From the NCBI GenBank assembly GCA_019312665.1, contig JAFDCZ010000046.1:1-42428 (forward strand): 42,428 nt of DNA, in the 5' to 3' direction. The notes beneath the pieces were generated by a model. It had not been told where the DNA came from. It saw only the letters and a program-made list of their open reading frames with translations, and did not search any database. This document shows, in pieces, positions 1 to 42,428 of the stretch. Numbering within the stretch: the first letter of the stretch is position 1; every line of letters begins with the position of its first letter. This DNA is from Deltaproteobacteria bacterium (GTDB taxonomy: Bacteria > Myxococcota_A > UBA9160 > UBA6930). The position numbers were made by a program, and so were the translations under genes.

Positions 1-942
1 AAGGCCGTCAGCGACGAACGCATCATGCGTCACATCGACGAACGTCGCCGGATCGAGCCGATCCCGAGCCGCCAGGCCGCGCTCGAGCGAGGTCGCATAC
101 CAATCCATCACGGTGGGTCCGAGGGCTTTCTTGTCGATGTCTTCGCAGGTTGCCATCAACGCATGGGTCATGCTGCAGATCGATGCCACAGCGAGGAGCG
201 GCGTTCGGTGGCTCCAGACGATTGATACATCCGGAAAGGTCTCGACCAGCGCATCGATTCCCCACATATGCGCGGGCGCCTTCAGAAGCCAACGCTCCCC
301 TGGCCTCTGCCAATCCAGCAGCTGAAGAATGCGCTTCTGATAGGCGTACATCGGTCGGAGATCGCAATCGCGGAGCCAGCTTGCGTAGGGCTCCATCATG
401 CACTCGATACCCATCTGCACACCACAGAGCGCGTAGGCGTGAACCAGAACGCACTCTTCGGGCGTATCCGCGCTGGTAAAGTGGATCTTCGTGAATTCCG
501 GATTCGTCTCGCGACCCTTCGCATAATGAGCCTCGATCGCATCGCGGCGCGGATCGGCCTGGCCCCGGTCCTCGGGCGTCCAACCGGGGAGCGGATCCGG
601 AAACTGCGTTTCCCATAGCAGCAGAGGCCGCGCGGCCGGATCGTCCCCCAGCAGGTTGAAGAGCGCCGACGTCCCGGAGCGAGGAAGCCCGGTCAGCACC
701 ATCGGACGCTCGACGGGCCTCTCCAGGACCTCCGGATTCCTCTTCCAGGCGTCCTCGAGGCGAAGCCGCGTAGAGAGCGTGCTCACGAGCCGCCGTTGAT
801 TCCGCCTGCGCCCCTTCTCGGAGAATGCGTTCCCCTCATAGGTGGCAATCAGCGCCGCCAGCCCATCCCGAAACCCGGGCTCACCAAAATCCGAGAGGCC
901 CGTAGCCTCCCGGGCCATCGTCAACACCTGCTCTTCACGCAT
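1..942 (-). CDS. Sulfotransferase family protein (3' end beyond the window)
   Basis: Reading the minus strand from the ATG at 942 gives an open frame of 314 codons that runs off the left edge, so the C-terminus is missing. Residues 87-91 are PRSGT, the PAPS 5'-phosphosulfate-binding loop of sulfotransferases, preceded by a hydrophobic strand (MVLTGL). The downstream sequence (LLWETQFPDP, then LLKAPAHMWGIDAL and SIVWSHRTP) follows the order of the Sulfotransfer_3 type, including the 3'-phosphate-binding region with its Arg. The family transfers sulfate from PAPS to hydroxyl or amine acceptors; the substrate here cannot be read. It lies 72 bp downstream of the alcohol dehydrogenase on the same strand and may share its transcript. 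Family members of this kind are usually about 380-400 residues, so perhaps 70-90 residues are missing. Confidence 0.85.
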   Translation of the reverse strand, partial: MREEQVLTMAREATGLSDFGEPGFRDGLAALIATYEGNAFSEKGRRRNQRRLVSTLSTRLRLEDAWKRNPEVLERPVERPMVLTGLPRSGTSALFNLLGDDPAARPLLLWETQFPDPLPGWTPEDRGQADPRRDAIEAHYAKGRETNPEFTKIHFTSADTPEECVLVHAYALCGVQMGIECMMEPYASWLRDCDLRPMYAYQKRILQLLDWQRPGERWLLKAPAHMWGIDALVETFPDVSIVWSHRTPLLAVASICSMTHALMATCEDIDKKALGPTVMDWYATSLERGLAARDRLDPATFVDVTHDAFVADGL

Positions 943-1014
943 CCAGACCGATCTCCATCAACCCGGCAGAGGCGACGCTCCTAGGAGCCAAACGAACGCA
1001 ACGATGTGTAGCGT

Positions 1015-2115
1015 TCAGATATCCAATACCGTTCGGATCCCCCGACTCGCTCGCAGGTCACCCATGGCCTCGTTGATCTCGGCGAGCGGACGACGACCCG
1101 TGATCAGGGCTTCGAGATCGAGCCGCCCCGCTTGCCACAGGGAGACCAAACGAGGGATCTCGAGAAGCGAATTGCAACTCCCCAGCAGGCACCCCATCAG
1201 CTTCTTCCCTGAGACGGTCAGCAGTGTCGCAGGGGCCAACGTGATGCTCTGGTCCACGGGCGGAGCGCCAACGGCGATGATCGTTCCGCCATTGCGCGCA
1301 GCGTTGTACCCGGTTTCTACCAGGCTTGCGAAGCCGGCGGTTTCGAATGCGTAGTCCACGCCGATTCCATCCGTCAGGTCCCTCGCCGCTTCGACGATGT
1401 CATCGCTCCCGGGATCGAGCTGGTGGGTTGCACCGAAGAGCTTTGCCGCCTCTCTTCGCTCGGGCACCGGATCGGAGACGATGATCTGCGCCGCAGAGGC
1501 AAGCCGAGCCCCCTGCACAACCGACAATCCGATCCCGCCGAGGCCGAGAACGAGGACGGTCGCCCCCTCCACGACCTTGGCGGTGTTCAGAACGGCGCCG
1601 ACACCCGTCTGTACCGCGCAGCCGATCACACATGCCAGCTCCAGCGGTACCTCGTCCGGTATCTTGATCGCCCCGTTTGCCTGGGTGACCGTGTACTCTG
1701 CGAACCCCGCCACATTGAGCCCGCGGAACACCATCTCATCGCCACGACTGAGTCCGGTGCTCCCATCCGGGAACGTATTCGTCAAGAGCCCGGTGGAGTT
1801 GACGCATAAGCTCCACTCGCCGCGGATGCACCAGTAGCAGCTGCCGCACGGCGGGCAGGGTGTCAGGACGACCTGATCCCCCGGTGCGTGGGTGGTGACG
1901 CCCTCTCCAACTTCCTCGACCACTCCTGCGGCTTCGTGCCCCAACACCAGGGGCAATCCAGTGGGGAAAGCACCGTCCGCGATGGTCAGGTCGGAGTGAC
2001 AGATGCCGCAATGGCGCACGCGCACCTTCACTTCGCCCGGCCGCGGATCGCGTATCACGATGTCGTCGACGATCTCGAGGGGCTGGCCCTGGGCCGCTAG
2101 AAGAGCAGCGCGCAT
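1015..2115 (-). CDS. Zinc-dependent alcohol dehydrogenase (MDR superfamily)
   Basis: A 366-residue medium-chain dehydrogenase/reductase that should oxidise an alcohol with NAD(P)+ in the cytoplasm. The catalytic zinc region is visible as C36-G-I-C-H-S-D and G-H60-E61. The structural zinc lobe is present as C90, C93, C96 and C104 (C-x2-C-x2-C-x7-C). The Rossmann motif GLGGIG lies near residue 195. The ATG at 2115 is preceded by an AGGAGC ribosome-binding site, which fixes the start. The layout resembles class III-like and NDMA-dependent alcohol dehydrogenases, but the natural substrate is not readable. It precedes the sulfotransferase on the same strand, and is divergent from the c-di-GMP gene across 128 bp. 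Confidence 0.9.
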   Translation of the reverse strand: MRAALLAAQGQPLEIVDDIVIRDPRPGEVKVRVRHCGICHSDLTIADGAFPTGLPLVLGHEAAGVVEEVGEGVTTHAPGDQVVLTPCPPCGSCYWCIRGEWSLCVNSTGLLTNTFPDGSTGLSRGDEMVFRGLNVAGFAEYTVTQANGAIKIPDEVPLELACVIGCAVQTGVGAVLNTAKVVEGATVLVLGLGGIGLSVVQGARLASAAQIIVSDPVPERREAAKLFGATHQLDPGSDDIVEAARDLTDGIGVDYAFETAGFASLVETGYNAARNGGTIIAVGAPPVDQSITLAPATLLTVSGKKLMGCLLGSCNSLLEIPRLVSLWQAGRLDLEALITGRRPLAEINEAMGDLRASRGIRTVLDI

Positions 2116-2243
2116 GGAAAAAGCTCCTGATCAGATGGAAGAAGATACAACGGAACGCGAGGGCGTCCGGGCATGGTACCTGCGTCCTGCCTGTCCGCCC
2201 GGATCCGAGCAGCCGAGGTTCTCCAGCGAAACCCGGGGAAGGC

Positions 2244-4544
2244 ATGGGGTACGTGCCCGTGTTTGGAGGCGTTTTTCCCCGCGGTCGGCTCCAGGACGCC
2301 GGCGGACGGTCAAGCATAGAGCGCCGGGAACCGAAAACGGTGCTGGAACATACTGCTGAGCCCAAAGATGCACCGGGCGATAATGCGGATGGGGAGCGCC
2401 GAAAGGTGGAGGACCTCGCAAAGAAGCGCCCTCGGGTGCTGGTGGTGGACGACGATCCGAGCGTGCGACGTACGCTCGGACGTGCGCTCGATCGCGACGG
2501 CCTCGAACCCGTGATCGCACCCGACGGTCAGGCAGCCTTGCGCGCCTTCGACGAATGCGCCCCGCAACTCGTCCTGCTCGACGTCCAGATGCCAGGCATG
2601 TCAGGCTTCGAGGTCTGCGAAGCATTGCGCGCGCGTCCGGATGGCGACGAGCTCCCGATCGTGATGATGACCGGGATGGAAGACCTGCAGGCGATCCAGA
2701 ACGCCTACGATGCAGGCGCTACCGATTTCGTGACCAAACCGATCCAGTGGCTGGTGCTCTCGCACCGTCTCCGATACCTGCTTCGCGCCGGCAGCAACTT
2801 GCGCCGTCTGCACGAAACCCAGGAGCGGGTCGCGAATGCCCAACGCCTGGCCCAGGTGGGCAGCTGGGAGCTCGAACTCGAAACCGGCCACTTCACGGGC
2901 TCGGATGTGCTCTGGGAAATCTACGGCATCGAACGACCCGATACGGCTTCGGGATTGAAGACCCTCACAAAGATGGTCCATCCGGCCGATCGTGATCATC
3001 TTCAGCGCGCCGTACAAAGCTGTTTCCAACAGAACGGCCCGGTCCGGTTCGACCATCGCATGCGCCGCGGCGATGGCTCGGAGCGCGTCCTGCATTGTCA
3101 GATCCAGATGAACTTCGACCCCGACGGATGCCCCATGCGCATGGAAGGCATCGCCCAGGACCTGACCGAACGCAAGCGCACCGAAGAGCAGGTCAGGTTC
3201 CTTTCGTCCCACGACGCATTGACCAGCCTCGGCAATCGCCGGTTGTTCCGCGAGCGCCTGGATCTTGCCATCCGCCAGGCCCGTCAGAGCGGATGGAAGG
3301 CAGGCATCCTCTACCTCGATCTCGACCACTTCAAGCGGATCAACGAGACTCTTGGGCACTCGATCGGAGACTCCCTGCTCGCGGAGGTCGCCAACCGTCT
3401 GGTGATGAGCGTACGAGGCGCCGACCTCGTGACGCGAGGAGAGCGAGCAGAGGAGATCGAGAACTCCGCGATCTCACGCCTCGGCGGCGACGAATTCTCG
3501 ATCCTCTTGCCTCGGGTACGCGACGTTCAGAGCCTCGCTGCGGTCGCCCGGCGCATCCTGAACTCCCTGGAAGCCCCCTTCTCCCTGGCCGGGCATGAAG
3601 TCGTCGTTGGCGGGAGTGTTGGCATCACGGTCTACCCGAACGATGGCGAGGACCCGGAAACGCTGCTGCGCAACGCGGATACCGCGATGTATGCGGCGAA
3701 GGAACAGGGACGAAACACCTACCAGTTCTACGCCGAGAGCATGAACGAACTCTCCCTGCGCCGCCTGATTCTCGAAGGCAAACTCCGGCGCGCACTCGAA
3801 GAATCCCAGTTCGAGCTCTACTACCAGCCCAAGGTCGATCTGGCTTCCGGAGACATCGTGGGTTTCGAGGGCCTGCTTCGATGGCACGAGCCCGAACTCG
3901 GCATGGTAGGCCCCGCCGATTTCATTCCTGTTGCCGAGGAAATGGGTCTGATCACCAGTATCGGCGAATGGGTGTTGCAGGCCGCCTGCAAGCAAGCTGC
4001 CGATTGGGCGCGGCGAGGCGTCTGCACGGTCCCGGTCGCCGTCAACCTCTCGCCCGAGCAGTTTCGCAAGCCAGGCCTGGCGAAGCGCATTGCCGAAATC
4101 GTGCATGAGGCCGGCATCTCACCTGAAGTGCTCGATGTCGAGATTACCGAAGGTGTCGTCTTGCACGACGCAGACCTGGTGATTCGAGAGCTGAAAGAAA
4201 TTCGCGCCCTCGGCATGCATGTAGCCCTCGACGATTTTGGAACGGGCTACTCGTCTCTCTCGTACCTCCGCCGCCTTCCGGTCGACACCCTCAAGATCGA
4301 CCGCGCGTTCATCAAGGACATCGAGAACCAGCCCGAGGATGCAGCCCTCACCCAGGGGATCATCGCTCTTGGCCGGGCACTCGGCCTGCACAGTGTCGCC
4401 GAAGGTGTGGAAACCGAAGCTCAACGCGCCCAGCTCGCCGCCTGGAAATGTGACCAGATGCAGGGCTACCTGTTCAGCAAGCCCCTTCCGGTCGCAGAAC
4501 TCGAAGAGCTTTGGGAGCGCGTACACGCCAAGGATCGGGGCTGA
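2244..4544 (+). CDS. Response regulator with PAS, GGDEF and EAL domains (c-di-GMP turnover)
   Basis: A 766-residue soluble signalling protein. A receiver domain (about 62-180) has the acidic pair DDD, phospho-acceptor D113, MMTG and VTKP. A PAS domain (about 200-315) ends in the usual DLTERK linker. The GGDEF domain has an intact GGDEF at 414-418. The EAL domain has the metal and catalytic residues: E542 (FEGLLR), NLSPEQF, ITE, D663-D664 (DDFGTG), KID and EGVE. Both cyclase and phosphodiesterase activities are therefore possible. The RxxD inhibitory site (RGAD, 391-394) is separated from the GGDEF by an insertion of about 13 residues. There is no transmembrane segment, so a kinase elsewhere must phosphorylate it. 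The start is uncertain: ATG 2244 has GGGGAAGG just upstream, but the first 60 residues look non-domain and GTG 2406 is a shorter alternative. Confidence 0.93.
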   Translation: MGYVPVFGGVFPRGRLQDAGGRSSIERREPKTVLEHTAEPKDAPGDNADGERRKVEDLAKKRPRVLVVDDDPSVRRTLGRALDRDGLEPVIAPDGQAALRAFDECAPQLVLLDVQMPGMSGFEVCEALRARPDGDELPIVMMTGMEDLQAIQNAYDAGATDFVTKPIQWLVLSHRLRYLLRAGSNLRRLHETQERVANAQRLAQVGSWELELETGHFTGSDVLWEIYGIERPDTASGLKTLTKMVHPADRDHLQRAVQSCFQQNGPVRFDHRMRRGDGSERVLHCQIQMNFDPDGCPMRMEGIAQDLTERKRTEEQVRFLSSHDALTSLGNRRLFRERLDLAIRQARQSGWKAGILYLDLDHFKRINETLGHSIGDSLLAEVANRLVMSVRGADLVTRGERAEEIENSAISRLGGDEFSILLPRVRDVQSLAAVARRILNSLEAPFSLAGHEVVVGGSVGITVYPNDGEDPETLLRNADTAMYAAKEQGRNTYQFYAESMNELSLRRLILEGKLRRALEESQFELYYQPKVDLASGDIVGFEGLLRWHEPELGMVGPADFIPVAEEMGLITSIGEWVLQAACKQAADWARRGVCTVPVAVNLSPEQFRKPGLAKRIAEIVHEAGISPEVLDVEITEGVVLHDADLVIRELKEIRALGMHVALDDFGTGYSSLSYLRRLPVDTLKIDRAFIKDIENQPEDAALTQGIIALGRALGLHSVAEGVETEAQRAQLAAWKCDQMQGYLFSKPLPVAELEELWERVHAKDRG

Positions 4545-4550
4545 GAGGGC

Positions 4551-5522
4551 TCAGCAGGTATCTGCCTCGATGTAGTCGAACATCGAGCGAGCCCCTTCAC
4601 TCGCCAACAGCTCTCGTGTCGCCGGCCCGAGCAAGGCGCTTGGTTTCTGGAGGCGCAGCACGTCGCCCTCGAGATACTCCGGCAAAAGGGCCGAGTAGAA
4701 GAAGCCGCTGGCTTCGGCAGCATCGACCGCCTGGGAAACACCCGCATCCGAGAGGGGAAGGTCGAGCTGGAACAGCTCGGCATCGGCTCCGCGGAGCGCA
4801 GCGGCCATCCGCTCGACGAGATCGGCGCCCGTACGCCGGACCTCGATTCGCAGAAGCCCACGCCGCGCGAACTCGACCACCTCGAGATCGCAGGCAGACC
4901 TGACGGGTTCGGGCGACGAGTCGCGAAAGGTCCGTTCGAGGTCACAGGCCGCGTAGAGCCTCGCAAGCAAGTGGCGGTGGCGTTCCGGGAGAAACACGTC
5001 GCGCGCAGGTGCCGGGGCGAGCGCTTGATAGACCACGACCACGGCGAGTCTCTGCGCCACTTGCCCCGCGGAAAGCTCGCGGTAGTCGGTTTCTGCCGGG
5101 ATGTAGTCGAGCATGATGCCCGTCTCTACCCCTCCAGCCTGGACCGCGAGTCGTTGCATCACCGGATGTGCAGTCGTCGGATAGTGGTGAAACCCGATCA
5201 ATCCGACTTCTCGGCAGAGATCCATGAGTCGAAGCCCAAGCCTGCCTGCAAGCTTCTGGTTGCGGCTGCTGGGATCCACCACCGTATTCCCCGCGTCGGC
5301 CGTCACCGCCTCCGAGCTTCGAGCCGTGAGACCCATATGTCCCACGATCTCGCCGGACTCGCTCACCGCGACGATCGATCGCAAGCGGCCATCGGCCAGC
5401 CGCGATCGGATCTTCTTGGCATCGTAGAAATCGCCGTCCACATAGCTGGGCCCGTAGCAGCGTTCGAAGCAGCTCACGAGCTTTTCCGCATCTTCCGGGA
5501 CGAGGCGCCGAAGCGTCGGCAT
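4551..5522 (-). CDS. GNAT-family N-acetyltransferase-like protein
   Basis: A 323-residue protein. The N-terminal half reads as a GNAT fold: LRRLVPEDAEKLVSCF, then SIVAVSESGEIVGHMGL for the central strands, and a weak acetyl-CoA loop near SRNQKLAGRLG. The C-terminal half (about 170-323) is less recognisable and could be a second degenerate GNAT-like or regulatory domain (FQLDLPLSDAGVSQAVDAA). The start at ATG 5522 is chosen because GGAGGATTC precedes it; the frame stays open upstream to 5912, but that extension is low-complexity antisense coding. The gene converges on the c-di-GMP protein with 6 bp between stop codons. Substrate and role are unknown. Confidence 0.75.
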   Translation of the reverse strand: MPTLRRLVPEDAEKLVSCFERCYGPSYVDGDFYDAKKIRSRLADGRLRSIVAVSESGEIVGHMGLTARSSEAVTADAGNTVVDPSSRNQKLAGRLGLRLMDLCREVGLIGFHHYPTTAHPVMQRLAVQAGGVETGIMLDYIPAETDYRELSAGQVAQRLAVVVVYQALAPAPARDVFLPERHRHLLARLYAACDLERTFRDSSPEPVRSACDLEVVEFARRGLLRIEVRRTGADLVERMAAALRGADAELFQLDLPLSDAGVSQAVDAAEASGFFYSALLPEYLEGDVLRLQKPSALLGPATRELLASEGARSMFDYIEADTC

Positions 5523-5600
5523 GAATCCTCCGCAAGGTTCGAAGCGCCAGGCTAAGACCGGCGCGCAACCGGTGGAAGGGCCAGTCGCCCCGTGTCCACT

Positions 5601-5625
5601 GGAGCCACCTGCTGTGGGTGGCTCC
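5601..5625. terminator. Perfect 9-bp hairpin in the GNAT/chimera intergenic region
   Basis: GGAGCCACC (5601-5609) and GGTGGCTCC (5617-5625) are exact reverse complements around a 7-base loop. No T-run follows on either strand, so intrinsic termination is not established. It sits in the leader of the rightward chimeric gene and upstream of the leftward GNAT start, where it could act as an attenuator or simply insulate divergent transcription. An alternative small hairpin (GTGGC/GCCAC, 5618-5630) overlaps it. The 9-base sequence GGTGAAAAC also repeats at 5641-5649 and 5672-5680. Confidence 0.5.
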
Positions 5626-5800
5626 GCCACGAAGAGGTGGGGTGAAAACACTCCTGGCTTGCCGCGTCCACGGTGAAAACGCAGCTCCGCCTCGCTCAAG
5701 GCTCCTCCTGGAAATACCGAACTGTCGGTCAAGGAATGATCTATCTGCCGACGCGGTTGCTTTGCGTCTGCAGAAGCGGATCTCCCGCTGGGGGAAGGGA

Positions 5801-6403
5801 ATGCTTGTGAGTTTGATGCTGCGCGGTGGGTGCCTCGCGCTTCTGGGTCTCGTCTTCCTTGCGCCAGCCGGGCCGGCGCGAGCCGACCCGGAAACGAACG
5901 ACGACGCCGCAAGGATGGCGGAAGGTTCGCCTGGCCCGGAGGCCGACGATCTCGCAGAGATGGACCTCGCCGATCTCATGGCCCTCGAGATCACTTCTGT
6001 CTCCCGCAAGTCAGAGCGACTCAGTCATACGGCCGCGGCGGTCTATGTCATCACCAATGAAGACATCCGCCGGCAGCAGAAGAGAACCAGCGGAGAGATC
6101 CTCGGCGTGGTCAGCCAGGTCCGGACCCTTGCGGCCAAAGTACAAGGCGCCACGTCGGAGCAGCGTAATGAAAGCGCTCAGGGCGCCCAAGCCATCGAGC
6201 AGGTGGCCGGAGGCCTGGTCCAGATTCGTGCCGCCACCCAGAATCAGCTCGGGGCGAGCGCTGAAGTAGAAACCGCTCGCGAGGTCTTCCGCCAGATCGC
6301 AGAAGAAAATGCACGCCGTTCCCGGAGCCTGGGAGAGATCGTCGGAGCGCTCACCGATCGAGCGGAAGCACTGGCCCGTGCCGTGGGGCGGTTCCGGGTC
6401 TAG
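5801..6403 (+). CDS. Chimeric protein: TonB-receptor N-terminus joined to chemoreceptor C-terminal coiled coil
   Basis: A 200-residue ORF starting at ATG 5801, with GGGGAAGGGA immediately upstream. Residues 1-29 form a signal peptide (LALLGLVFLAP ... ARA). Residues about 50-88 match the mature N-terminus of TonB-dependent receptors: an acidic DLADLMALE segment, ITSVSRKSERLSHTAAAVYV and ITNEDIRR, the first strand of the plug. Instead of the rest of the plug and barrel, the frame continues into QQKRTSGEI and a helical region (about 90-200) with the heptads, ATxEQ/ATxxQ repeats and FRV terminus of methyl-accepting chemotaxis protein C-termini. The chemoreceptor half is normally cytoplasmic and would here be exported. 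The likeliest origin is an in-frame deletion or recombination near the shared IRRQ region, leaving a remnant. Expression and function are unknown. Confidence 0.65.
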   Translation: MLVSLMLRGGCLALLGLVFLAPAGPARADPETNDDAARMAEGSPGPEADDLAEMDLADLMALEITSVSRKSERLSHTAAAVYVITNEDIRRQQKRTSGEILGVVSQVRTLAAKVQGATSEQRNESAQGAQAIEQVAGGLVQIRAATQNQLGASAEVETAREVFRQIAEENARRSRSLGEIVGALTDRAEALARAVGRFRV

Positions 6404-6566
6404 TCCCACTTCCGCTCGGTTCGTCATGAGGCCCTTGCCAGGCTGACCGAGCTGCGCGGTGCTGCATTCGGCCGACGCTTGGCTAGCTTGGTGAACGCAG
6501 GTCGCCCAGCCTCGCCGCGTGGAGGGCATGCGGCCCCGGCGGCCTGCGGGGTGAGGGGGCAGGCAT

Positions 6567-7046
6567 ATGGAAGAGCTGGCCGGGCTGCTGGATCGATATG
6601 GATCATCCTTCGCCGTCCAGATCGTGGTGGCGGTGCTCTGCGGCAGCCTCATCGGAATCGAGCGTCAGCTTCGGGGCAAGGCGATCGGCATCCGGACCAG
6701 CGTTCTCATCTGTCTGGCCACCGAGGAGTTCGTCCGCCTTGGCCTCGTGCTCGGGAACTCTGGCGCCGACCCCACCCGAGTGCTCGGCCAGGTGGTCACG
6801 GGAGTGGGCTTCCTTGGCGCCGGAGTCATCGTTGCCCGAGGCGGCTCGGTCACGGGTGTGACCTCCGCAGCGGTCGTCTGGATGTTGGCGGCCATCGGCA
6901 GCACGATTGGTGCGGGACGCTCCGCGGATGCGCTGGTGCTTTCGCTCGTCACCGTCGGCGTCCTGATCGGCATCCGACTGCTGGAAAAGGCATTCAAGCG
7001 CCTGCGCGGTAGCTACGACGAGCCCCAGGACACGAACTCACCCTGA
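6567..7046 (+). CDS. MgtC/SapB-family membrane protein
   Basis: A 159-residue inner-membrane protein made almost entirely of the MgtC domain. The diagnostic stretches are visible: LIGIERQLRGKAIGIRT in the first cytoplasmic loop, then GVGFLGAGVI and VTGVTSAAVVW. Five hydrophobic segments can be drawn (about 15-32, 45-62, 75-93, 100-118 and 122-140). MgtC proteins are linked to magnesium stress, membrane potential and intracellular survival. The short C-terminal tail lacks the extra ACT-like domain of enterobacterial MgtC, so this is the short SapB type. The start at ATG 6567 has a G-rich stretch (GAGGGGGC) 8-10 bp upstream. It follows the chimera by 163 bp, and no magnesium riboswitch is evident in that gap. 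Confidence 0.9.
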   Translation: MEELAGLLDRYGSSFAVQIVVAVLCGSLIGIERQLRGKAIGIRTSVLICLATEEFVRLGLVLGNSGADPTRVLGQVVTGVGFLGAGVIVARGGSVTGVTSAAVVWMLAAIGSTIGAGRSADALVLSLVTVGVLIGIRLLEKAFKRLRGSYDEPQDTNSP

Positions 7047-7098
7047 GACTCCGCCTACGAAGCCTCCCGGCATCACGGCGAGGTCGAGATTCACTGCC

Positions 7099-7449
7099 CT
7101 AGCGCGTGGCGGCGAGAAGATCTTCGAAGGCGCCGAAGTAGACCTCGACATTCGTGTAGCCCATGTCGGCGAGGGTCTTCGCTGCGAGAACCGCCCGGCC
7201 ACCACTCTTGCAGTGAATCAAGATCGGCGGATCCGGGGCCGAGCAGACTTCGGCAATCTTGAACTCGAGGAAGCCGCGGGGAACATTGACCGCTCCGGTG
7301 ATAGAGCCTGCGGCGAACTCGGCAGGCTCCCGCACGTCGAGAACGATCAGATCGACTTCGTTGCCAATGCGGCTCGCCGCAGCCTCACCACTACACAGCG
7401 TGACTTCGTTTCTATGAGACGCGATCAGCTCGGTGAATTCAATCGGCAT
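7099..7449 (-). CDS. Rhodanese-like single-domain protein
   Basis: A 116-residue protein covering one rhodanese domain. LDVREPAEFAAGSITGAVNVP is the typical entry strand and loop. The active-site loop reads HCKSGGRA, retaining the catalytic cysteine that carries persulfide sulfur. It is cytoplasmic with no signal peptide. Single-domain rhodaneses act as sulfur carriers or thiosulfate:thiol sulfurtransferases. The gene lies 30 bp downstream of a PLP aminotransferase/lyase of the cystathionine beta-lyase type on the same strand, so sulfur handling after cysteine or cystathionine cleavage is a reasonable but unproven link. Confidence 0.9.
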   Translation of the reverse strand: MPIEFTELIASHRNEVTLCSGEAAASRIGNEVDLIVLDVREPAEFAAGSITGAVNVPRGFLEFKIAEVCSAPDPPILIHCKSGGRAVLAAKTLADMGYTNVEVYFGAFEDLLAATR

Positions 7450-7479
7450 CGAGAAGCTCCTTGATACATGGGTACGGAA

Positions 7480-8649
7480 TTACGACTCCAGAGCCTTCGC
7501 CATGCGCTCCAGAATCGCTTCCAGGATGTTCTTGGAGGTCGCGAAGTTGAGGCGCGCGCAGCGTTCGCCCTGCGAACCGAAATCGCTGCCGGGGCTGAGG
7601 GCCACCCGGCCGCGCTCGAGGAAGAACTCTCGAGGATTGCCGGGTAGATCGAGCTCCTGGAAGTCGAGCCAGGCGAGATACGTCGCATCGGGTGGCAACA
7701 AGCGAACGCCAGGGAACCGTTCAGAGAAGAACGCGATGACCCGCTGCCGATTCTCTGCCAGATAGGACAGCACCGCATCGAGCCAGGCCTGCCCGTCGGT
7801 CCATGCTGCGAGCGTGGCTGCATCATCCAGGATGCCCCCGTGGCCGAGAACGTGGGGCGGCAGCTTCCGGAAGGGTTGCTTCAACTCCTGGCTTCCGAAC
7901 ACGGCGAAGGCAATTGGAAGCCCGGCGATGTTGAAGGCCTTGGTTGCAGCGGTCAGCGTGATCGTTCGCTCGGCGAGTTCCGGGGAAAGGCTCGCAAACG
8001 GCACATGCTCGTGGCCGGCGTACACGAGATCCCCGTGAATCTCGTCGGAGACGACGATCAGGTCGTGCCGGAGCACGATCTCCCCGAGCTGCAGGAGTTC
8101 GGATCGCTCGAAGGCTCGGCCGGTCGGGTTGTGAGGGTTGCAGAGCATGAACAGACGCGTGTCGTCATCGATGCTCGCCTCCAGCTGGTCGAAGTCGATC
8201 TCGAACCGGCTCGCCCCACGCACCAGAGGGTTCTCGACGAGGCGTCTCTCGCTGTGTTCGACCGCCGCCAGGAACGGCGGGTAGATCGGCGTCTGGACGA
8301 TGACGCCCTGGCCTGGCTTCGTGTGCAAGAGAATCGATGCGTCGAGCCCCTGCACCACGTTCACCAGGGGCCAGACACTCCGGGGATCCACCTGCCACGA
8401 GAACCGCTCTGCCATGCGTGAAACAAAAGTCTCTCGCAACTCGGGAGAAAGCGGCACTGCGTGGTAACCCAGATCGTTGCGCTCGACGAGAGCCTGGACG
8501 GCTTGCCGGATCGCTGGCGCCACCGGGAAATCCATGTCCGCCACCCAGGCGGGAAGGACATCCGGACCATAGAGCGTCCACTTGATCCGGCTCGACTGGT
8601 GAAGCTCGGCGGCAGTCACAGCATCGAATGCTGAGCGGAGATCGTTCAC
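7480..8649 (-). CDS. PLP-dependent aminotransferase, MalY/PatB cystathionine beta-lyase type
   Basis: A fold-type I PLP enzyme of 389 residues from the GTG at 8649. The MalY/PatB signature near the N-terminus is clear (SSRIKWTLYG, LPAWVADMDF). Further along come VVQGLDASI, CNPHNPTGRAF, SDEIHGDL and the PLP lysine in TAATKAFNIAG. Such proteins cleave C-S bonds of cystathionine or cysteine conjugates, some also regulate, and aminotransfer is possible. The start is uncertain: the frame is open further upstream and ATG 8763 is an alternative, but the conserved fold begins near SAFDAV, favouring 8649. The rhodanese gene follows after 30 bp. Confidence 0.88.
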   Translation of the reverse strand: MNDLRSAFDAVTAAELHQSSRIKWTLYGPDVLPAWVADMDFPVAPAIRQAVQALVERNDLGYHAVPLSPELRETFVSRMAERFSWQVDPRSVWPLVNVVQGLDASILLHTKPGQGVIVQTPIYPPFLAAVEHSERRLVENPLVRGASRFEIDFDQLEASIDDDTRLFMLCNPHNPTGRAFERSELLQLGEIVLRHDLIVVSDEIHGDLVYAGHEHVPFASLSPELAERTITLTAATKAFNIAGLPIAFAVFGSQELKQPFRKLPPHVLGHGGILDDAATLAAWTDGQAWLDAVLSYLAENRQRVIAFFSERFPGVRLLPPDATYLAWLDFQELDLPGNPREFFLERGRVALSPGSDFGSQGERCARLNFATSKNILEAILERMAKALES

Positions 8650-8897
8650 TTCGTCTCGTACCCTCGTGTTTTCCGCCCGGACAGAACTCTTCCTCTGTAG
8701 CGGAACATGGATGCCAGAGCATACCGTGCTTCGAGGGCTCGGAGGGAAGCCGCTATCCTTCATCCGCCTCACGCCGAGCCAGGATTCGCGAACCTCGAAC
8801 GACCCGATGCACCCCAACTCCTCCCGCGGCTCCACGCCGCGCCCGTCGTCGGTTTGGCGCCTGATCCTTCGCAGTAGGTGCCGGCGCGGGGGCACTC

Positions 8898-10113
8898 ATG
8901 TTCGCCAGGACCTTCTGGGCTCTTCGCTCCCTTCCGGCCCGCGAGCGATTGGAACGAGCTGCCGGGCGGGCCCTCGTCCGCTCCTGCAGCAGCCTCGGCG
9001 CGACGTTCATCAAGATCGGCCAGATACGCATCCACGCGGAGCGACCTGCTGCCGCGTGGCGTCTTCGAGGAGCTTCGCTCGCTCCAGGATCGCGTCCCTC
9101 CGTTCCCCTATGCAGAAGCGGCCGCCACGATCGAGGCCGAGTTTGGCGCACGCGTCGAAGCGCTGTTCGACGATTTCGTGCCGTCACCGATCGCGGCAGC
9201 TTCCGTGGCACAGGTTCATGAAGCGCGGCTCCCAGGCGATGGCCGCCGAGTCGCGATCAAGATCCTGCGGCCCGACATCATCCTGAAGGTGCAGCTCGAT
9301 CGGGCGATCCTCCTCTTCCTCGTGCGCCTCCTCGAGCGCTTGATTCCGACGCTACGCCTGGTCTCCCTCGAAGAAGCGATCCGAAGCTTCTGCGACGCGG
9401 TCGAGGAGCAACTCGACCTGCGCAACGAGGCCCGCAACAACGCACGCTTCGCAGCGAACTTCGAAGACGATCCCCATGTGTGTTTCCCACATCTCCATCC
9501 GACCCTGTGTGGAGCTAGTGTGCTCACCATGGATTTCGTCGACGGCACCCACGAAGACGGTCTCGCCCTCGCCGAGTTCAATGTCCACCAGGTCGTGGAA
9601 TCGGGAATGCGAGCGGTTTGTCGCATGATCTTCCTGCACGGGTTCGTCCATGCGGATCTTCATCCTGGAAACATGTTGTTCGAGCCACCGGGGCGAATCG
9701 TCTTTCTCGATCTCGGCCTGGTCGGTGAGCTGACCGACGAGGATCGCATCCGCACGGCGCAGATGCTGATGGCACTCGTTACCGGCGACGGACCTGGAGT
9801 CGCAAGAGCGTTCTTCGAAAACGCACCTCATCATGCCGTGACGGACTACGAGGCCTACGAACGCGAGATCAGCGAATTCGTTTCGGACGTTGCATCGAAG
9901 GGGCTTGGCCAACTCCAGGTCACCCTCGAGATCGGACGGATCTTCGACATCCTGCGGCGGCACCGCATTCAGGCGCGCTCACATATGACGATGGTCAACC
10001 TGGCACTGATGACCGCGGAAGGGATGGGAAAGCGTCTCGCTCCGGAGCTGGACCTCAGCCGCGAAGCGCTGCCTTATCTCGCCGAAGCCCTGCGCAAGAC
10101 GCAAGGCGACTGA
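8898..10113 (+). CDS. UbiB/ABC1-family atypical kinase, interrupted by a +1 frameshift
   Basis: The family is split over two frames. From ATG 8898 one frame encodes MFARTFWALRSLPARER ... SSLGATFIKIGQI, containing the diagnostic KxGQ motif. At about 9026 it must shift by one base to continue as ASTRSDLLPRGVFEEL. Removing one base from CAGATACGCA restores the canonical GQIASTRSD. The second part has the A-rich loop (AAASVAQVH), the VAIK lysine, HADLHPGN and FLDLG, then runs to the stop at 10113; about 404 residues in total. Read without the shift, the longest ORF (start 8878) has an unrelated N-terminus and lacks KxGQ. These proteins support ubiquinone or other isoprenoid-quinone metabolism at the membrane. 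It ends 6 bp from the convergent lipoate-ligase-like gene. Confidence 0.85.
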
Positions 10114-10119
10114 CTTGCC

Positions 10120-10887
10120 TCACACACGAACCTGCCCAGCGAGTTGGTGCTCTGGCTCGAATTCTTCCGCCAGTGCGGTCAACGCGACCCCCACCTCCGC
10201 TGGTACGAGCGACCGCTCTTGCGCGAAGCGCGCCAGTAGCGCGTCGGCGACGTGCTCCACCGTCAGTCCGGGTACCTCATCGGAAACGGCGCCGGCTGCG
10301 AGCGGATCCATGTCGACACCCATCGCCCGATAGACGGGCTCGAGAACGCGCCCGACCTGGGCGCCGTTGCCAACCACGATCACCCCGCCGACATGAGCGG
10401 CTCCCTTCACGACCCGTTGCCCTACCCCCATCAGCTTCTTCACTCCGCGAGCGTTCACGGAATGGTCGCCGGGGCAGTATTCGCCGGGCACCGCGCCGAC
10501 CCGGGCATCGACGCCAAGATCGGAAAACGTGTCGCGCACCAAGGCCGCGAGCTGCTCGAAGCGGGCCGCGATTCCCTTGCGAGCATCCGCTGCCGGAACG
10601 CACCAGGCGAAGGCCAGGCATTGGCGGGTAAAGAGCGCGGCCCGGCCGCCTGCCAGGCGAAGCACGGCTTCGAAGCCTTCGGCCCTGGCTGCCGATACCG
10701 CCTCATCGAAACCGGGCCTCGTACGATCGAGAACAGAAAACGCAACGACATCATCCGGAACGTAGAGCCGCAGGCTCTCGCGCCTCTCTCCGCTCGCGAC
10801 CCGCGTGAGGAGTGCGCGCGAAATGGCCGTATCGAATGCAGGGCGCCCAGGGAAACGGGCCTGCAGGAGATCGAGAGGTTCGGACAC
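10120..10887 (-). CDS. Lipoate-protein ligase A-like / lipoyl-octanoyl transferase family protein
   Basis: A 255-residue protein beginning at GTG 10887. It has the biotin/lipoate ligase fold motifs: RLAGGRAALFTRQCLAF corresponds to the RRxGGG loop, with one Gly-rich segment reduced. GEYCPGDHSVN is followed by GVKKLMGVGQRVVKGAAHVGG, which holds the conserved lysine and the segment covering the lipoyl-AMP pocket. Members attach lipoate or octanoate to E2 and GcvH domains. The reduced GGR loop and absence of a separate C-terminal domain make ligase versus transferase unclear. It lies 36 bp downstream of a lipoprotein gene on the same strand and converges on the UbiB-like gene. Confidence 0.8.
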   Translation of the reverse strand: MSEPLDLLQARFPGRPAFDTAISRALLTRVASGERRESLRLYVPDDVVAFSVLDRTRPGFDEAVSAARAEGFEAVLRLAGGRAALFTRQCLAFAWCVPAADARKGIAARFEQLAALVRDTFSDLGVDARVGAVPGEYCPGDHSVNARGVKKLMGVGQRVVKGAAHVGGVIVVGNGAQVGRVLEPVYRAMGVDMDPLAAGAVSDEVPGLTVEHVADALLARFAQERSLVPAEVGVALTALAEEFEPEHQLAGQVRV

Positions 10888-10923
10888 CGCCCGACTATAG
10901 GGCTCAGAAACGCGACCGTTGTG

Positions 10924-11541
10924 TCAGGAGCCGGGTTCGAATTCTGCGGAAGCGAGGCGTTCGGCCACGTGGCTCGCGAGCCCCTTCATCAAGGGTTGTT
11001 CCGCCCAAGGCCCGGGAATGCGAAGAGAAACATCCGCCCGGAGCACATCGCTGGCTCCGGCTCGCAACACCATCCAGTTCCAGGTGTGAAGCTCGCGGTT
11101 CCCATCCTTCAACGAGCTCGAGAAGGCGAGCAGGGAATCACCGGCCGCTGTCGTCGAGACTTCGATCTTCCCGTGGACGGGCTCCAGAAAGCGCAGGGCG
11201 CGTTCTGCCAACGCCTCCGCGTCGGGCACTGGCCCACCGACCGGATCGCGGCCAACGGCCATCCACAGCTCGACGTCCGGCACATCGGGCAACCGCAGGA
11301 CCAATGCCGCACCTTCATGGCGGTCCACCTTGAAGCGCTTGTCCAGCGCGAGACGCAGGGAGAGATCTGCGGCGGGAGCGGGCTCGGAAGAACCAGACTC
11401 GGCCTTCGCCACCTCGGCCGCGGAGGAGGCGGTGTCCAACGACACCTCGGGAGCCACCTCGACACGGTTGCACGCCAGCGACAGCAGCAGGGCTGCGACC
11501 ATCAGCGGAGCTCGTCTCGAACGTCGGATGTGTCGGTCCAT
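10924..11541 (-). CDS. Predicted lipoprotein of unknown function
   Basis: A 205-residue protein starting at ATG 11541 with GGGGGAAAG upstream. The N-terminus MDRHIRRSRRAPLMVAALLLSLAC is a lipoprotein signal with lipobox LSLAC. The mature part starts with a disordered Ala/Glu/Ser-rich linker (about 25-60). A compact mixed domain follows (VDRHEGAALVLRLP, ELWMAVGRDP, FLEPVHGKIEVSTTAAGDSLLAF, ELHTWNWMVLRAG, LRADVSLRIP). I do not recognise the family. It is probably membrane-anchored facing the periplasm. It is divergent from the CoA-transferase gene across 82 bp and upstream of the lipoate-ligase-like gene. Confidence 0.75.
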   Translation of the reverse strand: MDRHIRRSRRAPLMVAALLLSLACNRVEVAPEVSLDTASSAAEVAKAESGSSEPAPAADLSLRLALDKRFKVDRHEGAALVLRLPDVPDVELWMAVGRDPVGGPVPDAEALAERALRFLEPVHGKIEVSTTAAGDSLLAFSSSLKDGNRELHTWNWMVLRAGASDVLRADVSLRIPGPWAEQPLMKGLASHVAERLASAEFEPGS

Positions 11542-11623
11542 GCTTTCCCCCAGCCTCTGTTTCGGCCGGCGGCACGCGAAGCTGGAGGGGCCTGAGATAG
11601 AGTGAGCCAGGAGGAGGAGCAGC

Positions 11624-12826
11624 ATGGGGCCGATGGAAGGCGTGCGGGTGATCGAGATGGGCGTCTGGGTGGCTGGCCCCGCGGCGGGGGGCATCCTGGC
11701 GGATTGGGGCGCCGACGTCGTGAAGATCGAACCGCCGGGGATTGGAGACCCCAGCCGCCTCTTCGCCTCCATGCTCGGCTCGGATCTGCCTTTCAACCCA
11801 CCCTTCGAGATGGACAACCGAAGCAAGCGCAGCGTGGTGCTGGATCTGGCCACGGAAGAGGGCCGTGAGCTTGGCCTCGAGTTGATCGATTCGGCCGATG
11901 TCTTCGTCACGAATGTCCGCCAGGCTGGCCTTGCGCGGATCGGCTTCGACCCGAGCCGGCTTCTCCAACGCAACCCGCGGCTGGTCTACGGCGCCATCAC
12001 CGGCTTCGGTCTCGAAGGCCCGGACAAGGACAAGGCGGCCTACGACATCGCGAGCTTCTGGGCGCGGTCGGGGATTGCCCACATGCTCACCAAGCCCGGC
12101 GACCCCCCGCCCTTTCAACGCGGAGGCATGGGTGATCACAACACCGGCCTGGCTGCGGCGGGCGCCATCTCCGCGGCGCTCTTCTCGCGTGAACGTACGG
12201 GCAAGGGCCAGCTCGTCTCCACCTCCCTGCTCCGCGAAGGCGTCTACACACTCAGCTTCGACCTCGCCACGGCCCTGCGCTTTGGCGTCGGCTTGCAAGT
12301 GGCCGACCGCAGCTCCATGGGCAACCCCTGCATCAACAACTATCAAGACAAGGACGGCCGCTGGTTCTGGATCGTCGGGCTCGAGGGAGCACGTCATTGG
12401 CCGCCGCTCTGCCGGGTGGCCGGCCACCCGGAGTGGATCGACGACCCGCGCTTTGCCACCCCGAAGGATCGCGCCCAGAACGCGACGCTTCTGATCGGCC
12501 TGCTCGACGAGATCTTCTCCACCCGGAGCCGTGCCGAATGGGCGGAGGTATTCGCCGCCGAGAAGGACATGTGGTGGGCGCCCGTCCAGAACCTGGAAGA
12601 AGTCATGGCGGACGAGCAGGTGATCGCGTCCGGCGGCTTCTGCGAAGTGCCCGACTCCGGAACCACGACTCTCTTTCCCGCGTCGCCGGCCGATTTTCAC
12701 GGCACGCCCTGGGAACCCCGCTGGATGGCACCCGACCATGGCCAGCACACCGATGAGGTGCTCCGAGAAATGGGCAGGACGGAAGAAACGATCGCCGCGC
12801 TAAGGGCGAGCGGAGTGGTCGAGTGA
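11624..12826 (+). CDS. CaiB/BaiF family (class III) CoA-transferase
   Basis: A 400-residue type III CoA-transferase. The N-terminus has GVRVIEMGVWVAGPAAGGILADWGADVVKIE, the fold's typical opening, then NRSKRSVVLDL, and the motif GDHNTGLAAAGAISAALF with the catalytic aspartate that forms an acyl-anhydride intermediate. The C-terminus has the usual NPCINNYQDKDGRWFW and DDPRF segments. The enzyme moves CoA between carboxylic acids, but which acids cannot be read. The start at ATG 11624 has AGGAGGAGG upstream. Its last 27 bases overlap the 3' end of the convergent SGNH gene. Confidence 0.92.
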   Translation: MGPMEGVRVIEMGVWVAGPAAGGILADWGADVVKIEPPGIGDPSRLFASMLGSDLPFNPPFEMDNRSKRSVVLDLATEEGRELGLELIDSADVFVTNVRQAGLARIGFDPSRLLQRNPRLVYGAITGFGLEGPDKDKAAYDIASFWARSGIAHMLTKPGDPPPFQRGGMGDHNTGLAAAGAISAALFSRERTGKGQLVSTSLLREGVYTLSFDLATALRFGVGLQVADRSSMGNPCINNYQDKDGRWFWIVGLEGARHWPPLCRVAGHPEWIDDPRFATPKDRAQNATLLIGLLDEIFSTRSRAEWAEVFAAEKDMWWAPVQNLEEVMADEQVIASGGFCEVPDSGTTTLFPASPADFHGTPWEPRWMAPDHGQHTDEVLREMGRTEETIAALRASGVVE

Positions 12827-14392
12827 GAACGGGGGCACTGCACCGAGGAGTCGCGCCAACTCCTCGGCCATGATCTGATGACCGAACGACGTCAGGTGAA
12901 CCCGGTCCCACCAGAGGAAGCCTTCGTCCCGGCGCGCCACCAGAGCCTCATGCAGGTCGAGAACCGGGAGCCCGTGGCGCACGCCGACCTTGCGCAAGAT
13001 GTCGTGACGCTCCTGCAGGCCTGCAAGGCTCTCTTCGCCACGTGCCTCGATCGTATTCGGCTCGAGGACGAACACGGTGTAGATGCCTCGCCCCTCGTTG
13101 AACGTGGCGAGTTCATCCAGCGCCTGTTCGAGGGCCTCGGGATCGCGATCGTTGTTCCCGAGATCGACGACCACGAGCTCGGGTGCCCAGGCGCTCCAGG
13201 TCTCCTTCCAAAGGGGCAAGATCTGCGGGCCCGTAAAAGCGGGGATACCCGCGTTGATGCACTCCACCGGCTTTCCGGGCGGGCCGGTTTCGTTCCAGCC
13301 ACGCTCGAGACGCGTCACCCAGGGTTCTTCCGCAGTGGCCGCCCCGGATCCCCATGTCTGGGAGCTCCCGAGGAACACGATCCGACGAACGCCTGGTGCG
13401 GGCGGTACGAGGGGATGCTCCCGGGCGAGACGCGGGACGATTTCACCCTCGTACTCGATGTGATTCTCGTAGCCTGCGAAATCCGGCTGCTCCGGATGCA
13501 GACGACCGAGGTAGATCCATTCGGTCGCGAACGACAGCGCAGCGATTGCGACGAGCACCAGCTGGGCGAGCAAAAGCACGGCGCCACCGCTCACCTCGCC
13601 CCGTTCTCGCGTGGCGTTCGACCCGAACCACACGACACCCGCTGCTCCAACCACGAGCAGCAATGCAAGCAATCCGACGGCTGCGGCCCCGCGCCGGTTG
13701 GCAAAGCCCTCTTCGATCACGCGGCCATCGCGCGTGACGATGCGGAGGTCATCGACCCACGCCTTCCGGCCCGCAGTGCTGCGCAACGCCAGCTGTACGC
13801 CGGCTCTCGGGGTCGGGCCGCAGGAGCCGAGGCCTTTCCCGTCGAGGAAGACCTGACCGCTTCGCCACTCGAAACGATGCCATTCAGGGTCGAGTTCGCC
13901 CGGAGAAGATCCGAGCAGTCCGGTATGTCCTTCGAAACGTCCGCCCGGAGCGACCCGGAAGCATCCGCCGCTGAGCCCCGGGCTGCGACTGAAGCGGACA
14001 GCGTCGAAGCCCACACGGTCGTCACCCAGCATCACCGTGAACGTGCCTTCGCCAGGCAGGCGGAAGCGAAGCTCGATGCGTTCGGGGTCGAGGATTTCGT
14101 GCCAGCGAAGCTCGTGGTGCCCATGCCAGGCGCCGAGATCGAGGCGCTCGCGGAAGAGCGCCGTGCGCGTCGTCAAGAACGAAACCGACCCCAGGATGCC
14201 ATGGGAAAGGCCGACCTTCGCACTCTTCCAGTGACCATTGGAATGCAGCGTGTTGCCGACCTGCAGCCAGGTCTTGGCGAACAGGCCCGCTGCGAGAAGC
14301 GCTAGCAGCACGTTCACGAGGACCAGGCCGGGGCCGGCCGAGCGGCGAGAATCAGCCGACACCGCGTTCCAAGACCGCGAAGCGGGCCCCAT
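12800..14392 (-). CDS. Membrane-anchored SGNH/GDSL hydrolase with N-terminal sensor-like region
   Basis: About 530 residues from ATG 14392; GTG 14362 is a shorter alternative that would overlap selD by only 11 bp. One transmembrane helix (LVLVNVLLALLAAGLF) opens the protein. A beta-rich region (about 60-245) with ERIELRFRLPGEGTF and KAWVDDLRIVT resembles a laminin-G or jelly-roll fold, followed by two more hydrophobic helices. The C-terminal SGNH domain shows block I (RIVFLGSSQTWGSG), block III (VVDLGNNDRD, with Asn-Asp in place of the usual GxND) and block V (WWDRVHLTSFGHQ) with the catalytic Asp/His. It likely hydrolyses an ester on a glycan or lipid outside the cytoplasm. The start overlaps the 3' end of the SelD fusion gene by 41 bp, suggesting translational coupling. 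Confidence 0.8.
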   Translation of the reverse strand: MGPASRSWNAVSADSRRSAGPGLVLVNVLLALLAAGLFAKTWLQVGNTLHSNGHWKSAKVGLSHGILGSVSFLTTRTALFRERLDLGAWHGHHELRWHEILDPERIELRFRLPGEGTFTVMLGDDRVGFDAVRFSRSPGLSGGCFRVAPGGRFEGHTGLLGSSPGELDPEWHRFEWRSGQVFLDGKGLGSCGPTPRAGVQLALRSTAGRKAWVDDLRIVTRDGRVIEEGFANRRGAAAVGLLALLLVVGAAGVVWFGSNATRERGEVSGGAVLLLAQLVLVAIAALSFATEWIYLGRLHPEQPDFAGYENHIEYEGEIVPRLAREHPLVPPAPGVRRIVFLGSSQTWGSGAATAEEPWVTRLERGWNETGPPGKPVECINAGIPAFTGPQILPLWKETWSAWAPELVVVDLGNNDRDPEALEQALDELATFNEGRGIYTVFVLEPNTIEARGEESLAGLQERHDILRKVGVRHGLPVLDLHEALVARRDEGFLWWDRVHLTSFGHQIMAEELARLLGAVPPFSLDHSARP

Positions 14393-16577
14393 CCTCTCGC
14401 ATGGGCTCGACGGTTCCGATTTCGGCAGCCGCAGAATCCCCACCGGCATGCAGGGCCGAGAGGGTCTCCTTCAGTGCATCACGCGGCACGGCGAGCAGGA
14501 GGCCCCCGGAAGTCTGCGGATCGAAGATCACCTCGGCAACGGCTCGATCGTCTAGCGACGCATCCCAGGCGATACCGCGCCGACCCTCCGCGTTCTGATC
14601 ATGAAAAGAGCTGCGCACGCCAGCCTCCAGAAGCGCGCGGGCACCCGGCAGTAGCGGCAACGCGTCTACGAAGAGATTCGCGGATCGGCCGCCCGCCTCC
14701 AACATCTCGCCCAGATGCCCGGCCAGCCCGAAGCCCGACACGTCAGTCGCCGAGCGTGCCAGACGCGTCGCAACCTCCCCGGCGTTGGCATTGGAGCGAG
14801 CCATGTGGGCGAGCACGGCCTGAAACCATGAACCCCGGGCGCGGCCTTGCATGTCGGCGGCCAGAACCACGCCAGTACCCAGAGCGGCAGTCAGCACCAA
14901 CACATCGCCCGACTCCAATGCACCGAGTGGCAAGGGCCCAGAAGTTGGCGCATCCCCCATGATGGAGAGCCCCACGAAGAGTTCGGGCCCCTGTGTCGTA
15001 TGGCCGCCGATCAGGCTCACGCCCAGAGGATCGAGTGCCGTTCGCAAACCGGAGAGCACCTGGAAGAGCGTTTCCTCAGCGCGGGTTTCGTCTTCGTCCG
15101 GAATCGTGACGAGGGCGAGAGCGTGGCGTGGGGTACCCCCCTTCGCCTGCACATCGCTCACCGCGTTGATGGCGGCCACCCGCCCCACCCACCAGGGGTC
15201 GTCGGTGAAGGCTCGGAAGCCGTCGACCGTTGCGAGCACGACGTCGCCCGTCAGCGTGCGCACGGCCGCCGCATCATCAGGCGCGTCGAGGCCTACGATG
15301 ACGCGGTCGTCCAGCGATGCAGGAGCGAGACGCGCCAGGGCCCGGGAAAGCGGATGGGCTCCTACCTTTGCAGCGCAACCTCCACACGGCATCTCTTCCA
15401 TGCCCATCTCTTCAGGTGTCGGAAACGCGTCGGCCGCCGCGCCGTTGGCTTCGAGCACCTGGAAGCGCTCCATGAAGCGTCGATCGATCCGATCCTTGAG
15501 GCGCCAGACCGCGCCTGCAGAGAAGGCGAACCCCCACTTGCCTCCGATCGCGCGCCCTCCACCCAGGTTGAGAAGGGCCAGGAAATCGCGTTGCGGTCGA
15601 TGCCGCCGCAAGGGACGGCCGCTGAGAGTGGCGCGCAGGTTGGCGTCGAGGGTTGGGCCTGCGCGTACCGCATGCACACCCGCCTTCGGGACCCAGGCAT
15701 GGTCCGTCAACGAGGCGCAGTCGCCGACCGCGAACAAGCCATCCGCTCCTTCGACCTCGAAGCTCGAAGCAACTCGAACGAAACCGGCCTTGTCCAGGGG
15801 AAGAGGGGAGTTCCCGAGCAGCGGTACCGGGGCCGCGCCCGTCGCCCAGACGACGAGATCCGCCGAGCGCGTGTCGCCGCCCTCCAGGCGAACGCCCTTC
15901 TCTTCAACCGCCGCGACCCGAACGCCGGTGACGAGTCGGATTCCCCGCTCTCGCAACGCGGCCTCGGTCGCCCGCCTCAAACGGGCGGATGAATTGGAGA
16001 GAATTGGAGCATCGGTGAGAATCTCGATCGCGGGCACAGCGCCGACCGAACGCAATCGCGTATCCAGCGTGAACGCCAATTCCACGCCCGCCGCGCCACC
16101 ACCCACGATCGAGATACGCGGGCCCCCTTCGACCCCTTGCATCCGAGCGACCGCGCCATCGACCCGATCCACGAACTCTCGGATCGGACGAGTAGCCAGG
16201 GCATGTTCGCGAACCCCGGGCAGCTCGGTGCCGCGCACCGTGCTGCCTACGTCCAGGCTGGCCGCGTCGTAGTGCAGCGGCGGGCGGCCGACGAGCTCGA
16301 TGCTGCGGGTCGAGGGCACGATGCGGCTGGCCGCTGCAAGAATGACGCGGGCTCGCGCCCTGCGGGCCAGGGGGACGACGTCGATCTCCGCTTGCGCAAT
16401 GTCGTATTCCCCGGCCACCACGCCAGGCACCATTCCGGAGTAGAGCGCCTCAGGGCGGTCGAGCACGACCGTGAGCCTCACATCCGGGAGCGGATCCATC
16501 ATCCAGCGGCGAATCACCTGGACGTGAGCATGGCCACCGCCCACCAGCACGATGTCCGCCCGCGGCGAGACGTTCAT
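14352..16577 (-). CDS. selD: Selenide, water dikinase fused to N-terminal FAD/NAD(P) oxidoreductase
   Basis: A 741-residue fusion from ATG 16577. Residues 1 to about 375 form a pyridine nucleotide-disulfide-type oxidoreductase: IVLVGGGHAHVQVI for FAD, ISIVGGGAAGVELAF for NAD(P) and LFAVGDCAS. The SelD half starts near MPCGGCAAKVG, where the catalytic position is cysteine (TGC codon, not Sec) and the ATP-binding lysine follows two residues later. It continues through DDAAAVRTL, VSDVQAKGGTPR, IGGHT, TDVSGFGLAGHLGEM and the DPQTSGG motif. SelD makes selenophosphate from selenide and ATP; the fused oxidoreductase may supply reduced selenium. This architecture is known. No selA, selB, selC or selU lies in the window. 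It is divergent from the thiolase-like gene across 103 bp. Confidence 0.93.
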   Translation of the reverse strand: MNVSPRADIVLVGGGHAHVQVIRRWMMDPLPDVRLTVVLDRPEALYSGMVPGVVAGEYDIAQAEIDVVPLARRARARVILAAASRIVPSTRSIELVGRPPLHYDAASLDVGSTVRGTELPGVREHALATRPIREFVDRVDGAVARMQGVEGGPRISIVGGGAAGVELAFTLDTRLRSVGAVPAIEILTDAPILSNSSARLRRATEAALRERGIRLVTGVRVAAVEEKGVRLEGGDTRSADLVVWATGAAPVPLLGNSPLPLDKAGFVRVASSFEVEGADGLFAVGDCASLTDHAWVPKAGVHAVRAGPTLDANLRATLSGRPLRRHRPQRDFLALLNLGGGRAIGGKWGFAFSAGAVWRLKDRIDRRFMERFQVLEANGAAADAFPTPEEMGMEEMPCGGCAAKVGAHPLSRALARLAPASLDDRVIVGLDAPDDAAAVRTLTGDVVLATVDGFRAFTDDPWWVGRVAAINAVSDVQAKGGTPRHALALVTIPDEDETRAEETLFQVLSGLRTALDPLGVSLIGGHTTQGPELFVGLSIMGDAPTSGPLPLGALESGDVLVLTAALGTGVVLAADMQGRARGSWFQAVLAHMARSNANAGEVATRLARSATDVSGFGLAGHLGEMLEAGGRSANLFVDALPLLPGARALLEAGVRSSFHDQNAEGRRGIAWDASLDDRAVAEVIFDPQTSGGLLLAVPRDALKETLSALHAGGDSAAAEIGTVEPMREDGARFAVLERGVG

Positions 16578-16680
16578 CGGGACCACGCGGCGTCGATCAT
16601 CGACCCAAGAGGTAGCGAATTGGACGGCGCGATAGGCCCCAAGTAGCCTGGGCGCCGCCTGATTGAAGGAGAAGGGACGG

Positions 16681-18143
16681 ATGGACCCCCGAACCCCGGT
16701 GCTGATCGGCTGTGCCGCCGTGGGGCAGCGAGAGGAAGACCCGGCGCGAGCACGAGAACCTCTCGACCTGATGGAGCAGGCGCTTCGGGATGCTGCCGAG
16801 GATGCGGAGGCCGATGTGGGCGCGAAGGCGCTGCTCGAACGCATCCAGTGGATCGCCGTGCCGCAGGGCTTCTGGAATTATTCGAACCCCGCCGGCGTGC
16901 TGGGCGGGCGCGTGGGGGCCACTGGGACCCACGCGGTCTTGACCGACATCGGCGTCTTGCAGACGACGCTGTTGGGTTTGGCCGGGCAGGTGATCGCTGA
17001 CGGCCGGGCCGAACTCTGCGTGGTGGTGGGCGGCGAGGCGAAATATCGGACGCTGCGGGCGAAAATCACAGGCAGCAAAGCCCCGCTCTGCGAAGCGCCG
17101 GGCGATCCGGATGAGGTGCTGCGCCCCAAGGCCGACATCCTTCATCCTCTGGAACTCCGCTGCGGACTGGGTCTTCCCGTGAAGCAATATGCAATGATCG
17201 AGAACGCCCTCCGCATTGAGACCCGCTCGCGTCTCGACTCCCACCGGAGCGAGATCGCCGAGCTTTGGGCCGCCATGAGCCGGGTTGCCGCAACCAACCC
17301 GGACGCCTGGAACCGGGAGGCCGTTTCGCCTTCCACCGTTCGGGACGCAAGCGACGAAAACCGGATGCTTGCCTTCCCCTACACGAAGCTTCACAACTCC
17401 CAGTGGAACGTGGACCAGGCGGCGGCGTTGATCCTCTGCTCCGCGGAAACGGCAGACGCACTCGGCGTTCCAAGAGATCGCCGGATTGTGCTGCGATGTG
17501 TCGCCGATTCGAACTTCATGCTGCCACTCTGCGAGCGGAAGGACGTCCACCGTTCGGCGGGATTCGCCGCCGCTGGACGTGCCGCCTTCGAGGCGGCTGG
17601 CATCGAAAGCGAAGAAGTCGGCCACCGGGAACTCTACAGCTGCTTCCCAAGCGCGGTTCGCGTACAACAACGCGAACTCGGTGTGCCAAGAGAGCTAGCC
17701 GTGACCGTCACCGGCGGCATGACCTTTGCCGGCGGCCCCCTGAACAACTTCGTGCTGCAGGCCGCCGTGAAGATGGCCCAGGTGCTGCGCGATGATCCCG
17801 GCTCGATCGGCATGCTGAACGCCGTCAGTGGCATGCTCACCAAACAGGGAGTGAGCCTCTGGTCGACCGAAGCCGGGAACCCCTTCGCCTTTCTCGCGCG
17901 GAAGCGGACGAAGCCACCACGCGCACCGAACTCGTCGCCGATGTCGCTGGCGACGCAACCGTCTGCACCTACACCGTCGAGTACGAGGGCGCCCACCCGA
18001 CCCGAGCCATCGCCCTCTGTGAATTCGAGCCCGGCCGCCGCACCCTTGCCGTCACCGAGGATTCCGATCTCGCGAGCGAGATGACCCGCGAGGAATTCGG
18101 CCGCCGCCCCGTCCGAATCCACGAAAACGGAACCTTCAGCTGA
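16681..18143 (+). CDS. Type 1 thiolase-like protein (acetyl-CoA acetyltransferase family), -1 frameshift near the 3' end
   Basis: The start is ATG 16681, with GGAGAAGGG upstream. About 400 residues in the first frame follow the thiolase-like protein type 1 pattern: TPVLIGCAAVGQRE, VVVGGEAKYR, ENRMLAFPYTKLHNSQWNVDQAAAL, the Cys motif ELYSCFPSAV, and VTGGMTFAGGPLNN. After NPFAF (about 17891) the frame turns into proline/serine-rich sequence ending at 18084. A shift of one base at the TTT run gives SRAEADEATTRTELVADV ... CTYTVEYEG ... MTREEFGRRPVRI, the additional C-terminal domain known for this family, ending at TGA 18141-18143. So one base appears missing. Whether this is a real mutation or a sequence error cannot be told here. 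Substrate unknown. Confidence 0.88.
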
Positions 18144-18257
18144 GAAGCACCGCGAAAAGGGCCTGACAGTCCCCCGCGCCCGGCGTTCCTCATACGAGTC
18201 GGGGAACCCCAGCGCACGATCGCCAGGAAGATCAGTCCGGCCGACAGACGGTCTTGC

Positions 18258-19304
18258 TCAGTCGAGTTCCTGGATCATCTGCACGGCAGATGCGGCCAGG
18301 GCGTCCACCTGGGCCTGGAAGGCATCCGTGTTTGCGGCGGCTCCCATCACGCCTTTCAGGTAGCGAGACAGCACACCTTCGACGATCGCGGCCAGCCTCC
18401 AGTATTGGAACGCGCGGTAGTAGCTCACCTTGGAAACATCGCGGCCGGTGCGCTCGGTGTAGCGCACGAGGAATTCCGCCCGGGTCGGGAAGCCGGGGCA
18501 GGCGGTGGGCGAGATGGCGGCACCACCGGCCGTCGCTCCCGTTTCTCCGACCTCCGTCCAGTTGTTCATGATGTAGCCGATGTCGGCCAGAGGATCGCCA
18601 AGCGTGCAGAGTTCCCAGTCGAGTACGGCAGCGACCTTTCCCTCGGCGAGGGACAGCATGTTTCCCAGCCGGTAGTCGCCATGGACGATCGACGCACCGA
18701 TCTGTTCCGGCATATGCGCCTCGAGCGCGGCCGCCACTTCTTCCATCGATGCCAGCTCGCGCGTCTTCGTCTTCTCCCACTGGGTCCGCCAGCGCTTGAT
18801 CTGCCGGGCCAGGTAGCTCTCCTTGCGTCCGAGATCCCCCAGCCCGATCGTATCCGGATCGACCGCGTGGAGATCGGCCAGAACCTCGATCACGTGCTCG
18901 CCGAGCCGGCTCCGCGCGGGTTCATCGAGAACTCGCGAGGCGAGGTCCACGTCTGTCAGCACATGGCCTTCGACGTAGTCCATCACATAGAAGGGCGCGT
19001 CGTTCACGCTCTCGTCCTGGCAGAGTCCGAGCGCAGAAGGCACGGGGACCGCCGTCGGCCCGACTGCCGCGATGATCTTGTGCTCGCGCCCCATGTCATG
19101 AGCCGTCGCAATCACCGCCCCGAGCGGCGGACGCCGCAAAACGAAGGCATTCCCGGCCGCATCCATCACCCTGTAGGTGAGGTTCGAGTGTCCGCCCGTG
19201 ATCAGCGCGAACCGCAGCGGCGGCTTCACGTCCGGAATGTTGCTCTCGAACCACGCGGTTACGTTCTCAGCGCGGATGCCCTTGATCGGTTCGTCATCTG
19301 CCAT
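18258..19304 (-). CDS. APH-type phosphotransferase family protein (ACAD10/11-like)
   Basis: A 348-residue protein with a kinase-like fold. N-lobe: ITGGHSNLTYRV and a lysine-equivalent strand FVLRRPP. C-lobe: the catalytic segment IVHGDYRLGNML and the metal-binding VLDWELCTLGDPLADIGY. These match the APH/choline kinase-like group related to the N-terminal part of ACAD10/11, which phosphorylates hydroxyacyl-type substrates in some organisms. The natural acceptor here is unknown. There is no signal peptide. It is transcribed leftward, downstream of the phosphotriesterase-like gene (54 bp), and converges on the thiolase-like gene across 114 bp. Confidence 0.9.
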   Translation of the reverse strand: MADDEPIKGIRAENVTAWFESNIPDVKPPLRFALITGGHSNLTYRVMDAAGNAFVLRRPPLGAVIATAHDMGREHKIIAAVGPTAVPVPSALGLCQDESVNDAPFYVMDYVEGHVLTDVDLASRVLDEPARSRLGEHVIEVLADLHAVDPDTIGLGDLGRKESYLARQIKRWRTQWEKTKTRELASMEEVAAALEAHMPEQIGASIVHGDYRLGNMLSLAEGKVAAVLDWELCTLGDPLADIGYIMNNWTEVGETGATAGGAAISPTACPGFPTRAEFLVRYTERTGRDVSKVSYYRAFQYWRLAAIVEGVLSRYLKGVMGAAANTDAFQAQVDALAASAVQMIQELD

Positions 19305-19358
19305 CGCCCGGTACGCTAGCAGCCTCCAGAGGCCACCGCGTCACATCGGAAGGGCCGC

Positions 19359-20345
19359 TCAACCCGCTCCCGGCTTCTCACCCGCAAAGAATGCCCGCGG
19401 GTTGTCCACCAGGAGCCGCTCGATCTGGGCTTCACTCACCCCCGCTTCTCGTAACTGCGGAATGATCCGCTCGAAGAAGTGGCTCGGGTTCCAGACCTTG
19501 ATCACCTCGGCGTAGAGCTCCGGCGGGAGCGGCTGGCCGCGCCAGCACCACACGGAATCATGAGAAACGACCACGTGTCCACCGGCGCCCGCTTCGAGAA
19601 GTCGAACGAGCGAGGCGACCCGCTCGGCGTCCGGATGCAACAACTCGATCCCGAAGCGGTCGAAGCCGAGATACGAGCCGCCGTTCACGAGCTGCATGTG
19701 ATAGGCGTGGTCGGTCGTACCACAGGAGTGGCCGATCAGGATGCGATGGGGCGGGACGCCGTTCTCGGTGAGGATGCGCTGCTGTTCATCGCCCATCGTC
19801 CCCTCGTCCGTATGCGTCGTGATCGGCGCGCCGGTCGCCACCGAGGCCTTCGCGGCCGCGAGGAGGATGTCCTTTTCGTAGGGCGTGATCTGCCCGGCGC
19901 CGGTCGCGACCTTGATGATGCCGGCGCGCACGCCCGTCTCGCCAATGCCGTCGGTCAACTCCTTCTCGAAGAGCTCGGCCATGGCGTCGACGACCGGAGC
20001 AAAGCCCGAACGAAAATGCCAATACGGGAACCCTCCCTCGTTCTGCTTGTAGAGCCCGGTCGCACAGATGATCTGGAAACCGGTGCGCCCGGCCATGTCG
20101 GCCATGAACTCGACATCGCGCCCGAGATCCGAGGGGCATGGGTCGAGCATCGAAACCACACCGTGATCGCGGATCTCGCCAATGCGATCCGTGACGGCCG
20201 CACGCATCTCGTCGCGGGTGGGGCCCGGGTGGATCGTGTCCGATTCCCAGCCGGGGTAGCCGATCAGCAGGTGCTCGTGCATGAGCGTGCGCCCCAGTTC
20301 TTCGGGGGCGATCGGGCCGGTAACGGTCTGGATCTGTTGGGCCAT
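19359..20345 (-). CDS. Phosphotriesterase-family amidohydrolase
   Basis: A 328-residue TIM-barrel hydrolase of the amidohydrolase superfamily. Metal ligands are visible: LMHEHLLIG (H-x-H on strand 1), KVATGAG with the bridging lysine on strand 4, ITTHTDEG (strand 5 His), LIGHSCGTTD (strand 6 His) and VSHDSVW (strand 8 Asp). This is the full binuclear zinc site of phosphotriesterase-like lactonases and esterases. True phosphotriesterase activity is usually promiscuous in this family; lactone or ester hydrolysis is more likely. Start ATG 20345 has GGAGGAACCCGCC upstream. The SDR gene lies 50 bp upstream on the same strand, suggesting a catabolic operon with the phosphotransferase. Confidence 0.92.
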   Translation of the reverse strand: MAQQIQTVTGPIAPEELGRTLMHEHLLIGYPGWESDTIHPGPTRDEMRAAVTDRIGEIRDHGVVSMLDPCPSDLGRDVEFMADMAGRTGFQIICATGLYKQNEGGFPYWHFRSGFAPVVDAMAELFEKELTDGIGETGVRAGIIKVATGAGQITPYEKDILLAAAKASVATGAPITTHTDEGTMGDEQQRILTENGVPPHRILIGHSCGTTDHAYHMQLVNGGSYLGFDRFGIELLHPDAERVASLVRLLEAGAGGHVVVSHDSVWCWRGQPLPPELYAEVIKVWNPSHFFERIIPQLREAGVSEAQIERLLVDNPRAFFAGEKPGAG

Positions 20346-20395
20346 GGCGGGTTCCTCCGGCAGGGAGGATACACCGCTCTGCCCAAAGCGATGGG

Positions 20396-21175
20396 CTACT
20401 CGGGCGTGACGTAGGCCGCGGTGATCCCGCCATCCACCGCGAAGGTCGCACCGGTCACGAAGGAGGATTCGTCGGAGGCGAGGAACACGACCGCCTGGGC
20501 GATCTCCTCGGCATCGCCGAAGCGGCCCATCGGGATGTGCACGAGCCGGCGCTGCATCTTCTCCTCGGTATCCAGATACTTCATCAGCAGCTCCGTTCGC
20601 AGCGGGCCGGGACAGAGGGCGTTCACGCGGATGTCCTCGCGCGCGTGGATGACGGCGAGCTCCCTGGAGAGCGCCAGGACCCCCCCTTTGCTGGCGGTGT
20701 AGGCGAGCTGGGGCGTGGCCGCGCCAAGTGAGGCCACGAAGGATGCGGTGTTGATGATCGAACCACCGCCCGCACGACGAAGTGCCGGGATGCCGTACTT
20801 GCAGCCGAGGAACACACCCTTCAGGTTGACATTCATCGTCAGGTCGAAGACGGCTTCGTCGGTGCTCTCGGCATCCCCATCATCGATATGCGAAATACCG
20901 GCGTTGTTGAAGAGCACGTGGAGCGCATCGAAGGAACGCTCGGCGGCGGCCACCATCCGTTCGCAATCAGCCGCCTTCGAGACATCCGCCTGCACGAAGA
21001 GTGCCTCGGCGCCCTCCTCCCGCAGCTTCTCGGCTGCCGCAGTCCCCTCGGTTTCGTCGAGGTCGACGAGGACCACCTGCGCACCTTCCGCCGCGAAGGC
21101 TCGTGCCGTCTCGAGGCCGATTCCCCGGGCGCCGCCCGTCACCAAGGCAACTTTTCCAGCCAACCGCTCTGCCAT
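20396..21175 (-). CDS. Short-chain dehydrogenase/reductase (classical SDR)
   Basis: A 259-residue classical SDR. The cofactor motif TGGARGIG is at about residues 14-21, followed by VLVDLDE, where the acidic residue suggests NAD(H) preference. NNAG, the catalytic serine region (IINTASFVASLG), and Y-T-A-S-K with the catalytic Tyr and Lys are present. The C-terminus SFVTGATFAVDGGITAAY is typical for 3-oxoacyl-ACP reductase/alcohol dehydrogenase-like members. The substrate is unknown. It starts the group SDR, phosphotriesterase-like, phosphotransferase, and lies 27 bp downstream of moaA. Confidence 0.92.
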   Translation of the reverse strand: MAERLAGKVALVTGGARGIGLETARAFAAEGAQVVLVDLDETEGTAAAEKLREEGAEALFVQADVSKAADCERMVAAAERSFDALHVLFNNAGISHIDDGDAESTDEAVFDLTMNVNLKGVFLGCKYGIPALRRAGGGSIINTASFVASLGAATPQLAYTASKGGVLALSRELAVIHAREDIRVNALCPGPLRTELLMKYLDTEEKMQRRLVHIPMGRFGDAEEIAQAVVFLASDESSFVTGATFAVDGGITAAYVTPE

Positions 21176-21202
21176 CGTCTCCCCGCCCGACCGTCTGTCG
21201 GC

Positions 21203-22264
21203 CTAACCACCGATCCGATACATCTCGATGCGCTCGCCGGCTTTTCGCGGGCCTGCCTTCTCGGAGCGCTCTTCCGAGTAGCGATCTTCCCGCTCCGTCC
21301 AAGTACCCGCGATCATCTCGCGCAAGGTCGCGTCACTCACGCCGGCCCGAAGAGGCGTCTTGAGATCGCGGCCACCCTTGGCGAACAGGCACGTCACGAG
21401 TTCGCCCTCAGCGGAAAGCCGAGCCCGGGTGCAACCGCCGCAAAACGGCTCGGTCACGGATGCGATCACACCGATTTCGCCGGAGCCATCACGATACCGG
21501 TAGCGCCGCGCGACTTCGCCGCTGTAGTTGGGATCGACGGGCTCGAGCGGAAACTCCGCATCGATGCGCTCGATGATCTCGCGGGCCGGCACCACCTGTT
21601 CGAGCCGCCAGGCATTCATCGTGCCGACGTCCATGAACTCGATGAAGCGAAGAATGTGACCCGTCCCGCGGAAGTGACGGGCGAGCGCGACGACATCGTC
21701 CTGGTTCACGTCGCGCTGCACGACGCAGTTGATCTTGACGGGCCCGAGGCCCGCCGCTTCTGCAGCCGCGATCCCCGCCAAAACCTGCTCGGGCTCCCCG
21801 CGCCCGCCGGACGTGTGCTGGAAGACTTCAGGGCGAAGCGAATCCAGACTGACCGTCACGCGCTGAAGGCCCGCGCCAGCAAGCGCCGCGGCTTGCCCGG
21901 GCAGCAGCACGCCGTTCGTCGTGAGTGCCAGATCTGCCACGCCGGGAATGGCCGCCAGACCGGCGACCAGGTCGCTCAGGTTCGCGCGCACCAGAGGCTC
22001 GCCACCGGTGATGCGCAGCTTCGTGGCGCCCAACTCGACCGCAAGCCGCGCGACGCGCAGCACTTCCTCGAAACGCAGGATGTCCTTGCGCGGCAGGAAG
22101 CGGTAGTCCTCACCGAAGACTTCGGCGGGCATGCAGTAGGGGCAGCGGAAGTTGCAGCGGTCAGTGACCGAAATGCGGAGATCGCGAAGCGGGCGGCCCC
22201 GGGTATCCCGAAGCTCCGCTGCCGCGGCGGTTCCTCCTTGCCCGGTCAGTCCGCGTAGCCCCAC
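21203..22264 (-). CDS. moaA: GTP 3',8-cyclase, molybdenum cofactor biosynthesis
   Basis: A 353-residue radical SAM enzyme for the first step of molybdopterin synthesis. The N-terminal cluster motif is CNFRCPYC, followed by ITGGEPLVR. The C-terminal second [4Fe-4S] site is [21 protein letters not shown]. The protein ends in the conserved Gly-Gly (RIGG), needed for cyclisation chemistry in the family. The GTG at 22264 is the only plausible start and lies inside the ferredoxin gene (19-bp overlap). A strong AGGAGG lies after the ferredoxin stop, but no start codon follows at the right distance. Coupling to a ferredoxin suggests a possible electron donor for the radical SAM cluster (inference). 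Confidence 0.95.
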
Positions 22265-22599
22265 TTCTTCTTGTTCTCCGCCACTTCCTCGGTGGAGGGC
22301 GTCGGGTGTTCGGTGACTTCGGGCACCTCGAAGGCGTCCTTGTCATCGAGCATCTTGGCGTTCTTGCCGACGTCGGCGGCGAAGACTTCGGGAACACGCT
22401 CGTCCTCGAAGATCGCTTCCCACGGGCACTCCGGCTCGCACACGCCACAATCGATGCACTCTTCGGGATCGATGTAGAGCTGGTTCGGAAAGGCGCTCTT
22501 GTCATCACCTTTGTACTCGTAGATGCAATCCACGGGGCAGACCTCGACACAGGCTGCGTCCACTTTGTCCTGGCAAAGGCTCGTAATCACCCAGGGCAT
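22246..22599 (-). CDS. 7Fe-type ferredoxin (FdxA-like)
   Basis: A 117-residue ferredoxin. One cluster motif reads C9-x7-C17-x3-C21-P and the other [12 protein letters not shown]. With the C at CPVDC this resembles seven-iron ferredoxins of the FdxA type, which carry one [3Fe-4S] and one [4Fe-4S] cluster, although spacing alone cannot fix the cluster type. The C-terminal tail is long, acidic and lysine-rich ([10 protein letters not shown]). The ATG at 22599 has GGAGAGACG upstream. It overlaps moaA downstream and is divergent from the glutaredoxin gene across 162 bp. Confidence 0.9.
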
Positions 22600-22698
22600 C
22601 GTCTCTCCTCAAAATGGCTCACCCGGTCGGCTCACTCCCACCGGGCGCTCAGCGGGCCGGCGAATCCTAACGGCTCTGGAGGGCTTGGGGAAGGAATC

Positions 22699-22727
22699 TT
22701 GACTCCTTCGTCTGGTATTTCTACCTT
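22699..22727 (+). promoter_or_regulatory. Predicted sigma-70-type promoter for the glutaredoxin gene
   Basis: TTGACT (22699-22704) and TACCTT (22722-22727) are separated by exactly 17 bp, 34 bp upstream of the Grx4 start codon. The half GTCTGGTAT (22710-22718) lies inside the spacer and resembles one half of an IscR/Rrf2-type Fe-S site, but the left half fits poorly and the spacing is one base short. A promoter is likely; a regulator is only a suggestion. Confidence 0.5.
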
Positions 22728-22761
22728 GCCGGTTCCTTACGACGCCTGCCCGGAGACCCTT

Positions 22762-23082
22762 ATGAGTGAACCGACTGCCCACGCGCGCATCCAGGCCCTG
22801 GTCGATGGAAACCCTGTGGTCCTGTTCATGAAGGGCCACCGCCAGATGCCTCAATGCGGCTTCTCGGCCCAGGTCATCCAGATCCTGGACTCGTTGATCC
22901 CCGAATACACGACAGTGAACGTGCTCGAGGACCCGGAGGTCCGTCAGGGCATCAAGGATTTTTCGAACTGGCCCACGATCCCCCAGCTCTACGTTCGAGG
23001 CGAGTTCGTGGGTGGCTGCGACATCATCACCGAGATGTATCAGTCCGGTGAGCTCCAGCCGCAGTTGCGCGGCGAGGGCTGA
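22762..23082 (+). CDS. grxD: Monothiol glutaredoxin, Grx4 family (CGFS type)
   Basis: A 106-residue glutaredoxin with the single-cysteine CGFS active site (MPQCGFSAQ), the GSH-binding WPTIPQLYV with cis-proline, and [13 protein letters not shown] glutaredoxins bind a [2Fe-2S] cluster with glutathione and deliver or sense Fe-S clusters. The start is ATG 22762 with GGAGACC upstream; an ORF extending back to 22306 runs antisense to the ferredoxin and is not credible. Its partner upstream is a divergent ferredoxin, and a thioredoxin-TPR gene follows 25 bp downstream, giving an Fe-S/redox group. Confidence 0.95.
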
Positions 23083-23107
23083 GCCGGTCGGAACCCCGGG
23101 CGACCCC

Positions 23108-23992
23108 GTGGATCCCAACTCCCCCGTACCCGCAGTCTTCGATGTCGGCGACGACAGCTTCGTCACCGATGTGCTGGAGGCCTCTCACCAGGTTCCCATC
23201 GTCGTCGATTTCTGGGCGCCGTGGTGTGGCCCGTGCAAAGCCCTGGGGCCCATCCTCGAGCGCCTGGCCGAGGAATCCGGGGGCGCCTTTCGGCTTGCCA
23301 AGTTGAACGTCGACGAAGCCCCCCAAGTGGCTGCCCAGGTGCAGGCTCGCAGCATTCCCCTGGTCGTGGGCTTCCGCGATGGGCAGGCGGTAGCCGAGTT
23401 CGTCGGCGCCCGTCCCGAGAGCGGCGTGCGCGAGTTCTTGGCCAAGCTCCTCCCGAGCGAGGCCGATCAACTCGCTTCCGAAGGTGCCGACCTGCTGACC
23501 GGAGGCCAACCCGAAGCCGCCGAGCAGCGCTTCAGGGCTGCCCTCGACGCCCAGGATCGACACCCGCGCGCCCTCCTCGGCCTGGCCCGCGTGCTCGCCA
23601 GCCGCGGTGAAGCCGAAGCGGCCCTGGCCGAGCTCGACCAGCTGACGCTCGCAGGGCCGGAAATCGAGCAGGAAGCCGAACACCTGGCCGCCGAGATCCG
23701 CACCCAGAGCCAAGCCTCTGCGAGCGGCGATGCCGACACCGCCGCACTGCAAGCGAAGCTCGACGCCGACCCGGACGATCTCGCCACGCGCCTGGAGCTG
23801 GGCCGCGCCCTCGCCGCCGCCCACGCTTACGAGCCCGCTCTCGAAGCCTTCCTCCAGGTCATCCAACGAGACCGTGACTTCGCCGACCAGGCCGCCCGAA
23901 AAGCCATGCTCGACCTCTTCGAGCTGCTCGGCAACGACCACGATCTCACCCACGACTACCGCGCCGCGCTGGCCCGCACCCTCTTCCGCTGA
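23108..23992 (+). CDS. Thioredoxin-like protein with C-terminal tetratricopeptide repeats (CnoX/YbbN type)
   Basis: A 294-residue protein from GTG 23108. The N-terminal thioredoxin domain keeps the active site WAPWCGPCK and the cis-Pro loop SIPLVVGF. From about residue 120 the chain is Ala/Leu-rich helical hairpins (QRFRAALDAQDRHPRALLGLARVLASRGEAEAA and later LGRALAAAHAYEPALEAF), consistent with TPR repeats seen in CnoX, a holdase that also protects client cysteines. Here the CxxC is intact. The start is not certain: the frame is open upstream into grxD, and no ATG lies near. It ends just before an inverted-repeat element. Confidence 0.85.
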   Translation: MDPNSPVPAVFDVGDDSFVTDVLEASHQVPIVVDFWAPWCGPCKALGPILERLAEESGGAFRLAKLNVDEAPQVAAQVQARSIPLVVGFRDGQAVAEFVGARPESGVREFLAKLLPSEADQLASEGADLLTGGQPEAAEQRFRAALDAQDRHPRALLGLARVLASRGEAEAALAELDQLTLAGPEIEQEAEHLAAEIRTQSQASASGDADTAALQAKLDADPDDLATRLELGRALAAAHAYEPALEAFLQVIQRDRDFADQAARKAMLDLFELLGNDHDLTHDYRAALARTLFR

Positions 23993-23993
23993 C

Positions 23994-24066
23994 GCATCAG
24001 AGGGGCGCTCCTCAACGCAGCATGAACGCGACGAGGTGTTGCGTTGAGGAACGTCCCCTCAGATGC
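23994..24066. repeat. Inverted-repeat element with GAACGTCCCC terminus (short copy)
   Basis: Left arm 23994-24019 and right arm 24040-24066 pair over about 27 bp with two mismatches and one unpaired base around a 20-base loop; the inner CTCAACGCA/TGCGTTGAG is perfect. It begins right after the thioredoxin stop at 23992. The right arm contains GAACGTCCCC, the same 10 bases that end the 39380-39468 palindrome. It may be a REP-type palindrome of the kind spread by REP-associated tyrosine transposases, or a terminator without a T-run. Confidence 0.65.
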
Positions 24067-24091
24067 GGTGTCATCGCGATATCCTTTCTGG

Positions 24092-26416
24092 ATGCCGCGT
24101 GGATTCATCCTCCAGCCGACCTACCGCATTCGGGGGAGTGTTCCGGTCGTTCAGCTGTATGGGCGGCTCGAAGGAGGCGAGCCTTTCCTGGTCGAAGATG
24201 ACCGGTTTCGTCCCTATTTGTTCGCGCCGCCGCGAGCGGCGGAGGAGTTGGCCCAGCGACGTGGGATTCGCATCTCCGAAACGGAGCTATGCGATCTCGA
24301 GGGCAAGCCCGTCGTGCGAATCGAAGTGGCCACACCTGCGGATGTACCGACGATTCGCGATCGCCTGATCCGATCGGGTGTTCCGGCGCTCGAGTCGGAT
24401 GTCCGCTTTCCCTATCGGTACCTGATCGACCATGACATCCGCGCGACGCTCGCCATCCACGGTGATCCCGAACGCGTGCCGCTGGGCCCCGGAGCACCGG
24501 ACCTTCTTCGTTTCAAGAATCCGACGATCGAAGCTGCGGACGCTCGCCCCGAGCTCACCACACTCTCGATCGATATCGAAACGACGGGCGATGCGAAGCT
24601 CGTCTTCGCGGTAGCCCTCGTTGGTTGCGGGGTCGAAGAAGTGCTGCTGATCGGCGACCGCCCCGTGCGAGGCACGACGGTCGTCGCGGACGAAGCCGAA
24701 CTCCTGCGCCTGACGTTGGAACGCATCCGCGCGCTCGACCCGGATGTACTGCTCGGTTGGGCAGTGGTCGATTTCGATCTGCGCGTGCTCGCCAGCCGCG
24801 CGGAGGCCCACCAGATTCCCTTCTTTCTCGGCCGGGCGGACGAAACGGTTCGCTTCCAACGTGATCTGGGCTTCACCCGCCAATCCCGCGCCGAAGTACC
24901 AGGGCGCATGGTGCTCGATGGCATTCCGTTGGTGCGCGACGCGCTGCGCCTGCCCGACTACCGGCTGGAGACGGTCGGACAGCACGTGCTCGGCCGCGGC
25001 AAGAAGATCGATCAATCGGCGCCGAACAAGGCCCAGGAAATCTACCGGATGTGGCGCGAGGATCCGGAATCTCTCGCTGTCTACAACCTGGAGGATGCAC
25101 GGCTGGTGCCGGAAATCCTCGAGCATGAGGGGCTGCTCCAACTCACCTACGAACGCAGCAGGTTGGCAGGAATGCAGCTCGATCGCGTCGGAGCGAGTAT
25201 CGCCTCGTTCGATCGCGTCTACCTTCCGGAGCTGCGCCGCCACGGACGCGTGGCGCCTAGCGTCGACAGCGAGCGCAAGAGCGCAAGGATCCAAGGCGGC
25301 GCGCTGCTCGAGCCGGAGCCGGGCATCTATCACAACGTGGCGGTACTCGACTTCAAGAGCCTGTATCCGAGCCTGATCCGCACCTTCCATCTCGACCCGC
25401 TCGCCCATGCTCGCGCCACGGACACGGATCCCGCAGCGCCGAACGGCGCTCGCTTCTCCCGGGACGAGGCCATCCTGCCCGGCGTGATCGAGCACTTCAT
25501 GAAACGCCGCGAGGCCGCCAAGGCCCGAGGGGACCGCCACGCCGACCAGGCGATCAAGATCATGATGAACGCGATGTTCGGCGTGCTCGGCGCCGCTTCG
25601 TGTCGCTTCTTCGACCCGGACATCGCCAACGCCATCACCGGCTTCGGCCAGCAGACCCTGCACTGGACGCGCGATGCCTTCGAGGAAACGGGGCATCGGG
25701 TGCTCTACGGTGATACGGACTCGGTCTTTGTCGAGCTGCCGAAGGAACTCGACGCACTTCAGGCGAATGCGCTGGCCCAGGAGCTCCGCGCCCGCGTCGA
25801 AACCCGCATCGCTGAACGCGTCCGCGACACCTACCAGGTGGAGCCCCAGCTCGTCCTCGAACTGGAGAAGATCTTCACGCGGCTCATGCTTCCCCGCGTC
25901 CGAGGCGGGCGATCCGGGAGCAAGAAACGTTATGCGGGCTGGATCGGCAGCCGTGACGATGGCGAACTCATCGTCGTCGGCCTCGAAAGCGTGCGGCGAG
26001 ATTGGCCGGATATCGCCCACCGCCTCCAGCAAGGCATGCTCGAACGCCTCTTCACGGATCGGGAGGTCGTGCCTTTCGTTGCCGAACTGGTGGAACAGGT
26101 TCGTGCGGGATCGCTCGATGCCGAGCTCGTCTACGCCAAGCGCCTGCGCAAGGGCGCCCTCGAGAACTACACGACCAATGCCCCGCACGTGGTCGCCGCC
26201 CGCAAGCTCGGCGGGCGGCCTGGCTCGCTCATCCGCTACGTCATCACCCGAAGAGGCCCCGAGCCCACGCCTCCCGGCACGGCCATCCCGAAGGACCTCG
26301 ACCGGAGCCACTACGTGGAGAAGGTGCTGCGGCCAGTCGCCGACGCCATCTTCGAGCTGACCGAGCACAGCTTCGACGAAGCGATCGGGAACCCGACCCA
26401 GCTTCGACTGCTCTGA
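24092..26416 (+). CDS. polB: DNA polymerase II, family B
   Basis: A 774-residue B-family polymerase, close to the E. coli Pol II length of 783. The proofreading exonuclease has SIDIETT (Exo I) near residue 155 and Exo III-type YNLEDARL. The polymerase domain has the A motif LDFKSLYPS, the B-motif helix IKIMMNAMFGVLG and the C motif LYGDTDS, all catalytic Asp present. KKRYAGW follows as in bacterial Pol II. The ATG at 24092 is chosen because MPRGFILQPT matches the usual short lead; the ORF extends to a TTG at 24044 inside the inverted repeat. Pol II takes part in lesion bypass and replication restart, often under SOS control; no clear LexA box is seen here. Confidence 0.95.
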   Translation: MPRGFILQPTYRIRGSVPVVQLYGRLEGGEPFLVEDDRFRPYLFAPPRAAEELAQRRGIRISETELCDLEGKPVVRIEVATPADVPTIRDRLIRSGVPALESDVRFPYRYLIDHDIRATLAIHGDPERVPLGPGAPDLLRFKNPTIEAADARPELTTLSIDIETTGDAKLVFAVALVGCGVEEVLLIGDRPVRGTTVVADEAELLRLTLERIRALDPDVLLGWAVVDFDLRVLASRAEAHQIPFFLGRADETVRFQRDLGFTRQSRAEVPGRMVLDGIPLVRDALRLPDYRLETVGQHVLGRGKKIDQSAPNKAQEIYRMWREDPESLAVYNLEDARLVPEILEHEGLLQLTYERSRLAGMQLDRVGASIASFDRVYLPELRRHGRVAPSVDSERKSARIQGGALLEPEPGIYHNVAVLDFKSLYPSLIRTFHLDPLAHARATDTDPAAPNGARFSRDEAILPGVIEHFMKRREAAKARGDRHADQAIKIMMNAMFGVLGAASCRFFDPDIANAITGFGQQTLHWTRDAFEETGHRVLYGDTDSVFVELPKELDALQANALAQELRARVETRIAERVRDTYQVEPQLVLELEKIFTRLMLPRVRGGRSGSKKRYAGWIGSRDDGELIVVGLESVRRDWPDIAHRLQQGMLERLFTDREVVPFVAELVEQVRAGSLDAELVYAKRLRKGALENYTTNAPHVVAARKLGGRPGSLIRYVITRRGPEPTPPGTAIPKDLDRSHYVEKVLRPVADAIFELTEHSFDEAIGNPTQLRLL

Positions 26417-26502
26417 AGCCAAGGGCTCGGGTGGTCGCCAGCCAGGGCGAACGAAGCTGCTGGCAGCCCAACCGGATCTGGATTGGCCCGGCACGGCCGG
26501 AT

Positions 26503-27783
26503 CTAGCCCGGGCTGATCACTTCGAGCAGCGAGGCCTCGCCCGGCACGCCGATGCGCAACGGAAAGCCGTAGAACCCCGTGCCCCGGTGAACGTAGAGCC
26601 GGTTCGTGCCGAGACCGAAGAAACCGTGATCGGGCCAGCGGCTGCGGGAGAGCACCGTCCAATCGAGGCCGAAGCTGACCAGGCCGATCTGTCCGCCGTG
26701 GGTATGCCCGGAGAGCACCAGATCGGCCTCGCCATCCGCGAGATCGGCAAAGCCCAGCGGATCGTGCACGAGCCACAGGCGGAGGTGCCCCTCGCGCCGG
26801 GGGAAGCGCGCGGCCAGGGCATCGAGGCGCTCGGCTCGCTCCTTCCGCGCCCAATCCGCGCCCACCAGCTGGACCGGCCCGGCAGCCGTCTCGACCATGG
26901 CCTCGTCATCCATCAGCAATATTGCCCCGCAAGCCGCGAGAGCCGCGCGCACTTCTTCGGGTGCCTCGTGGTCATGGTTGCCGAAGATGGCGAAGCAGCG
27001 GCCGCGAGCAGCCTTCAAGGGCGCAAGAGCCTCGGTCAGGGCACCCGCCGTAGCGTTGCCCTCCATTGTGAGAAGGTCCCCGGTGATCAGCACCAGATCC
27101 GGCTCGTGGGCCAGGAGTTCTTCGATGCGAGCCTGCAACCGGTGGATCGGCTGCCAAGGGCCCAGGTGTGGATCGGCGATCTGCACCACCCGCAGGGGGC
27201 GCTCCGGGGTCGGCGGCGGCGGGCGGCGGAAGTGCCGTTCGACGGGGATACGAGAGGTCTCGGAGTAGATCCGGCGATCCAGGACGATTCGCACGATCTC
27301 TCGTCGCAAGCCCAGGGACGTGGCGACCGAAAACGCGACCAGTGCGAGGGGAAGCAGGCCAAGCCAGGCCAACCCGCTGGCGACCCCGGCAAATCCCAAC
27401 CCCTCGGCGCCCAGGCGCAAGAACTCCGTCAGCAGCAGCCAGGGCCCGGCCACGGCGCCAAGTGCCAGGAAGGCCATCCCCGGTAGGGAGACCCCCCAGC
27501 GGAAGGCCCGAGGCCGAAGCCGCGCCTTCACCAGAGATGCGAAGTGAAGCCCGGTCGCGAGCATTCCGTAGACGAATGCCCAGCCGACGCCCCAACGGAA
27601 GCTCTCAGGAACCTGCGCCGCGCTTCGAACGGCCAGCCCCAGGGCGCCCGGGAAGGAGATCAATACCAGGACCGACGCAAAGATCGCGTAGGTGCGCCCG
27701 CGGAAGCGCCCCGCGTAGAGCGGCAGGCCGATGCCGATGCCGAGAGCGAGGGAGGGGAGGAGCCAGCTGGGAGGGGCAAACAT
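26503..27783 (-). CDS. Membrane metallophosphoesterase (YkuE/LpxG-like)
   Basis: 426 residues from ATG 27783 (GTG 27819 alternative). The first about 170 residues hold four or five transmembrane helices (LLPSLALGIGIGLPLY, YAIFASVLVLISFPG, FLALGAVAGPWLLL, LGLLPLALVAFSV). The calcineurin-like domain then shows QIADPHLG, ITGDLL, FGNHDHEAP, WLVHDPLG and LSGHTHGGQIG, all metal ligands present. The C-terminus GTGFYGFPLRIGVPGEASLLEVI is typical of the YkuE group, some of which act on lipid A precursors or other phosphodiesters. The substrate here is unknown. It is divergent from the small unknown gene at 27930. Confidence 0.9.
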   Translation of the reverse strand: MFAPPSWLLPSLALGIGIGLPLYAGRFRGRTYAIFASVLVLISFPGALGLAVRSAAQVPESFRWGVGWAFVYGMLATGLHFASLVKARLRPRAFRWGVSLPGMAFLALGAVAGPWLLLTEFLRLGAEGLGFAGVASGLAWLGLLPLALVAFSVATSLGLRREIVRIVLDRRIYSETSRIPVERHFRRPPPPTPERPLRVVQIADPHLGPWQPIHRLQARIEELLAHEPDLVLITGDLLTMEGNATAGALTEALAPLKAARGRCFAIFGNHDHEAPEEVRAALAACGAILLMDDEAMVETAAGPVQLVGADWARKERAERLDALAARFPRREGHLRLWLVHDPLGFADLADGEADLVLSGHTHGGQIGLVSFGLDWTVLSRSRWPDHGFFGLGTNRLYVHRGTGFYGFPLRIGVPGEASLLEVISPG

Positions 27784-27929
27784 GAGCAGCGCAGGATAGT
27801 GGCCATTCGCCCCAGGCACCCGGGCTCGTGCCCTTTGGTCGCTTCATTTGGGCATCACATGGCCGAGCTACCTCTTGCCGAGAAGGTTGGCGTACACCCA
27901 AGCCAACATCTCCCCCGGAGACCTCCCTC

Positions 27930-28193
27930 ATGAACGAACTGCAGCAACTCGCCCCCCGCCCCGAGACTCATGAGATCCGTGTCCGCTTTGCCAGCCGGGC
28001 CTCTCTGGTGGCTGGCCTGACCCGCGCCAAGAACGAGCCGTGGGTAGAGCGAGCCCGGATCGATCTCTCGAGCCGGGAGCTCGTCCTGGCCATGGCCGGC
28101 GGCGGTGGCCATGTCGCGGCTGCCAGCGAATGCCATGTTCGCCCACATCTGCAGCTCGTCCCGGACGTCGTGCAGGAAGGCGCCGCGGCCTAG
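27930..28193 (+). CDS. Small protein of unknown function
   Basis: An 87-residue protein from ATG 27930 with GGAGACC upstream; the frame is open further to 27828, but that part is proline/serine-rich. It has no recognised family. It is basic, with a strand-rich middle (IRVRFASRASLVAG, ARIDLSSRELVLAMAGGGGHVA), two histidine/cysteine clusters (ASECHVRPHLQL) and an acidic-hydrophobic tail. No signal peptide or membrane helix is evident. It lies 46 bp upstream of hemF on the same strand. Confidence 0.6.
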   Translation: MNELQQLAPRPETHEIRVRFASRASLVAGLTRAKNEPWVERARIDLSSRELVLAMAGGGGHVAAASECHVRPHLQLVPDVVQEGAAA

Positions 28194-28239
28194 GCCCATA
28201 CCCGCGAGCCCTGTTCGACTCAGCCGGTAGGATGAGCGC

Positions 28240-29175
28240 ATGGCCGAAGCCAACGCTCCCGATCCGACCGCCGTCCACACCTACCTCGCAGACCTCCAGG
28301 ACCAGATCTGCGACGCCCTCGAACGCGAAGACGGCCGGGCCCGCTTCAGCCGCGAGGAACGACCGGGCCCCGGTGGAGGCCTGGCCCGACCCCGCGCACT
28401 CGCCGATGGGGCCGTGATCGAGAAGGCCGCCGTGCACTTCACCCACGCCAAGGGCCCGGGCCTGCCACCCGCCGCGACGGAACGGCGACCCGAACTCGCG
28501 GGTGCACCCTTCGAAGCGGTCTCGCTCTCGATGATCGTCCACCCGCAGAACCCCTACGTCCCCGTCACCCACATGAACCTGCGCTGCTTCATCGCCACAC
28601 CCGAGACCGGCGAGGCGATCTGGTGGGTAGGCGGTGGCTTCGACCTGACCCCCGCCTACGGCTTCGAGGAAGACGCGGTCCACTGGCACCGCGTCGCCCG
28701 AGAGGCCTGCGCCCCCTTTGGCGAGGAGACCTATCCGCGCTTCAAGGCCTGGTGCGACGAGTACTTCTTCCTCCCCCATCGAGAAGAAGCCCGGGGCGTG
28801 GGCGGCGTGTTCTTCGATGATCTCGTGCTGGACGATTTTCCGAATACCTTCGCCTTCCTCCGCAGCGTCGGAGATCACTTCCTCCCGGCGTACCTGCCCC
28901 TCGTGCAGCGCCGCCGGAACATGAGCCACGGCGATCGCGAGCGGCAATTCCAACTGCTGCGCCGTGGGCGCTACGTCGAGTTCAACCTGGTCTACGACCG
29001 CGGCACGAAGTACGGGCTGCAATCCGGTCGCCGGGTGGAATCCGTGCTGGCCTCGATGCCCCCGCTCGTGCGCTGGGTCTATGACTGGCAGCCGGAGCCG
29101 GGCAGCCCCGAGGCCGAGCTCGCCGAGACGTTCCTGAAGCCGCGAGATTGGCTGGGGGATTCACCGGGGGCCTAA
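28240..29175 (+). CDS. hemF: Oxygen-dependent coproporphyrinogen III oxidase
   Basis: A 311-residue cytoplasmic heme-biosynthesis enzyme that decarboxylates coproporphyrinogen III with O2. Diagnostic stretches are [49 protein letters not shown], and [16 protein letters not shown]. In the last region the usual second glycine of LQSGGR is Arg ([11 protein letters not shown]), a change near the conserved C-terminal motif worth noting. The ATG at 28240 has AGGATGAG upstream. It marks an aerobic organism; the anaerobic enzyme HemN is not in the window. Confidence 0.95.
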
Positions 29176-29326
29176 GCGGGCGCGAACCTCCGCTCGCCCC
29201 CCCCGACTCCTTGTCCGAGGGCCGTGCGGCTCCCTGGGCGAGCTGGGATTGTTGATGCGGCACGACGTTGCCGGCTTCTTCGCGCTCACGGGAGAAGAGG
29301 CCGTCGCCGTCCCCTAAGCTTGTCCC

Positions 29327-29758
29327 ATGCCCCTCCGAGATCTCGAGCTCTCGTCGCGCAGGCGGCTCCCGGCGCGCCTGCTGCGGGCTCAGAGCGTCCG
29401 CTCGAGCGGACCCGGCGGGCAGAACGTCAACAAGGTCGCCACCAAGGTCGACCTCTCGCTCGATCTGGAGGCTGCTGCGCGGTTGCTAGGCGCGACACCG
29501 ATCGCCCGCATCCGCCACAAGCTGGCCTCGCGCATCACAGCCGATGGCCGCCTCCACGTTCAGGCAGGTCGTGCTCGGACCCGCGGACGCAACCTCGAGG
29601 CCGCGCTCTCGCGGATGGAAGATCTCCTGCGTGAAGCCCTGAAAGTTCCCCGGCGGCGCCGAGCCACGCGGCCTTCGCGAGCGAGCCGCGAGAGACGGCT
29701 CACGGCGAAGCGGCACACTGCAGAAAAAAAGCAGTCGAGGTCGCGTCCGGACGAATAG
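29327..29758 (+). CDS. arfB: Peptide-release-factor-like ribosome rescue protein
   Basis: A 143-residue protein with the GGQ domain (SSGPGGQNVNKVATKV), which triggers peptidyl-tRNA hydrolysis, and a strongly basic C-terminal tail (RRRRATRPSRASRERR ... KKQSRSRPDE) that enters the empty mRNA channel of stalled ribosomes. Length and layout fit ArfB/YaeJ rather than a full release factor. The ATG at 29327 has no strong Shine-Dalgarno at normal spacing (GGGAGAAGAGG lies about 30 bp upstream). The 150-bp gap before it holds only a short possible ORF remnant. Confidence 0.92.
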   Translation: MPLRDLELSSRRRLPARLLRAQSVRSSGPGGQNVNKVATKVDLSLDLEAAARLLGATPIARIRHKLASRITADGRLHVQAGRARTRGRNLEAALSRMEDLLREALKVPRRRRATRPSRASRERRLTAKRHTAEKKQSRSRPDE

Positions 29759-29798
29759 GCGACCCCGCCCTTTGTTCGCGCCACCTGGGCGACAGCCC

Positions 29799-30203
29799 TC
29801 AGTTCCAATGAAACGCGATGTCGACCTTCGTCTCCGGGTGAAGACTGTTGTGAACCGGGCAGGTGTGGGCCGTGCGTTCGAGAACGCGGCGGGCGCTTTC
29901 GGGAATGCCGGCCGAAAACTCGACCTGGACGTCCAAGCGACCGATGCGTCTCGTCGGGTCGGCGACCATATGCTTCTCGACGCTCACCGTCGTGCCCTTC
30001 AGCGGCCACTCGTGGCGGCGAGCGACGATGCCCATCACCGTGAGGATGCAGCTGCCGAGCGCGGTAGCCAGGAGATCCGTCGGAGAGAATGCCTCGCCGC
30101 GCCCCTCATTGTCTTTGGGAGCGTCGGTCTCGAGCGTCGCGCCCGAGGGGTGACGGGCGCTCGAATGGAGCTCCCCTTCGTACTGCATCTCGATTCGGAC
30201 CAT
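29799..30203 (-). CDS. OsmC/OhrB-family peroxiredoxin-like protein
   Basis: A 134-residue OsmC-family protein. Two conserved cysteines are placed as in peroxide-reducing members: GSCILTVMG (first Cys) and TCPVHNSLHP (second Cys). The start ATG 30203 has AAGGGAAGAC upstream. It begins 20 bp after the serine hydrolase stop at 30224, as the last gene of an amidase, hydrolase, OsmC leftward group. Role: organic hydroperoxide detoxification is the family's usual function. Confidence 0.9.
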   Translation of the reverse strand: MVRIEMQYEGELHSSARHPSGATLETDAPKDNEGRGEAFSPTDLLATALGSCILTVMGIVARRHEWPLKGTTVSVEKHMVADPTRRIGRLDVQVEFSAGIPESARRVLERTAHTCPVHNSLHPETKVDIAFHWN

Positions 30204-30223
30204 GCTGTCTTCCCTTTCTGGCG

Positions 30224-31378
30224 TCAGAGGGCGGCGTAGGCCGCATCGATGAGCGCAAGCGCCCGGTCGTCGAGCAGGATACGCGGCCCCATCCGGTTCA
30301 TCACATAGCCGAAGCCAAGGCGCCGCTGCGTATCGGCGAGCCCCACCGAGCCACCCGCACCCGGGTGACCGAAGGCCTCTTCGCTCGGCCCGAAGCGGGT
30401 CGTCCGCTCGTCCTGGGAGAGCATGAAACCGAGGCCGAAGCGCGTGGAGAGCCCGAGCACGGCATCCGGCCCGCGGGATTGCTCGCAACGCGCCGCTTCG
30501 ATCGACTCGGAGCTGATCACACGACCGTCGTTCAGCGCGACGATGCCGTAGAGCTTTGCGACCGCGCGCGCGTTCGTGTGCCCGTTTGCACCGGGAATCT
30601 CGGCACTCCGCCATTCCGGAACGTTCACTCCGGCCATCATCGAAGGCGGGTTGCCGAACGCGCGCGCTGTCATGCCCTCGGGATCGGCCATGATCATCTT
30701 CCCGATGTCCAGGGCGTCCTTCTCATCAGGGCCTGGCATCGCCATCGGCCCCATCTCCGCGACCCTGCCGTGTTCCGCTTCCGGCAGCCCGATATGGAAA
30801 TCGAGATCCAGAGGCCCGGCGATCTCGTCGCGAAAGAACGTCCCGAGGCTCTTGCCGCTGATGCGACGAACGACCTCGCCAACGAGCCAGCCGTAGGTGA
30901 GCGCGTGGTAGCCATGCTCTTCACCCGGTGTCCACCACGGCGTTTCAGCGGCCAACGCAGAGGCCATCGCGTCCCAGTCGTAGAGGGCTTCCCCAGGGAG
31001 AACCTCGCGAACCGCGGGCAGCCCAGCCCGGTGGGAGAGCAGCCAGCGAACCGGGATGTCCTGCTTCCCTTCCGCAGCGAATTCCGGCCAGTATTCCGCA
31101 ACCGGCGCATCCAGATCGAGCTTCCCCTGATCGACGAGCCGATGCGCACAAAACGCTGCCGCCCCCTTGGTCGTCGAGTAGACGTTCACCAGGGTGTCCC
31201 GCTGCCAGGGCTGGGTACGCGCCTGATCCGCGAAGCCGCCCCAAAGGTCGACGACAGGCTCCCCGTCCAAGAAGACACTCACCGCGGCACCGATCTCATC
31301 TCGTTCCCGGAAGCCCTCTTCGAAAACGGCGCGCACGCCCTCGAAGGCTTCGTGACAGCTTCCTTGAATGTCGCCCAT
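30224..31378 (-). CDS. Beta-lactamase-fold serine hydrolase (class C-like/family VIII esterase)
   Basis: 384 residues from ATG 31378. The serine is in STTKGAA (S-x-x-K, near residue 77). The tyrosine motif is HALTYGW (Y-x-x in place of Y-x-N), and HPGAGGSVGLAD supplies the third motif. No signal peptide is present, so this is a cytoplasmic esterase/amidase-type member rather than a true secreted beta-lactamase. The substrate is unknown. The amidase gene lies 58 bp upstream on the same strand. Confidence 0.9.
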   Translation of the reverse strand: MGDIQGSCHEAFEGVRAVFEEGFRERDEIGAAVSVFLDGEPVVDLWGGFADQARTQPWQRDTLVNVYSTTKGAAAFCAHRLVDQGKLDLDAPVAEYWPEFAAEGKQDIPVRWLLSHRAGLPAVREVLPGEALYDWDAMASALAAETPWWTPGEEHGYHALTYGWLVGEVVRRISGKSLGTFFRDEIAGPLDLDFHIGLPEAEHGRVAEMGPMAMPGPDEKDALDIGKMIMADPEGMTARAFGNPPSMMAGVNVPEWRSAEIPGANGHTNARAVAKLYGIVALNDGRVISSESIEAARCEQSRGPDAVLGLSTRFGLGFMLSQDERTTRFGPSEEAFGHPGAGGSVGLADTQRRLGFGYVMNRMGPRILLDDRALALIDAAYAAL

Positions 31379-31436
31379 GGGAGTCCGCCTCGCGCAGCCG
31401 AGCCTACGCTCATTGATCCTCGCCCTCGCTGGGACC

Positions 31437-32849
31437 TCAGCCGATCTGAGGCCACTCCGGATGCCAGGGCCGTTCGCGTTCGAAGGCCAGGGCGGCGCGC
31501 AGCACCAGATCGTCCCGATGGCGCGGGCCGACGATCTGGAGACCGATCGGAAGGCCGGCCTTGGAGATGCCTGCTCGAACCGTCGCTGCCGGATGCCAGG
31601 ACATGTTGAACGGGATGGTGAACGCTGCGACGCCGGCCGCGGGCTGCTTGCGTCCCTCGGTTTCGTCCGGGAACGGTCCGCGGGCCGGAGGCGGGTCGTA
31701 GGGCACGGTGGGCGTGAGAAGAAAATCGACTTCATCGAAGACCCGGGCGCACCACTCGTTCAGCTGCATGCGTTGCTCAGCGATGCGGCCCCAGATCTCG
31801 GGGGTCATCGCATTCGCCGTCTTGACGCCGCGGATGAAGGTTCGCCCGAACTCTTCTTCTCGCTCCGGCAGGTAGGAGCCAAGCGGACCCGCCGCTTCGA
31901 ACGCACCGAGCAGCCCCCACTCGCGCCCCATTCGGGGCGGCCCACCCTCGATCGGCACCAGCGTGTGGCCCGCCGCCTCGAAGGCCTTCACCGAATCCTC
32001 GAAGCAGGCGGCCACATCGGATTGCACCACCGCATAACCGAGATCTGGCGAGACTCCGAAGCGCGTCCCCGCCGGCAGCTCCTCTGCCAGGGCCTCGACG
32101 TAGGAGATGCCGGGGTCCGGCAACGACTTCGGATCACAAGGCGAAGCCCCGGCCACCTGATCGAGGAAGAGCGCACCGTCGGCGACGGTCTTCGTCGTCG
32201 GACCGTACACCGAGGTATCGCCGTAGTTCCAATGATGCATCGGGCCGCGGGGAACCCGACCGAAGGAAACCTTCAAACCGAACGCGCCCACGAAGCTCGC
32301 GGGAATGCGAATCGAACCGCCACCGTCGGATGAGGTCACCAGAGGGCATACGGATGCGGAGAGCACCGCGGCCGAACCGCCGCTCGAACCGCCGGGCGTT
32401 CGCTCGAGATCCCAGGGTGAGCGCGTCACGCCGTAGACGAGATTCTTCGTGATCGCCGTGTAACCGAACTCCGGTGCATTCGTCTTTCCGATCAGGATGG
32501 CTCCCGCAGCGCGCAGCCGACCCACCTGGGTGCTGTCGTGATCCGCAATGCGATCCTTGAAGATCAGGCATCCCTCGGTGTGGGGAAGACCTTCGGCCGC
32601 CTCGAGATCCTTGACGCCAAGGGGCACACCTTCGAGGGGCCGCGCTTCGCCGCGGGCGATGCGCTCGTCGGCAGCCCGGGCATCGGCGAGAATGGCCTCG
32701 CGATCCCGCAGCGCAACGAAGGCGTTCAGATCCGCGTTGGTGGCATCGATGCGCGCCAGCACGGCTTCGCTGAGTTCGACTGCGGAGAGCTTCCGTTCGC
32801 TCAGCGCGGCGGTGAGCTCGGTGAGGGAGAGATCGAGGGGGGTCGTCAT
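31437..32849 (-). CDS. Amidase signature family protein
   Basis: 470 residues from ATG 32849. The Ser-cisSer-Lys triad is visible: LGVKDLEAAEGL (Lys), the Gly/Ser-rich RTPGGSSGGSAAVL, and SSDGGGSIRIPAS (cis-Ser and nucleophile Ser). The tail MSWHPAATVRAGIS and GLPIGLQIVGPRHRDD is the common C-terminus of amidases and of GatA-like members. With no gatB or gatC nearby, a free amidase acting on small amides is more likely. The frame is open upstream to 33038, but that stretch is not conserved-looking. It starts the leftward group amidase, serine hydrolase, OsmC. Confidence 0.92.
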   Translation of the reverse strand: MTTPLDLSLTELTAALSERKLSAVELSEAVLARIDATNADLNAFVALRDREAILADARAADERIARGEARPLEGVPLGVKDLEAAEGLPHTEGCLIFKDRIADHDSTQVGRLRAAGAILIGKTNAPEFGYTAITKNLVYGVTRSPWDLERTPGGSSGGSAAVLSASVCPLVTSSDGGGSIRIPASFVGAFGLKVSFGRVPRGPMHHWNYGDTSVYGPTTKTVADGALFLDQVAGASPCDPKSLPDPGISYVEALAEELPAGTRFGVSPDLGYAVVQSDVAACFEDSVKAFEAAGHTLVPIEGGPPRMGREWGLLGAFEAAGPLGSYLPEREEEFGRTFIRGVKTANAMTPEIWGRIAEQRMQLNEWCARVFDEVDFLLTPTVPYDPPPARGPFPDETEGRKQPAAGVAAFTIPFNMSWHPAATVRAGISKAGLPIGLQIVGPRHRDDLVLRAALAFERERPWHPEWPQIG

Positions 32850-33068
32850 CTGGGCAGTGTAGACCGGATTCCTCGTGGCGGCCCCGGGGCCTCCGCGCCG
32901 GATGGCCTCTTCGTTCAGCTGAGCGCCATGTGGCTTGCGCGCGGTGTTGATCGAACATGTCTCTTGTGCCGCCCGAGCCCTCCATTTCGTGCTCGCGTTC
33001 GAGCCAGTCGAGCAGTGGCCGGCCCGACCCACCGGCAAGGTCGAGTCGTTCTTCAGATGGCTGAGGCG

Positions 33069-34364
33069 TCAGGCCGTTTCGATCCTGCCGGGCAGATCGA
33101 CCTGGATCAAGGTGCCTCCGCCCTCGCGTCCCATTGCGCGCGCTTCTCCTCCGTGGTGGCGTGCCACCTGTCGTACGATGGCGAGGCCGAGCCCCAGCCC
33201 ACCGGCCGCGCCATTGCCGCGGGTAAAGGCATCGAACACCGCTTGCTGTTGCGCCTCGGGGATGCCGGGGCCGCGATCTGCGACGGAGACGCGCACTCCG
33301 GGTCCGTCGGCGAGGGGGTCGATTCGGATCTCCACCAGGCAACCCGGTGCGTGGCGCTCGGCATTCGTAATCAGGTTGCGAAGCAGGTGGCGCAGACTGC
33401 GCGCATCGCCGAGTAGCGCGGGTGCGCCGTCCGGCGGGCCGACGACTTCGATCTCACCTTCCGCACGGGCTGCTTCTTCCGCCGCCATCGCGAGCAGGTC
33501 CACCTGGTCGTAGCCGGCCGTCGGCGCGAGCATGTCGAGCCGGCTCACCACCAGCAGCTCCTCGACGCCAGCGTCGAGCTCTGCGACATCGTGGGCCACC
33601 TGCCGACGGAGTTCCGATAGCCGCTCCGCGGAGAGATCGGCGCCGCCTCCCAGGATCTCGACGGCGATGCGCAGCCGCGCGAGAGGAGAGCGCAACTCAT
33701 GGGACGCACTGGCCAGGAGCGTCCGCTGCGCCTCGACCAACGATTCGATGCGCTGGGCCGTGCGATTGAAGGATTCGGCGAGCCGCGCGACCTCGTCTCG
33801 CCCCTCGATCGGCGCCCGCGCGGTCAGCTCGCCTTGCCCGAATGCATCCACGCTCGTGGAGAGGCGCTCGAGCCTCCCAGTGATACCGCGTGCAACTGGA
33901 TAGGCACCCACACCAAGGGCCAGCGCGAAGGCGGCCAGCGCAAGCAGACCATGCCAACCCGAACCGCGTCCGTGGGCGAGCCTGAGCACCACCCAGTGTC
34001 CGCTGGCAAGAGGAACCGCTGCCGCCGGTGGCCCGCGGAAGCCACCGCGAAGCCAATGCGCGCTGTCCTCATCGACGCGCGGAGCGGGTACGAGCGGCCC
34101 TGCCTCGACCAGCCGGCGTCCGTGTTCGTCGAACACGGCAAGACCGGAATTGAACTCCCGCGCCAGGCGCTCCACACGCACCTGCAACTTCTCGGGATCC
34201 GCTTCCTCGGGAGAGATCAGCAGCTCGGCTGCGGCCGTGAGCTCGGCGAGCGGACGAGCTTCCGATCCGCGATCCACCGCCCGGAACAACAGCGCGGAGA
34301 GGAGGAAGAAAACCAGTACGACCGCCAGGAAGGCCAGGTAGATGCGCAGGGAGAGTCGGCTCAT
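33069..34364 (-). CDS. Sensor histidine kinase (CpxA-like)
   Basis: A 431-residue membrane kinase. Helix 1 (YLAFLAVVLVFFLLSALLF) and helix 2 (LLALAAFALALGVGAYPV, about 140-157) enclose a periplasmic sensor region of about 105 residues. HAMP (about 158-205) leads to the H-box ASHELRSPLARLRIAVE (His about 220). The N-box NLITNAERHAP, DRGPGIPE and GLGLGLAIV form an intact ATPase domain. The start ATG 34362-34364 overlaps the response regulator's TGA as ATGA, so translation is coupled. The layout Spy-like protein, OmpR-type regulator, kinase resembles the enterobacterial cpxP-cpxR-cpxA envelope-stress locus; functional equivalence is inferred. Confidence 0.93.
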   Translation of the reverse strand: MSRLSLRIYLAFLAVVLVFFLLSALLFRAVDRGSEARPLAELTAAAELLISPEEADPEKLQVRVERLAREFNSGLAVFDEHGRRLVEAGPLVPAPRVDEDSAHWLRGGFRGPPAAAVPLASGHWVVLRLAHGRGSGWHGLLALAAFALALGVGAYPVARGITGRLERLSTSVDAFGQGELTARAPIEGRDEVARLAESFNRTAQRIESLVEAQRTLLASASHELRSPLARLRIAVEILGGGADLSAERLSELRRQVAHDVAELDAGVEELLVVSRLDMLAPTAGYDQVDLLAMAAEEAARAEGEIEVVGPPDGAPALLGDARSLRHLLRNLITNAERHAPGCLVEIRIDPLADGPGVRVSVADRGPGIPEAQQQAVFDAFTRGNGAAGGLGLGLAIVRQVARHHGGEARAMGREGGGTLIQVDLPGRIETA

Positions 34365-35086
34365 AGGCCAGGCTCGTCCTGCTTCGATGCGAACACGTAA
34401 CCCGTGCCGCGCACGGTCAGGATCCGGCGGGGCTTCCGGGGATCATCCTCGATGGCTGCGCGGATCCGTGAGATATGGACATCGATGCTTCGATCGAAGG
34501 CCTCGAGATCGCGACCGGCGAGCCGGGCCATGATCGCATCGCGGCTGAGCACGCGTCCCGGCTGATCGGAGAGCACACAGAGCAGCGCGAATTGATGACT
34601 GGTGAGTTCGCGGTCCTCGCCCTCGATGCGCACCTTCCGTGCGCCGTGGTCGATCTCCAGACGACCAAAACGTTCGATCTTGTCCCCACCGGGCTCCACC
34701 CGCCCCCGCCGCAGAACGGCCCTCAAACGGGCCAGCAGCTCCCGGGGGTTGAAGGGCTTCGGCAGATAGTCGTCGGCACCGAGTTCGAGACCGACGATCC
34801 GATCGGTCTCGTCCCCACGCGCGGTGAGCATCAGGATCGGCAACGCGGCCGCTGCATCCCCGGCCTCTCCGGCGCGGATACGTCGGCACAGATCCAGGCC
34901 GTCCCCATCGGGGAGCATCACGTCGAGAATCAGCAGATCGTAGATGCCCGCGGCACTGGCAAGGAATGCCAATCCATCCGCCACGGTTCCCCGTGCATCG
35001 ACCTCAAAGCCTGCTTCACCGAGATACTCCGCGAGCATGCGAGAGAGCTCCACGTCGTCGTCGATGAGCAGGATGCGAGGCGCCAC
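34361..35086 (-). CDS. OmpR/PhoB-family response regulator (CpxR-like)
   Basis: 241 residues from GTG 35086, where RILLIDDDVELSRML opens the receiver; the frame runs far upstream but that is antisense. The phospho-Asp is in LLILDVMLPDGDG, with LTARG and PKPFNPRELLAR for the Thr and Lys switch residues. The C-terminal winged helix reads SHQFALLCVLSDQPGRVLSR, RSIDVHISRIRAAI and VRGTGYVF. It overlaps the kinase start by ATGA. A perfect GTAAA-N5-GTAAA site lies about 674 bp upstream, before the Spy-like gene. The gap to the Spy-like gene holds an 11-bp hairpin. Confidence 0.95.
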   Translation of the reverse strand: MAPRILLIDDDVELSRMLAEYLGEAGFEVDARGTVADGLAFLASAAGIYDLLILDVMLPDGDGLDLCRRIRAGEAGDAAAALPILMLTARGDETDRIVGLELGADDYLPKPFNPRELLARLRAVLRRGRVEPGGDKIERFGRLEIDHGARKVRIEGEDRELTSHQFALLCVLSDQPGRVLSRDAIMARLAGRDLEAFDRSIDVHISRIRAAIEDDPRKPRRILTVRGTGYVFASKQDEPGL

Positions 35087-35157
35087 CCCCAGACCGTGCT
35101 CCGACTTCTCGGCCGGCGCCAGCCCCTCGTTGCGTTCTGCACGGGCTCCGGAGCTGC

Positions 35158-35186
35158 CGCACGGCCGGCCGGAGCCCGGCCGTGCG
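35158..35186. terminator. 11-bp GC-rich hairpin between Spy-like and response regulator genes
   Basis: CGCACGGCCGG (35158-35168) pairs perfectly with CCGGCCGTGCG (35176-35186) around a 7-base loop. It lies between the Spy-like stop (35200) and the regulator start (35086) on the minus strand. With no T-run it may be an attenuator or an mRNA-stability stem that makes the abundant first gene differ from the regulators. Role inferred. Confidence 0.5.
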
Positions 35187-35199
35187 TCAACTCTCCGGC

Positions 35200-35430
35200 T
35201 CAGCGCCAACCGTGTCCGCGGCCGCCATGGCGACCCCGGTGCTTCTCGTGCTCGGCGATCAGCGTGGCACGCTGTTCGGGTGTGAGCACCTCGGCAACCT
35301 GAACGAGCGTGTCGACGACCTGCTTGGAGCCCTCCTCCATACGCATGAGGACTTCCCCACGCAGCCGCTCGAGGGCATCGCGATCCACGGCCTGGCCAGA
35401 CAAAGCCGCAGCGAACTCCGCGCGATGGGC
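35200..35430 (-). pseudogene. C-terminal half of the Spy-like protein, cut off by an in-frame amber codon
   Basis: After the TAG at 35431-35433 the same frame continues without stop to TGA at 35200-35202: AHRAEFAAALSGQAVDR, then ALERLRGEVLMRMEEGSKQVVDTLVQVAEVLTPEQRATL and a His/Gly/Arg tail (HEKHRGRHGGRGHGWR). LTPEQ is the LTxxQ motif of Spy/CpxP-type periplasmic proteins. An ATG-like start for this half alone is not evident; the piece begins with a TTG/GTG-free AHRAEF. It reads as the lost second half of the upstream protein. Confidence 0.75.
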
Positions 35431-35694
35431 CTAGTGCCCCTCGTGGAGACCGCGCATCTGCTCGATGGCTTCCTTCGCAATGATGGCGATCTCGTCCAGC
35501 TGTTGATCGCTGGGATCGGCACTGCGCAGCATCCAGCGAGCGCCGTGGCGGAGGTGATCCAGGTCGATCTCCTCGTCCCCGTGAAGCATGCCATGAGGGC
35601 CCGGGCCGTGGTGCCGGCCACAAGCGCTGGCCGTGACGACCATGAGGCCGAGAAGGCCGAAGACCGCCGAACCAATCCAGAATCTGCGTCCCAT
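35431..35694 (-). CDS. Spy/CpxP-like periplasmic protein, N-terminal part ending at an amber codon
   Basis: 87 residues from ATG 35694 with GGAGGAAATCAG upstream, ending at TAG 35431. A signal peptide MGRRFWIGSAVFGLLGLMVV ends near ASAC, an atypical lipobox (Ala at -3), so a cleaved or lipid-anchored form is possible. The mature part is His-rich (CGRHHGPGPHGMLHGDEE) and then helical (DQQLDEIAIIAKEAIEQMRGLHEGH). The same frame goes on past the TAG into the LTxxQ region, so the original protein was about 164 residues. A CpxR-type box precedes it. Such proteins act as periplasmic chaperones or sense metals and envelope damage. Confidence 0.75.
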   Translation of the reverse strand: MGRRFWIGSAVFGLLGLMVVTASACGRHHGPGPHGMLHGDEEIDLDHLRHGARWMLRSADPSDQQLDEIAIIAKEAIEQMRGLHEGH

Positions 35695-35721
35695 CTGATT
35701 TCCTCCCGAGCGCGTGCCAAG

Positions 35722-35727
35722 AGTATC
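35722..35727 (-). promoter_or_regulatory. Candidate -10 element for the Spy-like/regulator operon
   Basis: On the minus strand GATACT lies 28 bp upstream of the Spy-like ATG, with a transcription start expected near 35715. No good -35 hexamer precedes it, which is what an activator-dependent promoter would show. The GTAAA repeat sits 32 bp further upstream, at about -45 to -59. Confidence 0.4.
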
Positions 35728-35759
35728 GGCGGGAGGCATGTCGGGGGATGTTCGCGCAG

Positions 35760-35774
35760 GTAAAGAAGTGTAAA
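35760..35774 (-). promoter_or_regulatory. Perfect CpxR-box sequence (GTAAA-N5-GTAAA)
   Basis: The plus strand reads GTAAA (35760-35764), GAAGT, GTAAA (35770-35774); the minus strand is TTTAC-ACTTC-TTTAC. This is the exact enterobacterial CpxR consensus, a direct repeat with a 10-bp step typical of OmpR-family sites. It lies between the Gfo/Idh stop (35782) and the Spy-like start (35694), in AT-rich sequence within a GC-rich genome. The downstream OmpR-type regulator is the obvious candidate to bind it. Confidence 0.7.
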
Positions 35775-35781
35775 GCCGGGC

Positions 35782-36813
35782 CTAGGGGCCTGTCGTCACC
35801 CGAAGCGGAAGCCCTGCCGCCTGATACACCCGGTCGATCGTCTTCATGTTCCCGAGCGTATCCGCACGCCCCCCGTAGACCGGAGCGTAGGGCGCACCTT
35901 TCTCGAGCAACTGCAGGAAGGCCTCGAGTTGGTAGGCGAAGGTCGTACGGCGGGTGAGCTCTTGCCGTTCCGGCTCGCGTCCTTCCAGCGTCAGCGTGAT
36001 CTCGTGGCCGATCATCGGCGCCTGGAACCGCGTCACCTCGAGCCGACCGCGCGGGCCCCTGGCCCGGAAAACGCTCTCGAAGGGCGTGCCTCGGCCCATC
36101 CCCGCTCGCATGCGGCCCACGGCGCCGCTGGGAAAGCGAAGCTCCGCCTGCATGTGCGCGTCGATTCCGGCTGGGCCCTGTTTGGCTTCTGCCGTGATCC
36201 CTTCCGGCTCCTGCCCAGAGGCCATGCGCAGCACGTGGAGCGTGTAGCAACCGAGATCCATCGTCACGCCGCCGGCGAGGGAAAGATCGAAACGGATATC
36301 CTCTTCTGGAATCGGAGCCGTGAAGACGGCCTCCAGCTCTTCCAGCGGGCCGAGCAACGAACCGCCCTCTCCCGTTCCGCGGCAGACCTCGACCAGGTGT
36401 TGCGCGACCGGGTGGTAGGGGTAGTGGATCGCCTCCATCAGCAACAGACCGCGGCGTTCGGCCTCGTCGAAGAGCCGCTCGGCTTCCGCGGCGTTGGCGG
36501 CGAGCGGTTTCTCGCAGAGCACATGCTTGCCTGCGCGAAGCGCTTCGAGGGTCCAGGGGCCGTGAAGCCCGTTGGGGAGCGGGTTGTAGACGACGTCCAC
36601 GTCGTCTCGCGAAAGCAGGGCTTCGTAGGATTCCGACACGTCCGCGATGCCCTGAGCTTCCGCAAAGGCACGCGCCCTCTCGGGCTCCCGTGCCGCGACG
36701 GTCACGACCCGTGCACCGGCCTGTTCGGCACAGGGATCCACGATCGCCTTCGGCGCGATTCTCGCGGCACCCAGGATTCCGAAACCAACGATGTTCGAGG
36801 AGCTCGATTGCAT
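35782..36813 (-). CDS. Gfo/Idh/MocA-family oxidoreductase
   Basis: 343 residues. The N-terminal Rossmann fold has GILGAARIAPKAI, VYNPLPNGLHGPW and the catalytic EKPLAANA. The C-terminal half has DLGCYTLHVLRMA with the usual His, and FAYQLEAFL. This fits trans-1,2-dihydrobenzene-1,2-diol dehydrogenase/deoxyfluoroglucose-type members that oxidise sugars or diols with NAD(P). There is no secretion signal, so it acts in the cytoplasm. It is divergent from the SDR at 36855 across 41 bp. Confidence 0.92.
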   Translation of the reverse strand: MQSSSSNIVGFGILGAARIAPKAIVDPCAEQAGARVVTVAAREPERARAFAEAQGIADVSESYEALLSRDDVDVVYNPLPNGLHGPWTLEALRAGKHVLCEKPLAANAAEAERLFDEAERRGLLLMEAIHYPYHPVAQHLVEVCRGTGEGGSLLGPLEELEAVFTAPIPEEDIRFDLSLAGGVTMDLGCYTLHVLRMASGQEPEGITAEAKQGPAGIDAHMQAELRFPSGAVGRMRAGMGRGTPFESVFRARGPRGRLEVTRFQAPMIGHEITLTLEGREPERQELTRRTTFAYQLEAFLQLLEKGAPYAPVYGGRADTLGNMKTIDRVYQAAGLPLRVTTGP

Positions 36814-36854
36814 CTGGAGAGCCTAGGCTACGCTGCCAGCCGCGAGGAGGACCC

Positions 36855-37811
36855 GTGACCGATCGAAGCCAGTTCGACCACGAAACCACGACCGATCAGG
36901 TGCTCGAGGGGATCGATCTCCAGGGTAAGGTCGCGATCGTCACAGGCTCCTCGGGCGGCCTCGGAGCGGAAGCGGCGCGGGGCCTCGCCTCGAAAGGTGC
37001 GGCCGTGACGATCACCGCACGAGACCTGGCAAAGGGTGAATCCGTCGCCGAGAGCATTCGCGCCAGTACCGGCAATGCGGCGGTCGCGGTACGGCCCCTC
37101 GAACTCGGTTCGCCCGAGAGCATTCGCGAGTTCGCCAAGAGCTGGCTCTCCGAACACAATGCGCTGCATATCTTGATCAACAACGCAGGTGTCATGGCGA
37201 GCCCTCTCGGGCGCACGGAGAAGGGCTACGAGCTCCAGTTCGGCACGAACCATCTGGGGCACTTCCTGCTCACCGGGCTGCTCACTCCCGCTCTCATTGC
37301 GGGCGCCCCCTCCAGGGTGGTGTGCGTCAGTTCCGGGGGGCACCGGTTCTCGCCCGTCGTATTCGAAGACCTGAACTACGAAAGCCGCGCCTACGACAAA
37401 TGGGCGGCCTACGGTCAGGCAAAGACCGCCAACATCCTGCATGCGGTCGAACTCGACCGTCGGCTCCAGGACAAGGGCGTCCGCGCCTACGCAATCCATC
37501 CCGGCGGCATCATGACGGACCTGGGGCGTCATCTCGACGCGGACGACATCAAGATGCTCACCGAGCGATCCTCGAGTTCGGGCATCCGATGGAAAAAGAT
37601 CCCGGCTGGCGCCGCCACAGAGGTCTACGCCGCGACGGCTCCAGAACTCGCCGAGACGGGCGCCGTCTACCTCGAAGACTGCGGAATCGCCGAGATCTCG
37701 AACGACATGGAGCAATCCGGCGGGGTGGCGTCTTATGCGCTGGATGCGGACAACGCGAAGCGCCTCTGGGAGATCTCGGAGCGGCTCGTAGGCGAACGCT
37801 TCAACGCCTAA
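36855..37811 (+). CDS. Short-chain dehydrogenase/reductase (retinol dehydrogenase-like)
   Basis: 318 residues from GTG 36855, with GAGGAGGACCC directly upstream; the open frame back to 36690 is not used. The cofactor motif TGSSGGLG is followed by ITARD (Arg-Asp, suggesting NADP preference), NNAGVMASP, FGTNHLGHF, VCVSSGGHR and Y-G-Q-A-K. The tail YLEDCGIAEISND matches the WWOX/RDH-like group. The substrate is unknown. Confidence 0.92.
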   Translation: MTDRSQFDHETTTDQVLEGIDLQGKVAIVTGSSGGLGAEAARGLASKGAAVTITARDLAKGESVAESIRASTGNAAVAVRPLELGSPESIREFAKSWLSEHNALHILINNAGVMASPLGRTEKGYELQFGTNHLGHFLLTGLLTPALIAGAPSRVVCVSSGGHRFSPVVFEDLNYESRAYDKWAAYGQAKTANILHAVELDRRLQDKGVRAYAIHPGGIMTDLGRHLDADDIKMLTERSSSSGIRWKKIPAGAATEVYAATAPELAETGAVYLEDCGIAEISNDMEQSGGVASYALDADNAKRLWEISERLVGERFNA

Positions 37812-37925
37812 CATCGGACCAGCCGAGCCTGGAGAAAGACGCGCTCGGCGATCGAGAAGCTCCCGAGGATCGTCTCGGCGCCCTGGTCGAGACGGCCTTC
37901 GAGGTAGCTACCTTGGGCCCGACGC

Positions 37926-38690
37926 CTACGCGAGTTCTGCGATGACCGGAGCGTGGTCGGAGGCCGTCAGGCCTTCCTGCTTCTTGCGGTAGTCCCGATC
38001 GATCGTCACCTCGCGGGTCCGATCGCGCACGCCCGCCGTGCCCAGGACGAAATCGATCCTCAGTCCGTGGCCTCGGTGAAAGGAGCCGCCCCGGTAGTCC
38101 CACCAGGAGTAGGCCTGCTCATCGGGATGGAGCGCGCGAAACAGATCCATCCAACCCTGTTCCGCGAAGCGGCCCATACGAGCGCGCTCGGCGTCGGTAT
38201 GAAAGATGTCACCGGCGAATTTCGCCTCGTTCCAGCTATCGAGCGCGGTCGGACAGATGTTGAAATCGCCGCATACGACGGAGGGCTCGGCGGGTGCACC
38301 CAGATGGTCCGCCAGTGTGTCGAACCATGCGAGCTTGCGCGGGTAGTCGTCATGATCGGTGTTCTTTCCGTTCGGGCAGTACACCGTGGTGAACCTCAGG
38401 CCCTCCACTTCCGCGGTGATCATCCGCGCGCCGAAATCTTCTTGCCCAGGGAGACCCGCCTGGACGAGAGTTGCGGGCTTGCGGCTCAGGATGGCCACAC
38501 CATTCCAGGCCTTCTGGCCGTGAGTCACCGCCTGGTAGCCGACCTGCTCGAAGACGTCGTGGGGGAACTGGTCGTCCTGGAGCTTCAGCTCCTGCAGGCC
38601 CACCACATCGGGTTCACGGGCGGCCAGCCAGTGAAGCACGAAATCGAGCCGGGCCCGCAAGCCGTTGACGTTCCAGGTAGCGATCCTCAT
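37926..38690 (-). CDS. xthA: Exodeoxyribonuclease III
   Basis: 254 residues with the exonuclease-endonuclease-phosphatase fold: [30 protein letters not shown], the [22 protein letters not shown] loop and the final [10 protein letters not shown]. All active-site Asn, Glu, Asp and His are present. It repairs abasic sites and 3' blocked ends. Start ATG 38690 lacks a clear Shine-Dalgarno. It is divergent from msrA across 53 bp and converges on the SDR across 114 bp that show no recognisable feature. Confidence 0.94.
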
Positions 38691-38743
38691 GGGAGGAGGA
38701 TAACAGCGCGGCTTGGAGTTACTCTCGGTGCGGAGGTTCCGAC

Positions 38744-39367
38744 ATGGGGCTCTTGTCCAGAAAGACCGAGATGCCGGTTCGGGAACGCGCCCTGCCCGGC
38801 CGCGACGTGAAGATGCCGGTGACGAACCGGCACACCGTGCTGCACAACCCCATCCTTCCGCCTTTCCCCGAGGTGCTCGAGTTGGCCACGTTTGGCCTGG
38901 GCTGTTTCTGGGGCGCCGAACGAAAATTCTGGCAGGCCGGCGGCGTGTGGACCACTGCAGTGGGCTACGCGGCTGGGCATACGCCGAACCCGACCTACGA
39001 AGAAGTCTGCAGTGGCCTCACCGGGCACAACGAGGTGGTGCGCGTCGTCTTCGATCCGGCCGAGACCTCCTTCGACGACATGCTCCGCATCTTCTGGGAG
39101 AGTCACGATCCGACCCAGGGCATGCGTCAGGGAGGGGATGTGGGCACGCAGTATCGTTCAGGGATCTATGTCGCCGGTGACGTGCAGAGAACCCAGGCAG
39201 GGACTTCCCGCGAGGCATTCGCGAAGCTGCTCTCGGATGCTGGCTTCGGCGAGATCACCACGGAGATCGTCGACGCCGGGCCTTTCTACTACGCCGAGGA
39301 CTACCACCAGCAATACCTGGACAAGAACCCGAGCGGCTACTGCGGCCTCGGCGGAACAGGAGTCTAG
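38744..39367 (+). CDS. msrA: Peptide-methionine (S)-S-oxide reductase
   Basis: 207 residues. The catalytic motif GCFWGAE is followed by [18 protein letters not shown] and [12 protein letters not shown], then [19 protein letters not shown]. The C-terminus [10 protein letters not shown] provides the resolving cysteine. The N-terminal 45 residues (starting [11 protein letters not shown]) are longer than the minimal domain and are typical of a subgroup of long MsrA. GGAGG precedes the ATG at 38744. It repairs oxidised methionine in the cytoplasm. Confidence 0.95.
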
Positions 39368-39379
39368 AGGCGGCCGGAA

Positions 39380-39468
39380 GCGGGGACGTTCTTTCCGCTG
39401 TTTCCGTTACTCGGTTTCCCGCTTCGCGGGAAACCGAGTAACGGAAACAGCGGAAAGAACGTCCCCGC
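39380..39468. repeat. Perfect 89-bp palindromic element (43-bp arms)
   Basis: Left arm 39380-39422 and right arm 39426-39468 are exact reverse complements, with a 3-base TTC loop (the apex reads GCTTCGC). The element lies in the 102-bp gap between convergent msrA and the DUF937 gene and almost fills it. It ends in GAACGTCCCCGC and begins with GCGGGGACGTTC, shared in part with the 23994-24066 inverted repeat. Such long perfect palindromes are typical of REP-type mobile repeats and could also end transcription in both directions. No transposase gene is in the window. Confidence 0.85.
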
Positions 39469-39469
39469 G

Positions 39470-40078
39470 CTAGCGGCGGAAGAATCGGCCCAGGAGGCTC
39501 TTGCCTGCGCTGATAATCCCCTCGTCGATCTGCCCGTCGCCGTCCATGTCGAGCAGGTTGCCGAGCGGGCCGAAGCGAGCACCGAGGGAGTCCTCCGCGT
39601 GCTTGGCGACCTGGCCCAGTTCGTAACCGAGCTCCTGGGAGCCCATGCGATGCTCCTGCTGCGCCTTGCCGAGGGCGCCCATCACCAGGGGCGCCAGAGC
39701 GACCAACAGCTTCGAAATCGTGGCTCCGTCGAGGCCCGCGCTTCGCCCGATCTCGCTCTCGATGCCACCTCGCTTGACGCCTAGCATATGCCCCAGGATC
39801 GCCTCGCCGATCGAGCTGCCTTCGGCACCCCCGCCACCAAGCGCACCCACGAGATCGTCGAGGATGCTGCCGTCGTGGCCTCCGTCGAGAGCGGCGAGCA
39901 GGGCGTCGGCTCCCTGGGGAGCCGACATGTTCCGGCTGAGCGCGCTGAACATCATGGGCAGGGCGGCGCCCGCAGCCTCCGCCGTGGCGTCCTCGGAGGC
40001 TCCGACCTGCCGAGCCAATGCCTCCAGGCCCTTGCCTTGGGTCAGCTGGCCGAGGAGTTCATCGAACATCTGATCCAT
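39470..40078 (-). CDS. DUF937-family protein with EF-hand-like calcium-binding loop
   Basis: A 202-residue protein. The first 150 residues are DUF937-like: LLGQLTQGKGLEALARQVG, MMFSALSRNM, and the Ala/Gly-rich ILGHMLGVKRGGIESEIGRSAGLD with VALAPLVMGALGK. The tail LLDMDGDGQIDEGIISAG is a clear EF-hand/dockerin-type DxDxDG loop. The function is unknown. Start ATG 40078 lies 4 bp from the stop of the upstream nitronate monooxygenase, so they form an operon. Confidence 0.85.
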   Translation of the reverse strand: MDQMFDELLGQLTQGKGLEALARQVGASEDATAEAAGAALPMMFSALSRNMSAPQGADALLAALDGGHDGSILDDLVGALGGGGAEGSSIGEAILGHMLGVKRGGIESEIGRSAGLDGATISKLLVALAPLVMGALGKAQQEHRMGSQELGYELGQVAKHAEDSLGARFGPLGNLLDMDGDGQIDEGIISAGKSLLGRFFRR

Positions 40079-40082
40079 GGCG

Positions 40083-41204
40083 CTAGGCCTCGGGCTGGAG
40101 GTTCGTCAGACGCTCCACCGCGTCCACGTACTCCTCCACCATCTCGTAGATCACTTCCCGGCACGACCGAACCTCGTTCATCTGCCCCACGACCTGCCCG
40201 ACCGGATTGAACGCGACCTTCTGGGCCGCGTTCGCATACATGTGCACGCGCTGAATCGCCTCCGCAGTCACCATGCCTTGGAGCGGCATCCCGAGCGGAT
40301 CCGGCGTGTCTTCGCGATCCCAGGCCTCGGTCCACTCGTTGCGCAGCATGCGGCAGGGTTTGCCGGTATACGAACGCGAGCGCACCGTGTCCTGGCTGGT
40401 TGCCTCCAGGTAGGAATCCAGCTGGGCAGGAGACGCTTCGGCCTCCTCGACGGCCAACCACAAGGAGCCCGTCCAAACCCCCTGCGCACCGACCGCGAGT
40501 GCTGCAGCCATTTGCCGGCCGGTCCCGATGCCGCCCGCGGCGAGCACCGGCGTCGGCGCCACGGCCTCGATGATCTGCGGCCACAACACGAGGCTCCCGA
40601 TCTCGCCCGTATGACCACCGCCCTCGGTGCCCTGAGCGATGATGATGTCGATGCCCGCATCCCTGTGCCGCTTCGCCTGATGCACCTTGCCACATAGAGC
40701 AGCGACCAGGCGCCCGCTTTCCTGCACCCGCTTCACGACATCGGGCGGCGGCGTCCCCAGCGCGTTCGCAATCAGCCGCACCTTTTCATGCTGCAGTGCT
40801 ACGTCGAGCTGAGGTGTCGCGGTGGCTTCGGTCCACCCGAACATCTCGGAACGCAGCTCGTCCGGGGGGACCTCGGGGACACCGGCATCGGCCAACAACT
40901 TGGCGGCGAACTCCCGATGTTGAGCCGGAACCATCTCGCGTAGCTGCTGCTCGAGCTTGGCCGGATCCATCTCGCCCATCCCCTCGTACTTCTGGGGAAT
41001 CACCAGATCCACGCCGTAGGGCTTGTCGCCGATGTGGTCGTCGATCCACTGGCACTCGATCTCGAGCTGTTCGGGACTGAAGCCGACAGCGCCGAGCACA
41101 CCAAATCCGCCCGCCTGGGAGACGGCGACGACGACGTCCCGGCAGTGGGTAAAGGCAAAGATCGGGAATTCGATTCCCAGCTGTTCACAGAGATCGGTGC
41201 GCAT
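40083..41204 (-). CDS. Nitronate monooxygenase / 2-nitropropane dioxygenase family
   Basis: 373 residues from ATG 41204, with GGAGGAG upstream. The FMN TIM-barrel signature is visible: QLGIEFPIFAF, AVSQAGGFGVLG, IIIAQGTEGGGHTGEIG with the catalytic His, and VLAAGGIGTGRQMAAALAVGAQGVW. The fold and insert regions (ELRSEMFGWTEATA) fit the family that oxidises nitronates or, in some members, dehydrogenates other substrates. It is divergent from the P450 gene (87 bp) and precedes the DUF937 gene. The natural substrate is not known. Confidence 0.92.
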   Translation of the reverse strand: MRTDLCEQLGIEFPIFAFTHCRDVVVAVSQAGGFGVLGAVGFSPEQLEIECQWIDDHIGDKPYGVDLVIPQKYEGMGEMDPAKLEQQLREMVPAQHREFAAKLLADAGVPEVPPDELRSEMFGWTEATATPQLDVALQHEKVRLIANALGTPPPDVVKRVQESGRLVAALCGKVHQAKRHRDAGIDIIIAQGTEGGGHTGEIGSLVLWPQIIEAVAPTPVLAAGGIGTGRQMAAALAVGAQGVWTGSLWLAVEEAEASPAQLDSYLEATSQDTVRSRSYTGKPCRMLRNEWTEAWDREDTPDPLGMPLQGMVTAEAIQRVHMYANAAQKVAFNPVGQVVGQMNEVRSCREVIYEMVEEYVDAVERLTNLQPEA

Positions 41205-41291
41205 GGGTACTCCTCCAGGGGGCGGAAGAGTACCCGATGTTCCCCGCTGCCGAGCATGGCCTATGCTCACGCTCGCGCCTTTGGAGTTGTG

Positions 41292-42428
41292 ATGACGAAT
41301 CCCGCCGCCCCTGCCCCTTCCTGGCACGGCATGGACCCCACCACCGTGGATCCGGAACGCCAGGAGGATCCCTTCCCCTCGCTGCGGGAAGTCCGCGAGC
41401 AATTTCCCGTGCACGAAACGCCGGCCGGCCTCTGGAGGCTGTTCCGCTGGGACGATTGCATGCGGCTCCTTCGCGAGGTGCCCGCGGGTGTCCGCCGGAC
41501 CGACGGAACGGCCCCGGGCAACGCGATGGGTGGCGCCAATTCGGGCGGTGGCCGGTTCATGTTGCAGCAGGATCCGCCCGCGCATACACGGCTGCGAAAG
41601 CTCGTCAGCAAATCCTTCACGCCAAGAGCCGCCGAGAGCTGGCGCCCGCGCACCCGGGAGATCGTTACCGGGTTGATCGAAAGGGCCCTCGACGAGGGCG
41701 AGTTCGATGTCATCTCCGGCCTGGCGTTGCCCGTACCCTCCCAGGTGATCTGCGAGATGCTCGGCGTTCCCACGGACGACCGCGACCGCTTCACCGAATG
41801 GACCAGCCTCGCCACCCACCTGTTGCGCGGGGATTTCCTGCCCGATGACGAGCGCCCGCGAATCGAAGCCGGAGTCGGCGAACTCCTCGCCTACTTCGAG
41901 GCATTGATCAAGGAGCGCCGTAATGCCCTGCGCGAGGATCTGCTCTCGCAAATGATACGAGCCGAAGAAGAGGGAGACCGACTATCCGGGGAGGAACTCC
42001 TGGTCCACGCCATGGGCCTGCTCATCGCGGGCTTCGAAACCACGATCGGCCTGATTGGCCTGGGCGCCAAGAACTTCGCCGACCATCCGAAGCAGGCGGA
42101 TGCATTGCGTGCGGAGCCTGGCCTGATCGGGAATGCGGTCGAGGAATGCCTTCGCTACGAGGGGCCCATCGGCATGACCACCCGGGTGCTCCATGCCGAT
42201 GCTGAGTTCGGCGGCTTCCTCATCCCGAAGAACACCACCATCTGGGCCTCACTCTGGTCTGCCAACCACGATCCCGAACGTCACCCTGATCCGGATCGCT
42301 TCGATGTAGCGCGTGCCGACGTGACCCATCTGGGTTTCGGAGCCGGAACCCATATGTGCCTTGGCGCCCACCTGGCACGGATGGAAACCCAGGAAGCCCT
42401 CGGCGCGTTGATCGCGCGCACATGCAAA
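41292..42428 (+). CDS. Cytochrome P450 (3' end beyond the window)
   Basis: 379 codons from ATG 41292, with TTTGGAG upstream, open to the right edge. The I-helix carries AGFETT (about 246-251), the K-helix EECLR and the heme loop FGAGTHMCLGAHLAR with Cys356 as axial ligand. No membrane anchor is present, so this is a soluble bacterial class I P450 needing a ferredoxin and reductase; neither is adjacent, though a ferredoxin is at 22246. About 20-30 residues are missing at the C-terminus. Confidence 0.95.
   Translation, partial: MTNPAAPAPSWHGMDPTTVDPERQEDPFPSLREVREQFPVHETPAGLWRLFRWDDCMRLLREVPAGVRRTDGTAPGNAMGGANSGGGRFMLQQDPPAHTRLRKLVSKSFTPRAAESWRPRTREIVTGLIERALDEGEFDVISGLALPVPSQVICEMLGVPTDDRDRFTEWTSLATHLLRGDFLPDDERPRIEAGVGELLAYFEALIKERRNALREDLLSQMIRAEEEGDRLSGEELLVHAMGLLIAGFETTIGLIGLGAKNFADHPKQADALRAEPGLIGNAVEECLRYEGPIGMTTRVLHADAEFGGFLIPKNTTIWASLWSANHDPERHPDPDRFDVARADVTHLGFGAGTHMCLGAHLARMETQEALGALIARTCK

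Follow-up and report, generated by a model that had tools for sequence, protein, structure and literature searches.

A CpxR-type box with a conserved distance to the promoter upstream of a Spy-like/response regulator/kinase operon

Organization of the locus

The window, by which we mean the whole stretch of 42,428 nucleotides that was analyzed, carries on its minus strand, in this order, a Gfo/Idh oxidoreductase gene, a CpxR-type box, a Spy-like gene, an OmpR-family regulator gene and a histidine kinase gene. The features are as follows:

35782-36813, minus strand: Gfo/Idh/MocA oxidoreductase open reading frame, which precedes the box
35760-35774, minus strand: CpxR-type box, TTTAC-ACTTC-TTTAC on the gene strand, an exact match conserved from the genus to Proteobacteria and Myxococcota; proposed strong binding site of the adjacent regulator
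35749-35753, minus strand: third, weaker block, GAACA (GACAA in the clade), 11 bp beyond the second half-site of the box in the direction of transcription; putatively a degenerate half-site
35738-35742, minus strand: fourth, weaker block, GACAT (GAAAC in the clade), a further 11 bp along; this proposed degenerate half-site lies about 10 bp before the -10 element
35722-35727, minus strand: predicted -10 element, GATACT (N-A-N-N-N-T in the clade), at a fixed distance from the box
35200-35694, minus strand: Spy/CpxP-like periplasmic protein (Metal_resist PF13801 / LTXXQ PF07813), product of the gene that heads the operon, assigned from profile matches and intact in relatives
34361-35086, minus strand: OmpR-family response regulator (receiver and winged helix), proposed DNA-binding partner of the box
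33069-34364, minus strand: sensor histidine kinase (HAMP, HisKA, HATPase_c) that overlaps the regulator stop and is without the CpxA periplasmic domain

With its in-frame stop read through, the Spy-like frame passes the PF07813 and PF13801 cut-offs (39.6 and 46.7 bits), the stop-free genes of relatives also match the Spy/CpxP family profiles, and the frame is the sole PF13801 match found in the genome. A mechanical open reading frame call places the start of this gene at 35739, which was rejected because it lies upstream of the predicted transcription start; the ATG at 35694 is preferred for that reason and because it is preceded by GGAGG. The in-frame stop, overlooked when the DNA was first read from sequence, is a TAG at codon 88 (35431-35433, minus strand; context EGH*AHRAEF). 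Codon 88 is GAG in the nearest congener and the frame is open in other relatives. The TAG is due either to a nonsense mutation that arose recently or to a fault in the assembly, and this genome may lack an intact Spy-like gene.

Elsewhere in the window, at about 39375-39470 and following an MsrA-like frame, lies a long, nearly perfect inverted repeat (GGGGACGTTCTTTCCG...CGGAAAGAACGTCCCC). A 16-mer of this repeat occurs in 47 copies per genome strand, most of them in pairs that face each other at a distance of about 70 bp, against 0 copies of the reversed control, and the element belongs to a REP/REPIN-like repeat family.

Sequence and rarity of the box

The box occupies the interval between the stop of the Gfo/Idh gene and the start of the Spy-like gene (ATG at 35694, minus strand) and points at the Spy-like/regulator/kinase locus. 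Both this location and the sequence, GTAAA-GAAGT-GTAAA at 35760-35774 (GTAAAGAAGTGTAAA), are as described in an earlier model-generated note (hereafter the sequence-only reading), with no mismatch. The site conforms to the CpxR-box definition of two direct GTAAA repeats separated by 4-8 bp, the spacer in the window being 5 bp. Read on the gene strand it is CTTTACACTTCTTTAC, that is TTTAC-N5-TTTAC, which is the same orientation as at E. coli cpxP and which the earlier reading had missed.

A pattern search of the full genome (5,307,391 bases) for exact GTAAA-N5-GTAAA, as the sequence-only reading had proposed, returns one match, the box itself, while the reversed control pattern gives 2 matches in the same genome and the chance expectation is about 0.01 per window. 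One match per genome is unremarkable by itself, so that the weight of the argument rests on the place of the box and on its conservation.

Conservation of the box

Orthologous regulators are present in all four congeners examined (93, 90, 76 and 71% identical), each with the box at the same place: it reads TTTACACTTCTTTAC in two of them, and TTTACAGTTCTTTAC and TTCACACTTCTTCAC in the others. In the last of these sequences (genome G001) both half-sites are altered in step to TTCAC-N5-TTCAC. When the four congeners are compared with the window without gaps and anchored on the box, the 16 bp of the box show 95% identity, as against 44% just upstream and 61% downstream. Relatives in the family and order also keep the box (loci L006, L007, L009, L012 and L124). 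Among the more distant loci of the order it has other genes upstream and reads TTCACGTTTCTTTAC, TTCACACAACTTCAC, TTTACGTGTCTTTAC and TTTACCTTTCTTTAC, and CTTTACACTTCTTTAC recurs ahead of a Spy-like gene in genome G013. At locus L007 (order relative G025) a methyltransferase-like gene (about -721 to -44) replaces the Spy-like gene between box and regulator.

Relatives of the regulator were sought in 84,980 species genomes and 80 named loci were obtained, of which 42 were usable for a count within the regulator clade; by the tree this clade ranges over Alpha-, Beta- and Gammaproteobacteria and Myxococcota. Forward TTYAC-N5-TTYAC is found within 1 kb upstream at 28 of the 42 loci and the N6 form at 4 more, all in Comamonadaceae, and no other forward spacing of the repeat occurs in the same 1 kb intervals. 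Shuffled sequences give a mean of 0.03 matches and a maximum of 1, compared to the 28 observed, and none of 29 control loci from the OmpR clade has an N5 box. About a quarter of the clade loci show no recognizable N5 or N6 box within 1 kb (for example L036, L045, L051 and L054). In Comamonadaceae that have no upstream Spy gene it is the regulator gene itself that carries the box, 60-110 bp upstream, indicating that it belongs to the regulator and not to the Spy gene or the upstream neighbor. The half-sites of L037, L041, L052 and L060 (Comamonadaceae) are separated by N6, giving an 11-bp period where near relatives have N5; this is a natural spacing variant at the same promoter.

The sequence-only reading had drawn attention to an unchanged match in a distantly related genome. 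That match is real, and the box is conserved, among congeners and across the clade, in relatives that keep the locus. It is not isolated, however, since it spans a clade of regulators, and an instance from Sinorhizobium meliloti has been in print since 2010 (PMC2912261).

Promoter geometry

Alignment of 33 sites anchored on the second half-site of the box brings a -10 element into register, whose A (offset 48) and T (offset 52) occur together at 32 of the 33 loci and each at 15/15 loci whose regulators are less than 72% identical. The transcription start is placed by this element at a predicted position near 35715, which would put the box at about -59 to -45. A distance of 45-59 bp to the transcription start had already been proposed for the box, and the fixed spacing of the -10 element now backs it.

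Between the box and the -10 element two further positions rise above the 95% column-shuffle line: A at offset 24, in the GACAA block (25/33 loci), and A at offset 35, in the GAAAC block (28/33 loci). The window itself has C at offset 24, with A at 22, 23 and 25. The conserved A residues thus fall at offsets 3, 13, 24 and 35, successive ones being 10, 11 and 11 bp apart. No sequence fits as a -35 element: the GACAA block, which might be taken for one, would be separated from the conserved -10 by a spacer of 22 bp and was dismissed. The natural interpretation would be that two dimers bind four half-sites arranged head to tail, the box serving as the strong distal pair and the two further blocks as the weak proximal one, in the manner of PhoB/OmpR-type activation.

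Identity of the regulator and kinase

By NCBIfam cut-offs the regulator is neither CpxR nor OmpR. It scores 169.4 bits against the CpxR profile (NF008199, cut-off 341; E. coli CpxR scores 508.6 in the same scan) and 233.6 bits against the OmpR profile (NF007005, cut-off 331), the latter being the best of all profiles. The kinase likewise reaches 114.5 of 486 bits for CpxA, and the periplasmic domain PF16527 present in E. coli CpxA is absent from it. In trees the regulator falls in a clade of its own (support 100/95 and 100/97). E. coli CpxR, a long branch here, is placed among acidobacterial and desulfobacterial proteins and E. coli OmpR in a gamma/beta OmpR group. None of the possible pairings of these clades is rejected (regulator clade with CpxR, p-AU 0.263; regulator clade with OmpR, 0.081; CpxR with OmpR, 0.296).

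The recognition helices of the regulator and CpxR have the pattern FDR-x-I/V-D-x-H-I-S in common. The DNA-contact positions, which we take to be those of the PhoB-DNA complex including PhoB R201, are occupied in the regulator by His198, Ser200, Arg201, Arg203, Thr217 and Arg219 (PhoB numbering). CpxR differs from it at one of the six, position 201 (Asn in place of Arg), and OmpR has Gln198 and Trp219. The comparison with CpxR suggested by the sequence-only reading therefore gives a match of helix and wing at most DNA-contact positions, with the exception of 201.

Origin of the shared sequence

Whether the shared box reflects an ancient recognition code or convergence, as that reading had asked, is a genuine question and a larger one than this locus; with no clade pairing rejected (p-AU 0.081-0.296), neither side is favored. 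Convergence of two OmpR-family clades on a TTTAC repeat with a 10-bp period is possible, if somewhat doubtful, as the source of the identity with the enterobacterial CpxR box. The separation of the two clades in the trees and the different residue at one recognition-helix contact point in this direction, while the joint clade with CpxR that the trees do not reject (p-AU 0.263) argues the other way, as do the acidobacterial and desulfobacterial members of the CpxR clade (L087 and L102) that carry the same box near their regulator, as at E. coli cpxP. Convergence concerns the origin of the box and is compatible with its function as an operator in autoregulation. In L087 (acidobacterial, about 115 bp upstream) and L102 (Desulfarculales, about 350 bp upstream) the box lies on the opposite strand, which suggests a divergent target as at E. 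coli cpxP.

Number of targets

A Cpx-type regulon of many exact boxes at envelope genes is not seen, the genome containing one exact site. The stricter pattern CTTYAC-N4-CTTYAC has one to three matches in each of 11 related genomes; 10 of the 16 matches stand at the Spy-like/regulator/kinase operon and the remainder are no more numerous than in the reversed control. The second, relaxed site of the window's genome is inside a coding frame. In this genome the exact site seems to serve no operon other than the Spy-like/regulator/kinase operon.

Function of the box

The comparative data support a functional-looking CpxR-type box for the Spy-like/regulator/kinase operon, as originally suspected. 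We consider it very probable that the box is the activator-binding operator of the adjacent OmpR-family regulator, which would switch on its own operon. This reading follows from the retention of the site, its spacing, its orientation and its distance to the -10 element across most of the clade whatever the first gene may be (Spy-like, another gene or the regulator), and binding by the cognate regulator is inferred from the co-conservation of the box with the regulator clade. In the proposed mechanism the kinase would sense an envelope signal, perhaps metal or misfolding, and phosphorylate the regulator, a dimer of which would then occupy both TTTAC half-sites of the box in head-to-tail fashion, at about -59 to -45. 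The two weaker, 11-bp-phased half-sites would probably hold a second dimer, which would reach to about 10 bp from the -10 element and stand in for a -35 element. Transcription of the spy-like, regulator and kinase genes would thereby be activated, combining positive autoregulation with production of the Spy/CpxP-like periplasmic protein.

The genome has 44 regulator matches (E <= 0.001) and the box is identical to the CpxR consensus of E. coli, so that the box could instead be bound mainly by a different OmpR-family regulator, the operon being an output of another system. We regard this as improbable: the site tracks the clade of the adjacent regulator across classes and follows the regulator gene where Spy is missing, and the lack of a second exact site in the genome would be odd for a global regulator.

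Several members of the OmpR family are repressors and negative autoregulation occurs in the family, which leaves room for a repressor-like site through which the regulator shuts off the operon. A box that precedes the core promoter and keeps a constant helical distance to a -10 element with no -35 element is nevertheless placed as activator sites are; the S. meliloti operon is strongly induced along with its own regulator (PMC2912261) and P. aeruginosa CpxR activates cpxP (PMC5063474), and repression is in our view very improbable. Finally, a functionless box, arising by chance or as a by-product of the preceding gene end, has a negligible likelihood, for although the reversed control leads one to expect about one or two such matches per genome, conservation with in-step changes, over large distances and behind different upstream genes refutes it.

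Implications

It is conceivable, although we think it rather unlikely, that a single operator-promoter module (TTYAC-N5-TTYAC, two degenerate 11-bp-phased half-sites and a -10 element at a constant distance) has persisted while Proteobacteria, Myxococcota and the lineage of the window diversified, serving as a one-operon, self-activating envelope switch, the global CpxR regulon of enterobacteria being a later expansion.

The CpxR box is in any case no enterobacterial speciality, as it is characteristic of a wide clade of Spy-regulator-kinase operons in which the regulator falls below the CpxR family cut-off, and the position of the operator relative to RNA polymerase is common to that clade as well. 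These features enable function prediction for many unannotated envelope-stress systems and offer a sharp promoter model of four phased half-sites and a fixed -10 element. They also provide a way to ask whether the recognition code of a transcription factor can persist as its regulon expands from a single operon into a global network.

Comparison with known systems

E. coli cpxP, a Spy-family gene, is preceded by TTTAC-N5-TTTAC in the orientation seen in the window (CTTTACGTTGTTTTACA), with a candidate -10 element, TAAACT, one base nearer the box than in the clade of the window. E. coli CpxR and the window regulator have the helix His and Ser and the wing Arg in common. The two systems differ in that cpxP is divergent from cpxRA, whereas the Spy-like gene of the window heads one operon; in addition the window regulator falls below the CpxR cut-off, its kinase does not have the periplasmic domain of CpxA and sites are not spread over the genome.

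Tandem sites of the PhoB/OmpR type consist of head-to-tail half-sites about one helical turn apart that extend to about 10 bp from the -10 element and replace the -35 element. Compared with the pho box, which has TGTCA half-sites and an 11-bp period, the window has a TTTAC half-site with a 10-bp period, and compared with PhoB/OmpR tandem promoters in general it has four proposed half-sites of which only the distal pair is strong.

The P. aeruginosa CpxR-CpxP-CpxS system is similar in that the promoter for a periplasmic LTXXQ protein carries a GTAAA box (PMC5063474, PMC10648845). In reporter assays CpxR activates cpxP, and mutation of the GTAAA box in the mexA promoter abolishes activation by CpxR (PMC5063474). 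Unlike the window, P. aeruginosa has the order cpxR-cpxP-cpxS and several targets (muxA, mexA).

A further counterpart is from S. meliloti, where SMb21562 (CpxP-like), SMb21561 (regulator) and SMb21560 (kinase) are up 69-, 27- and 14-fold in a tolC mutant and where GTAAAN5GTAAA was reported upstream of the SMb21562-SMb21561-SMb21560 operon (PMC2912261). The gene order (CpxP-like, CpxR-like, CpxA-like) is that of the window, and the regulator belongs to the same clade (59% identical). The pSymB locus in our set (L122), which we equate with SMb21560-62 from gene order and box, has the exact box and the same geometry between box and -10 element. The host lineage and the spacer are different, and the demonstrated induction is that of the S. 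meliloti operon. In the literature searched we found no description of a wider conservation of the box, of its fixed promoter geometry, of the additional half-sites or of the separation of the regulators from CpxR, which is not proof that none exists. The operon of the window is thus a further case of the kind reported in 2010 in S. meliloti. To that kind the present analysis adds how broadly the box is conserved, how rigid its distance to the promoter is, two more half-sites in phase with it and a regulator clade that is distinct from CpxR proper.
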